Of a stretch of 48,256 bases of DNA, positions 1 through 48,256 are shown piece by piece; the stretch's first letter is position 1, and each line of letters begins with the position of its first letter. The position numbers were made by a program, and so were the translations under genes. Origin of the DNA: Bacteroidota bacterium. GTDB lineage: Bacteria; Bacteroidota; Bacteroidia; Flavobacteriales; Flavobacteriaceae. The DNA lies in contig JAQCBK010000008.1 of the NCBI GenBank assembly GCA_027621505.1, forward strand, positions 1 through 48,256, read 5' to 3'. The notes under the pieces are model-generated. The model was not told the origin of the DNA and did no database searches. It saw only the letters and a list, made by a program, of their open reading frames with translations.

Positions 1-1
1 G

Positions 2-1537
2 CTTTTTTTTGAAAAACCACTTGGAAAATCAAAAGCCCCTATCGCACTGATGCCCTATTCCAATATTTTGTGGGACAACGATTTTCAAAAAAAAGAAAAT
101 AAGGCCTCAATGCTTGTGGGTGGTGATGCAAAACTCGCCATTGGTAATGGAATGAATTTGGACCTGACTTTAAATCCAGATTTTTCCAATGTTGAGGTGG
201 ATGATGTCTTTACCAACCTCACCCGTTTTGAATTACAGCTTCCAGAAAAGCGACAATTTTTTATCGACAACAGCGACCTTTTCGAAAACTACGGCAATAC
301 TTTTGAGGAGGCCAAGCCCTTTTTCTCTCTTAGAATTGGTTTGGCCAAAAACAAGAACGATGATCTGATCCAAAACGATATTATCGGTGGTTTGCGTTTG
401 AGTGGAAAAATCAACGAAGATTGGCGCCTTGGACTACTTAACATTCAGACTGTAAATGACCCCACCAATGAGATTGCCTCCAACAATAATATGATGTTAG
501 CCTTACAAAGAAAGGTAGGAAAACGATCCAGCCTCAGTGCTTTTTGGGTCAATCGCGAATCCTTTGGGAATGAAACTTTTCTTGAGGAAAACGACAGCTA
601 CAATCGAGTCATGGGGTTGGAATACAATCTGGCCTCGGTCGACAACAAGCTGACCGGACGTTTCTATGCACACAAATCATTTCAACCCAACGATCACGAG
701 GGGAATTTCTCTACCCAAGCCAACCTGTTTTACAATCTGAGGGAATGGGTTTTTATCGGTGATATCACCTTTGTGGATCAAGACTTTAGAGCTGATCTTG
801 GTTTTGTCCCAAGGACAGATATTTTTAAGACTGGTCAGGGCGTGAAGAGAATTTTTTATCCCAAAAAAGGAATTTTCAATACCCATGAGTTGATGGCTGT
901 TGTGGTCAATGTGTGGAAACCGACTTTGGACTATCAAAAAACAGAACATTTCTACCGTTTAAGTTTAGAAACCGAATTCAAAAACCGAGCCACCGCCTTT
1001 GCCTATCTGATCAACAACCACGTTTACCTCAATGCCCCTTTTAATCCCTCAGGAAAAAGTGATACTGAACCATTACCCAAAGGACAAGAATTCTATTTCA
1101 CCTCCTTAAAACTCAATTTTCAATCCAATAGGGCGCAATTGTTTACCTACGATTTGGACTCGACCTTGGGACAGTTCTACAATGGTAATATCCGATCTTT
1201 TGGTGCTGCAGTGCAATACAGGATTCAACCTTGGGTGAATTTTGGACTCTCATTAAAATACGACGGCTTGCGTTTACCCAAGCCTTATTCGGATGCAGAT
1301 ATTCTGTTGATGACCTTAAAAACGGAGGCTACCTTCAGCAAAAAACTTTTTTGGAACACTTTGATCCAATTCAGCAACCAGCGGGACAACCTGGGGATCA
1401 ACTCCAGACTGCAGTGGCGTTTTGCCCCCTTATCTTATCTTTACTTGGTGTATAACGACAATTATTTTACCCAAAACGATCTGAGGCCCAAATTCAGATC
1501 CATTAACCTAAAACTGACTTATTGGTTCAATTGGTAA
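2..1537 (+). CDS. DUF5916 outer-membrane protein (3' part)
   Basis: The reading frame is open from base 2 and the true start lies before the window, so only the C-terminal part is present. An ATG at base 50 falls inside the domain and is not the start. The visible segment matches the DUF5916 family of Bacteroidota. Full members carry an N-terminal carbohydrate-binding-like domain, a linker with an NPDFSNVEVDD-type motif (seen near residue 60) and a long beta-strand-rich C-terminus. The protein ends in alternating strands with a terminal Trp, as expected for an outer-membrane barrel. The family's function is not established; glycan binding or transport is often guessed. The gene ends 4 bp from a convergent sulfatase gene. 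Family assignment is strong, role unknown. Confidence 0.85.
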   Translation, partial: LFFEKPLGKSKAPIALMPYSNILWDNDFQKKENKASMLVGGDAKLAIGNGMNLDLTLNPDFSNVEVDDVFTNLTRFELQLPEKRQFFIDNSDLFENYGNTFEEAKPFFSLRIGLAKNKNDDLIQNDIIGGLRLSGKINEDWRLGLLNIQTVNDPTNEIASNNNMMLALQRKVGKRSSLSAFWVNRESFGNETFLEENDSYNRVMGLEYNLASVDNKLTGRFYAHKSFQPNDHEGNFSTQANLFYNLREWVFIGDITFVDQDFRADLGFVPRTDIFKTGQGVKRIFYPKKGIFNTHELMAVVVNVWKPTLDYQKTEHFYRLSLETEFKNRATAFAYLINNHVYLNAPFNPSGKSDTEPLPKGQEFYFTSLKLNFQSNRAQLFTYDLDSTLGQFYNGNIRSFGAAVQYRIQPWVNFGLSLKYDGLRLPKPYSDADILLMTLKTEATFSKKLFWNTLIQFSNQRDNLGINSRLQWRFAPLSYLYLVYNDNYFTQNDLRPKFRSINLKLTYWFNW

Positions 1538-1541
1538 GGGA

Positions 1542-3113
1542 TCATTTTACATCAAAAACAGTCAAAGGATTCCATTTTAGGCCTGAAAAATGAGTAGGGT
1601 GGTTTTGCTGAGGGACTCCCGCTGTTGTTCTTCCTTTTTCAATGGCCGTTTTGAACAGCGCGATCAACTCCTGCTCAATTTTTGGTTTTTGACCATAAAG
1701 GTTAACCATTTCTTTGGGATCGTCTTTCAGATTATAAAGCTGAAATTTAGGCAAGCCTAGGGTTTCTTTTTTTGAAGGTCGCGGGGAACTCCAGCCTCCT
1801 GAACCGGGACAAAAAATAAATTTAAAATCGCCTTTTCTGATGGCAAAACTACCATTGATGGAATGATGGATTGTAAAGCTTCTTAGGTAGTCTCCTTCAG
1901 TGGCTTTAGAAAAGAGGGGGAGCATGGAAAAACTGTCTTCTCCTGCATTGTCCGCAAGGGGTTTTCCTAACAGATCGGCACAAGTAGCCAGTAAATCGGT
2001 TGTACAAATGGTTCGTTGATTGATAGCACCGCCTTTAATTATGTTGGGCCATTTGACAATAAAAGGAACTCGGTGCCCGCCTTCAAATATATCCGCTTTG
2101 TGCCCTCTATAAATACCGCTGGGATCATGTCCCTTTGCGCCCAATACATCAAATTTTGCTTGGGGAGAGCATCCGTTGTCACTGGTAAAAATCACCATCG
2201 TATTTTCCGAAATTCCCAATTGTTCCAGCAGCTGATTCAGCTTTCCAACCCTATGGTCGATTTGCATTACAAAATCAGCATAGGGATTCAAACCACTTTT
2301 CCCTCTCCATTCGTCGGTGGGTAAGATGGGGGTATGAGGAGAGGGCAATGGTAGATAAAGGAAAAAAGGGGCTCCCTTTTCACTGACCTCAGCAATATAA
2401 GCTTCCGCTTTGTCAAATAAATGAGGAGTGACTTGTTCGTGGTCGAAATCTCGAGCCGTAGGGCCCTCTCTCCACCAGTGATAATCTCCTTTTCTCAGGG
2501 TGACCGTATCAACCAAAGCAGTGATCCGCTCATTTTCTACATATACATAGGGAGGCATATCCAATGAGCCACAATGACCATAGGCATAATCAAAACCCAA
2601 ATCATTGGGACTTTGGGTGACGTTTCTAGTGAAATCAATTTTTTCAAAAATTTCATGATCCTTTATAGGAGTATTTTGAAAAATGCTGTCTTTTAAGGCC
2701 CAATTCCAGCCCAAATGCCATTTGCCGATGAAGGCAGTTTGATAACCGTTGGATTTTAAAAAAGAGGCCACAGTGGATCTGTCCTTTGGAATCAAAGCCG
2801 CAGAGGTACCACTCAAAACCCCTTTTTTTAAAGGGCTTCTCCAATTGTACCGGCCCGTCAAAATACCATATCGGGTAGGGGTACACACCGATGAGGATGT
2901 ATGGGCATCTGTGAAGATCATTCCCTGTTTTGCCATTTGATCCAAATTTGGCGTTTTGATTTTTCCCGCTGTGTTGAAAGCCTCCAAATCACCATAGCCA
3001 AGGTCGTCGGCTAAAATATAAACGATGTTAGGAGGAGCAGCCTTATCTTCTCGACGACAAGATAAAACAACAATATTTATGAAAATAAGTGCGCAGAAGA
3101 TCAGATTTTTCAT
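1542..3113 (-). CDS. Type I sulfatase, predicted lipoprotein
   Basis: Arylsulfatase A-like enzyme that would hydrolyse sulfate esters, probably on a sulfated polysaccharide or glycosaminoglycan-like substrate. The start chosen (3113) gives a lipoprotein signal ending in VVLSC with Cys19; the frame extends 20 codons further upstream but those residues are not signal-like. The metal-binding AspAsp pair is at residues 36-37 and the formylglycine site C-T-P-T-R begins at Cys77, matching the consensus CxPxR. Later residues (GKWHLGW, FTSDNG) fit metal and substrate-site motifs. The C-terminal region resembles galactosamine-6-sulfatase-type enzymes, but the substrate cannot be fixed from sequence. 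Activity needs a formylglycine-generating enzyme encoded elsewhere. The gene is divergent from phhB with only 39 bp between starts. Confidence 0.92.
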   Translation of the reverse strand: MKNLIFCALIFINIVVLSCRREDKAAPPNIVYILADDLGYGDLEAFNTAGKIKTPNLDQMAKQGMIFTDAHTSSSVCTPTRYGILTGRYNWRSPLKKGVLSGTSAALIPKDRSTVASFLKSNGYQTAFIGKWHLGWNWALKDSIFQNTPIKDHEIFEKIDFTRNVTQSPNDLGFDYAYGHCGSLDMPPYVYVENERITALVDTVTLRKGDYHWWREGPTARDFDHEQVTPHLFDKAEAYIAEVSEKGAPFFLYLPLPSPHTPILPTDEWRGKSGLNPYADFVMQIDHRVGKLNQLLEQLGISENTMVIFTSDNGCSPQAKFDVLGAKGHDPSGIYRGHKADIFEGGHRVPFIVKWPNIIKGGAINQRTICTTDLLATCADLLGKPLADNAGEDSFSMLPLFSKATEGDYLRSFTIHHSINGSFAIRKGDFKFIFCPGSGGWSSPRPSKKETLGLPKFQLYNLKDDPKEMVNLYGQKPKIEQELIALFKTAIEKGRTTAGVPQQNHPTHFSGLKWNPLTVFDVK

Positions 3114-3152
3114 GTGGTAATTGACTAATTTTAATTCAATAAAATTATACTT

Positions 3153-3392
3153 ATGGAGGGAAAATGGAAACAAAGCAATGGTAAATTAATCAAAACATTT
3201 GAATTTAAAAATTTTAAAGAGGCATTGGCGTTCATCAATACAATAGGGGAGATCGCTGAATCAATGAATCACCATCCCAAAATCATTAATGTTTACTCTC
3301 GGGTCAGCTTGGAACTTTGGACCCACGATCAAAATGACATTACCGAGTTGGACTTTCAACTTGCAGATGCCATCGATCAAAAAATGCAATGA
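3153..3392 (+). CDS. phhB: Pterin-4a-carbinolamine dehydratase
   Basis: Small PCD/DCoH family protein of 79 residues that dehydrates 4a-hydroxytetrahydropterin, recycling the pterin cofactor of aromatic amino acid hydroxylases. The core pattern is clear: FEFKNFKEALAFI, then the AESMNHHP active-site histidine pair, a TH dipeptide (LELWTHD) and the terminal LTELD-type acidic stretch. It is slightly shorter than the usual 95-110 residues, with the N-terminal strand reduced to a KWK segment, as in other Bacteroidota forms. Its 5' end faces the sulfatase gene. No hydroxylase gene is visible in the window, so the physiological partner is unknown. Confidence 0.88.
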   Translation: MEGKWKQSNGKLIKTFEFKNFKEALAFINTIGEIAESMNHHPKIINVYSRVSLELWTHDQNDITELDFQLADAIDQKMQ

Positions 3393-3411
3393 GTACAAAA
3401 AACCGCATTTT

Positions 3412-3457
3412 CGACTCATTTTGACCCATTTTGATCAATTTTTGACTCATTTTGATC
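3412..3457 (+). repeat. Helically phased CATTTTGAyC repeats
   Basis: Three copies of CATTTTGAyC start at 3417, 3427 and 3448, that is 10 and 21 bp apart, placing them on one face of the helix. The outer two copies are extended leftwards as GACTCATTTTGAyC. They sit in the noncoding gap after phhB, about 115-155 bp before the NIPSNAP start, and could be a multi-site activator or repressor target. This is inference from pattern only. Confidence 0.5.
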
Positions 3458-3541
3458 TTTTTTTGCAAAAAACATTCACTTTTAAGACAAATTGGATGTT
3501 TTCATTTTTTTAAAAAACGCTTAACCTAAAACCTCAATATA

Positions 3542-3564
3542 AATTATATTTACGAAATATAATT
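3542..3564 (+). promoter_or_regulatory. Perfect 10-bp palindrome before the NIPSNAP gene
   Basis: AATTATATTT (3542-3551), spacer ACG, then its exact reverse complement AAATATAATT (3555-3564), ending 6 bp before the ATG at 3571. The left arm contains TATATTTA (3545-3552), one mismatch from the Bacteroidota -7 box TAnnTTTG. The element could therefore be an operator over a promoter, or a weak AT-rich hairpin in the leader. Confidence 0.5.
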
Positions 3565-3570
3565 ATTCAC

Positions 3571-4308
3571 ATGAAAAAAATAGTACTTCTATTGGCACTG
3601 ATTCTATCTATCCAACTCTTGGCACAGCAACAAGTTTATGAGATCAGAACCTACGAACTTTTCCAATATTCCAACTTTAAAAATTTCAATACCTATTTCA
3701 AAGATTACTTTATCCCCATAATGAATCAACATGGGATCAAGGACATAGGAGTTTTTGAGGAGGTTTCTGAGGATCTCCCCAGAAAAATTTACGTATTCAT
3801 TCCCTTTGCAAACATGGAGACTTATCAAAAGGCCCGTGCTCACATGGCCAGTAACTCAAAACTCCAAAAAGCTTCTTCAGTACTAAGCCCGCAAAACCAA
3901 CCCATCTTCAACCGATACGAAACTTCACTATACATGGCTTTTGACGGCATGCCCAAAATGGTCAAACCGGATGATAAAAATCGTTTTTTCGAGTTGCGTA
4001 CCTACGAAAGTCATTCCGAGGATGCTTACCGAAGAAAAGTAAATATGTTTAATGAAGGTGAGTTGGAGTTGTTCGATCAGCTGGATTTTGGATCAGTATT
4101 TTTTGGAGATAAAATTGCTGGGGATCGTATGCCTTGTTTGACCTATATGCTGGCTTTTGAAAGCTTGGAAGAAAGAAATGAAAATTGGGGTCAGTTTTCT
4201 GATCATCCGACCTGGACCAAGTTGAAAAGCGACCCGGCCTATAAAGACAGTTGTTGCTCTACTATTACCCGTACTTTTCTTATCCCCATGTCCTACTCTC
4301 AACTTTAA
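3571..4308 (+). CDS. Secreted NIPSNAP-family protein
   Basis: A 245-residue protein with a cleavable signal peptide (hydrophobic residues 4-18, then AQQQ). It is followed by two NIPSNAP-type ferredoxin-like repeats beginning at the motifs YEIRTYEL (about residue 23) and FELRTYES (about residue 138). The second repeat ends with the typical SDHPTWTKLKSDP segment. NIPSNAP proteins form dimeric alpha-beta barrels; in Bacteroidota and Planctomycetes they are often found near sulfatases and polysaccharide genes, but no enzymatic activity is established. It is followed 3 bp later by a sulfatase in the same direction, so the two are almost certainly co-transcribed. Family assignment is firm, function unknown. 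Confidence 0.88.
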   Translation: MKKIVLLLALILSIQLLAQQQVYEIRTYELFQYSNFKNFNTYFKDYFIPIMNQHGIKDIGVFEEVSEDLPRKIYVFIPFANMETYQKARAHMASNSKLQKASSVLSPQNQPIFNRYETSLYMAFDGMPKMVKPDDKNRFFELRTYESHSEDAYRRKVNMFNEGELELFDQLDFGSVFFGDKIAGDRMPCLTYMLAFESLEERNENWGQFSDHPTWTKLKSDPAYKDSCCSTITRTFLIPMSYSQL

Positions 4309-4311
4309 ATA

Positions 4312-6159
4312 ATGCGAGGATTTTCTTTGCTTGGATTGCTATGGTTTTTTTGGGGCTGTGGCCCCTCAGAACATTCTTTACCCAATATTGTATGGTTAAC
4401 AACAGAGGACAATTCCCCTCATCATATGAAGCTATACAATGAAAAGGGCGCCAGCATGCCTGCCATTGAGGCATTGGCCCAAAACGGTGTAGTTTATGAC
4501 CATGCCTTTTCCAACGCCCCAGTTTGCTCTGTTGCAAGGAGCACCCTCATAACCGGATGTTATGCCCCAAGAGTTTTAATGCAATTTCACCGAAGGGCCG
4601 AAAGCGTTCCTTTGCCTGAGGGGGTAATGCCCTTTCCTTTTTATCTAAGGCAAGCAGGCTATTACACGACCAACAGTCACAAGCAGGATTATAATTTTAT
4701 ACTTCCCGAAGGTGTTTGGGACGAGTCATCACAAAAAGCCTCTTATAAAAATAGGCAACCCGGCCAACCCTTTTTTCATATTCAAAACCATACGGTGACC
4801 CACGAAGGAAATTTACACTTTGACCAGCAGGCCATTGATACAGCCTCTGTTGAGGAATTAGATGACGTCCATATTTTTCCTTATCATCCCAATACCAAAA
4901 CTTTTCGATTTTCTTACCAGCATTTACAAAACAGGCACAAGCTTGCTGACCAACAAATGGCGAAGTTCATCCAAGGTTTAAAAAGTGATGGATTGATGGA
5001 CGATACCATCATATTTTATTTTGGTGATCATGGCGGAGTACTGCCCAGAAGCAAAGGGTATGCTTATGAGAGTGGATTACAAGTTCCTTTGGTCATTTAT
5101 ATTCCCGAAAAATGGAAGCATTTGTTTGATCAAGGCAGGGGAACAAATTCTAAAACGTTTGTCGAGTTTGTGGACATGGCTCCTACTGTACTTTCTTTGG
5201 CCGGGATCACACCTCCCGAATTTCTTGATGGGAAAGCCGTACTCGGAAAATTTGCTGACTCGCAAACAATAAAAAATAAAAACACCGCTTTCGGACATGC
5301 AGATCGGTTTGATGAAAAATATGATTTGGTCAGGACCCTTAGGGTAGGAAAGTACAAGTACATTAGAAATTACCAACCTTTTAACCCAGATGGGCTTTAC
5401 AACTTTTACCGTTATAAAATGCTTGCTTATCAGGAGTGGAAGGCGCTTTACGATAAAGGAAAGCTCAGCCAAGCCCAATCTCAATTTTTTGAAATGAAAA
5501 GCCCTGAAGCACTCTATGATTTGGAAACAGATCCGCATGAGGTCATTGACCTATCTAAAAGTAAGGAGCACCAAGAAATCCTTTCTCAAATGAGAAGTCA
5601 GCTAAGGGAAAAGTTAGCGGGTCTCCCCGATCTGAGTTTTTACCCTGAACCTTTTTTATTGGAAAATGCACTTGAAAATCCCGTAGCTTTTGGACAAAAT
5701 CACCAAGACGAAATCAACGCATTGATGGATATTGCAGACCTGAATTTAAAAACGTTCAACCAGGCGCAGGAGCAAATCCAAAATGCATTAACGGACACCA
5801 ACCCCTGGAAGCGTTATTGGGGATTGGTGGTTTGTTCCGCTTTTGGAGCCCAAGCCAATTCATTTGTCCCGTTGATCCAATCCGTTTTGAATGATGATTC
5901 TGAAAATTTGGTAAGGATCAGAGCATGGGAGTATCTTGCGTTGCACGCGGACATTTTGGATAACGATACCATCCTAGCATTATTAAAAAACGCCCAGTCG
6001 GAGACCGAAGCCAATCTCATGCTCAACAGCTTGGCCTTGATCAAAAACTTTAAGCCCCAAACAAAGTTTGATTTTACTAAAGAAATTTTTCCAAGCGAAT
6101 GGTACGACCGACCGAATGATTTGGTCAACCGAAGGATGGATTATTTGATGGAAAATTGA
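4312..6159 (+). CDS. Sulfatase with atypical active-site motif and helical C-terminal extension
   Basis: Alkaline-phosphatase-superfamily sulfatase of 615 residues. The N-terminus is hydrophobic and ends in FFWGC (Cys16), possibly a lipoprotein signal with a poor lipobox. Metal-site residues are Glu32-Asp33 (TTEDNSP) rather than AspAsp. The expected formylglycine site is C-S-V-A-R at Cys72: Cys and Arg are kept, but the third position is Val instead of the usual Pro or Ala. FYFGDHGG near residue 240 supplies the second metal cluster. Residues from about 490 onward, after the sulfatase fold, form helical pairs resembling HEAT repeats. The enzyme resembles the heparan N-sulfatase-like group, but the substrate is unassigned. 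It is co-directional with the NIPSNAP gene and overlaps the next gene by one base. Confidence 0.88.
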   Translation: MRGFSLLGLLWFFWGCGPSEHSLPNIVWLTTEDNSPHHMKLYNEKGASMPAIEALAQNGVVYDHAFSNAPVCSVARSTLITGCYAPRVLMQFHRRAESVPLPEGVMPFPFYLRQAGYYTTNSHKQDYNFILPEGVWDESSQKASYKNRQPGQPFFHIQNHTVTHEGNLHFDQQAIDTASVEELDDVHIFPYHPNTKTFRFSYQHLQNRHKLADQQMAKFIQGLKSDGLMDDTIIFYFGDHGGVLPRSKGYAYESGLQVPLVIYIPEKWKHLFDQGRGTNSKTFVEFVDMAPTVLSLAGITPPEFLDGKAVLGKFADSQTIKNKNTAFGHADRFDEKYDLVRTLRVGKYKYIRNYQPFNPDGLYNFYRYKMLAYQEWKALYDKGKLSQAQSQFFEMKSPEALYDLETDPHEVIDLSKSKEHQEILSQMRSQLREKLAGLPDLSFYPEPFLLENALENPVAFGQNHQDEINALMDIADLNLKTFNQAQEQIQNALTDTNPWKRYWGLVVCSAFGAQANSFVPLIQSVLNDDSENLVRIRAWEYLALHADILDNDTILALLKNAQSETEANLMLNSLALIKNFKPQTKFDFTKEIFPSEWYDRPNDLVNRRMDYLMEN

Positions 6160-6356
6160 TGGATATGACAAAAGACTCAACTGAGGAAGGAACCCCCAGA
6201 GTATATAGAAAACCAAAAGGACAAATCGTAATTGAAGGCAAAGTCAATCTGACGGACATGGATGGAAATCCAATCAAACACGGGAATAGGTTTACCCTTT
6301 GTGGATGTACCAAGTCCAAAGACATGCCGTTTTGCGACGGTTCACACAAGTTCTAA
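6159..6356 (+). CDS. CDGSH iron-sulfur protein
   Basis: A 65-residue protein with the mitoNEET/CDGSH signature CGCTKSKDMPFCDGSH. Cys48, Cys50, Cys59 and His63 are placed to bind a [2Fe-2S] cluster. No transmembrane or signal segment is seen, so it should be cytoplasmic. The start is the ATG of a TGATG overlap with the sulfatase stop; a TTG three bases earlier and an ATG at 6165 are alternatives. The coupling suggests co-expression with the sulfatase, although a functional link (for example redox support of sulfatase maturation) is only a guess. The stop overlaps the end of the convergent TonB receptor gene by 4 bp. Confidence 0.88.
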   Translation: MDMTKDSTEEGTPRVYRKPKGQIVIEGKVNLTDMDGNPIKHGNRFTLCGCTKSKDMPFCDGSHKF

Positions 6357-8809
6357 AATTCCCGTTTGCCAAATTCGCTGTCGATGAACTTGGCCGTATT
6401 TTTTCGATTGTTAAAATTATAGCTCAAATTGAGTAGAACCATATCTGCCTCATAAACATAATTGGTCGTGGTAAAAAACTCTCCTTCCCTACGGGTGGTG
6501 ATCCTTTGTTCATTGGAATTCATCAACCCCATATCGATGTTTTTCCATTGAAGTGTAGCAGTCAGTTGGTTATTCCAAAAACGCTTGGTCAGGGTAAGAT
6601 TAGGCGAATAGAATCTAGAGTCCTCACCTTGGGCCGTTACCCTTTTGGAAATATAATTGAAGTTAAACTGTGCAAAAGCTGTGTCGGAAAACCGATAGGT
6701 ACTATTGATGTTGTAGCTGTAAATATAGGCTTCATTATTGACGGGTAAATTGTCAAAAGAGCCATTGATTTCGTAGTAATAGATGTTGGCCGAAGCAAGG
6801 ACTTTTAATCTTTTTGCAAGCTCAAATTCACTCCCTAAATCTCTACCCACAACTGTTGCTTTTCCAACGTTAGAATAGATTCGGTTCAAAATGGTATCAT
6901 TGTAAACGTTGTTGACCCGATTGATTAAATGATCAACATTTCGAAAATAACTGGTTGAAAAAAAACGAATCCCATTCGCACTTTTATAGCTCACTCCCAG
7001 TTCCAACTGATCGATCATCTCAGGATGCAAATTGGGATCCCCTTGTTCTAGGGTCTCGGAGTGTTCGCGTTCTGGAAAAGGGTTCATCTTAAATGTGGTC
7101 GTGCGCTCGATTCGTTTGCTGTAGGCCAATTGAAAGGTTACTTTATCTTTCCAGAGGTATTGCACACTTGCCGATGGGAAAAGCTTGGTAAAATCCAATG
7201 AATAATCTTGATTGAACCCTCCTGTTTTATCTTTTAAAGACAAGTTCCTTCGCATATTTTCCATCCTTAAGCCGGCCGAAAATTCCCAGTTCTTATAGGC
7301 TCCATTGTATTGAAGGAAGGCCGCATGAATGGATCTTTTCAGGCCGACCTCACTTGAAAACTCAGGAACCAGTTCAAAAACTTGTGTTTCATTATTTTTC
7401 CGCTCGTAGAAGAAATCGCCTCGGTGATCCAAATTTCTATATTGATACCCCATTTTCAGCGTACCAATACTCAGCGGTTGGAAGGCATAATCCAAGTTAA
7501 AACGTAAACCATAGAGTGGATTGTCGTTGGTATTGTATTCATCCTGATATACAAAAGAGTTATCGGGATGACCCAAGTTCCTGTTGGTTGTTGGCCCCCC
7601 GAGTAGTGTGTATTCATAAAGAAAGGAGGTGTGGAGTTGGGCTGCATTTGTAAAATCATGATCGTAATCCAAACTTCCCAATATGAAGTCACTTTTTCTC
7701 ACCCTCAAGTTTTCATTGTAGTATTGGAAACGATAGTCAATCTTATCAGTGATGGCATGATTCGCATAGTAGAGGATATCGGCGGTTCTTTCTTTGGTTC
7801 TCTTTCCGGCAAAGAGGCCAAGGGAAAATTGATCATTATCTGAAAGGCTGTAGTCTGCCGTCAAACGACCAGAGAAATTGATTTCATCAAAGCTCCGCTC
7901 TCCATCGGAGGGAAATCGGGTGTATTTGTCTCCAATAAGGGTGAAAGCATCTCCCTCTCTTCTACCAGAAAGATCGTTTCTTTGAAAGCTCAACCCAGAA
8001 GAAATATTCCATTTTTCCCCTACGGTATTGTATATGATATCTGCTCCGTAGCGATGAGAGGGCATTGCATTTTTGTAATTTTCTATAGAGGGGGCCCCCA
8101 AGAGGGTGTTGAATTGAAAATAGTCTCCCTGTAAAACATTTTTCAGGGTGAGTACGTTGATGATTCCTGCTTTTCCTTCTGCGTCGTATTGTGCTGAGGG
8201 TGCGGTGATGATTTCTATATTTTTGATGCTGTTGGCGGGGATTTGGCTCAACAGTTGCTGTATATCGGATTGTACGGGTTTGTTGTTTAACAGCACCACA
8301 AAGCCAGTACTTCCTCTGACGCTGATTTCCCCCAGACCGTTGACGGTTACCGATGGAAGGTTGCGAATGATATCCATTCCAGTTCCTCCTCTCGCTGTTG
8401 AGAATTCACCAGCAGCATAGACCTTTCGGTCTATTTTATTTTGAAATGCATTGGATTCAGCATTCAATACAATCTCATCAAGAAAATTTTGACCCGGCTG
8501 TAGGAATATCCTTCCAAGGTCTAGGGGGCTCTTCGTTTGAATTTTTAAATCACTCACAATAAAAGGTTCATACCCTAGGAAGGAAACTTTTATGGAAAAT
8601 TCTCCCGAGTTGGACACCGGTAATAAGAAACTTCCATTTTGTGCTGAGACGGTTCCCTCCAATATTTGCTCCTCCTGCTCCAGGGTAATGGTGGCATACT
8701 CAATGGGTAAGTTGGTATTTTGATCAATTACTGTTCCAGTGATTTGAGCCTGAAGAACAGCTGTGGCCAATACCAAAAAATAAAGAGTGGACTTAAAGAT
8801 TAGACGCAT
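6353..8809 (-). CDS. TonB-dependent receptor (outer-membrane beta-barrel family)
   Basis: An 818-residue outer-membrane receptor with a signal peptide (ends AVLQAQ). A CarboxypepD_reg-like domain follows (GTVIDQNTNLPIEYATI, about residues 23-110), then a plug domain (DIIRNLPSVTVNGLGEISVRGS through the EIITAPSAQYDAEGKAGIINV motif, about 145-240). The rest is a long beta-barrel of the OMP_b-brl_3 type ending in Phe. No TonB box is obvious by eye. The start lies 17 nt inside the end of the upstream protease-RimK gene, so translation may be coupled. The substrate is unknown; this family covers siderophores, peptides and glycans, and no SusD partner is adjacent. Confidence 0.93.
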   Translation of the reverse strand: MRLIFKSTLYFLVLATAVLQAQITGTVIDQNTNLPIEYATITLEQEEQILEGTVSAQNGSFLLPVSNSGEFSIKVSFLGYEPFIVSDLKIQTKSPLDLGRIFLQPGQNFLDEIVLNAESNAFQNKIDRKVYAAGEFSTARGGTGMDIIRNLPSVTVNGLGEISVRGSTGFVVLLNNKPVQSDIQQLLSQIPANSIKNIEIITAPSAQYDAEGKAGIINVLTLKNVLQGDYFQFNTLLGAPSIENYKNAMPSHRYGADIIYNTVGEKWNISSGLSFQRNDLSGRREGDAFTLIGDKYTRFPSDGERSFDEINFSGRLTADYSLSDNDQFSLGLFAGKRTKERTADILYYANHAITDKIDYRFQYYNENLRVRKSDFILGSLDYDHDFTNAAQLHTSFLYEYTLLGGPTTNRNLGHPDNSFVYQDEYNTNDNPLYGLRFNLDYAFQPLSIGTLKMGYQYRNLDHRGDFFYERKNNETQVFELVPEFSSEVGLKRSIHAAFLQYNGAYKNWEFSAGLRMENMRRNLSLKDKTGGFNQDYSLDFTKLFPSASVQYLWKDKVTFQLAYSKRIERTTTFKMNPFPEREHSETLEQGDPNLHPEMIDQLELGVSYKSANGIRFFSTSYFRNVDHLINRVNNVYNDTILNRIYSNVGKATVVGRDLGSEFELAKRLKVLASANIYYYEINGSFDNLPVNNEAYIYSYNINSTYRFSDTAFAQFNFNYISKRVTAQGEDSRFYSPNLTLTKRFWNNQLTATLQWKNIDMGLMNSNEQRITTRREGEFFTTTNYVYEADMVLLNLSYNFNNRKNTAKFIDSEFGKREF

Positions 8810-10178
8810 TTTTCTTTCTTAGCTTCTTTTCGATGGCCATAATGATCGTTTTTGCTACATCGATTCCGGTTGCATTTTCCACACCCTCCAGTCCTGGAGA
8901 AGAATTGACTTCCAACAATAGAGGGCCCCTTGAAGATCTAATGATATCGACACCGGCAACGTCCAGATTTAAAATTTTCGCTGCCTTCAAGGCCATTTTT
9001 CTTTCATCGGGAGTGATTTTTATTTTACTGGCAGTTCCCCCTTGGTGAATATTGGATCGGAATTCTCCCGCAGAGGCTTGTCGCTGGATGGAGGCTACTA
9101 CCTTACCATCTACTACCAAACAACGGATGTCTTTTCCTCCGGCTTCTTTGATAAATTCTTGAACTAAAATGTTGGCCTGAAGACTTTTAAAGGCATTGAT
9201 TACGCTTTCTGCGGCTTTATTGGTCTCTGCAGATACCACTCCTTTACCCTGAGCACTTTGTAGTAATTTGATGATCAAGGGTGCACCGCCTACCAAATTG
9301 ATCATGTCTTTGGTGTCTAAGGGGGATTTAGCAAAACCAGTTATTGGAATATCAATGCCGTGTTTGTTGAACAATTGAGAGGAGAATAATTTATCTCTGG
9401 ACTGCGAAATGGCCTCTGCCGAGTTCACACAATAAGATCCAATGGATTTAAATTGTCTAAGCAAGGCACAACCATAGAAGGTCATGTTGGGTCGTATTCT
9501 TGGAATGACGGCATGGATTCCCTCAATTAATTTGCCCCCTCGGTATCTGACTTCTGGAGATTGGGTGTCCAATCTCATATAACAATGCTGGATGTTGTAA
9601 AAATTGATTTCGTGGCCTCTTGCTATTGCGGCATCCATTAGTCTTTTATTGCTGTATAGGGTTCTGTCGGTGGCCAACAGTGCAATTTGATATCCCGATT
9701 TTTGGGAGATGAGATGGCTGTATAAACCTTGTAGCTTTTCATCGGAATAGTTACCGTGGCAAAAGTTAAGATCTGAGTTAACCAAATACCTTTTTTGAAG
9801 TGCCTGTCTTCCTAGTAACATTCGGTATTCCATATTGTCCCGCTTGGAGAGGGTCAACTCTATTTCAAAAAAATCTTTTCCCAACCGAATCGGTACAAGG
9901 ATCACATAACGTTCTTCAACAATCCCTGAGGAGCTTTTAATTTTTCTGATATCGATGACTTTGGCAGAGCAATCCAAGGTCAGGCTAAGATTATCCTGCA
10001 AAGGGTTTACTTCAAACCGTACCCAATTCTCGTTTCTTTTAACAAAAGGGGTGATGTTGGTAGCTTGAATGGAGGACGTTTTAGCACCGGAATCTACTCT
10101 GGCTTTGATAGCAGGAATCCCTATTGCGTCAATTTGGCACCATTCCTCACTTCCAATTATTTTTAAAGCTTGGTCCAA
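8793..10178 (-). CDS. Fused retropepsin-like zinc-protease family domain and RimK-type ATP-grasp ligase
   Basis: A two-domain protein of 461 residues. Residues 1-145 match the ATP-dependent zinc protease/RimB family (PF05618-like), with the aspartyl-protease-like motif VDSGAKTSS (Asp29). Residues from about 158 match RimK: a substrate lobe (IALLATDRTLYSNKRL, IPRIRPNMTFYG) and an ATP-grasp fold (SRDKLFSSQLF, PLIIKLLQSAQGKGV, GKDIRCLVVDGK, LLLEVNSSPGLEGVE). RimK adds glutamates to the C-terminus of ribosomal protein S6 or related targets, and in pseudomonads a separate RimB protease works with it. The only plausible start is TTG; the nearest in-frame upstream stop is four codons back. A -7-like TAAATTTG (10192-10199) lies just upstream. 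The true target is unproven. Confidence 0.88.
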   Translation of the reverse strand: MDQALKIIGSEEWCQIDAIGIPAIKARVDSGAKTSSIQATNITPFVKRNENWVRFEVNPLQDNLSLTLDCSAKVIDIRKIKSSSGIVEERYVILVPIRLGKDFFEIELTLSKRDNMEYRMLLGRQALQKRYLVNSDLNFCHGNYSDEKLQGLYSHLISQKSGYQIALLATDRTLYSNKRLMDAAIARGHEINFYNIQHCYMRLDTQSPEVRYRGGKLIEGIHAVIPRIRPNMTFYGCALLRQFKSIGSYCVNSAEAISQSRDKLFSSQLFNKHGIDIPITGFAKSPLDTKDMINLVGGAPLIIKLLQSAQGKGVVSAETNKAAESVINAFKSLQANILVQEFIKEAGGKDIRCLVVDGKVVASIQRQASAGEFRSNIHQGGTASKIKITPDERKMALKAAKILNLDVAGVDIIRSSRGPLLLEVNSSPGLEGVENATGIDVAKTIIMAIEKKLRKKNASNL

Positions 10179-10191
10179 TTTCGTTTTTAAT

Positions 10192-10199
10192 CAAATTTA
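10192..10199 (-). promoter_or_regulatory. Candidate -7 box (TAAATTTG) for the protease-RimK gene
   Basis: Matches TAnnTTTG on the minus strand, 13 bp before the TTG start codon, so the leader would be only a few bases long. No clear -33 TTG was found. Weak to moderate support. Confidence 0.35.
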
Positions 10200-10260
10200 T
10201 TGCTATTCTGATTTAAAAATATGGAGCGATCAAAATACAACGTAAATTTAACATTTGTAT

Positions 10261-11664
10261 TTATCTAAATGTATAGATCCCGTCTTTTCTTCGTTCCATC
10301 AAAGGAATTAACTTCTCAGAGAGTTCAGGACTGATCTTTTGAAAATCTCTTTTTTTGATGATAACGAAACTGGGGCTTGACCGCTTTGGCAAATTTTCCA
10401 TTTGATCGAGCATAATAACTTTTATTTTGCCTTTCGAGTAAAACTGACTGGAATAAGATTTTGAGGATAGGGCATAGAGGTTGGAGGCATTCACATTGGG
10501 GTGGAGAACCATTGCCTTATCTGTGCTGGTTGAGATCAGTTGTTGAATGGGTTTAAAAAAGTAGCTTCCGAACAGCAGAACTGGCAGGGCTACAGCCATA
10601 TAGAGCATCGTTTTTTTTCTGTTAAAAGCCAGCCAATGATGGGTAATCAACAGGGCGATTGGAATCATAACAGGTAGGGTATAGGTATGAATCAAGCTGC
10701 TAGAGAAGGTAAAGAAAAAAGGCGTCCACAAAATCCACAGCCAAAGAAAGCCTTGCCAAGGGTCATTCCAAATGCTTTGAAATCCTTTTCTAAAAGAGGC
10801 CAACAGAACAAAAGACCACGGTAAGGCGCCTCCCAAAAGAAAGGCCCAAATGATTCCCAAAGGTTGCTGTTTGGAAAATCCATATTTGTCGCCAGACCAA
10901 GAAGAATCGATAAACCTCAAAAAGTGCTCCCCCACAACAAAATAGTCAATAAAACCGGGGGAGTTGATCTCCATCATATAGTACCATGGTAGCGCGATTG
11001 AAAGACAAACAATCAAGCCCAAAACCCAGGGCATTTTTAATATTTTTTTTAAGGAAATTCTTTGCCAAAGGCACCAAATAAAAAGGGGAGGAATGCTCAG
11101 GACACCTACTATAGGGCCTTTGGCCAATAATCCCAAACCAATCCCGACAAAGAAAAGTAAACCGAAGAGCTTGGGCTTATTTGAATGGATAAATTCCCAA
11201 AAACCCAACATAATCAGTGCAATGGAAAATGAAAGCATCATATCGGTGGAGAGTACCCCAGCGTGAAGAAAAAATTCGGGGAGGGTAAAGAGGACCATTC
11301 CAGGGAGGAATACATTTATTTTTTTATGATGACCGTAGTGGGTAAGAAGTATGGCAATCAAGACCGCTACAATCCAATAAGGCAGTCTCAAGACAAACTC
11401 ACTATCGCCAAAGAGGTGGACTGCAACTGCAGAAAGCCATGCTGACAGGGGGGGCTTGGCCCAGAAGGGCACCCCATAATCGATTTGTGGAACAATCCAA
11501 TTACCAGTTTCTGCCATCAATCGAGCAATCTCACCATATCGGGCTTCGGTTTTGTCGGTCAAGGGAATCACCGCATTAAAAAATAACCGTATCCCTGCTA
11601 ATCCCAAAAAAACGAGACCGTAGGGGGTCTTTATATCCCGGCTGATTTTTTCTTTTAAACTCAA
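10261..11664 (-). CDS. GT39/ArnT-like membrane glycosyltransferase
   Basis: A 467-residue polytopic membrane protein of the PMT/ArnT superfamily, which moves a sugar from a polyprenyl-phosphate carrier to a lipid, glycan or protein outside the inner membrane. The first periplasmic loop carries the catalytic-type acidic motif TEARYGEIARLM (Glu40, Glu45) followed by PPLSAWL. About ten hydrophobic segments follow, then a soluble C-terminal tail. It begins with TTG in a TTGA overlap with the stop of the upstream GT2 gene, which implies translational coupling. The pairing with a DPM1/Alg5-like GT2 suggests that the latter makes the polyprenyl-phosphate sugar donor. Acceptor and sugar are unknown. 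Confidence 0.88.
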   Translation of the reverse strand: MSLKEKISRDIKTPYGLVFLGLAGIRLFFNAVIPLTDKTEARYGEIARLMAETGNWIVPQIDYGVPFWAKPPLSAWLSAVAVHLFGDSEFVLRLPYWIVAVLIAILLTHYGHHKKINVFLPGMVLFTLPEFFLHAGVLSTDMMLSFSIALIMLGFWEFIHSNKPKLFGLLFFVGIGLGLLAKGPIVGVLSIPPLFIWCLWQRISLKKILKMPWVLGLIVCLSIALPWYYMMEINSPGFIDYFVVGEHFLRFIDSSWSGDKYGFSKQQPLGIIWAFLLGGALPWSFVLLASFRKGFQSIWNDPWQGFLWLWILWTPFFFTFSSSLIHTYTLPVMIPIALLITHHWLAFNRKKTMLYMAVALPVLLFGSYFFKPIQQLISTSTDKAMVLHPNVNASNLYALSSKSYSSQFYSKGKIKVIMLDQMENLPKRSSPSFVIIKKRDFQKISPELSEKLIPLMERRKDGIYTFR

Positions 11665-12395
11665 CTTTGGTATTTTTTAGAAATTTTAAACAGATCCCAC
11701 CAAAGCCTAAAAAAATAAAGAGGACTTACCCTGGAATCGGGGGTATCTACCCATACTTTTAAAGGCACTTCCAACAGATGATCTTGAATTTGGCTGCGTC
11801 CGTAAACACTGATCATTCTATGGAATATTTCTACATCAAAAAGCCATTTAGAAATAAAGGGGCGATCGAAAACTTTTTTCGCAGCATGAATTTCAAAAAT
11901 CTTACATCCACATTGGGAATCGTAAATGCTTAGTTTTAAAGTTTTAGAAATGGCCGTTGCCACCACCCTGCCTAGAATAAAACGATACCATTTTCTTTTG
12001 ATTTGGTTGTCCAGTTTTAAAATCCTTGATCCAAAGGTCATGACTATTTTCCCAGTGACATAATGAGATAATCGAATACATTCCTCCAATGGGGTGGCTA
12101 AGTCGGCATCTAGATAAGCAACTTTATGAAAGCGTTGTTCTTTTAGAACTTTCGTTATTCCTTCTAAAACAGCATTGGCTTTACCTTGGTTTTGGGAAAG
12201 GTTGAGTATTTCTATCTGTTTAAAAAACCGATTTTTGAGGCGTCCCAATACCTCCTTAGTTTTGTCTTGAGAACCATCGTTAACGAAAAAAATGAAGATT
12301 TTTGGGTTCTGGGGAAGGAAGCGTTCAAACTGTATTACAGGCAAACGATTGGCTTCGTTGTAGCAGGGAATTACTATGGCCAAATCATCTTCCAT
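11661..12395 (-). CDS. GT2 polyprenyl-phosphate glycosyltransferase (DPM1/Alg5-like)
   Basis: A 244-residue GT-A-fold enzyme with the family 2 hallmarks VIPCYNEANRL (residues 8-18), FFVNDGSQDKT (36-46) and the metal-binding Asp96-x-Asp98 in YLDADLATP. The acceptor-side region DSQCGCKIF and WLFDVEI fits the dolichyl/undecaprenyl-phosphate glucosyl- or mannosyltransferase branch. There are no C-terminal transmembrane helices, so it should act at the cytoplasmic face of the inner membrane. It precedes and overlaps the GT39 gene, its likely partner. The ATG start is clear. A role in lipid or protein glycosylation is inference from the pair. Confidence 0.88.
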   Translation of the reverse strand: MEDDLAIVIPCYNEANRLPVIQFERFLPQNPKIFIFFVNDGSQDKTKEVLGRLKNRFFKQIEILNLSQNQGKANAVLEGITKVLKEQRFHKVAYLDADLATPLEECIRLSHYVTGKIVMTFGSRILKLDNQIKRKWYRFILGRVVATAISKTLKLSIYDSQCGCKIFEIHAAKKVFDRPFISKWLFDVEIFHRMISVYGRSQIQDHLLEVPLKVWVDTPDSRVSPLYFFRLWWDLFKISKKYQS

Positions 12396-12448
12396 AGCTA
12401 TAAATATAATTAGAATTATTTTCTAAGGTAAACCTTTCGAACGAAGTC

Positions 12449-12478
12449 AAAAAAAATGCGAGCCCATCGGCTCGCATT
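12449..12478 (-). terminator. Intrinsic terminator of the short-ORF unit
   Basis: A perfect 10-bp stem AATGCGAGCC / GGCTCGCATT with a 4-nt loop, followed on the minus strand by eight T. It starts 21 nt after the stop of the 20-codon ORF. On the plus strand the trailing bases (TTGCTTT) are poor, so it works mainly for minus-strand transcripts and would also end NhaP read-through. Confidence 0.88.
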
Positions 12479-12499
12479 TGCTTTATAGATAAGGATGAT

Positions 12500-12562
12500 T
12501 CAGAACAAAATACGGGTGGGTATCTGCTGTCCTAAATTCCTTAAATTACATTCGTAAGACAT
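12500..12562 (-). CDS. 20-residue small ORF with strong Shine-Dalgarno
   Basis: ATG to TGA gives the peptide MSYECNLRNLGQQIPTRILF. It is preceded by AAGGAGGTG ending 4 nt before the ATG, an optimal Shine-Dalgarno layout. A candidate promoter lies 62 nt upstream, a small hairpin stands in the leader, and a textbook terminator follows 21 nt after the stop. I recognise no family. There is no signal peptide or membrane segment; the composition is polar with one Cys. It could be a functional micro-peptide, a leader or sensor peptide, or the translated part of a regulatory RNA. It lies 92 nt downstream of the NhaP gene on the same strand, so co-transcription with NhaP is possible. Confidence 0.6.
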   Translation of the reverse strand: MSYECNLRNLGQQIPTRILF

Positions 12563-12566
12563 TTGA

Positions 12567-12575
12567 CACCTCCTT
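12567..12575 (-). promoter_or_regulatory. Near-complete Shine-Dalgarno sequence
   Basis: AAGGAGGTG is complementary to nine consecutive bases of the usual 16S 3' end, with 4 nt to the ATG of the 20-codon ORF. No other start in this window has anything comparable; most have A-rich leaders, and fabH has a weaker AAGGAAGTGA. Confidence 0.7.
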
Positions 12576-12594
12576 TCTACATTAGTTAAACATC

Positions 12595-12608
12595 GCTGTT
12601 GTCACAGC
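12595..12608 (-). other. Small leader hairpin before the strong SD
   Basis: GCTGT-GACA-ACAGC forms a 5-bp stem with a tetraloop in the RNA leader, 20 nt before the SD. It is too short to be convincing alone but adds structure to the putative leader RNA. Confidence 0.35.
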
Positions 12609-12624
12609 ATTAACAACTCAATTA

Positions 12625-12632
12625 CAAATATA
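12625..12632 (-). promoter_or_regulatory. Candidate promoter -7 box TATATTTG
   Basis: An exact match to TAnnTTTG on the minus strand, just after the NhaP stop codon. Initiation about 7 nt downstream would give an RNA of roughly 165-170 nt ending at the terminator. No good -33 TTG was found at the expected spacing. Confidence 0.45.
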
Positions 12633-12654
12633 AAAAAGAAAAAAATTTTGCCCT

Positions 12655-13923
12655 TTATTTTACGATTTTTTTCAAGGTCAATCCCTGTCCCAAAATTGTA
12701 AACAACACGATAACATAGGTAAGGAAAAGGATTAATGATTTCCCCTCGCCAATCGAATCGGGTAGGTTTAGTGCCAAAGCAACACTCAATCCACCCCGAA
12801 GTCCTCCCCAGGTGATAATCAAAGCGGTTTTCTTTTCAAATTTTTTAAATAGCGACAAAAAGGCAATGGGAATGCTCACTCCGATCCAACGCGAAACGAC
12901 CACCAATACAATCACCAATAGGGAAATTAAAATGAACGGTGTTTGGAAAGATTCAAAAATCATAATGATTTCTAATCCAATGAGAATAAAAAGTATAGCA
13001 TTTAAAGTTTCATCCAAAAGGTGCCAAAATTTATATACGTAATCGCCCATGACCTTTTGTACTCCCTCTTGATTTTGATCAACGTCTAAGTTTTGATTTA
13101 AAAACAGTCCCATCATGACCACCCCGAGGACAGCAGAAAAATGAAAATGGTGAGAGATGATGGGAAGAAGTAACACCAAAGACAAGGTAACCAAAACCTC
13201 CAATTCGGTATGTTCGTTTTCAATGTATTTTAAAAGTTTTAGCCCGAAATAACCCATCAACGAACCTAAAGCAATACCGCCAATGACTTCTGTAACAAAT
13301 AAAGTTCCAACCGCAGCAGCGGTGATATTTTCAACACCATCTTGTTTGATGCCCAAAAGGGTTAAAAAAACAACCACGCCGATACCATCATTAAATAGTG
13401 ATTCACCAGCAATACGGGTTTCAGTAATGGAAGATAAATTCATTTTTTTGATCATGGCCAAAACAGCGATGGGATCAGTGGGAGCGATCAAAGCCCCAAA
13501 TAAAAGACAATCTATATAAGTCAAATTCATGCTTACTAGCCCGAAAACCGGTTGATTGACCAACCAGTAAACCCCAGTACCGACAGCAAATGTTGAAAAG
13601 AGAACACCAAAGCTCGCTAACAGTAGTATGGTCACTTTATCTTTAAGGAGTTCGTGAACGTTCACACTCATGGCCCCCGCAAACAGAAGAAAGGGAAGCA
13701 TTACATTGACCAAAAGTTCGCTGAAATCAAACTCCCTCGTTATCTCGGTAACTGTCTCAAATACTTGAGGAAATATTATACCCACGACTGTTACTAAAAA
13801 CGATAAACACAGCGCCAATATCATTAAGCCTATGGTAAGGGGAAGTTTTAACAGCCTGATATTGATCAGTGTAAAAAAAGATGCTAAACACAATAATATA
13901 GTAGATAGTTCAAGTACTCCCAT
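12655..13923 (-). CDS. NhaP-type Na+(K+)/H+ antiporter (CPA1)
   Basis: A 422-residue inner-membrane cation/proton antiporter with about 12 hydrophobic segments. Family hallmarks are GALIAPTDPIAVLAMIKK in the discontinuous helix and GESLFNDGIGVVVF, which carries the Asn-Asp ion-binding pair of electroneutral CPA1 exchangers. GGLRGGLSVALAL near the end is the conserved late-helix motif. No large cytoplasmic tail (TrkA or CAP-ED) is present. It would export Na+ in exchange for protons, which fits a saline habitat. It is followed by the 20-codon ORF and a terminator. Ion selectivity cannot be read from sequence. Confidence 0.92.
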   Translation of the reverse strand: MGVLELSTILLCLASFFTLINIRLLKLPLTIGLMILALCLSFLVTVVGIIFPQVFETVTEITREFDFSELLVNVMLPFLLFAGAMSVNVHELLKDKVTILLLASFGVLFSTFAVGTGVYWLVNQPVFGLVSMNLTYIDCLLFGALIAPTDPIAVLAMIKKMNLSSITETRIAGESLFNDGIGVVVFLTLLGIKQDGVENITAAAVGTLFVTEVIGGIALGSLMGYFGLKLLKYIENEHTELEVLVTLSLVLLLPIISHHFHFSAVLGVVMMGLFLNQNLDVDQNQEGVQKVMGDYVYKFWHLLDETLNAILFILIGLEIIMIFESFQTPFILISLLVIVLVVVSRWIGVSIPIAFLSLFKKFEKKTALIITWGGLRGGLSVALALNLPDSIGEGKSLILFLTYVIVLFTILGQGLTLKKIVK

Positions 13924-13956
13924 GTTTTAATTTTCTTAAATATAATCGATTAATAT

Positions 13957-14547
13957 TTAAACTTGCAAACGGTGTAGTTTAGAAATGTACTTACCAATCA
14001 TATCAAATTCCAAGTTGACCGCATCCCCCTTTTGGATGAGGTGAAAATTGGTGTGCTCATAGGTATAGGGAATGATCGCTACGGAGAACTGATGCAATCT
14101 AGAATTGATCACTGTGAGACTGACACCATTCACGCAGATGGATCCCTTTTCAATGGTGATGTTGTTTGTGTTTTTTTCGTATTCGAAATCAAAAACCCAA
14201 CTGCCTTCTTTAAAATCGACCCCCTTGCAAAAACCAATCTGATCTACATGGCCCTGAACTATGTGGCCATCCAAGCGACTGTTCATCATCATGGCTCTCT
14301 CTAAATTGATCAAATCATCATTTTTCAGACTTCCTAGATTTGTTTTTTCTAACGTTTCTTGTATAGCAGTAACCGTATACCGATGGTCATTTATATCAAC
14401 CACGGTCAGGCAAACGCCATTGTGTGCTAAACTTTGGTCAATTTTTAATTCTTGGGTTAAACTGCTTTCAAGGCTAAGGTGGAGGTTTTCTTGGTCATTC
14501 TTTAAATCAACAACTTTTCCAAAGGCCTCAATTATTCCAGTAAACAT
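13957..14547 (-). CDS. ribE: Riboflavin synthase alpha chain
   Basis: A 196-residue lumazine-binding protein that dismutates two 6,7-dimethyl-8-ribityllumazine molecules into riboflavin, the last step of the pathway. It begins with the invariant MFTGIIEAFGKV and contains two tandem lumazine-binding repeats. The first runs from residue 1 to about 95 (NGVCLTVVDI) and the second from about 96 (GHIVQGHVDQIG, then NGVSLTVINSRLHQFSVAIIPYT). Length is normal. It is divergent from pdxA with 51 bp between starts; both make flavin or pyridoxal cofactors. No FMN riboswitch is visible in that short gap. Confidence 0.96.
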   Translation of the reverse strand: MFTGIIEAFGKVVDLKNDQENLHLSLESSLTQELKIDQSLAHNGVCLTVVDINDHRYTVTAIQETLEKTNLGSLKNDDLINLERAMMMNSRLDGHIVQGHVDQIGFCKGVDFKEGSWVFDFEYEKNTNNITIEKGSICVNGVSLTVINSRLHQFSVAIIPYTYEHTNFHLIQKGDAVNLEFDMIGKYISKLHRLQV

Positions 14548-14561
14548 CTGTTAGATTTATA

Positions 14562-14569
14562 TATTTTTG
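14562..14569 (+). promoter_or_regulatory. Candidate -7 box TATTTTTG for pdxA
   Basis: An exact TAnnTTTG match 29 bp before the pdxA ATG in the short ribE/pdxA divergent gap. No convincing -33 element by eye. Confidence 0.4.
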
Positions 14570-14598
14570 TTGTAAAATTAGGAATAAAAGCAACACCA

Positions 14599-15645
14599 AT
14601 GTTGGGTAAAATAAAGTTGGGGATTTCTATTGGGGATCCAAATGGTATTGGCATTGAAATTATTTTAAAGATATTTCAAGACCGAAGGCTCTTTGATTTT
14701 TTTACTCCCTTGGTTTATGGCCCTCTTGAACTTTTAGAAAAGCAAAAAAAACATTTTCAGCTCAACACGGTTTTATCTTTGATCAATAAAGACCAAAGTC
14801 TTCATGAATCAAAACTTAATGTGCATAACTTCCCCATGCTCGAAGCAGCCTTGATTTTCGGAGAGGCTTCAAAAGTGGCTGGAGGGGTGGCTTTTAAATC
14901 CTTTCAATTGGCTACAGATGCCCTCAAAAAAGGATCGATAGATGCTTTGGTTACCGCTCCCATTAACAAAGAAACCATTCAATCCAAGGAGTTTAATTTT
15001 CCTGGCCATACGGATTATTTGGCCCAGGAATTAGAGGGTAATAGCCTGATGTTTATGGTTTCCGATGCATTAAAGGTAGCACTAGTGAGTGATCACATTG
15101 CCGTAAAACAGATTTCGAGTTTCCTTACAAAGGATGCCTTGAGAGAAAAAATTCATCAATTGGAAAATTCTTTACAATTGGATTTTAATAGCTCACGACC
15201 AAAAATTGCAGTATTAGGTCTCAATCCGCATACAGGAGATCATGGATTAATCGGAGAAGAAGACGATCAGATCCTACGACCGATCATCCAAGAATTTGCT
15301 GAGAAAGGCCATTTGGTTTATGGTCCTTATGCTGCAGACAGCTTCTTCGGTACTCAAACCCACTTGCAATTTGACGCTATCTTGGCCATGTATCACGATC
15401 AAGGATTGATCCCATTCAAAACATTAACCTTTGGGGAGGGGGTAAATTTTACAGCGGGACTGAGTAAAGTGAGAACCTCTCCCGATCATGGTACTGCCTT
15501 CGAAATCGCAGGTAAAGGAGTTGCTGAAATCGAATCTTTTAGAAATGCAATGTTTCTGGCCAGGAAGATTTTTTTGAATAGAAAACAAAAAAAAAGCAAC
15601 AGAGTTGAAAATAAAAGCGAAAAATTCTCCATAGATACTGATTAA
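14599..15645 (+). CDS. pdxA: 4-hydroxythreonine-4-phosphate dehydrogenase
   Basis: A 348-residue NAD-dependent dehydrogenase of DXP-dependent pyridoxal 5'-phosphate synthesis, which oxidises 4-phosphohydroxy-L-threonine. Family motifs are present in order: GISIGDPNGIGIEI at the N-terminus, VTAPINKETI, the metal-binding FPGHTDYLA, GLNPHTGDHGLIGEED, and the C-terminal metal and active-site stretches MYHDQGLIPFK and TSPDHGTAFEIAGK. Length is typical. It is followed by yceD after 38 bp that contain a separate candidate promoter. This pdxA-yceD-rpmF-fabH order is familiar in Flavobacteriia. PdxA assignment is secure. Confidence 0.96.
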   Translation: MLGKIKLGISIGDPNGIGIEIILKIFQDRRLFDFFTPLVYGPLELLEKQKKHFQLNTVLSLINKDQSLHESKLNVHNFPMLEAALIFGEASKVAGGVAFKSFQLATDALKKGSIDALVTAPINKETIQSKEFNFPGHTDYLAQELEGNSLMFMVSDALKVALVSDHIAVKQISSFLTKDALREKIHQLENSLQLDFNSSRPKIAVLGLNPHTGDHGLIGEEDDQILRPIIQEFAEKGHLVYGPYAADSFFGTQTHLQFDAILAMYHDQGLIPFKTLTFGEGVNFTAGLSKVRTSPDHGTAFEIAGKGVAEIESFRNAMFLARKIFLNRKQKKSNRVENKSEKFSIDTD

Positions 15646-15658
15646 AGTGTTTTTTTTA

Positions 15659-15666
15659 TAAATTTG
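15659..15666 (+). promoter_or_regulatory. Candidate -7 box TAAATTTG for the yceD-rpmF operon
   Basis: An exact TAnnTTTG match after a T-run, 18 bp before the yceD ATG. It would let the ribosomal protein gene rpmF be transcribed independently of pdxA. A -33 TTG is not obvious. Confidence 0.5.
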
Positions 15667-15683
15667 CACGCTTAAAAGTCGTA

Positions 15684-16208
15684 ATGATGGAGGAGTATTC
15701 AGCATTTCTGATCCCTTTTATCGGGTTGAAAAATGGCGTTCATCGATTCGATTTTAAAGTAGATAATAAGTTCTTTAAAGGTTTTGATTTTTTAGATTTT
15801 CACCAAGCGCAATTGGATGTAGAATTGGTTTTTGAAAAAAAAACGACCCTTTTGGAGTTAAATTTTTACGCCAAAGGCCAGGTAACTGTTCCTTGTGACA
15901 TCACTACAGAACTTTTTGACTTGGCGGTCGATACTGATTTCACATTGGTTGTGAAATTTGGGACTGAGGAAAACCATGACAACGACGAGATTTTAACTCT
16001 TCCTCATGGTTATCACGAAATCCAAGTGGCACAGTACATCTATGAGATGATTGTGCTTTCCGTGCCACAAAAAAAAGTTCATCCTGGAATTGAAGATGGA
16101 ACATTAAAGTCAGAGATTTTGGAAAAACTAAAAAATTTGGAACCCCAACAAAAATCCTCATCGAATGATATTGATCCCCGATGGGACAAACTCAAAGAGT
16201 TATTATAA
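15684..16208 (+). CDS. YceD/DUF177 family protein
   Basis: A 174-residue DUF177 protein. The family lies directly upstream of rpmF in most bacteria, and plant and E. coli members are linked to 23S rRNA accumulation and ribosome biogenesis. Visible features are the beta-rich N-terminus (FLIPFIGLKNGVHRFDF), the conserved VPCDITTELFDLAVD segment and the C-terminal DPRWDKLKELL tail. That tail matches the usual acidic DPRWxxLxxL ending. Many members have four Cys; here only the Cys of VPCD is obvious, so a metal site is unlikely. Identity is supported by both sequence and its place 29 bp before rpmF. Confidence 0.9.
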   Translation: MMEEYSAFLIPFIGLKNGVHRFDFKVDNKFFKGFDFLDFHQAQLDVELVFEKKTTLLELNFYAKGQVTVPCDITTELFDLAVDTDFTLVVKFGTEENHDNDEILTLPHGYHEIQVAQYIYEMIVLSVPQKKVHPGIEDGTLKSEILEKLKNLEPQQKSSSNDIDPRWDKLKELL

Positions 16209-16237
16209 TCATAGATTAAAATTTAAAAACGATAAAA

Positions 16238-16435
16238 ATGGCGCATCCTAAAAGAAAAATATCGAAAACCCGAAGAGACAAAAGAAGAACGCACTTTAAA
16301 GCGACCACTCCTCAAATTGGAACTTGCGGAACTACTGGAGAGGCCCATTTGTATCATCGTGCCCACTGGCATGAAGGTAAGCTATACTACAGAGGGAAAG
16401 TTTTGATCGACAATAATGAGTCTTTAGAGGCTTGA
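16238..16435 (+). CDS. rpmF: 50S ribosomal protein L32
   Basis: A 65-residue bL32 protein starting [19 protein letters not shown], the conserved rRNA-binding N-terminus. The zinc-ribbon version of L32 has four Cys, but this one has a single Cys ([10 protein letters not shown]), so it is a C-minus form that does not need zinc. The leader is A-rich with no Shine-Dalgarno sequence, as expected for this phylum. It is followed by an intrinsic terminator. Confidence 0.97.
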
Positions 16436-16457
16436 TCAAAACCATCGATTAACCTAT

Positions 16458-16486
16458 AGCTCTTCTTTTTTTGAAGAGCTTTTTTT
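16458..16486 (+). terminator. Intrinsic terminator after rpmF
   Basis: Stem AGCTCTTC / GAAGAGCT (8 bp, perfect) with a T7 loop and a run of T after the stem. It separates yceD-rpmF from fabH-accBC. Confidence 0.88.
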
Positions 16487-16498
16487 ATGGACAAAGAT

Positions 16499-16528
16499 TT
16501 TGTTTGCTATAAAAAACTACTATCTTCA
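16499..16528 (+). promoter_or_regulatory. Candidate promoter for fabH-accB-accC
   Basis: A -33-like TTTG at 16499-16502 and a -7-like TATCTTCA at 16521-16528 (two mismatches to TAnnTTTG at the end) with 18 bp between. It lies directly after the rpmF terminator and 33 bp before the fabH start. Moderate support. Confidence 0.45.
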
Positions 16529-16560
16529 CATTTAATATTGGCAGTTCTAAAGGAAGTGAT

Positions 16561-17571
16561 TTGTTGATAAAAGAAACCCATTTACCCCCAAAAAAAGCAG
16601 CGATCACCGCGGTAGGGGCATATGTTCCAGAGGATAAGCTTACCAATGCAGACCTTGAGAAAATGGTGGAGACCAACGATGAATGGATTGTTGCCAGAAC
16701 GGGGATTAAAGAAAGAAGAATACTCAAAGATCCAAACAAAGGAACTTCTTTCATGGCCATTAATGCAGCAAAAGATCTTTTAGAAAAAAGAAACTTAGAC
16801 CCTCTTGAAATTGATGCGGTTATCGTGGCAACCATTACCCCCGATATGAATGTTGCGGCAACAGCTGCCTATGTAGCCTCAGAAATAGGAGCTACCAATG
16901 CTTTTGCCTATGATATGCAAGCTGCTTGTTCGGGTTTCCTCTATGGAATGTCCAATGCTGCCAATATGATTGCGGGAGGACGTTATGAGAAAGTCTTGCT
17001 CATTGGCGCTGATAAAATGTCTTCCATTGTGGACTATACCGATAGAACCACTTGTATTATTTTTGGAGACGGTGCAGGGGCTGTATTGTTTGAGGCAAGT
17101 GAGTCTGACCATGGTTGGGAAGATGAGTATTTGAGATCCGATGGTAACGGCAGGTTATTTCTAAACATCAAAGCAGGAGGCTCACTCTATCCTACCTCTA
17201 AGGAAACTCTGGAAGCAGGATTACACTGCTTGTATCAAGACGGCAAAACCGTTTTTAAGTATGCTGTATCAGAAATGGCAGATGCCACAGAAAAAATAAT
17301 TAAACGAAATAATATTGACCCCAATACGATTGCTTATTTGGTTCCTCATCAAGCGAACAAAAGAATTATAGATGCCATTGCTAAACGGGTCAAATTATCT
17401 GATGATAAAGTGATGTCCAATATTGAATATTTTGGAAATACAACAGCAGCCACCTTACCGCTTCTACTCAAAGACTATGAGTCTAAATTGAAGCCTGGGG
17501 ACCGGTTGATTTTTGCCGCTTTTGGTGGTGGATTCACTTGGGGGGCAGCCTATTTAACATGGGCATATTAA
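16561..17571 (+). CDS. fabH: Beta-ketoacyl-ACP synthase III
   Basis: A 336-residue initiating condensing enzyme that joins acetyl-CoA (or a branched acyl-CoA) to malonyl-ACP in fatty acid synthesis. The catalytic triad is complete: Cys123 in MQAACSGFLYG, His263 in VPHQANKRI and Asn293 in FGNTTAATLPL. The end GAAYLTWAY fits FabH. No ATG exists before the conserved AAITAVGAYVP, so TTG at 16561 (or the next codon, also TTG) is the start. It is preceded by AAGGAAGTGA, a partial Shine-Dalgarno uncommon here. It heads the fabH-accB-accC operon, coupling initiation to malonyl-CoA supply. Iso-branched primer use is usual in the phylum but unproven here. Confidence 0.95.
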   Translation: MLIKETHLPPKKAAITAVGAYVPEDKLTNADLEKMVETNDEWIVARTGIKERRILKDPNKGTSFMAINAAKDLLEKRNLDPLEIDAVIVATITPDMNVAATAAYVASEIGATNAFAYDMQAACSGFLYGMSNAANMIAGGRYEKVLLIGADKMSSIVDYTDRTTCIIFGDGAGAVLFEASESDHGWEDEYLRSDGNGRLFLNIKAGGSLYPTSKETLEAGLHCLYQDGKTVFKYAVSEMADATEKIIKRNNIDPNTIAYLVPHQANKRIIDAIAKRVKLSDDKVMSNIEYFGNTTAATLPLLLKDYESKLKPGDRLIFAAFGGGFTWGAAYLTWAY

Positions 17572-17590
17572 ATTTTAAATTATTTGAATT

Positions 17591-18082
17591 ATGGAAATAA
17601 AAGAAATTCAAAATCTTATCAAATTTGTTGCCAAATCAGGAGCTCACGAGGTTAAACTCGAAACAGGGGATTTTAAAATCACCATCAAAACAAATGCTGA
17701 CAATCCCTTAGTTGATCATCAGTCCATGGTACAAGCTGTTCCTAACATGGTTGTACAGACCCCTCCCATACCCCAAGTAGCTCCAGAGGTCAAAGCACCG
17801 GCCAGTTCCTCTAGTGAATCAGCAGTTGATGATTCGGATAATCTTTTGACGATCAAGTCTCCAATGATTGGAACCTTCTACAGAAAACCATCTCCAGACC
17901 ACGAAGTGTTTGTTGAGGTGGGGGATGTAATTAAGGAAGGCGATGTATTGTGCGTGGTGGAAGCCATGAAATTGTTAAATGAAATTGAATCTGAAGTGAG
18001 TGGTAAAATTGTTAAAATTCTGGTGGATGATTCCTCACCAGTTGAATTTGATCAACCTTTATTTATAATAGAACCGGCATAA
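17591..18082 (+). CDS. accB: Biotin carboxyl carrier protein of acetyl-CoA carboxylase
   Basis: A 163-residue BCCP. The N-terminal helix-rich region is followed by a Pro/Ala/Ser-rich linker (about residues 55-80) and a C-terminal biotinyl domain with the lipoyl/biotinyl fold. The biotin attachment site is Lys127 in [13 protein letters not shown], and the thumb region [18 protein letters not shown] is typical of true AccB. It carries biotin between carboxylase (AccC) and transferase. It lies 19 bp after fabH and 11 bp before accC. Start ATG is unambiguous. Confidence 0.97.
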
Positions 18083-18093
18083 TCCTTTCGCCA

Positions 18094-19434
18094 ATGTTTA
18101 AAAAGATTTTAATTGCCAATCGTGGTGAGATCGCCATGCGATTAATCAGGACTTGTAAAGAAATGGGTATAAAAACGGTTGGTGTATACTCCACTGCAGA
18201 CAAGGAGAGCCTTCATGTGCGCTTTGCTGATGAGGCTGTTTGTATAGGCCCCCCACCTAGCTCTGAGTCCTACCTAAAAATAGCCAATATCATGGCTGCT
18301 GCAGAAATTTGTAATGCCGATGCCATTCATCCTGGTTACGGTTTTTTGTCGGAGAACTCAAAATTTTCTAAAATCTGTAAAGAGCACGGGATAAAGTTTA
18401 TTGGGGCGTCCTGTGAAATGATTGAAAAAATGGGGGACAAAGCTACCGCAAAAGCAACCATGAAAGCTGCTGGAGTCCCCACTATTCCTGGATCTGAAGG
18501 TATTTTGGAGTCCTTTGATAAAGCCAAAAAAGTGGCTAAACAAATCGGATATCCCGTTATGTTAAAGGCTACAGCCGGTGGTGGTGGAAAGGGAATGCGT
18601 GCTGTGTGGAAAGAAGAAGATTTACAAAAAGCTTGGGAAAGTGCCCGACAAGAAGCAGCCGCTTCCTTTGGAAATGATGGGATGTATATGGAAAAGCTGA
18701 TCGAAGAACCCCGACATATTGAAATACAGGTGGTTGGGGATTCAAAAGGCAAGGCTTGCCATCTTTCCGAACGCGATTGTTCCGTTCAGAGAAGACACCA
18801 AAAACTAACGGAAGAAACCCCATCTCCTTTCATGACCGATGAGCTGAGAGAGGCAATGGGAGCAGCAGCGGTAAAAGCCGCTGAGTATATAAAATATGAG
18901 GGCGCTGGCACAGTAGAATTTTTGGTCGATAAGCATCGAAATTTTTACTTTATGGAGATGAACACACGAATTCAGGTGGAACATCCCATTACCGAACAAG
19001 TCATCAATTTTGATCTCATTAGAGAACAGATCTTGGTCGCGGCAGGCGTACCCATCTCCGGAGAAAATTATATTCCGAAAATGCATTCTATCGAATGTAG
19101 AATAAATGCTGAAGATCCTTATAATGACTTTAGACCCAGTCCTGGAAAAATATCTACCCTCCATTTTCCGGGAGGCCATGGCGTAAGATTGGATACCCAT
19201 GTTTATGGAGGATACATCATACCACCACACTACGACTCTATGATTGCCAAGCTAATTACAACGGCTCAGACCAGAGAAGAAGCCATCAACAAAATGAGAC
19301 GTGCGCTGGATGAATTTGTCATTGAAGGCATTAAAACAACCATTCCCTTTCACCGAAAATTGATGGATCATCCAGATTATATTTCAGGAAATTATACCAC
19401 CAAATTCATGGAGAACTTTTCGATGGAGGATTAG
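18094..19434 (+). CDS. accC: Biotin carboxylase subunit of acetyl-CoA carboxylase
   Basis: A 446-residue ATP-grasp enzyme that carboxylates biotin on AccB. Visible motifs are [19 protein letters not shown] at the N-terminus, [10 protein letters not shown], the glycine-rich ATP loop [12 protein letters not shown], the [11 protein letters not shown] and [15 protein letters not shown] active-site stretches, and ECRINAEDP with PGG near the C-terminus. Length matches the stand-alone bacterial subunit. The 3' end overlaps the convergent HTH gene by 29 bp. The carboxyltransferase genes accA and accD are not in the window. Confidence 0.97.
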
Positions 19435-19882
19435 CTTTTTTTTCCTTTTTCAAAAGAAATAATGCGTGATTCAATTCTTTTAGCTGATTTTGAATCCCCT
19501 CGTTCTCCTTCCTTAATTCCTCTATTCTTTCCTCTAAGTCTGCTACCAGTGGAAGTATGGCGGCTATGCTTCGTGAAGATTCATTGTTACTGAGGTAGTA
19601 GGCCATTTTTGATTCTTTGATAGAGCTCGTGTCGTCCCTGAGCATCAATCCTTTGCCGGTGATGAACCAATGTGCATCAATATTGGTATTCAATATGAGT
19701 TTTTGAATTTGTTCCAAGGTGATAATGCGTTCGCCGCTAAGAAGTTTAGAAACCACTTGTAAAGGTTGATCCATCAAAATTCCAATCTCAGTTTTAGATT
19801 GAACTTTTTCACTCATAGTAAGGAATTTGACAAGCTCGATAAAGCGTTGTGTCATTTCTTTTTTAAAACTTTTACTGGCCAT
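19406..19882 (-). CDS. XRE-like helix-turn-helix protein with C-terminal coiled coil
   Basis: A 158-residue protein with the start set at MASKSFKK. The frame extends 16 codons upstream, but that stretch is not conserved-looking. Residues 10-75 resemble the phage-repressor-type HTH of Bacteroidota, ending in [18 protein letters not shown]-like wording (here [17 protein letters not shown]). Residues about 115-150 are rich in Glu/Lys/Leu heptads ([22 protein letters not shown]), a probable coiled coil for oligomerisation. There is no catalytic or peptidase domain. It is divergent from the 20140 gene across 257 bp and convergent with accC. A DNA-binding role is likely; targets are unknown. Confidence 0.72.
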
Positions 19883-20139
19883 ATAAGTTATTGTTAAGTG
19901 AAGAATGAATAAATGAAAAAAATAAGACATGGGAGCAAATCATATATATATATTGATAAAAAACAGAAGGAAAATTATTAACCATGTGGGGCATTTTAAT
20001 CATTTATTCTTCCCATGAAATTAACTAAAATTTTTAAACTTTAACAAAACGTTTTCACTACATATTTCCAAATCGACTTGTAGTTTCCAAATAAGAAATA
20101 AAAAATCTTTATCTTTGATCAACTCCAAATTTAGTTGTC
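19883..20139. other. AT-rich intergenic region between divergent genes
   Basis: 257 bp with no ORF or RNA recognised. It contains an alternating AT run around 19940-19956 and a plausible promoter for the rightward gene. It probably holds control sites for both divergent genes. Confidence 0.5.
20110..20117 (+). promoter_or_regulatory. Candidate -7 box TATCTTTG
   Basis: An exact TAnnTTTG match 22 bp before the ATG at 20140. A weak TTTCC lies about 22 bp upstream as a poor -33. Confidence 0.5.
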
Positions 20140-20481
20140 ATGAAAAAAACTGTACTTAACCGTCCTCCATCTTTATTTTCTTTTAGTGGAAACATCGATA
20201 TTGTCTTATTCCTTTTGCAAGTTGAAATCAAAGGAGTGAGGGTATCTCAGTTGTGCACCCCCATAGGAATCAATTCAGATTTTTTTTATCCCAATTTGGG
20301 AACCTTGATCCTCTCTTTGATGGATTTGCCTTATCGTTCAGAGACTTTTATGAACTGGTATGAAAAAAAACTTCATCAATGGTCTCAAAAAGTAGATTTG
20401 GAAAACAAAAATAATTTGGCAGAGCTCACATTGGATTTTTACCACTTGCTCAAGAAAAGTAAAAAGTCGATTCAAAATTAA
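20140..20481 (+). CDS. Hypothetical protein, 113 residues
   Basis: I do not recognise this family. The protein has no signal peptide and no clear membrane segment; residues 20-32 (IDIVLFLLQVEIKG) are hydrophobic but short. The middle (GVRVSQLCTPIGINSDFFYPNLGTLILSLM) is mixed alpha/beta, and the C-terminus from about residue 70 is Lys-rich and helical. Coding is supported by an ATG start, a good candidate -7 box upstream and an end that overlaps the convergent asd gene by only 4 bp, as elsewhere in the window. It is divergent from an HTH gene that might control it. Function is unknown. Confidence 0.68.
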   Translation: MKKTVLNRPPSLFSFSGNIDIVLFLLQVEIKGVRVSQLCTPIGINSDFFYPNLGTLILSLMDLPYRSETFMNWYEKKLHQWSQKVDLENKNNLAELTLDFYHLLKKSKKSIQN

Positions 20482-21467
20482 ATTAAGCCTTTTTCCAACA
20501 AATATTCAGCAATTTGGATGGTGTTGGTGGCAGCTCCTTTCCTAAGGTTATCTGCAACCACCCAAAGGTTGAGGGTTCTTGGCTGGGATTCGTCTCTTCT
20601 GATTCTACCTACATAAACTTCATTTTTTCCTTCAGCATAAATCGGCATGGGATAGGTATTGGTGGCCGGATTATCCTGCACGACCAATCCCGCACTCTCG
20701 CTCAATAGATTCCTTACCTCTTCCAGTTCAAAGTCATTTTTCAATTCGACATTGATTGACTCACTATGCCCCCCTACTACTGGAATTCTGATCGCTGTGG
20801 CTGTAATCCCAATGGAATCATCATTAAGAATCTTACGGGTTTCATTGACCAGTTTCATCTCTTCTTTGGTATAGCCGTTTTCCATAAAAACGTCGCAATG
20901 CGGAAGTGCATTTCTATGGATGGGGTAGGGATAAGCCATTTCACCTTTTTCCGATTTGTATTCGTTTTCCAACTGTTGAACCGCTTTGACTCCCGTCCCT
21001 GTAATGGACTGATAAGTTGATACCACAATGCGTTCAATCCCGTACTTCTCTTGTAAAGGCGACAAAGCAACCAGCATTTGAATCGTTGAGCAGTTGGGGT
21101 TGGCTATGATTTTGTCTGAGGGACCCAATGTTTTGGCATTGATTTCAGGGATGATCAATTTTTTAGTGGGATCCATCCGCCATGCCGAAGAATTATCAAT
21201 GACTACCGTTCCTACGGCTTCAAACTTAGGGGCCCATTCCAAAGAGGTAGATCCCCCCGCAGAGAATAGGGCAATATCAGGTTGGAGTGAGACTGCAGTT
21301 TCAAGACCTACTACCTCAAAGCTTTTTGTCCCACAATCTACCTTTTTACCCACCGACCGCTCAGATGCTACTGGTATTAATTCTGTAAAAGGGAAATTTC
21401 TTTCGGCCAAGACGCGAAGCATCACTTCTCCTACCATTCCTGTAGCTCCAACTACTGCTAATTTCAT
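20478..21467 (-). CDS. asd: Aspartate-semialdehyde dehydrogenase
   Basis: A 329-residue NADPH-dependent enzyme that reduces aspartyl-4-phosphate to the semialdehyde, the branch point to lysine/diaminopimelate, threonine and methionine. The N-terminal Rossmann motif is VVGATGMVGEVMLRVL. The catalytic cysteine is Cys126 in IANPNCSTIQ, and RIPVVGGHSESINVEL holds the active-site His. GRIRRDE near the C-terminus is also typical. It has its own upstream -7 candidate and is separated by 107 bp from alr. Product identity is secure. Confidence 0.97.
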   Translation of the reverse strand: MKLAVVGATGMVGEVMLRVLAERNFPFTELIPVASERSVGKKVDCGTKSFEVVGLETAVSLQPDIALFSAGGSTSLEWAPKFEAVGTVVIDNSSAWRMDPTKKLIIPEINAKTLGPSDKIIANPNCSTIQMLVALSPLQEKYGIERIVVSTYQSITGTGVKAVQQLENEYKSEKGEMAYPYPIHRNALPHCDVFMENGYTKEEMKLVNETRKILNDDSIGITATAIRIPVVGGHSESINVELKNDFELEEVRNLLSESAGLVVQDNPATNTYPMPIYAEGKNEVYVGRIRRDESQPRTLNLWVVADNLRKGAATNTIQIAEYLLEKGLI

Positions 21468-21482
21468 GATTTAAATTTTTGG

Positions 21483-21490
21483 CAAAATTA
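21483..21490 (-). promoter_or_regulatory. Candidate -7 box TAATTTTG for asd
   Basis: An exact TAnnTTTG match on the minus strand, 15 bp before the ATG, with a TTG about 16 bp further upstream that could act as the -33. Confidence 0.45.
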
Positions 21491-21574
21491 AGCCATATGG
21501 ATTGGCCAACAATTTCAAAAGGTTATTTTTCAAAATTTTAACTAAATGTTCGATTTATAACAATTGGTGCTTTT

Positions 21575-22663
21575 TTATTGCTTTATAACTCTTGGAATAC
21601 GCTTACCCAAGGCCGTAAGCAACTCGTAGGAGATGGTTCCTGATGCTTCAGCCAAAGCATCGGCTCTGATCCCTTCTCCTAAAATCATAACTTCGCTTCC
21701 CTCAATGCAGGCGATATCACCTATTTCAACCATTACCATGTCCATGCATACATTTCCTACCACTGGGGCTTTCTGACCATCAATTAATACCCAGCCTTTA
21801 CCTTGGCCGTATTGCCTTGAAAATCCATCGGCGTGCCCTAAGGGCAATACAGCAATACGGGTATTTTTGGAGGCCTTCCAGCCACTATTATATCCTACCG
21901 TATCCCCTGATTTAAGCTCGTGGATTTGAGTGATGTGTGTTTTGAGGGTTACAATAGGCTTTAGCGATTGATTCCACTCTGCTCGGTTGGCATATCCGTA
22001 AAATCCGATCCCTATTCTGACCCAATCCATCTGATGTTCTGGATAATTGAATAGTCCAGAAGTATTCAAAAGGTGATATGCTACAGATCTGCTGGAATGG
22101 GCTTTATGTTTTTCAATGATTTGTTCAAAAAGAGAGATTTGATTTGAGGTAACCGAATCTGGTTTGGGATATTCTGTTTGTCCTAGATGGGTATAAATGG
22201 ATTTTACTTCGAAAGTTGAATTTTTAAGTTGCTCCAAAACCCAATGTACCTCATCTGGCTGGAACCCGATGCGGTTGAGACCTGTATTGTATTTAATATG
22301 AATGGGAGGGATTGATTTTTTTGTCTTTCGGCTTTCTGCTACCCATTTTTCCCAGCTTCTTTTACTGTACAAAACTGGTTCAAGGTTGTGATCAATAATA
22401 TCTTTAAAACAATCTACCTGCGGGTAAAAAACCAAAATAGGAGCCTTGATGCCTAATTGCCTCAATTCTATCCCTTCCGATGCATAGGATACAGCCAAAG
22501 CCTCGACCCCCAATGAGATTAATTTTTCAGCAATGGCGCCAGAGGCACTTCCATAGGCATTGGCCTTTATGACGCCAATAATTTTGGTTTGAGATTTTAA
22601 TCTCTTTCGGATGGAATGATAATTGAATTCTAATTTTTTTAAATCAATTTCAAGAAAGGTCAA
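21575..22663 (-). CDS. alr: Alanine racemase
   Basis: A 362-residue PLP enzyme that makes D-alanine for peptidoglycan. The PLP lysine is Lys33 in GVIKANAYGSASG; the usual text is KANAYGHG, so the loop after it varies. The second catalytic-site segment VGYNSGWKASKNTRIAVLPLGHADGFSR and the C-terminal NVCMDMVMVEIGD are typical of Alr. The start is TTG in a TTGA overlap with the tdk stop; no ATG fits the conserved N-terminus. The tdk-alr pair is common in Flavobacteriia. Some relatives are fused to MurF; this one is not. Confidence 0.94.
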   Translation of the reverse strand: MTFLEIDLKKLEFNYHSIRKRLKSQTKIIGVIKANAYGSASGAIAEKLISLGVEALAVSYASEGIELRQLGIKAPILVFYPQVDCFKDIIDHNLEPVLYSKRSWEKWVAESRKTKKSIPPIHIKYNTGLNRIGFQPDEVHWVLEQLKNSTFEVKSIYTHLGQTEYPKPDSVTSNQISLFEQIIEKHKAHSSRSVAYHLLNTSGLFNYPEHQMDWVRIGIGFYGYANRAEWNQSLKPIVTLKTHITQIHELKSGDTVGYNSGWKASKNTRIAVLPLGHADGFSRQYGQGKGWVLIDGQKAPVVGNVCMDMVMVEIGDIACIEGSEVMILGEGIRADALAEASGTISYELLTALGKRIPRVIKQ

Positions 22664-23280
22664 GATAAATGTTTTTGGTCGTTTCGGTTTTCCTTCTTTT
22701 CTTGATTTCTAATGGCTTTATTGAAAGCCTCCCTACTCAGTGGTTCATAGTTTTCTTTTTCACCTATTACCACCAGATCTTTTTGATCCGAGGTTCTGTG
22801 GCTGTAATGTGCCAAATTTCCCGTTCGTGTGCATACAGCGTGCACTTTGGTCACGTATTCGGCGGTGGCCATTAGAGCAGGCATGGGTCCAAAAGGATTC
22901 CCTTTATAGTCCATATCCAAACCTGCAACGATCACACGTACTCCACGATTGGCCAAATCATTGCATACTTCAACAATTTCATCATCAAAAAATTGAGCTT
23001 CGTCAATGCCTACTACTTGACAGTCGTTGGCAAGAATGGGAATATTTGCTGCTGCTGGAACCGATGTGGATGGAATTCGATTAGCGTCATGCGAAGTAAC
23101 CATCTGGTCATCATATCGCTTATCAATAGCCGGTTTGAATATTTCAATTTTTTGTTTTGCAAATTGAGCGCGTTTGAGCCGACGGATTAATTCTTCTGTT
23201 TTTCCAGAAAACATAGAACCACAGATCACTTCGATCCAACCAAATTGTTCTCTATGGGTTACTGGATTTTCTAAAAACAT
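22660..23280 (-). CDS. tdk: Thymidine kinase
   Basis: A TK1-type thymidine salvage kinase of 206 residues from the ATG at 23280; the TTG at 23298 would add six residues. The P-loop is GSMFSGKTEELIRR, the Mg/Asp region is VVGIDEAQFFDDEI, and GLDMDYKGNPFGPMP is the family motif. The lasso region AVCTRTGNLAHYSHRT binds thymidine. Of the four zinc ligands normal in this family, only one Cys is visible and the later CxxC is absent (NYEPLSREAF). This form therefore seems zinc-free. It shares a 4-nt overlap with alr and has a good -7 box upstream. Confidence 0.94.
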   Translation of the reverse strand: MFLENPVTHREQFGWIEVICGSMFSGKTEELIRRLKRAQFAKQKIEIFKPAIDKRYDDQMVTSHDANRIPSTSVPAAANIPILANDCQVVGIDEAQFFDDEIVEVCNDLANRGVRVIVAGLDMDYKGNPFGPMPALMATAEYVTKVHAVCTRTGNLAHYSHRTSDQKDLVVIGEKENYEPLSREAFNKAIRNQEKKENRNDQKHLS

Positions 23281-23299
23281 TTTGTAATTTACAATCAAA

Positions 23300-23307
23300 C
23301 AAAGGTA
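23300..23307 (-). promoter_or_regulatory. Candidate -7 box TACCTTTG for tdk-alr
   Basis: An exact TAnnTTTG match on the minus strand, 19 bp before the tdk ATG, in the 57-bp divergent gap with the hypothetical gene. No clear -33. Confidence 0.45.
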
Positions 23308-23337
23308 TTAAATCAAAGCTTTGAATTAGCATAAATC

Positions 23338-23991
23338 ATGCCCAATAAAATCCATCAACAACTCCAACAGCTTGCCCATGAAATATTGGAAATGAAGGAG
23401 CCATACAATTATCAAGAGCTTTACGATGCTACATTATCGATCTTTGAACGTTTGGTTTTGATCAAAAACACAGAGGGCTTTAACAAAGATTTCTGGGAGG
23501 ATTTTGAACAGAATTTTGATCAGGCAGTGGATTTTGTTAAAGTACAACCCGAGTCAAAAAAATCGAATGAACTCATTAGCGATCGTGAAGAATTACCCCC
23601 TATAATGGACGCCATAAAGGAAATTGTCAAAGAAATTCCTGAGGCCAAGCCAAAGGAGGTGAATTTATTTCAAGACAGCGGGAGAGAATTATCTTTTGAA
23701 AAAAAAGAAGAAATTTCCCTCAATGATCAGGAAAATCCTAAAAGCTTGAATGATAAATTTTCAAAAGATCTGCAGATTGATCTCAACGATCGATTGGCAT
23801 TCATCAAACACCTTTTTGATCAAAATCCCAATGATTATCAACGTGCTATTTCACAGATTGTCACCCATCAGTCATGGGAGGATGCTCAAAAATTTATTTT
23901 AGAAATGATCAAACCCGATTACAATGATTGGGAGGGGAAAGAGCATTATGAAGTCCGATTTTTGAAAATTGTAGAGAACAATTTCGAATAG
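23338..23991 (+). CDS. Conserved Flavobacteriia hypothetical protein
   Basis: A 217-residue soluble, acidic protein with no signal peptide or membrane segment. The N-terminus (residues 1-70) is helical. A charged, low-complexity linker rich in Glu, Lys and Pro follows (about 75-145). The conserved block is the last 75 residues: SLNDKFSKDLQIDLNDRLAF, ending in PDYNDWEGKEHYEVRF. I recognise this block from genes that sit beside rsmI in flavobacterial genomes, but no function is known. It is 25 bp upstream of rsmI in the same direction and may form an operon with rsmI and recJ. Confidence 0.85.
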   Translation: MPNKIHQQLQQLAHEILEMKEPYNYQELYDATLSIFERLVLIKNTEGFNKDFWEDFEQNFDQAVDFVKVQPESKKSNELISDREELPPIMDAIKEIVKEIPEAKPKEVNLFQDSGRELSFEKKEEISLNDQENPKSLNDKFSKDLQIDLNDRLAFIKHLFDQNPNDYQRAISQIVTHQSWEDAQKFILEMIKPDYNDWEGKEHYEVRFLKIVENNFE

Positions 23992-24016
23992 GTCATAGAT
24001 TTTCAACCGAGAGAGA

Positions 24017-24694
24017 ATGGGGGAACTTTTTTTAGTACCAACGCCAATAGGAAACCTTGGAGACATTACATACCGAGCGGTAACGACTTTAAACGAGGTG
24101 GATCTCATTTTGGCTGAGGACACCCGAACGAGTAGTAAATTGCTCAAACATTTCCAAATAACTACACCCATGGTATCTTTTCATGCGCACAATGAACATC
24201 ATAGATTAAAGGAGGTTTGTTCTAAACTGTCCATTGGACAGAACATTGCACTTATTTCTGATGCTGGTACTCCAGGGGTTTCAGACCCTGGTTTTCTTCT
24301 GGTTCGTGAGGTGTTGTCCCTCAACTTTAAGATTACCTGTTTACCAGGGGCTACTGCTCTAATTCCTGCTCTTGTTCAAAGTGGTTTGCCTTGCGATCGA
24401 TTTATTTTTGAAGGTTTTTTACCTCCAAAAAAAGGAAGAAACAAACGTTTGCAAAATCTCATTCATGAAAGTAGAACCCTAATTTTTTATGAATCTCCCC
24501 ACAAACTGATGAAGACTTTAAAACAATTTGCTGAGTCTTTTGGGGGTGATCGGAGGATTTCTATTTCCAGAGAGTTGTCAAAAATGTATGAAGAAACTTT
24601 TAGAGGCACCTTGGAGGAGGCGGTAAAATATTTTGAAATCCATCCTCCCAAGGGAGAATTTGTAATCTGTGTAGCTGGGTCTCAAAATAAATGA
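24017..24694 (+). CDS. rsmI: 16S rRNA (cytidine-1402-2'-O)-methyltransferase
   Basis: A 225-residue SAM-dependent tetrapyrrole-methylase-fold enzyme that 2'-O-methylates C1402 in the 16S decoding centre. Motifs present: LFLVPTPIGNLGDITYRAV at the N-terminus, LAEDTRTSSKLLKHF, the SAM-binding LISDAGTPGVSDPG, and CLPGATALIPALVQSGLP. The C-terminal small domain present in E. coli RsmI (to about 286 residues) is missing, as is usual for Bacteroidota versions. It overlaps recJ by 4 nt (ATGA). Identity is secure. Confidence 0.95.
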   Translation: MGELFLVPTPIGNLGDITYRAVTTLNEVDLILAEDTRTSSKLLKHFQITTPMVSFHAHNEHHRLKEVCSKLSIGQNIALISDAGTPGVSDPGFLLVREVLSLNFKITCLPGATALIPALVQSGLPCDRFIFEGFLPPKKGRNKRLQNLIHESRTLIFYESPHKLMKTLKQFAESFGGDRRISISRELSKMYEETFRGTLEEAVKYFEIHPPKGEFVICVAGSQNK

Positions 24695-26388
24695 TGAGGA
24701 TGAACTGGAGTTCCAAACCCCTTCCCAACGAAGATAAAATAAATCATTTACAAAGTGAAATTGGTGTGCCCTACGAAATAGCCGTATTATTGATTCAAAG
24801 AGGCATTGAAGATTTTGATACTGCTAAATCTTTTTTTCGACCCGATCTTTCCGATCTGCATGATCCATTTTTGATGTTAGGTATGCGTGAAGCGGTAGAT
24901 CGAATCCTTTCTGCCATAGATCAGAAGGAAAAAATAATGGTCTATGGGGATTATGATGTAGATGGTACCACTGCCGTGGCCTTATTGTTTTCTTTTTTGA
25001 AGCAATACCATCCCCATTGTCTCTATTATATCCCGGATCGATATGAGGAGGGTTATGGAATATCATTTAAAGGGATAGATCACGCCAAGGCCGAGAATAT
25101 CAGTCTGATCATTGCATTGGACTGTGGAATCAAAGCCGTGGACAAGGTGGTTTATGCTCAAACCTTAGCAATTGATTTCATCATCTGTGACCATCACCTC
25201 CCTGGGGAAGTACTTCCTCCTGCAGTCGCCATTTTAGATCCAAAACAAGTCAATTGTAACTATCCATTTAAGGATCTATGTGGTTGTGGAATAGGCTTTA
25301 AGCTCATTCACGCATTGACATTGGAAATGGGGGGAAAAATTGAAGACATCATTTCGTTCATGGATTTGGTTGCCATGGCCATTGCGGCTGACATCGTTCC
25401 CATGCTAGGAGAGAACAGATTAATTACTCATTTTGGTCTCCAACAAATACAAGAAAACCCTAGGCTCGGCATTCGTTTTTTTATCCACCAACTCAAAAGA
25501 AAAATTAATGTCTCCGACCTGGTATTTGTCATTGCGCCAAGAATCAATGGAGCTGGGAGGATTCAACATGGAAGTCACGCGGTTGATTTGCTCTTGTCGG
25601 AGAACAAAGAGGTAGCCCTTTCGCGAGCCAGGGCAATAGAACTGTTCAATAGTGAAAGGAAGGAATTGGATCAAAAAATTACCGCCCAAGCTTTGGACCA
25701 AATCAAACAAAATCAAGAGGAGTCTTTGTATTCCACTGTCGTTTTTCAGCCTGACTGGCACAAAGGGGTCGTAGGGATTGTTGCTTCGAGATTGATCGAA
25801 ACCTATTATAGACCTACGGTTGTTTTTGCTGCTTCTGGAGCTTTCTACACTGCGTCTGTTCGTTCGGTCAAGGGCGTGGATGTTTATCAGCTTCTAGAAA
25901 GCTGTAGGGAGCATATCATTCAATTTGGTGGTCATCGTTACGCTGCAGGTTTAACCATTAAACCCGAAAATTACCTCCCATTCAAAAAAGCTTTTGAATC
26001 AGCAGTAGAAAGCGTTATTCTACCTGAACAACGCATTCCCTCAACCTCCTATGACCTCGAATTGACATTGGATAAAATCACGCCCAAATTTTACAGGATT
26101 ATGGAACAGATGGCACCTTTTGGCCCTGGCAATATGCGGCCTGTTTTTTTGACCAAAGATTGTTTGGATGGAGGAAAGACTAGGGCGGTAGGTGAAGATC
26201 AAAGCCACCTCAAACTGGAAGTAATAGACTCCTCAAGCGCAAGGCTGTCAGGGATTGGTTTTGGGATGGCCAATCACATCAGTAAAATAAAAAGCAGAGA
26301 TCTTTTTCAAATTCTTTATACGGTAGAGGAAAATGAATTTAGAGGGGAGCGGAGCTTACAATTGATCTTGAAAGATTTGAAATTTTAG
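24691..26388 (+). CDS. recJ: Single-stranded-DNA-specific exonuclease RecJ
   Basis: A 565-residue 5'-to-3' ssDNA exonuclease for recombination and mismatch repair. DHH-family motifs are visible: VYGDYDVDGTTAVALLF (motif I), IALDCGIKAVD, ICDHHLPG (the DHH signature), and APRINGAGRI; the DHHA1 region contains HKGVVGIVASRL and FGGHRYAAGL. A C-terminal OB-fold-like section (APFGPGNMRPVF) follows. Three ATGs are possible at the start (24691, 24694, 24700); the first forms the ATGA overlap. The stop overlaps convergent pgi by 4 bp. Confidence 0.96.
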   Translation: MMRMNWSSKPLPNEDKINHLQSEIGVPYEIAVLLIQRGIEDFDTAKSFFRPDLSDLHDPFLMLGMREAVDRILSAIDQKEKIMVYGDYDVDGTTAVALLFSFLKQYHPHCLYYIPDRYEEGYGISFKGIDHAKAENISLIIALDCGIKAVDKVVYAQTLAIDFIICDHHLPGEVLPPAVAILDPKQVNCNYPFKDLCGCGIGFKLIHALTLEMGGKIEDIISFMDLVAMAIAADIVPMLGENRLITHFGLQQIQENPRLGIRFFIHQLKRKINVSDLVFVIAPRINGAGRIQHGSHAVDLLLSENKEVALSRARAIELFNSERKELDQKITAQALDQIKQNQEESLYSTVVFQPDWHKGVVGIVASRLIETYYRPTVVFAASGAFYTASVRSVKGVDVYQLLESCREHIIQFGGHRYAAGLTIKPENYLPFKKAFESAVESVILPEQRIPSTSYDLELTLDKITPKFYRIMEQMAPFGPGNMRPVFLTKDCLDGGKTRAVGEDQSHLKLEVIDSSSARLSGIGFGMANHISKIKSRDLFQILYTVEENEFRGERSLQLILKDLKF

Positions 26389-28031
26389 TTTCGGAATTTT
26401 TTATAGTGTTGGATCAATTTCCGAGTCGAAGGGTCGTGATGACCCAATGCTTCTTCTTCAAAATCTTTCAATATGTTGTTGGCCAATTGCTTACCCAATT
26501 CCACCCCCCACTGATCATAACTGAAGATGTTCCAAATCACTCCCTGAACAAAAATTCTGTGCTCATACATTGCGATGAGCGCCCCTAAGTTGTTGGGGGT
26601 AAGTTGTTCAATAAAAATCGTATTGGTGGGACGGTTACCCTCAAAAACTTTAAAGGGTACCAGCGCCTCAATTTTTTCGGCAGAAATTCCCTGATTGGAG
26701 AGTTCTTTTCTGACGGCCTCAGCATTTTTACCTTGCATCAAGGCTTGTGTTTGGGCGAAAAAATTGGACATCAATTTGTCTTGGTGGTCGTTTCCTTGAT
26801 GCAAAGGTTTGGCAAACCCAATAAAATCCGCCGGGATCATTTTGGTTCCTTGGTGCATCAATTGAAAGAAAGCGTGTTGCGCATTGGTGCCCGATGCACC
26901 CCAGATGATATTGCCGGTTTGATATTTTACCACTTCTCCATTTCGATCTACCCCTTTGCCATTGCTCTCCATGATGGCTTGTTGAAGATAGGCAGGTAGA
27001 CTCCTTAAATATTGAGAATAGGGAATGATGGCCTCGGTTTCTACCTCCCAAAAGTTATTGTACCACACAGTGATCAAAGCCAAGATAACTGGGATATTTT
27101 CATGAAAGTCGGCAGTGCGAAAATGTTGATCCATCTTTCCAGCCCCACTGAGCAAATCTTCAAAATGTTTTGGTCCAATGGCCAAACAAATGGAGAGTCC
27201 AACCGTACTCCACAATGAAAAACGCCCCCCTACCCAATCGTTCATCGGGAAGATATTTTCCTCTGAAATTCCAAATTGGGTTACCATTTTCAAATGGGTC
27301 GAAACCGCGATAAAATGATTGCTGATAGCCGACTCAGGGGCCTGATTTAAAAACCATTTCCTTAAGGTATTCGCATTGCTCAATGTTTCTTGAGTGGTAA
27401 AGCTTTTGGATACGATGATAAATAGAGTGGTTTCTGGGTCTATTTTCTTAATCACTTCCTCTACATGGTCTCCTTCAACATTGGAGACAAAAGTCACATC
27501 AAGGTGATTGCCATAAAACGCTAGCGCCTCAGTGACCATAGCTGGACCAAGATCTGAACCGCCAATCCCGATATTGACAATATGGCGGATGGCTTTTCCT
27601 GTGTATCCCTTCCAATCTCCAGAGATGACCTGGTCTGCAAAATCAAACATTTGTTTTTTAACCAGCTCAATTTTTGGGAGGATATCGTCTCCGTGGATTT
27701 CAATTGAAGCTGGATTAAGCTGTCTCAATGCGGTGTGCAGTACCGCCCTGTTCTCCGTTTCATTGATATTTTCTCCTTCAAAATAGGACTTGATGGCTTT
27801 TTCTAATCCTGCTTCATGAGCCATTGAAATAAGGAGGTCGATGGTCTCCTTATCCAAAAGATTTTTGGAGTAATCTACATAAAAAGATTCCCAGGATAGT
27901 GCAAGTTCATTGACACGATTGGGGTCTTCATCAAAGTAGTCAGAGATTTTCTTTCCACTGTCTTTTTTGTGTTTGGCCAAAAGGGATTTCCAGGATTTGA
28001 GGGACAGAGGGTTGTGCTTACTGAGTGTCAC
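26385..28031 (-). CDS. pgi: Glucose-6-phosphate isomerase
   Basis: A 548-residue phosphoglucose isomerase that interconverts glucose-6-phosphate and fructose-6-phosphate. Signature regions are VNIGIGGSDLGPAMV, FIIVSKSFTTQETL, GGRFSLWSTVGLS, and the active-site EVETEAIIPYSQYLRSLP with the later QWGVELGKQLA. Length is full. No ATG fits the N-terminus; the start is GTG at 28031, which lies 14 nt inside the end of the M23 peptidase gene. This suggests coupled translation of two unrelated products. Identity is secure. Confidence 0.96.
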   Translation of the reverse strand: MTLSKHNPLSLKSWKSLLAKHKKDSGKKISDYFDEDPNRVNELALSWESFYVDYSKNLLDKETIDLLISMAHEAGLEKAIKSYFEGENINETENRAVLHTALRQLNPASIEIHGDDILPKIELVKKQMFDFADQVISGDWKGYTGKAIRHIVNIGIGGSDLGPAMVTEALAFYGNHLDVTFVSNVEGDHVEEVIKKIDPETTLFIIVSKSFTTQETLSNANTLRKWFLNQAPESAISNHFIAVSTHLKMVTQFGISEENIFPMNDWVGGRFSLWSTVGLSICLAIGPKHFEDLLSGAGKMDQHFRTADFHENIPVILALITVWYNNFWEVETEAIIPYSQYLRSLPAYLQQAIMESNGKGVDRNGEVVKYQTGNIIWGASGTNAQHAFFQLMHQGTKMIPADFIGFAKPLHQGNDHQDKLMSNFFAQTQALMQGKNAEAVRKELSNQGISAEKIEALVPFKVFEGNRPTNTIFIEQLTPNNLGALIAMYEHRIFVQGVIWNIFSYDQWGVELGKQLANNILKDFEEEALGHHDPSTRKLIQHYKKFRN

Positions 28032-29313
28032 TTTCTGAGAGGGCTAAAGCTGAGTTAATGTATGTTGAATTTGGAGAAAAAGAGATACAGTCAAGCTGGG
28101 TTTTCAAATCGGTTATGGCATCAAAGTAGCTCAATTTTAATTCGCGAGAAATGGGCTCGGCCTCAGGGAGTTTTTGTTTAAAAGGATCTACCTGTCTACC
28201 ATTTTTCCAAAAACGATAACACACATGAGGGCCTGAGGTATAGCCGGTCATACCTACCCATCCGATCTCCTGTCCTTGGGTTACAAACTCTCCCACTTTT
28301 ACCTTGCGGCGTTTCATATGGAGATACTGAGTACTGTAGGTATTATTGTGTTTGATGGTGACATAGTTTCCGTTTCCTTTGGTGTATGAGGATTTAACCA
28401 CAACTCCATTGGCAGTGGCGAGTATGGGGGTGCCAACACCCGCCGCAAAATCTGTACCTCGGTGTGGTTTGATCCGGTTGCCGTAATAGGCGATCTTGCG
28501 CTTGAGATTGTAGCGTGAGGTAATAGGGCCAAATTTTACCGGTGCTTTAAGAAAAGCCCTTCTTAGGTTTTTGGCTTTTTCATCAAAATATTCCACAATC
28601 CCTTTCAATGTGTCGGGCTGAAATTCAAAAGCATAGAAATCCTTACCAGCATGCTCAAAAATGGCGGCTTTGATGCGGTCTATTCCAATGGATATGGTAT
28701 CATCCACAAATTTTTCGGTATAAATGACCTTGAACCGGTCGCCTTTAAAAAGTCGGTAAAAATCAATATTCCATGCGTAAACATCTGCTAAATAATAGGT
28801 CAATTGGTCGTTTAACCCACTGTTCATCATCGTTTCGTATAGCGAGTTTTCGATTAAGCCATTTCCCTCTCTCAGAACGGTTTTGATGGGTTTGGAGACT
28901 TTTTTACCATAGATGCTATCTCTGAGTTGAACGACCGTGTAACCGTCCACTTCGGGTTCGTAGACAAATGCTTTGGGTGTGGCTATACTGTCTTTGGAAT
29001 ACAATAGGCTGTATCTTTTACCTACAACCAAACGTCTTACACTCACTTCGTTCTTAATGGCCTGAAGAATATTGTATACTTCTGGATAGTCGATTCCATT
29101 GGTCTCAAGAATGGATCCGAAAGTATCTCCCCTTTTTATTTTTTTGTTTACGATTTGATGATCTTCTAAATCATAACCGTACTTCATAATTTTGGGTTTC
29201 TTTTCTGGAGTAGGAGCCGTAACATTGGTATTAATAGATGGGTTTTCTGAACCACAGGAGACCCACCCAACAAAACCTACCAAAAACAAAAAAAGAATAA
29301 AAATCTTCTTCAT
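28018..29313 (-). CDS. M23 family metallopeptidase, predicted lipoprotein
   Basis: A 431-residue envelope protein with a lipobox-like GWVSC (Cys20) after a hydrophobic stretch. It has a LysM/OapA-like section (about 45-130, IKRGDTFGSILETNG), an inner Csd3-like section, and a C-terminal M23 lysostaphin-type domain (about 275-400). Zinc ligands H and D lie in KPHRGTDFAAG, with TQYLHMKR following. The usual HxH pair reads H-V-C in SGPHVCYRFWKNG, so the last zinc ligand would be Cys. It likely cleaves or regulates cross-links in peptidoglycan. It overlaps pgi by 14 nt. Confidence 0.9.
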   Translation of the reverse strand: MKKIFILFLFLVGFVGWVSCGSENPSINTNVTAPTPEKKPKIMKYGYDLEDHQIVNKKIKRGDTFGSILETNGIDYPEVYNILQAIKNEVSVRRLVVGKRYSLLYSKDSIATPKAFVYEPEVDGYTVVQLRDSIYGKKVSKPIKTVLREGNGLIENSLYETMMNSGLNDQLTYYLADVYAWNIDFYRLFKGDRFKVIYTEKFVDDTISIGIDRIKAAIFEHAGKDFYAFEFQPDTLKGIVEYFDEKAKNLRRAFLKAPVKFGPITSRYNLKRKIAYYGNRIKPHRGTDFAAGVGTPILATANGVVVKSSYTKGNGNYVTIKHNNTYSTQYLHMKRRKVKVGEFVTQGQEIGWVGMTGYTSGPHVCYRFWKNGRQVDPFKQKLPEAEPISRELKLSYFDAITDLKTQLDCISFSPNSTYINSALALSESDTQ

Positions 29314-29408
29314 ATAGTACGAAAGGAATCTTTATAGAAGCAAATTAAAATCTTTAACAATCGAATCACAAGCCATTTAACAGAAAGTTATACAAAGAAA
29401 TTAAACAA

Positions 29409-30236
29409 TCAATTAGTGTTGTCAAATTCAATCTTGAATGGGAATGCCAGGTTTTTAAATTCTTCTAAATCAACTTTGATCGAACCGATGACCAAATCCG
29501 CTTGCAGCCTGATGGGGATTTTATTATCATCTTCAGTTACCCAAAGAGTGACGCTCTCTTGCTCTCTAAAGACCCTTCCCGATTGCACATAAGGTCTGAA
29601 TTTCATGCATTTAATTTTGCCAAACTTTGTAGATAGGATTTCATTTCCCAAGAATTTCATTTTAAAAATATAATTCTCGTAATCAAAGAACATATTGATG
29701 CTAAAGGTCTCATTGGGATCTAATTTATCTTCAGGGTAATAAGCCCTCAGGTAGTAGAATGCTGAGATGAGGTCTTGTGCCCGATCTGCAATTTCATAGG
29801 TTCCTTCTTTGTTGTTTTCCAAATTTTTGACACGCGCCAGATTTTCTTTGTGGTCAAAATGGATCTCTAAATTTTTGGTATAACCGCCCTCGTAGATATC
29901 ACGAACAAACCAATATGGAATTACTTTTTTCTCATCGAAATAGGTGTCATAGTGGTCTTCAACTTTAAAAAACCAACGTGCCAGTCCTGTTGTGGTGCCA
30001 TAGCCTTTTGCGTGGAGAACAGGAGTGTCGTTAATGGTATCTCGAGAAAGCCCTAAGGTGGCATAACTGGCATTGAAAAAACCATAGTGAATCCTGAATT
30101 TAAACCACTCTCCAGCTTTAAATGGTAATTGGGCTTTCGTATGCTGATCTTGATCACTGAGCTGGGAAAAGCCAAGTGTGCTAATGTTCATAAGCAAAAA
30201 AACGAAAAGATGTCTTTTCTTAAATCTCATGGGCAT
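29409..30236 (-). CDS. DUF3108 domain protein, secreted
   Basis: A 275-residue protein with a signal peptide (ends TLGFSQL). The beta-rich DUF3108 domain runs from LPFKAGEWFKFRIHYGFFNASYATLGL onward to the end. The pattern (WFFKVEDHYDTYFDEKKVIPYWFVRDIYEGGY, then RAQDLISAFYYLRAY and IPIRLQADLVIGSIKVDL) is the family signature. DUF3108 proteins are periplasmic or outer-membrane-associated and have a lipid-binding-like beta-barrel fold; their job is unknown. Two ATGs (30236, 30230) could start it. It lies between the M23 gene and uvrC on the same strand. Confidence 0.88.
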   Translation of the reverse strand: MPMRFKKRHLFVFLLMNISTLGFSQLSDQDQHTKAQLPFKAGEWFKFRIHYGFFNASYATLGLSRDTINDTPVLHAKGYGTTTGLARWFFKVEDHYDTYFDEKKVIPYWFVRDIYEGGYTKNLEIHFDHKENLARVKNLENNKEGTYEIADRAQDLISAFYYLRAYYPEDKLDPNETFSINMFFDYENYIFKMKFLGNEILSTKFGKIKCMKFRPYVQSGRVFREQESVTLWVTEDDNKIPIRLQADLVIGSIKVDLEEFKNLAFPFKIEFDNTN

Positions 30237-30298
30237 AAAATTAGAGAAATCATTCTAATGGCCTATGGATATGCGTTAAGAAAAAATCAAAAATGCGA

Positions 30299-32092
30299 TC
30301 AAAGCGATTTTAACTTTTGATATATTTTAACACCTTTTGCACTTCCCAGTAAATGGACGAGATCTCCTTCTGAGGCGGCTTTGATTCTTTTTAAGGATTT
30401 AAATTTTTTAAGGAGAAGTTCTTTGGTTTTGGGGCCAATGCCCTCGACTTCGTCCAGAGGGGATTTTAGTGCATTTTTGCTGCGGATATTCCTGTGGAGT
30501 GTCAATCCAAATCGATGTGCTTCATTTCGCAATTGCTGGATGATTTTCAGCGTTTCTGATTTTTTATCCAAATACATGGGAATACTGTCCCCAGGAAAAT
30601 AGATTTCCTCTAGTCTTTTGGCAATTCCAATAATGGCAATTTGTCCTCTTAGGCCCAACCGATCCAGACTTTTTACCGCTGATGAGAGTTGTCCTTTACC
30701 CCCGTCGATAACAATCAATTGGGGAAGAGATTGCCCCTCATCGGAAAGTCGTTTGTAGCGACGGTGGACGACTTCCTCCATAGAGGCAAAATCGTCTGGG
30801 CCCTCCACCGTTTTGATTTTAAAATGACGGTAATCCTTTTTGAATGGCTTGCCATTTCTAAACACCACACAGGCTGCAGTGGGGTTGGTTCCTTGGATAT
30901 TGGAATTGTCAAAACACTCTATATGAACCGGCTCATTTTGTAGGCGAAGGTCGGTTTTCATTTGTTGCATCAATCTTTTGATGTGGCGTTCGGGATCTAC
31001 AATTTTCATTTGCTTGAACCGCTCCAAACGGAAAAACTTGGCGTTTCTTTGGGACAGTTCTACCAGCTTTTTTTTGTCTCCCAATTTGGGAACTGTGATT
31101 TTTATTTTTGGTCCCAAATCAATCTCAAAAGGAAGGTAGATTTCTTTGGATTGTGAATTAAAACGTTCTCTCATGTCAATGACAGCCAATGGCAACATTT
31201 CGGCATCGCTTTCCTCCAGTTTTTTCTTAATCTCAACGGTATGAGAACGTATGATAGATCCATAGGCTACCTGAAGAAAGTTAACATAGCCATAGCTTTC
31301 GTCAGCAATGATGGTAAAAACGTCCACATTGGTAATCTTGGGATTTACTACAGTAGATTTGGCTTGGTAGTTTTCCAAGGATTCCAGCTTTTCTTTGATC
31401 TCCTGCGCCCGCTCAAATTCCATTGATGCGGAGAATGTTTCCATTTGGTATTTGAACTGATCCAGTGAGCTTCTGAAATTTCCCTTGATGATGTCCCGAA
31501 TGGCTGAAATGTTATTGTTGTATTCTCCTTCTTCCACTTTAGCCTCGCAGGGTGCCAGACAATTACCGATATGGTATTCCAGACAAACTTTGTAGGACTG
31601 TTTTTGTACTTTTTCATGGGAGAGGTCGTAGCTACAAGTTCGAATGGGGTAAAGTCCACGAATCAGCTCCAACAAGGTATATACTGTTTTTACGTTGGGA
31701 TAGGGCCCAAAATATTCCGATCCGTCGCGAATTACCTTACGGGTACTAAAGATCCTTGGGAAAGGCTCTTTTTTAATACAGATCCAAGGGTAGGTTTTAT
31801 CGTCTTTTAAAAGGATGTTGTATCTGGGGCGGTATTTTTTAATGAGATTATTCTCCAGCAGCAATGCATCGACTTCCGTAGGGACTACTATGTGTTCCAT
31901 ACGGTGAATTTTCTTGACCAAGATCCGTGTTTTGGCATTGTCATGGACTTTTGTAAAGTAGGAGGTCACCCTGCGCTTAAGGTTTTTGGCTTTGCCCACA
32001 TAAATAACCGTATCGTTTTTATCGAAATATTGATATACACCGGGGTCTGTGGGTAGGGTTTTGAACTGTATGCCAATGGGTGCCTTTTCCAT
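30299..32092 (-). CDS. uvrC: Excinuclease ABC subunit C
   Basis: A 597-residue endonuclease that makes both incisions in nucleotide excision repair. The GIY-YIG domain is at residues 14-95 (DPGVYQYFDKNDTVIYVGKAKNL), the UVR motif near 205-240 (FERAQEIKEKLESLE), the RNase-H-like 5' nuclease in the middle (ECFDNSNIQG, VIDGGKGQL) and two helix-hairpin-helix motifs at the C-terminus (VEGIGPKTKELLLKKF). It is divergent from the 5-formyl-THF cyclo-ligase gene. Length is normal and the ATG is clear. Confidence 0.97.
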   Translation of the reverse strand: MEKAPIGIQFKTLPTDPGVYQYFDKNDTVIYVGKAKNLKRRVTSYFTKVHDNAKTRILVKKIHRMEHIVVPTEVDALLLENNLIKKYRPRYNILLKDDKTYPWICIKKEPFPRIFSTRKVIRDGSEYFGPYPNVKTVYTLLELIRGLYPIRTCSYDLSHEKVQKQSYKVCLEYHIGNCLAPCEAKVEEGEYNNNISAIRDIIKGNFRSSLDQFKYQMETFSASMEFERAQEIKEKLESLENYQAKSTVVNPKITNVDVFTIIADESYGYVNFLQVAYGSIIRSHTVEIKKKLEESDAEMLPLAVIDMRERFNSQSKEIYLPFEIDLGPKIKITVPKLGDKKKLVELSQRNAKFFRLERFKQMKIVDPERHIKRLMQQMKTDLRLQNEPVHIECFDNSNIQGTNPTAACVVFRNGKPFKKDYRHFKIKTVEGPDDFASMEEVVHRRYKRLSDEGQSLPQLIVIDGGKGQLSSAVKSLDRLGLRGQIAIIGIAKRLEEIYFPGDSIPMYLDKKSETLKIIQQLRNEAHRFGLTLHRNIRSKNALKSPLDEVEGIGPKTKELLLKKFKSLKRIKAASEGDLVHLLGSAKGVKIYQKLKSL

Positions 32093-32186
32093 AGGACGAA
32101 GTTACGTTTTTCTGCAAGTTGAGAAAAACCTCCAGAGAAGCGGTGAACATTCAAAATTGATTAATTTTAAATTAAAACTTGAAGAT

Positions 32187-32750
32187 TTGAGAACCAAGCT
32201 GGCATTGAGAACAGAATATCGAAAGCGAAGAGATGTGCTCTCACAAGATCAGATTGCTGATTGGAGTATTGAGATTTCCAATCGTTGTTTGACATTAGAT
32301 ATTTGGGAGCACTCCCTTTATCACCTTTTTCTGACCGCTGAAAAGAACAAAGAGGTAGATACTTCCTACCTGCTTTCCATACTTCAAGGAAAAGACAAAC
32401 AGCCTGTTGTGCCCAAAATAGTCGATGACCAGGCCTTGGAGCACTACTTGCTTTCGGATCAAACCCCCCTAAAACTGAACCGTTGGGGTATCCCTGAACC
32501 GCTTTCCGGCATTGCCATCACCCCCCAGCAAATGGAGGTGATTTTTGTCCCGCTGTTGGTCTTTGATCTGAAAGGTCATCGCATAGGTTACGGCAAAGGT
32601 TACTATGATCGTTTTTTGGGAGAATGTCCTAAAAGCACCATTAAAGTAGGTTTGTCTTTTTTTGATCCTGTCTCCAAAATTGTAGATATTGACCCATATG
32701 ATGTAGGCTTGGATTATGTTGTTTCTCCAAGGGAGGTTTACAATTTTTAA
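32187..32750 (+). CDS. fau: 5-formyltetrahydrofolate cyclo-ligase
   Basis: An ATP-dependent enzyme that converts 5-formyl-THF to 5,10-methenyl-THF. The chosen start is TTG at 32187, giving 187 residues beginning RTKLALRTEYRKRRDVLS, the usual length and N-terminal pattern. An in-frame TTG at 32157 is an alternative. The open frame runs back to 32049 inside uvrC on the other strand, which is not credible. Signature motifs are VIFVPLLVFDLKGHRIGYGKGYYDRFL (phosphate and substrate loop) and the C-terminal DVGLDYVVSP. It is convergent with lspA (12-bp gap). Confidence 0.9.
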   Translation: MRTKLALRTEYRKRRDVLSQDQIADWSIEISNRCLTLDIWEHSLYHLFLTAEKNKEVDTSYLLSILQGKDKQPVVPKIVDDQALEHYLLSDQTPLKLNRWGIPEPLSGIAITPQQMEVIFVPLLVFDLKGHRIGYGKGYYDRFLGECPKSTIKVGLSFFDPVSKIVDIDPYDVGLDYVVSPREVYNF

Positions 32751-32761
32751 AGGAAATTGCG

Positions 32762-33418
32762 TCATTCAACTTTTCCAAAAATACTTTTATTAAAAACAAT
32801 CAAAATCCCGACACCGATGCTGATGGCGGAATCGGCGATATTGAAGACATATTGGAAAAAAGTATAGGGTTCACCTCCTACCCAAGGCATCCAGTCGGGC
32901 CAATTCCAACTGACCAGAGGGAATTGCAGCATATCAACTACATGTCCCTGAAATAATGGAGCATAGCCCCCACCTTCGGGAAATAGTGTGGCTACCTGCC
33001 CATAGCTGTGAGAAAAAATAACACCGTAAAAAATAGAGTCGATCAGATTGCCCAAAGCCCCGGCAAAGATCAAACACAGGGCCCAACGAAAAAGATTGGA
33101 GCTTTGTTTCCGAACATTGTCCCAAAGCCAATAGCCAATTCCAACGATGGCAATCATTCGGAAGATAGTCAGCACCAGTTTGGCCATCTTATCGGAAAAA
33201 AACGGGAGGATGTCATTGAGTTTTGTTCCCATGGCCATGCCCTTATTTTCTACAAACAATAGCTTAAAAAACCCCCAATCGATAATAGCACCATTACCAT
33301 ACAGGGACAGCGGGTAGTTCAACTTAATGAAAAACTTGAAGGCCTGATCCATCAACAACAAGCAAAAAGCAATTGCAATTGCAGTTGTAAGGTTGATATT
33401 GGAAAAACGAACTTTCAA
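32762..33418 (-). CDS. lspA: Lipoprotein signal peptidase (signal peptidase II)
   Basis: A 218-residue inner-membrane aspartyl protease that removes the signal peptide of lipidated prolipoproteins. Four hydrophobic segments are visible, with the two catalytic Asp regions GALGNLIDSIFYG and FNIADSAISIGV. It is longer than the usual 160-170 residues, owing to an extra loop (about residues 130-165, with GHVVDMLQFPL), as in other Bacteroidota LspA. The start is TTG at 33418, three bases after the dksA-like stop; no ATG suits the N-terminus. It is probably co-translated with the dksA-like gene and ileS. Confidence 0.93.
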   Translation of the reverse strand: MKVRFSNINLTTAIAIAFCLLLMDQAFKFFIKLNYPLSLYGNGAIIDWGFFKLLFVENKGMAMGTKLNDILPFFSDKMAKLVLTIFRMIAIVGIGYWLWDNVRKQSSNLFRWALCLIFAGALGNLIDSIFYGVIFSHSYGQVATLFPEGGGYAPLFQGHVVDMLQFPLVSWNWPDWMPWVGGEPYTFFQYVFNIADSAISIGVGILIVFNKSIFGKVE

Positions 33419-33421
33419 AAG

Positions 33422-33805
33422 TTATTTTTGCAGGTTTTTGGCCTCAATGCTCAATGTAGCATGTGGTACCAACAAAAGCCTTTGCTTGTTGATTAACTTT
33501 CCAGTCACCCTACAGATGCCATAGCTTTTATTTTCGATTCGAATCAGAGCATTCTTTAGGTCGCGAATAAATTTTTCTTGTCGGATGGCCAACTGGGTGT
33601 TGGCTTCCTTTGACATGGTTTCAGAACCTTCTTCAAAGGCCTTAAAGGTGGGCGAGGTATCGTCAGTTCCATTGTTCCCATCATTCATATAGGCGCTCTT
33701 CAATAATTCTAAGTCTGCTTTAGCTTTTTTGATCTTTTCTTCAATTAATACTCTAAAATGATCCAATTCTTCGTCGGAATATCGAGTTTTTTTTTCTTCT
33801 GCCAT
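33422..33805 (-). CDS. DksA/TraR-like protein without zinc cysteines
   Basis: A 127-residue coiled-coil protein of the DksA/TraR family. Family members bind the RNA polymerase secondary channel and tune transcription with ppGpp. Residues 10-45 and 60-95 form the antiparallel helices. The C-terminal finger (YGICRVTGKLINKQRL) keeps one Cys where the C4 zinc site should be, so it is a C-minus form. The Asp-containing loop between the helices (DGNNGTDDTSP) is acidic, as in DksA, but the exact catalytic-tip residues cannot be assigned by eye. It sits between ileS and lspA, a conserved flavobacterial arrangement. Confidence 0.88.
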   Translation of the reverse strand: MAEEKKTRYSDEELDHFRVLIEEKIKKAKADLELLKSAYMNDGNNGTDDTSPTFKAFEEGSETMSKEANTQLAIRQEKFIRDLKNALIRIENKSYGICRVTGKLINKQRLLLVPHATLSIEAKNLQK

Positions 33806-33806
33806 C

Positions 33807-36800
33807 TTAGATTCTTTTAATGGTTATTTGTGTTTTAATGTTATCAAATTCAACAACAACACCTTCATTCATCTCTTTGGGGAAATCGATTTTTTCTCCT
33901 AAGGTTTCAGAGCAAATATAGGCGCTGTTTTTGTTAATTTTTTCTATCAACTCATCGTCTGCCAGGAAATTGATATCAATTTTATCAGTTACCTCCAGCC
34001 CTGAGTCTTTTCTTAGGTTTTGAATACGATTGACCAACTCTCTGGCAATACCTTCATCAACCAAATCCTCATTCAAAGAAATATCAAGTGCTACAGTCAA
34101 TCCATTTCCATGAGCCACCAGCCAACCTTCAATATCTTTGGAGATGATTTCCACCTCACTCAACTCCAAGGTAATATTTTTTTCATTATGAAGAATGTTA
34201 ATTTTACCCTCTTGCTCTAAAGTCTTAATTTCAGCGTCACCAAATGCATTAATCTTAGCGACTACTGCCCCCATTTCTTTACCAAATCGAGGGCCTAAAA
34301 CTTTAAAATTGGGTTTGATTTCTTTGACCAATATATTGCTCTCATCATCGATCAATTCAATCACTTTAACATTGATTTCTGATCTTATCTGTTCTTGTAT
34401 TTTTTTGATTTCAGCTTTTTCTTCAGGCCCATTTACAGCAACCATTAAAGTTTGTAGGGGCTGTCGTACCTTAATTTGCTCTTTTTTCCTAAGCGAAAGG
34501 GCCAAAGAAGTGATATTACGGGCTTTGTTGATTTGGTTTTCTAAGGGGATGTCGATGGTATTGGGGTTGACACTCGGGAAAGTTGATAAATGAACCGACT
34601 GGGATTTTTGCCCAGCAGTATTTTCGGTCAAATCTTGATACAAACGGTCACTATAAAATGGAGCTACGGGCGCGGCCAATTGGGTTATCTTTAGCAAACA
34701 TTCCCAAAGGGTTTGATAAGCTGCGATTTTGTCTTTTTGATAATCCCCTTTCCAAAATCGTCTTCTGCTCAATCTTACATACCAATTACTCAATTTTTCT
34801 TGGACAAATTCTGATATGGCTCGGGTGGCTTTGGTGGGCTCATAATCTTCGTAGAAAGCATCAACTTTTCCAATCAAACTATTTAATTCAGACAAAATCC
34901 AACGATCCAATTCGGAACGGTCATCAATAGGAACAGGTGCTTCTTCGTTTTTGAAACCATCAATGTTGGCATAAAGGCTAAAAAAAGAATAAGTGTTGTG
35001 TAAAGTGCCGAAAAACTTTCGTTGGACTTCGCCTATCCCATCTAAGTCAAATTTGAGATTGTCCCATGGGTTGGCATTGGAAATCATGTACCAACGGGTT
35101 GCATCGGGGCCATATTGGTCAATGGTTTCGAATGGATCTATGGCATTACCCAATCTTTTGGACATTTTTTGTCCATTTTTATCCAGTACCAATCCGTTGG
35201 AAACCACATTTTTGTAGGAAATGGAATCAAAAACCAGTGTGCTAATGGCATGAAGGGTATAGAACCACCCACGGGTTTGATCTACCCCTTCTGCTATGTA
35301 GTCGGCAGGGAAAGCTTCGCCCGCATCAATTTTTTCTTTATTTTCAAAGGGGTAGTGCCATTGGGCATATGGCATTGAGCCCGAGTCAAACCATACATCG
35401 ATTAAATCTTTCTCACGATGCATCGGCAAGCCTTTTGCTGAAGTTAAAATAATTTTATCTACAATGTGTTTGTGGAGGTCTATCTTTTCATAGTTCTCAT
35501 CGCTCATGTCTCCCAACTGAAATTCTTTGAGCGGATTATCTTTCATCAAACCTTTTTGAATCGAGATTTCGATTTCTTCATACAGTTGAGCGACAGACCC
35601 TATGATTTTAGTTTCTTGCCCCTCTTCACTCCTCCATATCGGAAGTGGGATCCCCCAAAATCTGGATCTTGAAAGATTCCAGTCGTTGGCATTTGCAAGC
35701 CAGTTTCCAAAACGCCCATCACCAGTAGATTTAGGCTTCCAGTTGATTTTTTCATTGAGGGCAGTCAGTCGGTCTTTGATGTCTGTAACCTTGATAAACC
35801 ATGAGTCAAGAGGATAATACAATATGGGTTTGTCTGTTCTCCAACAATTGGGGTAGGAGTGTACGTACTTTTCAACTTTGAATGCAGCATTTTCTTCTTT
35901 AAGCTGGATGGCGATCAGAACATCTACTGATTTTTCGGGGGCTTTCCCCTCTTCATAATATTCATTTTTGACATATTGACCTGCCAAACGCCCCATTTCA
36001 GGTCTAAATCTTCCTTGTAAATCGACCAATGGCACCTTACGTTGGTTTTCATCCATGATTAATAAGGGGGGAACCTCGGGAGTAGCTTCTTTGGCCACTT
36101 TGGCATCGTCGGCTCCAAAAGTAGGGGCGGTATGAACGATCCCAGTCCCATCCTCAGTGGTTACAAAATCACCCTGAATAACCCGATAAGCATTCTCTGG
36201 CTGATCTATCGGTTCTGGAGCTTCTTGCCATATTTTTTCATAACGTATGTCTAGTAGTGCTTTGCCTTTGAAGTGTTTTTCTATGTAATAAGGAATCATC
36301 TTATCGTCTTGGGTGAAGCCTTCCAAGTCAGACGCATGCTCTACAAGCTTGTATTTTCCGGAAAATTGTTTGCTCACCAAAGTTTTTGCCAAAATCACTC
36401 GAATGGGTTCAAAAGTGTATTGGTTGAAGCTATGGATCAAAACATAGTCAATTTTTGAGCCAACGGTCAATGCAGTATTTGAGGGCAGTGTCCAAGGAGT
36501 GGTGGTCCAAGCCAGAAGATAAAGAGGGGTTGAGCCTTTCAAAAAGTCAGGCAGAGATTCTTCTTTGGTTTTGAACTGTGCCGTTACGGTAGTATCGCTT
36601 ACATCTTGGTAGGTGCCTGGTTGGTTCAGCTCATGGGAGCTAAGTCCAGTTCCTGCTTTGGGAGAGTATGGCTGTATGGTATAGCCCTTATACAAAAGTC
36701 CCTTGTCGAAGATCTGTTTGAGAAGCCACCAAACCGTTTCCATGTACTTGGTGGTATAGGTTACGTAGGGATCATTCATGTCAACCCAATAGCCCATTTT

Positions 36801-37208
36801 TTGGGTCAGTTGATTCCAAACATCTGTATATTTCATAACAGCTGCCTTGCAGGCGGCGTTGTATTCCTTAACCGTTATGCTATTGCCAATATCCTCTTTG
36901 GTTATATTCAAAGCTTTTTCAACGCCTAACTCTACTGGTAACCCGTGGGTGTCCCAACCTGCTTTTCTATGAACTTGGTATCCTTTTTGGGTTTTATAAC
37001 GACAAAAAATATCTTTAATCGTTCGCGCCATCACGTGATGAATTCCAGGCATTCCATTGGCGGAGGGGGGCCCTTCATAAAAAATAAATGGCGGATGGTT
37101 TTCTCTCTCGGAAATGCTCTTCTCAAAAACCTGGCTTTTTTCCCAAAAGGTCAATACTTCCTCTGAAATTTTGGGCAAATCCAGTATTTTATGTTCCTTA
37201 AAAACCAT
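33807..37208 (-). CDS. ileS: Isoleucyl-tRNA synthetase
   Basis: A 1133-residue class I synthetase that charges tRNA-Ile. The HIGH-type motif is GIHH in PPSANGMPGIHHVMARTIKD and the KMSKR loop is KNGQKMSKRLGN. The CP1 editing domain is present between them (LAWTTTPWTLPSNTAL, GTGIVHTAPTFG). The long form with an extended C-terminus, including the KVLGPRFGKEMGAVV region, belongs to the IleS2-like/eukaryote-like branch typical of Bacteroidota; that branch is often less sensitive to mupirocin. It is one base away from the dksA-like gene. Confidence 0.97.
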   Translation of the reverse strand: MVFKEHKILDLPKISEEVLTFWEKSQVFEKSISERENHPPFIFYEGPPSANGMPGIHHVMARTIKDIFCRYKTQKGYQVHRKAGWDTHGLPVELGVEKALNITKEDIGNSITVKEYNAACKAAVMKYTDVWNQLTQKMGYWVDMNDPYVTYTTKYMETVWWLLKQIFDKGLLYKGYTIQPYSPKAGTGLSSHELNQPGTYQDVSDTTVTAQFKTKEESLPDFLKGSTPLYLLAWTTTPWTLPSNTALTVGSKIDYVLIHSFNQYTFEPIRVILAKTLVSKQFSGKYKLVEHASDLEGFTQDDKMIPYYIEKHFKGKALLDIRYEKIWQEAPEPIDQPENAYRVIQGDFVTTEDGTGIVHTAPTFGADDAKVAKEATPEVPPLLIMDENQRKVPLVDLQGRFRPEMGRLAGQYVKNEYYEEGKAPEKSVDVLIAIQLKEENAAFKVEKYVHSYPNCWRTDKPILYYPLDSWFIKVTDIKDRLTALNEKINWKPKSTGDGRFGNWLANANDWNLSRSRFWGIPLPIWRSEEGQETKIIGSVAQLYEEIEISIQKGLMKDNPLKEFQLGDMSDENYEKIDLHKHIVDKIILTSAKGLPMHREKDLIDVWFDSGSMPYAQWHYPFENKEKIDAGEAFPADYIAEGVDQTRGWFYTLHAISTLVFDSISYKNVVSNGLVLDKNGQKMSKRLGNAIDPFETIDQYGPDATRWYMISNANPWDNLKFDLDGIGEVQRKFFGTLHNTYSFFSLYANIDGFKNEEAPVPIDDRSELDRWILSELNSLIGKVDAFYEDYEPTKATRAISEFVQEKLSNWYVRLSRRRFWKGDYQKDKIAAYQTLWECLLKITQLAAPVAPFYSDRLYQDLTENTAGQKSQSVHLSTFPSVNPNTIDIPLENQINKARNITSLALSLRKKEQIKVRQPLQTLMVAVNGPEEKAEIKKIQEQIRSEINVKVIELIDDESNILVKEIKPNFKVLGPRFGKEMGAVVAKINAFGDAEIKTLEQEGKINILHNEKNITLELSEVEIISKDIEGWLVAHGNGLTVALDISLNEDLVDEGIARELVNRIQNLRKDSGLEVTDKIDINFLADDELIEKINKNSAYICSETLGEKIDFPKEMNEGVVVEFDNIKTQITIKRI

Positions 37209-37266
37209 GTCAGGCTGCTTTATTAAGAGATGCGAAATTAAGGATTTTAGGCAAAAAAAAAGGATT

Positions 37267-39762
37267 TTAGAATTTTACCTTTACACCCAACTGAAAACTC
37301 CTCCCTTCGCTTGAGATTCCTGAACCAAAAGTCCTGTAGTGTAAATCGAAAATGTTCCTAAGCCCAAGGTTAAAAGTGACATTTTCTTTAAATTGATATT
37401 GGGACAAAATAGACCATATACTCCATGAGGGCATCCCATAGTAACGAATGCTTTCATCACTGGCCAATGGGTTGACTATTGGGGTTTCATTGAGCCCATC
37501 TTCCCCCCCCCAACTGTATTCGGTAGGATCTTTTGAATCGCTAAATTTCCATAGCAATTGGGTCTCTAATTTTTTTGACACATAGGAAATGGAAAAACTA
37601 CCAAAAAGCGGAGCAATAGAAGGCATGGGTCCATAATCTGCATTTTGATCTGCCGTGGTATGGGTCAATCCCCCTCTGATAATCAAGGGATCAGCAACGG
37701 TCCATTGGGCTTCGAGGGATCCGCCACAAATGAAGCGATTGCCCAAGTTTTTATTGGCTTGGGTGAGAACCTCCTCCCCATTGTACATAATGGTGTTTTC
37801 ATCTTCAGTTGTTTTGTCAGTAAAAACAATAAAGTCAGATCTAACGATATGTCTGGAAATCATGGTGATATATCCTCTCAAATCAATATAGCTCATTTTG
37901 TTTGGAGCCATATGTTTGATACCGGACTCAAAAGTGTAGGCATATTCTGGCTTAAGGAAGGAGTTAGGAACCAATAAAATACCATTACTTTCACGAATTT
38001 TTCCAATATCATCGATATTTGGATTTCTAAATCCACTCGAAATTAAACTGTTGATTTGCCATTTGGGGTTGGGGCGATAGGTCATGGCCAAGGTATAGGT
38101 TAGTGCATTAGAATTTAAATCCACTTCTGAGAGCAGTTTATCCACCAATGCGGTTTCGTTCCAACGGGCCATGACCTGAGATCCTGTCATTCTGAGTCCT
38201 CCATTAAGGGTCAAGCGTTCGTTTGCTCTGTAAATCCAATTCAAATAAGCGGCAAAACTCGACGCACTACTTCCATCGTTGGGGTAACGTGATGGAATAT
38301 TTGTTGTATTGGTGTAGCCGACGATATTTTCCAACTCGATGATCAAATCTGAGGAAAAGCCTAGGGATTTTATCTCATTATGAGTCCATTCAACTCCATA
38401 AGAAAAAGAGTGCCCTTTAGCGAAATTTCCGTAAAAATCAGCGTTAACACTAAAAACATCGACGTTTTCAATTTGATGGGCTCGAGTGAGACTTTCAAAT
38501 CTTCGATTGATCCTCGATTCTTGGACATTTTGATAGGCAGCGGTTATTGTTCCTTTTTTCAACCAATTTTTTCCCAGAAAAAATTTGAGTTGTGGAGACA
38601 GAAAAAACCGCTTTTGCGGGCCATAGTACCATTCACTGAAGCGCAGGCTACCACTCCGTACTTCTGATAACTTATCATACCGATCAATGTCGGACGATTC
38701 TGAGTATTGAATGTTCATATTCAAAACCATGTCCTTGGGTAATTTGAACAAGAACTTTTGAAATAGGTCATATTGGTCGTAGCCTGTGTTTTTTTGAATA
38801 TTGGGATTAGAATTGTACGTTGGATTGGCCCTGTATTCATTTCTGCTATTGAGAGAGAAATAGGGGGTCAATCCCCATTGCGAAAATCCATGTCTGCGGT
38901 TCTCTCCTATTCGGATATCACCAAAATTCGAAAAACTAACACTGGTGAGGCTTCCCCAATTTTTGAAACTCAAGGTCGTGTTGATGTTATGAACCAAAGA
39001 CCGGTTGGCGTGATTAAAGGCAGAAGAAAATTCGGATTGCACCACCTTATTTTCGTTCAACTTGGGGGATTTTGTGTAATAGTGGATCACCCCTCCCAAT
39101 GCGTCAGAGCCATAGCCCACAGAGGATGACCCAAAGGTAACTTCTACCCGTTCAATATTATGGGGGTCGATCGTTATGGCGTTTTGCAAATGACCGGATC
39201 GATAAATGGCATTGTTCATTCTTACCCCATCAACAACAAGCAATACCCTATTGGCTTCAAACCCTCTTAATGCTGGGCTACCTCCTCCCCCTTGAGATTT
39301 TTGAAGTCTAATATTTGGGTTGAGCTCTAGGAGGTCTGCCCCAGTTGTTTTGGTATTTAGATCGATTTCGTTTCGTGATATAACTCCTACTTGCTCTGCG
39401 ATGATGTCTCGCGTGGCCTGGGATCTTGCTATTGACAAAACGACCTCCTCCAAGGTTTGGTCCTCTGGAACCATTTGGATTATTTTTTTACCTTCTAAAA
39501 TTTCAAGATAATCAATGCTCGTGGGCTGGTAACCCAAAAGGCTAAAGTTGATTGTCTCCTCCATTGGAAAATTTTTAATGTTCACTTTACCCAGGGCATC
39601 GGTAAGGGTACTGTGATTTCCACTTTCAGTAAAAACATGAACATCTTCAATGGGGGCTCCACTAATACTGTCCTCCACCCAAATTTCTTGGCCACACAGA
39701 TTGTGGAGGCACAAAAATGAAGTAGTCCAGAGTATTAATGATTTTTTAACGGAAGATTTCAT
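37267..39762 (-). CDS. TonB-dependent receptor (heme/hemoglobin receptor-like)
   Basis: An 831-residue outer-membrane receptor with a signal peptide (ends LCGQE). A CarboxypepD_reg-like domain (about 27-110) is followed by a plug (about 115-235) with LLELNPNIRLQKSQGGGGSPALRGF, RVLLVVDGVRMNNAIYRSGHLQ and VGYGSDALGGVIHYYTK. A 22-strand-type barrel ends in GLRNIFDLHYRTFGSGISSEGRSF and a terminal Phe. The plug and C-terminal phrasing resemble the hemoglobin/heme receptor subfamily (HmuR/HasR-like), but no HmuY-type partner is adjacent, so the ligand is open. The start lies 17 nt inside recO. Confidence 0.92.
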   Translation of the reverse strand: MKSSVKKSLILWTTSFLCLHNLCGQEIWVEDSISGAPIEDVHVFTESGNHSTLTDALGKVNIKNFPMEETINFSLLGYQPTSIDYLEILEGKKIIQMVPEDQTLEEVVLSIARSQATRDIIAEQVGVISRNEIDLNTKTTGADLLELNPNIRLQKSQGGGGSPALRGFEANRVLLVVDGVRMNNAIYRSGHLQNAITIDPHNIERVEVTFGSSSVGYGSDALGGVIHYYTKSPKLNENKVVQSEFSSAFNHANRSLVHNINTTLSFKNWGSLTSVSFSNFGDIRIGENRRHGFSQWGLTPYFSLNSRNEYRANPTYNSNPNIQKNTGYDQYDLFQKFLFKLPKDMVLNMNIQYSESSDIDRYDKLSEVRSGSLRFSEWYYGPQKRFFLSPQLKFFLGKNWLKKGTITAAYQNVQESRINRRFESLTRAHQIENVDVFSVNADFYGNFAKGHSFSYGVEWTHNEIKSLGFSSDLIIELENIVGYTNTTNIPSRYPNDGSSASSFAAYLNWIYRANERLTLNGGLRMTGSQVMARWNETALVDKLLSEVDLNSNALTYTLAMTYRPNPKWQINSLISSGFRNPNIDDIGKIRESNGILLVPNSFLKPEYAYTFESGIKHMAPNKMSYIDLRGYITMISRHIVRSDFIVFTDKTTEDENTIMYNGEEVLTQANKNLGNRFICGGSLEAQWTVADPLIIRGGLTHTTADQNADYGPMPSIAPLFGSFSISYVSKKLETQLLWKFSDSKDPTEYSWGGEDGLNETPIVNPLASDESIRYYGMPSWSIWSILSQYQFKENVTFNLGLRNIFDLHYRTFGSGISSEGRSFQLGVKVKF

Positions 39763-40474
39763 GGAGTATATCGACTGACTTTATTTTTCCAAAGCCTTGT
39801 AAATGTAAATTAAAATAATCTATCAAAACGTTCAATAATTCTATTCTGAGGGGATTGGGGATCCTTATCTCATTCAATAGTTCAAAACGAGTATTGAGTA
39901 GTTTTTTGAATGCCAAAGCCAAGTCGCCTCCAATTTGATATTTTGAGGAGGAAAAACCGGAGAAACAACCACTTTCAAGATCAAAAAATGGTTCTTCTAT
40001 GCCCGTTTGATTGGGATAAAAACCAAGATTTTGACTGAGCTCAATCATAAATTTTAGATGAAAAAGAGGTGAAAATACTTTTTCCTCTAAATAAATAACG
40101 TTTTTTTCAATAAAATGGTATAGGGGGAGGTTTGGAGCACCATCTTCAGTGATGGTTTTTGTCAATACCTCAGAGATGAAAAATACGACGGCATTTTTTT
40201 TTATGTCTGATGGAATTTCGATCAAAGGATAATGAATCCGAGCCTCCTTAATATAATACAATCCAATGCGATTGTCATTTTTTATTTGAGTGATCAATTG
40301 GATTATACTCATGGGCTGAAAAAATGATTTTTTAATATTTCCTTTTTTAGAAGACAATATCCCCTTGAGCAGAAATGATTTCAACCCCAATTCCTTACAA
40401 TAACAACGGGCAATAAGGCTGGAATCTCCATATTTGAGGGTACTTAGAACGATTGCATTCGTTTCAACCAACAT
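39746..40474 (-). CDS. recO: DNA repair protein RecO
   Basis: A 242-residue recombination mediator from the ATG at 40474 (a TTG two codons upstream is less likely). It has an N-terminal OB fold (MLVETNAIVLSTLKYGDSSLIARCYCKELGLKSFLLKG) and a helical C-terminal domain. RecO acts with RecF/RecR to load RecA on SSB-coated DNA. The C-terminal four-Cys zinc region of some RecO proteins is absent here. The pair recO-TonB receptor with a short overlap is recurrent in Flavobacteriaceae. Similarity is recognisable although RecO is poorly conserved. Confidence 0.92.
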   Translation of the reverse strand: MLVETNAIVLSTLKYGDSSLIARCYCKELGLKSFLLKGILSSKKGNIKKSFFQPMSIIQLITQIKNDNRIGLYYIKEARIHYPLIEIPSDIKKNAVVFFISEVLTKTITEDGAPNLPLYHFIEKNVIYLEEKVFSPLFHLKFMIELSQNLGFYPNQTGIEEPFFDLESGCFSGFSSSKYQIGGDLALAFKKLLNTRFELLNEIRIPNPLRIELLNVLIDYFNLHLQGFGKIKSVDILHEIFR

Positions 40475-40489
40475 GATCAAAGGAGAGTT

Positions 40490-41830
40490 TTAGACGACCC
40501 CTTGAGCAAGCATGGCATCGGCGACTTTTACAAAGCCTGCAATATTCGCTCCTTTTACATAGTTTACAAAGCCTTTTTCTGTGCCATAATCCAAACAAGA
40601 TTGATGAATATCAGCCATAATGGATTGTAGTTTGGCATCGACTTCGTCTCTCGTCCAATTGTAACGCAGCGAGTTTTGCGCCATTTCCAATCCCGAAACA
40701 GCAACTCCTCCAGCATTGGAAGCTTTTCCCGGGGCATAGAGCAGTTGATGGTTAGTGAATTGATGAATTGCCTCGGGGGTGGAAGGCATATTGGCTCCTT
40801 CCCCCACACAAATACATCCATTTTTAATCAATTTGATTGCGTCTTTTTCGTTCAATTCGTTTTGAGTAGCACAGGGCAGAGCGATTTCGCAAGGCACTTC
40901 CCAAGGGGTTTTTCCAGCAATGAATTTTGCCTTGGGATACTTGTCAAGGTAGGAGCTTATTCTCGCCCTTTTGATATTTTTCAACTCCATAATATGAGCC
41001 AATTTCTCTGTATCTAAGCCTTCGGAATCAAAAATATATCCAGAGGAATCTGATAGGGTTAAAACTTTGGCTCCCAATTGAATTGCCTTTTCAGCTGCGT
41101 ATTGTGCTACATTTCCACTACCAGATATCACCACTTTTTTGTCTTTTAGCCCTGAACCATTGTGTTCCAACATTTTTTGGACAAAATACACCACACCGTA
41201 TCCCGTTGCCTCAGGTCGGATCAATGAACCTCCCCAAGAAATTCCTTTCCCTGTCAGGACACCGGTGAACTCATTTTTCAATCTTTTATATTGACCAAAC
41301 ATGTAGCCAATTTCTCTACTCCCAACACCTATATCTCCAGCTGGAATATCTCGATTGGGGCCGATATGACGGAAAAGTTCGGTCATGAAACTTTGGCAAA
41401 AACGCATCACTTCGGTATCTGTTTTCCCCTTGGGGTTAAAATCTGATCCCCCTTTTCCACCTCCCATGGGGAGGGTGGTCAGACTATTTTTGAATATTTG
41501 TTCGAATGCCAAAAACTTCAGAACACTCAGATTTACACTGGGATGAAAACGAAGTCCCCCTTTGTAGGGCCCAATGGCCGAATTCATCTCTATTCTATAG
41601 CCCCGGTTGACTTGAATTTCCTCTTGATCATCAATCCAAGCTACTCTGAAAGAAACGACACGTTCTGGTTCCACCATCCGTAGCAAAATATTTTGACCGT
41701 AGTAAACATCGTTTTTGACGATATAGGGAATTACTGTTTCGGCCACCTCGGTTACTGCTTGCATGAACTCTGGCTCATTTTGATTTCTTTTATTGACTTC
41801 AGCCAAAAAATCTTTGATTACTTTATCCAT
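40490..41830 (-). CDS. gdhA: NADP-type glutamate dehydrogenase
   Basis: A 446-residue hexameric GDH that reductively aminates 2-oxoglutarate. Key elements: the substrate-binding region GPYKGGLRFHPSVNLSVLKFLAFEQIFKNSL, the catalytic-lysine glycine motif LPMGGGKGGSDFNPKGK, and the dinucleotide-binding VVISGSGNVAQYAAEKAIQLGAKV. VAVSGLEMAQNSLR at the end is typical of the NADP(H) type. Length is normal. A 7-bp inverted repeat lies just before the start. Cofactor preference is inferred from family only. Confidence 0.96.
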   Translation of the reverse strand: MDKVIKDFLAEVNKRNQNEPEFMQAVTEVAETVIPYIVKNDVYYGQNILLRMVEPERVVSFRVAWIDDQEEIQVNRGYRIEMNSAIGPYKGGLRFHPSVNLSVLKFLAFEQIFKNSLTTLPMGGGKGGSDFNPKGKTDTEVMRFCQSFMTELFRHIGPNRDIPAGDIGVGSREIGYMFGQYKRLKNEFTGVLTGKGISWGGSLIRPEATGYGVVYFVQKMLEHNGSGLKDKKVVISGSGNVAQYAAEKAIQLGAKVLTLSDSSGYIFDSEGLDTEKLAHIMELKNIKRARISSYLDKYPKAKFIAGKTPWEVPCEIALPCATQNELNEKDAIKLIKNGCICVGEGANMPSTPEAIHQFTNHQLLYAPGKASNAGGVAVSGLEMAQNSLRYNWTRDEVDAKLQSIMADIHQSCLDYGTEKGFVNYVKGANIAGFVKVADAMLAQGVV

Positions 41831-41832
41831 TG

Positions 41833-41851
41833 AATTGATTTTAGATCAATT
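41833..41851 (-). promoter_or_regulatory. Inverted repeat next to the gdhA start
   Basis: AATTGAT / ATCAATT, a perfect 7-bp repeat with a 5-bp spacer, ending 2 bp before the gdhA ATG. It may be an operator or a leader hairpin that includes the ribosome-binding region. Confidence 0.4.
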
Positions 41852-41887
41852 AAAAATACATTTTTATAACGGAAATGGATTGATATT

Positions 41888-43246
41888 CTAACCAAAAAGT
41901 GCGGTAATTAAGGCTTCAATTTTGGAGACCGCAAGAACTTTTATCGACTCATTTTGTTTGCTGATTTTTGCAAATTTGGAAATGACGATGGTCTCGAATC
42001 CTAATTTTGATGCCTCTTGTATGCGTTGTTCAGTTTTGGGCACGGGTCTAATTTCGCCAGAAAGTCCTACTTCTGCGGCAAAACAAATGTTCTCCGAAAC
42101 CTCAATGTCGTGATAACTGGACAATATGGCTACGATCACTGCCAAATCAATCGCTGGATCAGCAATGGAAATTCCTCCTGTAATGTTAATAAAAACATCT
42201 TTGGTAGCCAGGGCAAAACCAGCTCTTTTCTCTAATACCGCCAGAAGCATATTGAGTCTTTTGGTATTAAAGCCTGTTGAGGTTCTTTGTGGGGTACCGT
42301 AAACTGCGGTGCTTACCAACGCTTGGATTTCTATCATCAATGGTCGAATCCCCTCTATAGTTGCAGCGATGGCGTGGCCGTTCAACTTTTCGTCTTTTTC
42401 TGAGATCAAAAGTTCGCTGGGGTTACTCACCGGCCGGAGGCCTTTGGAGAGCATTTCATAAATTCCAATTTCGGAGGTAGCTCCGAAACGATTTTTTTGG
42501 GTTCTAAGAATACGGTAGATATGATTGCGGTCTCCTTCAAATTGAAGAACCACATCTACCATGTGCTCCAGTATTTTTGGTCCAGCGATTTGACCATCTT
42601 TGGTGATATGACCCACCAAAAAAACAGGGGTGTGGGTTTCTTTGGCGAATTTGATAAATTCTGCGGTGCTTTCTCGGATTTGGGATACGCTACCAGGGCT
42701 ACTGTCTATATAATCCGTATGAAGCGTTTGTACGGAGTCGATGATAACCAATTCGGGAGTCAGGGCTTCAATTTGGAAAAAAATATTTTGTGTTTTTGTT
42801 TCACTAAGTATGTAACAATTCTCCGAGGAGACATCCATTCTATCAGATCGTATTTTTATCTGTCGTTGGCTTTCTTCTCCGGATACATACAAGACTTTAC
42901 ACCCCATTCGCATGGCAATTTGCAAAAGCAAGGTGGATTTTCCAATCCCAGGCTCCCCCCCCAAAAGCATCAGAGCCCCAGGAATAATTCCTCCTCCCAA
43001 TACACGGTTGAGTTCGGCATCTCCGGTATTGATTCTTGCCTCAGAAGACACCTCAATTTCACTAATTTTTGTCGGTTTGGAAGGAGTGCCAGGTTTATTC
43101 TCGCTTTTCCAATCCTTCTTGTTGGGTTTTTCCATCACCTCTTCAGTGAGGGTGTTCCATTGTTTACACGAATTGCATTGACCCTGCCACTGGGCGTGTT
43201 GTGTACCACAGCTCTGGCAAAAAAAAGAGGTTTTCACTTTACTCAT
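41888..43246 (-). CDS. radA: DNA repair protein RadA
   Basis: A 452-residue RecA-like ATPase/helicase that helps branch migration in recombination. The N-terminal C4 zinc finger is FFCQSCGTQHAQWQGQCNSCKQW. The Walker A is GGEPGIGKSTLLLQIA, the RadA-specific KNRFG motif is in TQKNRFGATSEIG, and a Lon-protease-like C-terminal domain follows (about residues 270-450). Length and all motifs are complete. It lies 57 bp upstream of gdhA and 23 bp downstream of the flippase-like gene. Identity is secure. Confidence 0.97.
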   Translation of the reverse strand: MSKVKTSFFCQSCGTQHAQWQGQCNSCKQWNTLTEEVMEKPNKKDWKSENKPGTPSKPTKISEIEVSSEARINTGDAELNRVLGGGIIPGALMLLGGEPGIGKSTLLLQIAMRMGCKVLYVSGEESQRQIKIRSDRMDVSSENCYILSETKTQNIFFQIEALTPELVIIDSVQTLHTDYIDSSPGSVSQIRESTAEFIKFAKETHTPVFLVGHITKDGQIAGPKILEHMVDVVLQFEGDRNHIYRILRTQKNRFGATSEIGIYEMLSKGLRPVSNPSELLISEKDEKLNGHAIAATIEGIRPLMIEIQALVSTAVYGTPQRTSTGFNTKRLNMLLAVLEKRAGFALATKDVFINITGGISIADPAIDLAVIVAILSSYHDIEVSENICFAAEVGLSGEIRPVPKTEQRIQEASKLGFETIVISKFAKISKQNESIKVLAVSKIEALITALFG

Positions 43247-43269
43247 AGACTGCCAACCGGAAAAAAGGT

Positions 43270-44232
43270 TTATTTCTGGCGATTAACCAAAGGTAATGCA
43301 AAAAATGCCAGTGCTCCAAAAGTCACCACCATGAGTGTTTGGCAGGTCCACATGATCCATCCGAAGGCCAGGGCTGATTCTTTGGAAATGCCGAAAGCAA
43401 TCAAAACAAGGGAAACAGAATAGGGGTATATTCCTATGCCTCCATTGGTGGCCGAGATCGAGAGTCCTCCTACAACAAAGGCTGGAATTATGGCATTCAT
43501 TTCCAAGTTAATGGTCTCTGGAATGGAGAACTTGATTACCCAAAACATGAGTACATACATTAACCAGATAAAAAAGGTGTGAGCAATAAATAACCCCTTA
43601 TTTTTCATTTTTTTGATCGAAAGCATTCCTTCCCAAATGCCCAAAAAAAACTGTTTTATTTTTTCGGTAACTGGATGGGTCGATTGAATGAAAAATTTTC
43701 TGATAAAAATGAAGCAAATGGCTGATATTAGAAGGGTCAGAAGGGTTTGAAAAAAATTGATATTGTCAAAACCCAGATAGCCAGCGATTAAATCATATTG
43801 AAGACTTAAAGCCAGAAGAATGCAGCTCATCAGTAATATCAAATCAACAACACGTTCCGCAATGACGGTTCCAAAGGCTTTTTGAAAGGGAATGTTTTCA
43901 TATCGATCCATTGCAGTAGACCGGAGGACTTCCCCAGATCGAGGAATGCCCAGATTGGAAAAGTACCCGATCAGTACGGCCATGATTGAATTGATGGTTT
44001 TGGGGTAGTACCCCAGCGGATTTAATAGATATTTCCAGCGTACGGCTCTTGAAATATGACTAAGAACTCCAAAAAAAGCAGAGAGAAAGACGTACTTAAA
44101 GTCTGCATTTTTGATGTACATAATAATATTTTGACGGTCTTCTGGAGTGGTATTTAAGTAACTCAGATAAATGAAAAAGACTCCAATGAAAAGCGGTATC
44201 AGTTTCTTTAATAGTGAAAGGACTATTTTCAA
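43270..44232 (-). CDS. Flippase-like membrane protein (LPG synthase TM family)
   Basis: A 320-residue polytopic protein of the UPF0104/lysylphosphatidylglycerol-synthase transmembrane family (AglD/MprF flippase-like), with about eight hydrophobic segments. Family phrases include the R(A)WKYLL segment near residue 65, GYFSNLGIPRSGEVLRSTAM and the ATNGGIGIYPYS region near the end. It lacks the cytoplasmic synthase domain, so a lipid-flipping or glycolipid transport role is plausible but unproven. The start is TTG, 4 bp after the panD stop; no ATG fits. It is probably co-transcribed from panC. Confidence 0.88.
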   Translation of the reverse strand: MKIVLSLLKKLIPLFIGVFFIYLSYLNTTPEDRQNIIMYIKNADFKYVFLSAFFGVLSHISRAVRWKYLLNPLGYYPKTINSIMAVLIGYFSNLGIPRSGEVLRSTAMDRYENIPFQKAFGTVIAERVVDLILLMSCILLALSLQYDLIAGYLGFDNINFFQTLLTLLISAICFIFIRKFFIQSTHPVTEKIKQFFLGIWEGMLSIKKMKNKGLFIAHTFFIWLMYVLMFWVIKFSIPETINLEMNAIIPAFVVGGLSISATNGGIGIYPYSVSLVLIAFGISKESALAFGWIMWTCQTLMVVTFGALAFFALPLVNRQK

Positions 44233-44236
44233 ATCC

Positions 44237-44587
44237 TTAGTTTAATCGGTTGGTATTTTCGTCTGGAAAAATTATTGTGGGCTTAAAATTTTTCGCTTCC
44301 TCGAAGTCCATTTGTGCATAACCAATGATGATAACAATGTCACCTTTTTGAGCCTTTCTTGCGGCTGGGCCGTTGAGGGTTACTTCTCCGCTTCCTCTTT
44401 CACCCTCTATGATATAAGTTACTAGCCTTTCTCCATTATTGATGTTCACCACTTGCACTTTCTCGCCCACCAAAAAATTAGCGGCATCGATCAGGTCACG
44501 ATCAATGGTGATACTGCCGATGTAGCTTAGATCAGCATCGGTTACTTTTACCCTGTGAATTTTAGATTTTATTACCTCAATTAACAC
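44237..44587 (-). CDS. panD: Aspartate 1-decarboxylase
   Basis: A 116-residue pyruvoyl-dependent enzyme that makes beta-alanine for pantothenate. The self-cleavage site is Gly24-Ser25 in [11 protein letters not shown], where Ser25 becomes the pyruvoyl group. The [43 protein letters not shown] core is full. The start is GTG; no ATG exists nearby. It follows panC after 17 bp, so both halves of the pantothenate condensation are co-expressed. Confidence 0.97.
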
Positions 44588-44604
44588 GGGTCAAATTTAG
44601 TCAT

Positions 44605-45444
44605 TTAAGACATATCCATATTATCAATTAACCTAATTTTTCCCAAATGGGCAGCGATGAAGGCACGTCCCTTGGAAACAGGTTTCTCCAAATCTATTTC
44701 TTTGAGAGTAGCAGCATTTGTAATCCTGAAGTAATCTAAAGTTAAAAGGTCATATTTTTTAAAAAAATCATTGATGCGATCTTTGAGCTGCCCATATTGG
44801 ATATGCTTTGCATTTTTCTTTGCATAGCAAAGCGATTCATACAATTTAGGGGCGAATTTTCGTTCTGTTTCGGTCAGCAAAGCATTGCGAGAACTCATGG
44901 CAAGGCCATCTTTTTCCCTTACAATGGGGCAACTGACAATTTTAGTTTTTAGTTTTTGCGATTGGGTTATGTGATTTACTATCCTCAACTGTTGGAAATC
45001 CTTTTCTCCAAAATAGGCTTTTTCGGGTTGGAAGGTGTTTAAAAAATAAGATACTACGGTTGCCACCCCTTGAAAATGTCCCGATCTCTTCTCCCCCTCC
45101 ATTATTAGGTCTAAGCCCCCCAAATCAAATGATTTTGATTGGATATTTTGCCCATAAACATCGAAAGCTTTTGGGAGGTATACACTTATGTTACCATTTA
45201 TTTTTTCGATTTTTTGTAAATCGGCTTCAAAATGGGTGGGGTAATTTTCAAGATCAGTTTGATTATCGAATTGAGTGGGATTGATAAAAATACTGACCAA
45301 TACGCTGTGATTTTGTTCTAATGCTTTGTTAATCAAGGACAAATGACCATCGTGTAACGCCCCCATAGTTGGAACAAACCCGAGGGGTCGGCTTTGACTA
45401 GACAAGTGTGATACTAAAGATTTGGACGCTTTGAAAACCTTCAT
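44605..45444 (-). CDS. panC: Pantothenate synthetase
   Basis: A 279-residue adenylate-forming ligase joining pantoate and beta-alanine. The HIGH-like motif is FVPTMGALHDGHLSLI, the ISINPTQF-type region is VSIFINPTQFDNQTDLENYP, and the KMSKS-equivalent is GLAMSSRNALLTETER. FGEKDFQQL contributes the pantoate and ATP pocket. Length is normal. It heads a minus-strand series panC-panD-flippase-radA. It is divergent from the starch-synthase-like gene with about 100 bp between starts. Confidence 0.97.
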   Translation of the reverse strand: MKVFKASKSLVSHLSSQSRPLGFVPTMGALHDGHLSLINKALEQNHSVLVSIFINPTQFDNQTDLENYPTHFEADLQKIEKINGNISVYLPKAFDVYGQNIQSKSFDLGGLDLIMEGEKRSGHFQGVATVVSYFLNTFQPEKAYFGEKDFQQLRIVNHITQSQKLKTKIVSCPIVREKDGLAMSSRNALLTETERKFAPKLYESLCYAKKNAKHIQYGQLKDRINDFFKKYDLLTLDYFRITNAATLKEIDLEKPVSKGRAFIAAHLGKIRLIDNMDMS

Positions 45445-45503
45445 TTAATAAAAAATTAACAGCTTCAAAGATAAGTAATTCGGCATATTCCGTTAAATTT
45501 TTG

Positions 45504-45511
45504 TAATTTTG
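45504..45511 (+). promoter_or_regulatory. Candidate -7 box TAATTTTG for the starch-synthase-like/DUF4270 pair
   Basis: An exact TAnnTTTG match 35 bp before the ATG at 45546. A TTTTTG lies just upstream at 45498-45503, but no well-spaced -33 is seen. Confidence 0.45.
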
Positions 45512-45545
45512 CCAGGCTTTGACTCCTCAGATTAAAAGAGCATTT

Positions 45546-46352
45546 ATGAAAGACAAAAGGGTTCTTAATATCTCTTCTGAAGTGGTTCCATACCTTCCTC
45601 AGACCAATCAAGCCATTCATTCGTTCAAAATACCAAAAAACATTAACGATCATGGAGGTCAAACGCGGATTTTCATGCCAAGATATGGTTTAATCAATGA
45701 AAGAAGGCATCAGTTGCACGAGGTGATAAGACTATCAGGAATGAATTTGGTTATCAATGATGTGGACATGCCGTTGATCATAAAAGTAGCTTCTATACCC
45801 AAAGAGCGCATGCAAGTCTATTTTATTGATAATGAAGATTATTTCAAGAGACGTGCTCTTTTAAAAGATGAAAAACAATTGCCATTCAAAGACAATGATG
45901 AAAGAATGATTTTCTTCACCAAAGGAGTGATCGAAACCGTTAAGAAACTCAATTGGTCTCCAGATATTATTCATCTACACGGATGGTTTACGAGTCTGTT
46001 CCCATTGTATCTCAATACCTATTACAAAGACGAACCCATATTTGCTGACAGTAAAATAGTAACTTCATTGTATGCCAAAGATTTTGAGGGGACCTTTTCC
46101 AAACAATTTCACAAAAAAGTGGCTTTTGATGATATTTCTGACGAAATGATTGAGCCTTTGAAGGATCCTCAATTTGAAAGTCTTACTCAATTGTGTTTGA
46201 ATTTTTCAGATGGATACGTCATAGCTGATGAAGCCATTCCTAAGTCAATTGAAAGTTATTTAAAATCCAATAAAATTCCGGGACTTAGCTATGAAGAATC
46301 TCTTAAAGAGGATGCTTTCATTCAATTTTACACTAACCATATTTTAAAATAA
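45546..46352 (+). CDS. Starch/glycogen synthase N-terminal-domain protein without the ADP-glucose loop
   Basis: A 268-residue stand-alone relative of the GT5 catalytic N-terminal domain. The start is set at the ATG at 45546, giving MKDKRVLNISSEVVPYLPQ; the frame opens earlier at 45519 with a non-ATG. In working enzymes the stretch after SE(V/C)xP reads K-T-G-G-L, which binds ADP-glucose. Here it reads LPQTNQAIHSFKIPKNINDHGG, so that loop is lost. The HLHGWFTSLFPLYL segment is kept. The GT1-like C-terminal domain is missing altogether. A catalytic role is therefore doubtful. It is 3 bp before the DUF4270 gene. Confidence 0.85.
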   Translation: MKDKRVLNISSEVVPYLPQTNQAIHSFKIPKNINDHGGQTRIFMPRYGLINERRHQLHEVIRLSGMNLVINDVDMPLIIKVASIPKERMQVYFIDNEDYFKRRALLKDEKQLPFKDNDERMIFFTKGVIETVKKLNWSPDIIHLHGWFTSLFPLYLNTYYKDEPIFADSKIVTSLYAKDFEGTFSKQFHKKVAFDDISDEMIEPLKDPQFESLTQLCLNFSDGYVIADEAIPKSIESYLKSNKIPGLSYEESLKEDAFIQFYTNHILK

Positions 46353-46355
46353 CGA

Positions 46356-48188
46356 ATGTATTTTTTGAGGATGCTCAACCACCGTGTATCTCTTGTGCTA
46401 CTGCTGTTGTTTGTTTTTCTTTCTTGCGACAAAGAATACCATTCCGCAGGATCGGAACTCCTTTTGGCCACGGCTCTTCAATCCAAATCCTACGATGCTC
46501 CTGTTTATTCTTACCAAAGTAAGGTGAATTATTTCCAAACCGATGGACTGCCCTTGGCACAATTAGGAAAAATTGAATTACCCGGTTTGGGAATTACTGA
46601 GGCTGGAATCACTGCGAGGCTTACTGCCAGTGTTAATCCTATTTTTGGCAGGTATAGCCAAACTAAAGAGGAGGATGAAGAGGATGATAACATTGAATTA
46701 ATCAATGAAAGAGAAACCGTCACTCAGGTGTATCTCGAAATTCCTTTTTTCAACAACACTGATGATAAAGATCGAGATGGCGTAATTGATGCTCTTGACT
46801 TGGATCCGGAAGACCAGGATAGTGATACTGATGGAGATGGCGTTAGCGATATAATTGAGACCCGTTCCAATTTGAACCCTTTAAGTCCGGACAGTGATGG
46901 CGATGGGATTTTAGACGATGTAGATCAAGACAATAAAACCTATGATCATCAGAATAGAACTTATGAAATAGATTCCATTTATGGAAATCGGGAGTCATTA
47001 TTTGATCTTAAGGTATACGAATTAAAGTATTTTCTGTCCGATTATGATCCTGCCACTGATTTTGAGAAAAAGTCCCAGTTTTTTTCAAATACTGATTTTT
47101 TTGAAAGGGGTTTTTATGGCGCCACACTTCACGACGCCCGTTACCAACTCAATTTTGATGAATTGCGGTTTAATTTTGACGAAGACGATCCCGAAACCGA
47201 AGATGTTGATGAGCGGGATAAGGTGGAGACTCGACTGACACCAAGGATCAGGGTCCCATTGAATGTTGATTTTTTCCAGGAAAAAATTTTAGATCAAGAG
47301 GGCAGTTTGGTTTTTTCTGACAACGAAAGTTTTTCTCATCACTTTAGGGGTGTTATCATTAAAGCAGAGAACTTTGATGATGATTTATATATGCTTTTGG
47401 ATATACGTAACGCTTCAATAAGAATTGAGTATGAGTATGATCGCGTAAATACCAACCAAACTTCGGATGATACCTCAGATGATACCATTGAAAGAGAAGC
47501 GAAAACATATACTTTAGGTTTTGGCACCAATTTTTCTACCATAAAGAACAAGGAAACCAATAGCCAAATTGAACAGGAGCTCTTGGCTGCAAGGGAACAA
47601 ACCCCCTCTGAAAATATTTATCTAAGCGGGAATGGTTTGTTTTCCAAGCTTAAGTTGTTTGAACAAGATCATGATGAGAATAGATTGCTAAATCAGTTAA
47701 GGGAAAACCGCTGGGTAATCAACGAGGCCAATTTGGTACTTTACATCAATGCTGATCAACACAGTTTGTCAAATCCTTCATACTTTCCCGATAGGCTTTA
47801 TTTATACAAATACGACAATGGCTCTCCTTTATCGGATTTTAGCATTGACAACTCAGTAAATAATCTTCAAAAAAACAGAGACAAGTATGTCTATGGAGGT
47901 ATATTGGAACGCGATGATAACGATCGCCCTTTTCGTTATAAATTTAGGATTACCGATCATGTAAATCGTCTGATCCGCAATGACTCCACCAATGTGACTT
48001 TAGGTTTGGTCCCTACTGGGGGATTAGCGACAATCTATTCAAAAAAAGCAGAGACCTTTACACAGGAGCTTATCAACTATCCTGCCACTGCCATTCTTAA
48101 CCCGAAGGGAGTTATCTTATACGGATCTGAGAGCCCAATTCAATCCCAGGGGGGTATTAAACTCGAAATATTCTACACAGAGTACTAG
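46356..48188 (+). CDS. DUF4270 lipoprotein with TSP3-like calcium-binding repeats
   Basis: A 610-residue surface lipoprotein. The signal ends at VFLSC (Cys24). The next ATG at 46371 is an alternative start. DUF4270 sequence covers most of the protein. Within it, about residues 137-190, is an insert of three Asp-rich repeats (DKDRDGVIDALDLDPEDQD, DTDGDGVSDIIETRSNLNP, DSDGDGILDDVDQD). These match thrombospondin type 3 calcium-binding repeats. Another acidic run (TSDDTSDDT) lies near residue 375. DUF4270 proteins are outer-membrane-anchored and of unknown role. It is translated right after the starch-synthase-like gene. Confidence 0.9.
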   Translation: MYFLRMLNHRVSLVLLLLFVFLSCDKEYHSAGSELLLATALQSKSYDAPVYSYQSKVNYFQTDGLPLAQLGKIELPGLGITEAGITARLTASVNPIFGRYSQTKEEDEEDDNIELINERETVTQVYLEIPFFNNTDDKDRDGVIDALDLDPEDQDSDTDGDGVSDIIETRSNLNPLSPDSDGDGILDDVDQDNKTYDHQNRTYEIDSIYGNRESLFDLKVYELKYFLSDYDPATDFEKKSQFFSNTDFFERGFYGATLHDARYQLNFDELRFNFDEDDPETEDVDERDKVETRLTPRIRVPLNVDFFQEKILDQEGSLVFSDNESFSHHFRGVIIKAENFDDDLYMLLDIRNASIRIEYEYDRVNTNQTSDDTSDDTIEREAKTYTLGFGTNFSTIKNKETNSQIEQELLAAREQTPSENIYLSGNGLFSKLKLFEQDHDENRLLNQLRENRWVINEANLVLYINADQHSLSNPSYFPDRLYLYKYDNGSPLSDFSIDNSVNNLQKNRDKYVYGGILERDDNDRPFRYKFRITDHVNRLIRNDSTNVTLGLVPTGGLATIYSKKAETFTQELINYPATAILNPKGVILYGSESPIQSQGGIKLEIFYTEY

Positions 48189-48256
48189 TTTCTCCTATTC
48201 ATCCACTTTAAAAATTGTCCAACACTTTCAATAGAATAGAATATTATTATTTAAAA

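What the first reader, a model, noticed from the sequence alone, without database searches (positions are those of the whole stretch)
12449..12632. Stand-alone mini-transcript: promoter, 20-codon ORF and perfect terminator
Between the NhaP and GT2 genes, the minus strand holds in order an exact TATATTTG box, a small hairpin, a very strong ribosome-binding site, a 20-codon ORF (MSYECNLRNLGQQIPTRILF) and a 10-bp perfect terminator with eight U. All parts fit in about 170 nt. I recognise no family for the peptide, and the unit looks like a dedicated short RNA. It may be a micro-protein, a leader or sensor peptide, or an undescribed flavobacterial RNA element.
Basis: partly seen in the sequence, partly recalled or inferred. 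Interest (0 to 1): 0.72.

Follow-up and report, generated by a model that had tools for sequence, protein, structure and literature searches.

The report
Shape-shifting mini-mRNA of marine flavobacteria
A short stand-alone RNA with a 20-codon gene and an extremely strong ribosome-docking site is conserved in small-genome marine flavobacteria, a group thought to use such docking sites at essentially one other gene, so it may be read only by a special form of the ribosome.

Summary
The minus strand at 12632-12449 holds a TATATTTG box, a hairpin, AGAAAGGAGGUGU, a 20-codon ORF and a terminator. Of 72 elements examined (window included), 71 keep the start codon and 69 of those have a 19-21 aa ORF. 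Terminator and ORF-closing stem covary; swapping ORF-hairpin halves between distant relatives costs 8-10 kcal/mol. The element stays where nhaP is not next to it, and in seven loci both neighbours lie on the opposite strand, so it is an independent unit. Rfam has no match.

Its Shine-Dalgarno (SD) matches the 13-nt 16S tail seen in two element-bearing relatives: 13 nt in 46 of 72 elements, 12 in 20. Flavobacteria hide that tail with bS21, and a published survey found typically one extended-SD gene, rpsU (PMC9976891). Best explanation: a mini-mRNA read by bS21-less ribosomes, with an SD-masking hairpin competing with the ORF hairpin. The RNA family is shown; transcription, translation, the switch, bS21 dependence and purpose (ribosome sensor/decoy or micropeptide) are inferred.

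The parts
12625..12632 (-). TATATTTG, -7 type box of the flavobacterial primary sigma factor (TAnnTTTG)
   Evidence: box present in 56 of 70 elements, 49 of them 14-15 nt before the element; consensus from PMC9723704, passages
12595..12608 (-). 5' hairpin P1, GCUGU-GACA-ACAGC
   Evidence: 99.1% of cells paired; CTGTGACAACAG occurs once in each of 18 element-bearing genomes searched
12566..12578 (-). extended Shine-Dalgarno AGAAAGGAGGUGU, complement of the 16S 3' tail
   Evidence: 16S ends of G633 and G637; duplex -21.3 to -16.8 kcal/mol in 70 elements; 13 nt matched in 46 of 72, 12 in 20, 9-11 in 6
12500..12562 (-). 20-codon ORF MSYECNLRNLGQQIPTRILF and stop TGA
   Evidence: 19-21 aa in 69 of 71 elements; other two frames carry a stop in 137 of 142 cases
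12519..12570 (-). early (SD- and AUG-masking) hairpin: GGUGUC 12570-12565 with GAUACC 12524-12519, UGUCUU 12561-12556 with AGGACA 12533-12528
   Evidence: 91.8% of cells paired, 10 two-sided changes vs 4.8 (3 of 500) but percentage paired not above shuffles (59 of 500); exchange test +1.8 to +2.6 kcal/mol in distant pairs
12490..12543 (-). late hairpin of codons 7-20, closed by UAAGGA 12543-12538 with UCCUUA 12495-12490
   Evidence: mean z -3.84, 65 of 68 below -2; closing stem 12 two-sided changes vs 4.3, 0 of 500; exchange test +8.1 to +9.9 kcal/mol in distant pairs
12449..12479 (-). intrinsic terminator with GAUG loop and eight U
   Evidence: stem covaries, 99.8% of cells paired; GATGG invariant in 67 aligned elements

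Best explanation
A stand-alone structured mini-mRNA of about 170 nt. RNA synthesis starts just after the TAnnTTTG box. While the ORF is being made, GGUGUC...UGUCUU pairs with AGGACA..GAUACC, masking the SD and start codon. When the end of the ORF and UCCUUA emerge, codons 7-20 fold into their own hairpin and the SD becomes more accessible; synthesis stops at the terminator. The SD can pair with the whole 16S tail. In this group the tail is held in a pocket by bS21-bS18-bS6, so the mini-mRNA should be engaged mainly by 30S subunits that lack bS21, as published for rpsU. They translate about 20 codons, melt the late hairpin and leave. The likely purpose is to sense or absorb bS21-less ribosomes beside the rpsU feedback loop, with or without a role for the peptide. 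Shown here: conserved promoter-like box, SD, ORF, hairpins and terminator, autonomy from neighbours, single copy in the genomes searched. Inferred: transcription, translation, folding order, bS21 dependence, purpose.
For: Conservation in 72 elements; ORF length kept; covariation of P1, closing stem and terminator, 137 two-sided changes vs 39.7 +/- 6.5, 0 of 500; late hairpin z and exchange test; independence of neighbours; SD:tail duplex mean -20.7 kcal/mol in 70 elements; rpsU of the same genomes has the same kind of SD in 14 of 18, and in the window's genome GAAAGGAGGTG before an ATG occurs only at rpsU and here; published mechanism for rpsU (PMC9976891: abstract, section 32, passages).
Against: No expression data. 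The 16S tail of the window's genome was not found in its assembly; only three of the searched genomes showed one. Six of 72 elements have only 9-11 matching nt. The early hairpin is weakly supported statistically (mean z -2.04, only 37 of 68 below -2) and the predicted gain in SD openness is modest (0.20 to 0.37); the SD is still mostly paired in the full element (0.35). Three relatives (G081, G261, G065) have no rpsU SD but keep the element's, so a strict link to rpsU control is not shown. The peptide shows some purifying selection, which a pure decoy does not need.
Confidence: 0.5

Rival explanations
1. A micropeptide gene: the 20-aa product has a function of its own, and the RNA folds merely time or limit its synthesis.
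For: ORF kept in 69 of 71; synonymous changes above a simple expectation (163 vs 113.6 of 413); P17, Q14 and the last residue L/F are common.
Against: 64 distinct peptides of 71; many residues vary freely, and much of what is kept lies in paired RNA; no Pfam match.
Confidence: 0.27
2. A trans-acting small RNA that base-pairs with mRNAs; the ORF is incidental or makes it dual-function.
For: Invariant P1 loop and GAUG terminator loop; stand-alone gene with terminator.
Against: Strictly kept ORF length, start and optimally placed SD. Targets were not searched for.
Confidence: 0.13
3. A type I toxin mRNA: a small toxic peptide held back by nascent hairpins and an antisense RNA.
For: Metastable SD-masking hairpins are known from such mRNAs (PMC6733600, abstract).
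Against: The peptide is not a hydrophobic membrane peptide (read by eye); no antisense promoter box was recognised by eye; single copy in 18 genomes searched.
Confidence: 0.05
4. A leader peptide or attenuator that controls the gene downstream, or a 3' part of nhaP.
For: It starts 36-81 nt after the nhaP match in 56 of 72 elements.
Against: Downstream genes differ and can be convergent; the element remains where nhaP is not upstream; in seven loci both neighbours are on the opposite strand.
Confidence: 0.03

Closest known systems
rpsU (bS21) mRNA of Flavobacteriales, autoregulated through bS21-less ribosomes (PMC9976891; abstract, section 32 and passages read)
   Same: Extended SD of 9-13 bp with the 16S tail, same energy range (about -20 kcal/mol), TAnnTTTG-type promoter seen upstream of both
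   Different: No ribosomal protein; about 20 codons; SD inside competing hairpins; own terminator; bS21 dependence untested
AapA-type type I toxin mRNA with metastable SD-masking hairpins (PMC6733600; abstract read)
   Same: Nascent hairpin that hides the SD, ORF strand taking part in folding, small stand-alone gene
   Different: No antitoxin RNA recognised, peptide not of membrane-toxin type, weak rather than strong evidence for the masking hairpin
uORF and sORF motifs of structured-RNA surveys (PMC11109978; passages read)
   Same: Conserved start, stop and SD within a structured, terminator-ended motif
   Different: Not upstream of a consistent main ORF; no Flavobacteria term occurs in that paper's main text
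Flavo-1 (RF01705) and 6S-flavo (RF01685) RNAs (table passage of PMC2864571)
   Same: Bacteroidetes structured RNAs
   Different: Neither, nor any other Rfam family, matched at gathering score in the window or 13 relatives

Membership tests
Extended-SD mRNA read by bS21-less ribosomes (rpsU type) | 9-13 bp SD:16S-tail pairing, below about -13 kcal/mol | tested here: met
   -21.3 to -16.8 in 70 elements; 12-13 nt matched in 66 of 72; tail seen in G633, G637, G263 only
Extended-SD mRNA read by bS21-less ribosomes (rpsU type) | Higher initiation when bS21 is absent | not testable with these tools
   needs reporter or toeprint assays
Extended-SD mRNA read by bS21-less ribosomes (rpsU type) | Host keeps bS21 and its extended-SD rpsU | tested here: inconclusive
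   bS21 in 19 of 21 genomes; extended rpsU SD in 14 of 18 read, weak in 1, absent in 3; a further rpsU (G250) was not extracted
Type I toxin mRNA | Hydrophobic toxic peptide | tested here: not met
   sequences of 71 ORFs, judged by eye; toxicity not testable
Type I toxin mRNA | Antisense antitoxin RNA | not tested
   only a look by eye for a box on the other strand
Type I toxin mRNA | Nascent SD-masking hairpin | tested here: inconclusive
   present but weakly supported
Cis-regulatory leader peptide / uORF | Consistent regulated gene downstream on the same strand | tested here: not met
   (20 loci plus four read in detail)
Any Rfam 15 family | Match at gathering score | tested here: not met
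   0 in the window and 0 in 13 relatives; best below threshold rliI, 23.4 of 45 bits, E 0.00029

The most novel reading that the evidence does not exclude
A ribosome-composition sensor made of RNA: a dedicated, self-timed decoy mRNA that captures only 30S subunits with an exposed 16S tail, uses a throw-away 20-codon ORF to hold and release them, and so buffers the pool of specialised bS21-less ribosomes in small-genome marine flavobacteria.
Probability: 0.3. Interest if true: 0.92.

Novelty: new variant of a known kind. Interest (0 to 1): 0.77.

Why it matters
A published survey concluded that SD-dependent control in Flavobacteriales is limited to rpsU; as described it counted genes (PMC9976891, section 32), so a 20-codon ORF could escape it. 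This family is a non-rpsU carrier of a full-length SD, found in 9 of 237 sampled genera of the window's family and in loci with another neighbourhood and a distinct peptide type. It would make specialised ribosomes testable with a natural 170-nt reporter, and it couples that SD to a two-state fold of SD, start codon and ORF. Its hosts have assemblies of about 1.2-2.5 Mb (many incomplete), and keeping the element there argues for a function.

Tried and rejected
Rfam on the window, on the locus at a loose threshold and on 13 relatives: nothing at gathering score; rliI (23.4 bits, E 0.00029) and L20_leader (21.7 bits, E 0.041) were below gathering and taken as chance, which was not tested further. 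Pfam for the peptide: none. Phage origin: pattern absent from viral contigs. rRNA complementarity of parts other than the SD: 8-9 nt matches only, taken as chance. Pairing of the SD with UCCUU: 95.5% of cells but no covariation, whereas UCCUU covaries with codons 7-9, so it was rejected as the main partner; it is not excluded as a further state. Alignment A1 mixed orientations and was replaced by A2. Model R1 over 395 order genomes: the own genome at 179.5 bits, 30 others at 40.6 bits or less (E 2.4e-5 and weaker), taken as chance and not inspected; only seven candidates a genome were scored, so absence elsewhere is not proven. The test with altered anti-SD lineages (Chryseobacterium type) was not run: no element was recognised in the order draw. 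A DNA-operator reading of CTGTGACAACAG was considered; one site per genome in 18 element-bearing genomes and G-U pairs in 19 of 66 at its outer pair speak against it. Rows dropped: L089 (start codon lost) from ORF counts; L083, L089, L074, L090, L078 from alignment A5 (67 of 72 kept); four elements from the folding counts (68 of 72); eight of 80 pattern loci without the element and three truncated elements; 24 weak matches below 30 bits, many of them on the other strand. One search reported 93 stretches but listed 80 loci. My note 3 says 20 of 22; the recount is 21 of 22. My notes call the loci 'pelagic'; that is recalled or read from titles, not tested.

Full report
The observation. The RNA folds at -53.1 kcal/mol, z -4.58, with 0 of 200 shuffles as stable.

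It is a family. A DNA search of 249 family genomes gave matches in 72; besides the window's own genome, eight were judged real by alignment, the rest of those listed being mostly short matches. A pattern built on the 5' hairpin and SD found elements of this form in 21 of 22 same-genus genomes; G266 has two, the second at a contig end. A scan of GTDB genomes reported 93 stretches and listed 80 loci; 72 of the 80 match the covariance model at 55 bits or more, 69 full length and 3 cut off. Their titles are mostly Flavobacteriaceae, Flavobacteriales or Bacteroidetes bins and single cells. With the window, L005 and L012 this makes 72 elements. In an even draw 17 of 397 family genomes, from 9 of 237 genera, carry it; in an order-wide draw of 395, only the window's own genome scored strongly. 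Only a few candidates per genome were scored, so absence is not proven. No viral contig has the pattern. CTGTGACAACAG occurs exactly once in each of 18 element-bearing genomes.

It stands alone. An nhaP match ends 36-81 nt before the element in 56 of 72. Of the other 16, two have too little upstream sequence. Of the remaining 14, six lie after a riboflavin synthase gene (L082, L112, L101, L130, L140, L152), which is the gene before nhaP in the window. Seven (L148, L126, L091, L149, L135, L107, L123) have both neighbours on the opposite strand, and L128 has other neighbours (names recalled). So it cannot depend on nhaP and is not a leader of a fixed next gene. TAnnTTTG lies within 45 nt upstream in 56 of 70, 14-15 nt before the element in 49; the seven opposite-strand loci have TATATTCAT instead.

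The ORF. Of 71 elements with an intact start, 69 have 19-21 codons; the exceptions are L078 (stop lost, 25 aa) and L074 (Ns, 43 aa). The same span read in the two other frames has a stop in 137 of 142 cases. Within the ORF, alignment A5 has 182 gap runs of 3 columns and one of 1; A3 shows also 23 runs of 2 near the stop. There are 64 distinct peptides of 71. Among 103 near pairs 163 of 413 single changes are synonymous, 113.6 expected; RNA pairing confounds this.

The RNA folds. P1, the closing stem of codons 7-20 and the terminator keep 97.3% of cells paired with 137 two-sided changes against 39.7 +/- 6.5 in shuffles (0 of 500); shuffles ignore kinship, but slid controls are far lower too. 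GATGG of the terminator loop is invariant while its stem changes. The hairpin of codons 7-20 has mean z -3.84, 65 of 68 below -2; exchanging its halves costs 8.1-9.9 kcal/mol in the more distant pairs and 0.25 in near-identical ones. A second hairpin, GGUGUC..UGUCUU with AGGACA..GAUACC, competes for the same ORF strand and masks SD and AUG. It is paired in 91.8% of cells, with 10 two-sided changes against 4.8 (3 of 500), but its percentage paired is not above shuffles (59 of 500); its mean z is -2.04, 37 of 68 below -2; exchange costs 1.8-2.6 kcal/mol. Folding prefixes raises the mean chance that the SD core is unpaired from 0.20 (to codon 18) to 0.37 (stop+16) and 0.35 (full), higher at stop+16 in 61 of 68. 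A switch is thus supported but modest. SD with UCCUU pairing does not covary.

The SD. In two element-bearing genomes (G633, G637) the 16S gene ends ...GGCTGGAACACCTCCTTTCTA; G263 shows GGCTGGAACACCTCCTTTCT. The other genomes searched, the window's included, showed no such end with the patterns used. AGAAAGGAGGUGU is the 13-nt complement: 13 nt matched in 46 of 72 elements, 12 in 20, 9-11 in 6; energies -21.3 to -16.8, mean -20.7 kcal/mol, in 70. Of 18 rpsU upstream regions read, 14 reach -16.8 or better, one -9.9 (G052) and three have none (G081, G261, G065), though their elements keep an SD. In the window's genome GAAAGGAGG before an ATG occurs six times, followed by TG only at rpsU and here. 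In 397 family genomes GAAAGGAGGTGT before ATG occurs at 23 places: 11 elements, 2 rpsU, 2 copies of a 41-aa ORF and 8 other sites.

Mechanism. McNutt et al. (PMC9976891; abstract, section 32, passages) report that bS21, bS18 and bS6 sequester the 16S tail in Bacteroidia, that ribosomes lacking bS21 initiate faster on an extended SD, and that Flavobacteriales typically have one gene with such an SD, rpsU. The element meets the SD criterion, so such ribosomes are its most likely readers; this is an inference. Masachis et al. (PMC6733600, abstract) describe metastable SD-masking hairpins in a toxin mRNA, the closest precedent for the fold logic. I therefore propose a self-timed mini-mRNA for bS21-less ribosomes; whether it senses or absorbs them or makes a useful peptide is open.

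Novelty. Rfam and Pfam have no match. Literature listings and passages of PMC5069720, PMC11109978, PMC9723704, PMC7247131 and PMC2864571 showed no description of this element. This covers only the open-access library held; the F. psychrophilum small RNAs of PMC9723704 were not compared by sequence, and the ocean small-RNA paper of Shi et al. 2009, seen only as a reference, was not read.

Noticed in passing
L269 (G143:C1:4164513) and L289 (G711:C37:12184): In two other family genera an extended SD (GAAAGGAGGTGT) precedes a 41-aa ORF, MAKDSEGRKYNRIPGYTKKVGGKTIKVKPHVRSNRSDSKGK in L269: another non-rpsU carrier of a strong SD.
   Followed up: no
rpsU of G081 (L201), G261 (L208), G065 (L215): rpsU has no SD there (-1.5 to -0.8 kcal/mol), although the element keeps one: a natural separation of the two.
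   Followed up: partly
L089 7246-7414; L078 3546-3705: One element has lost its start codon and one its stop codon while the rest of the RNA is kept: natural variants or sequencing errors.
   Followed up: no
G266 (L070, L071); L129 and L132 (both UBA11891): Two elements in one assembly: in G266 the second sits at a contig end; in UBA11891 the two encode different peptide types. Could be true copies or mixed bins.
   Followed up: no
window 12465-12468 and relatives: The terminator loop GAUG and the following G are invariant while the stem covaries; why a terminator loop should be fixed is unexplained.
   Followed up: no
L148, L126, L091, L149, L135, L107, L123 upstream: In this group the box is TATATTCAT instead of TAnnTTTG at the same place: possibly another sigma factor.
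   Followed up: no
L274 (G125:C1:3687967): A 337-aa ORF also begins after GAAAGGAGGTGT; its start looks recombinase-like by eye only.
   Followed up: no
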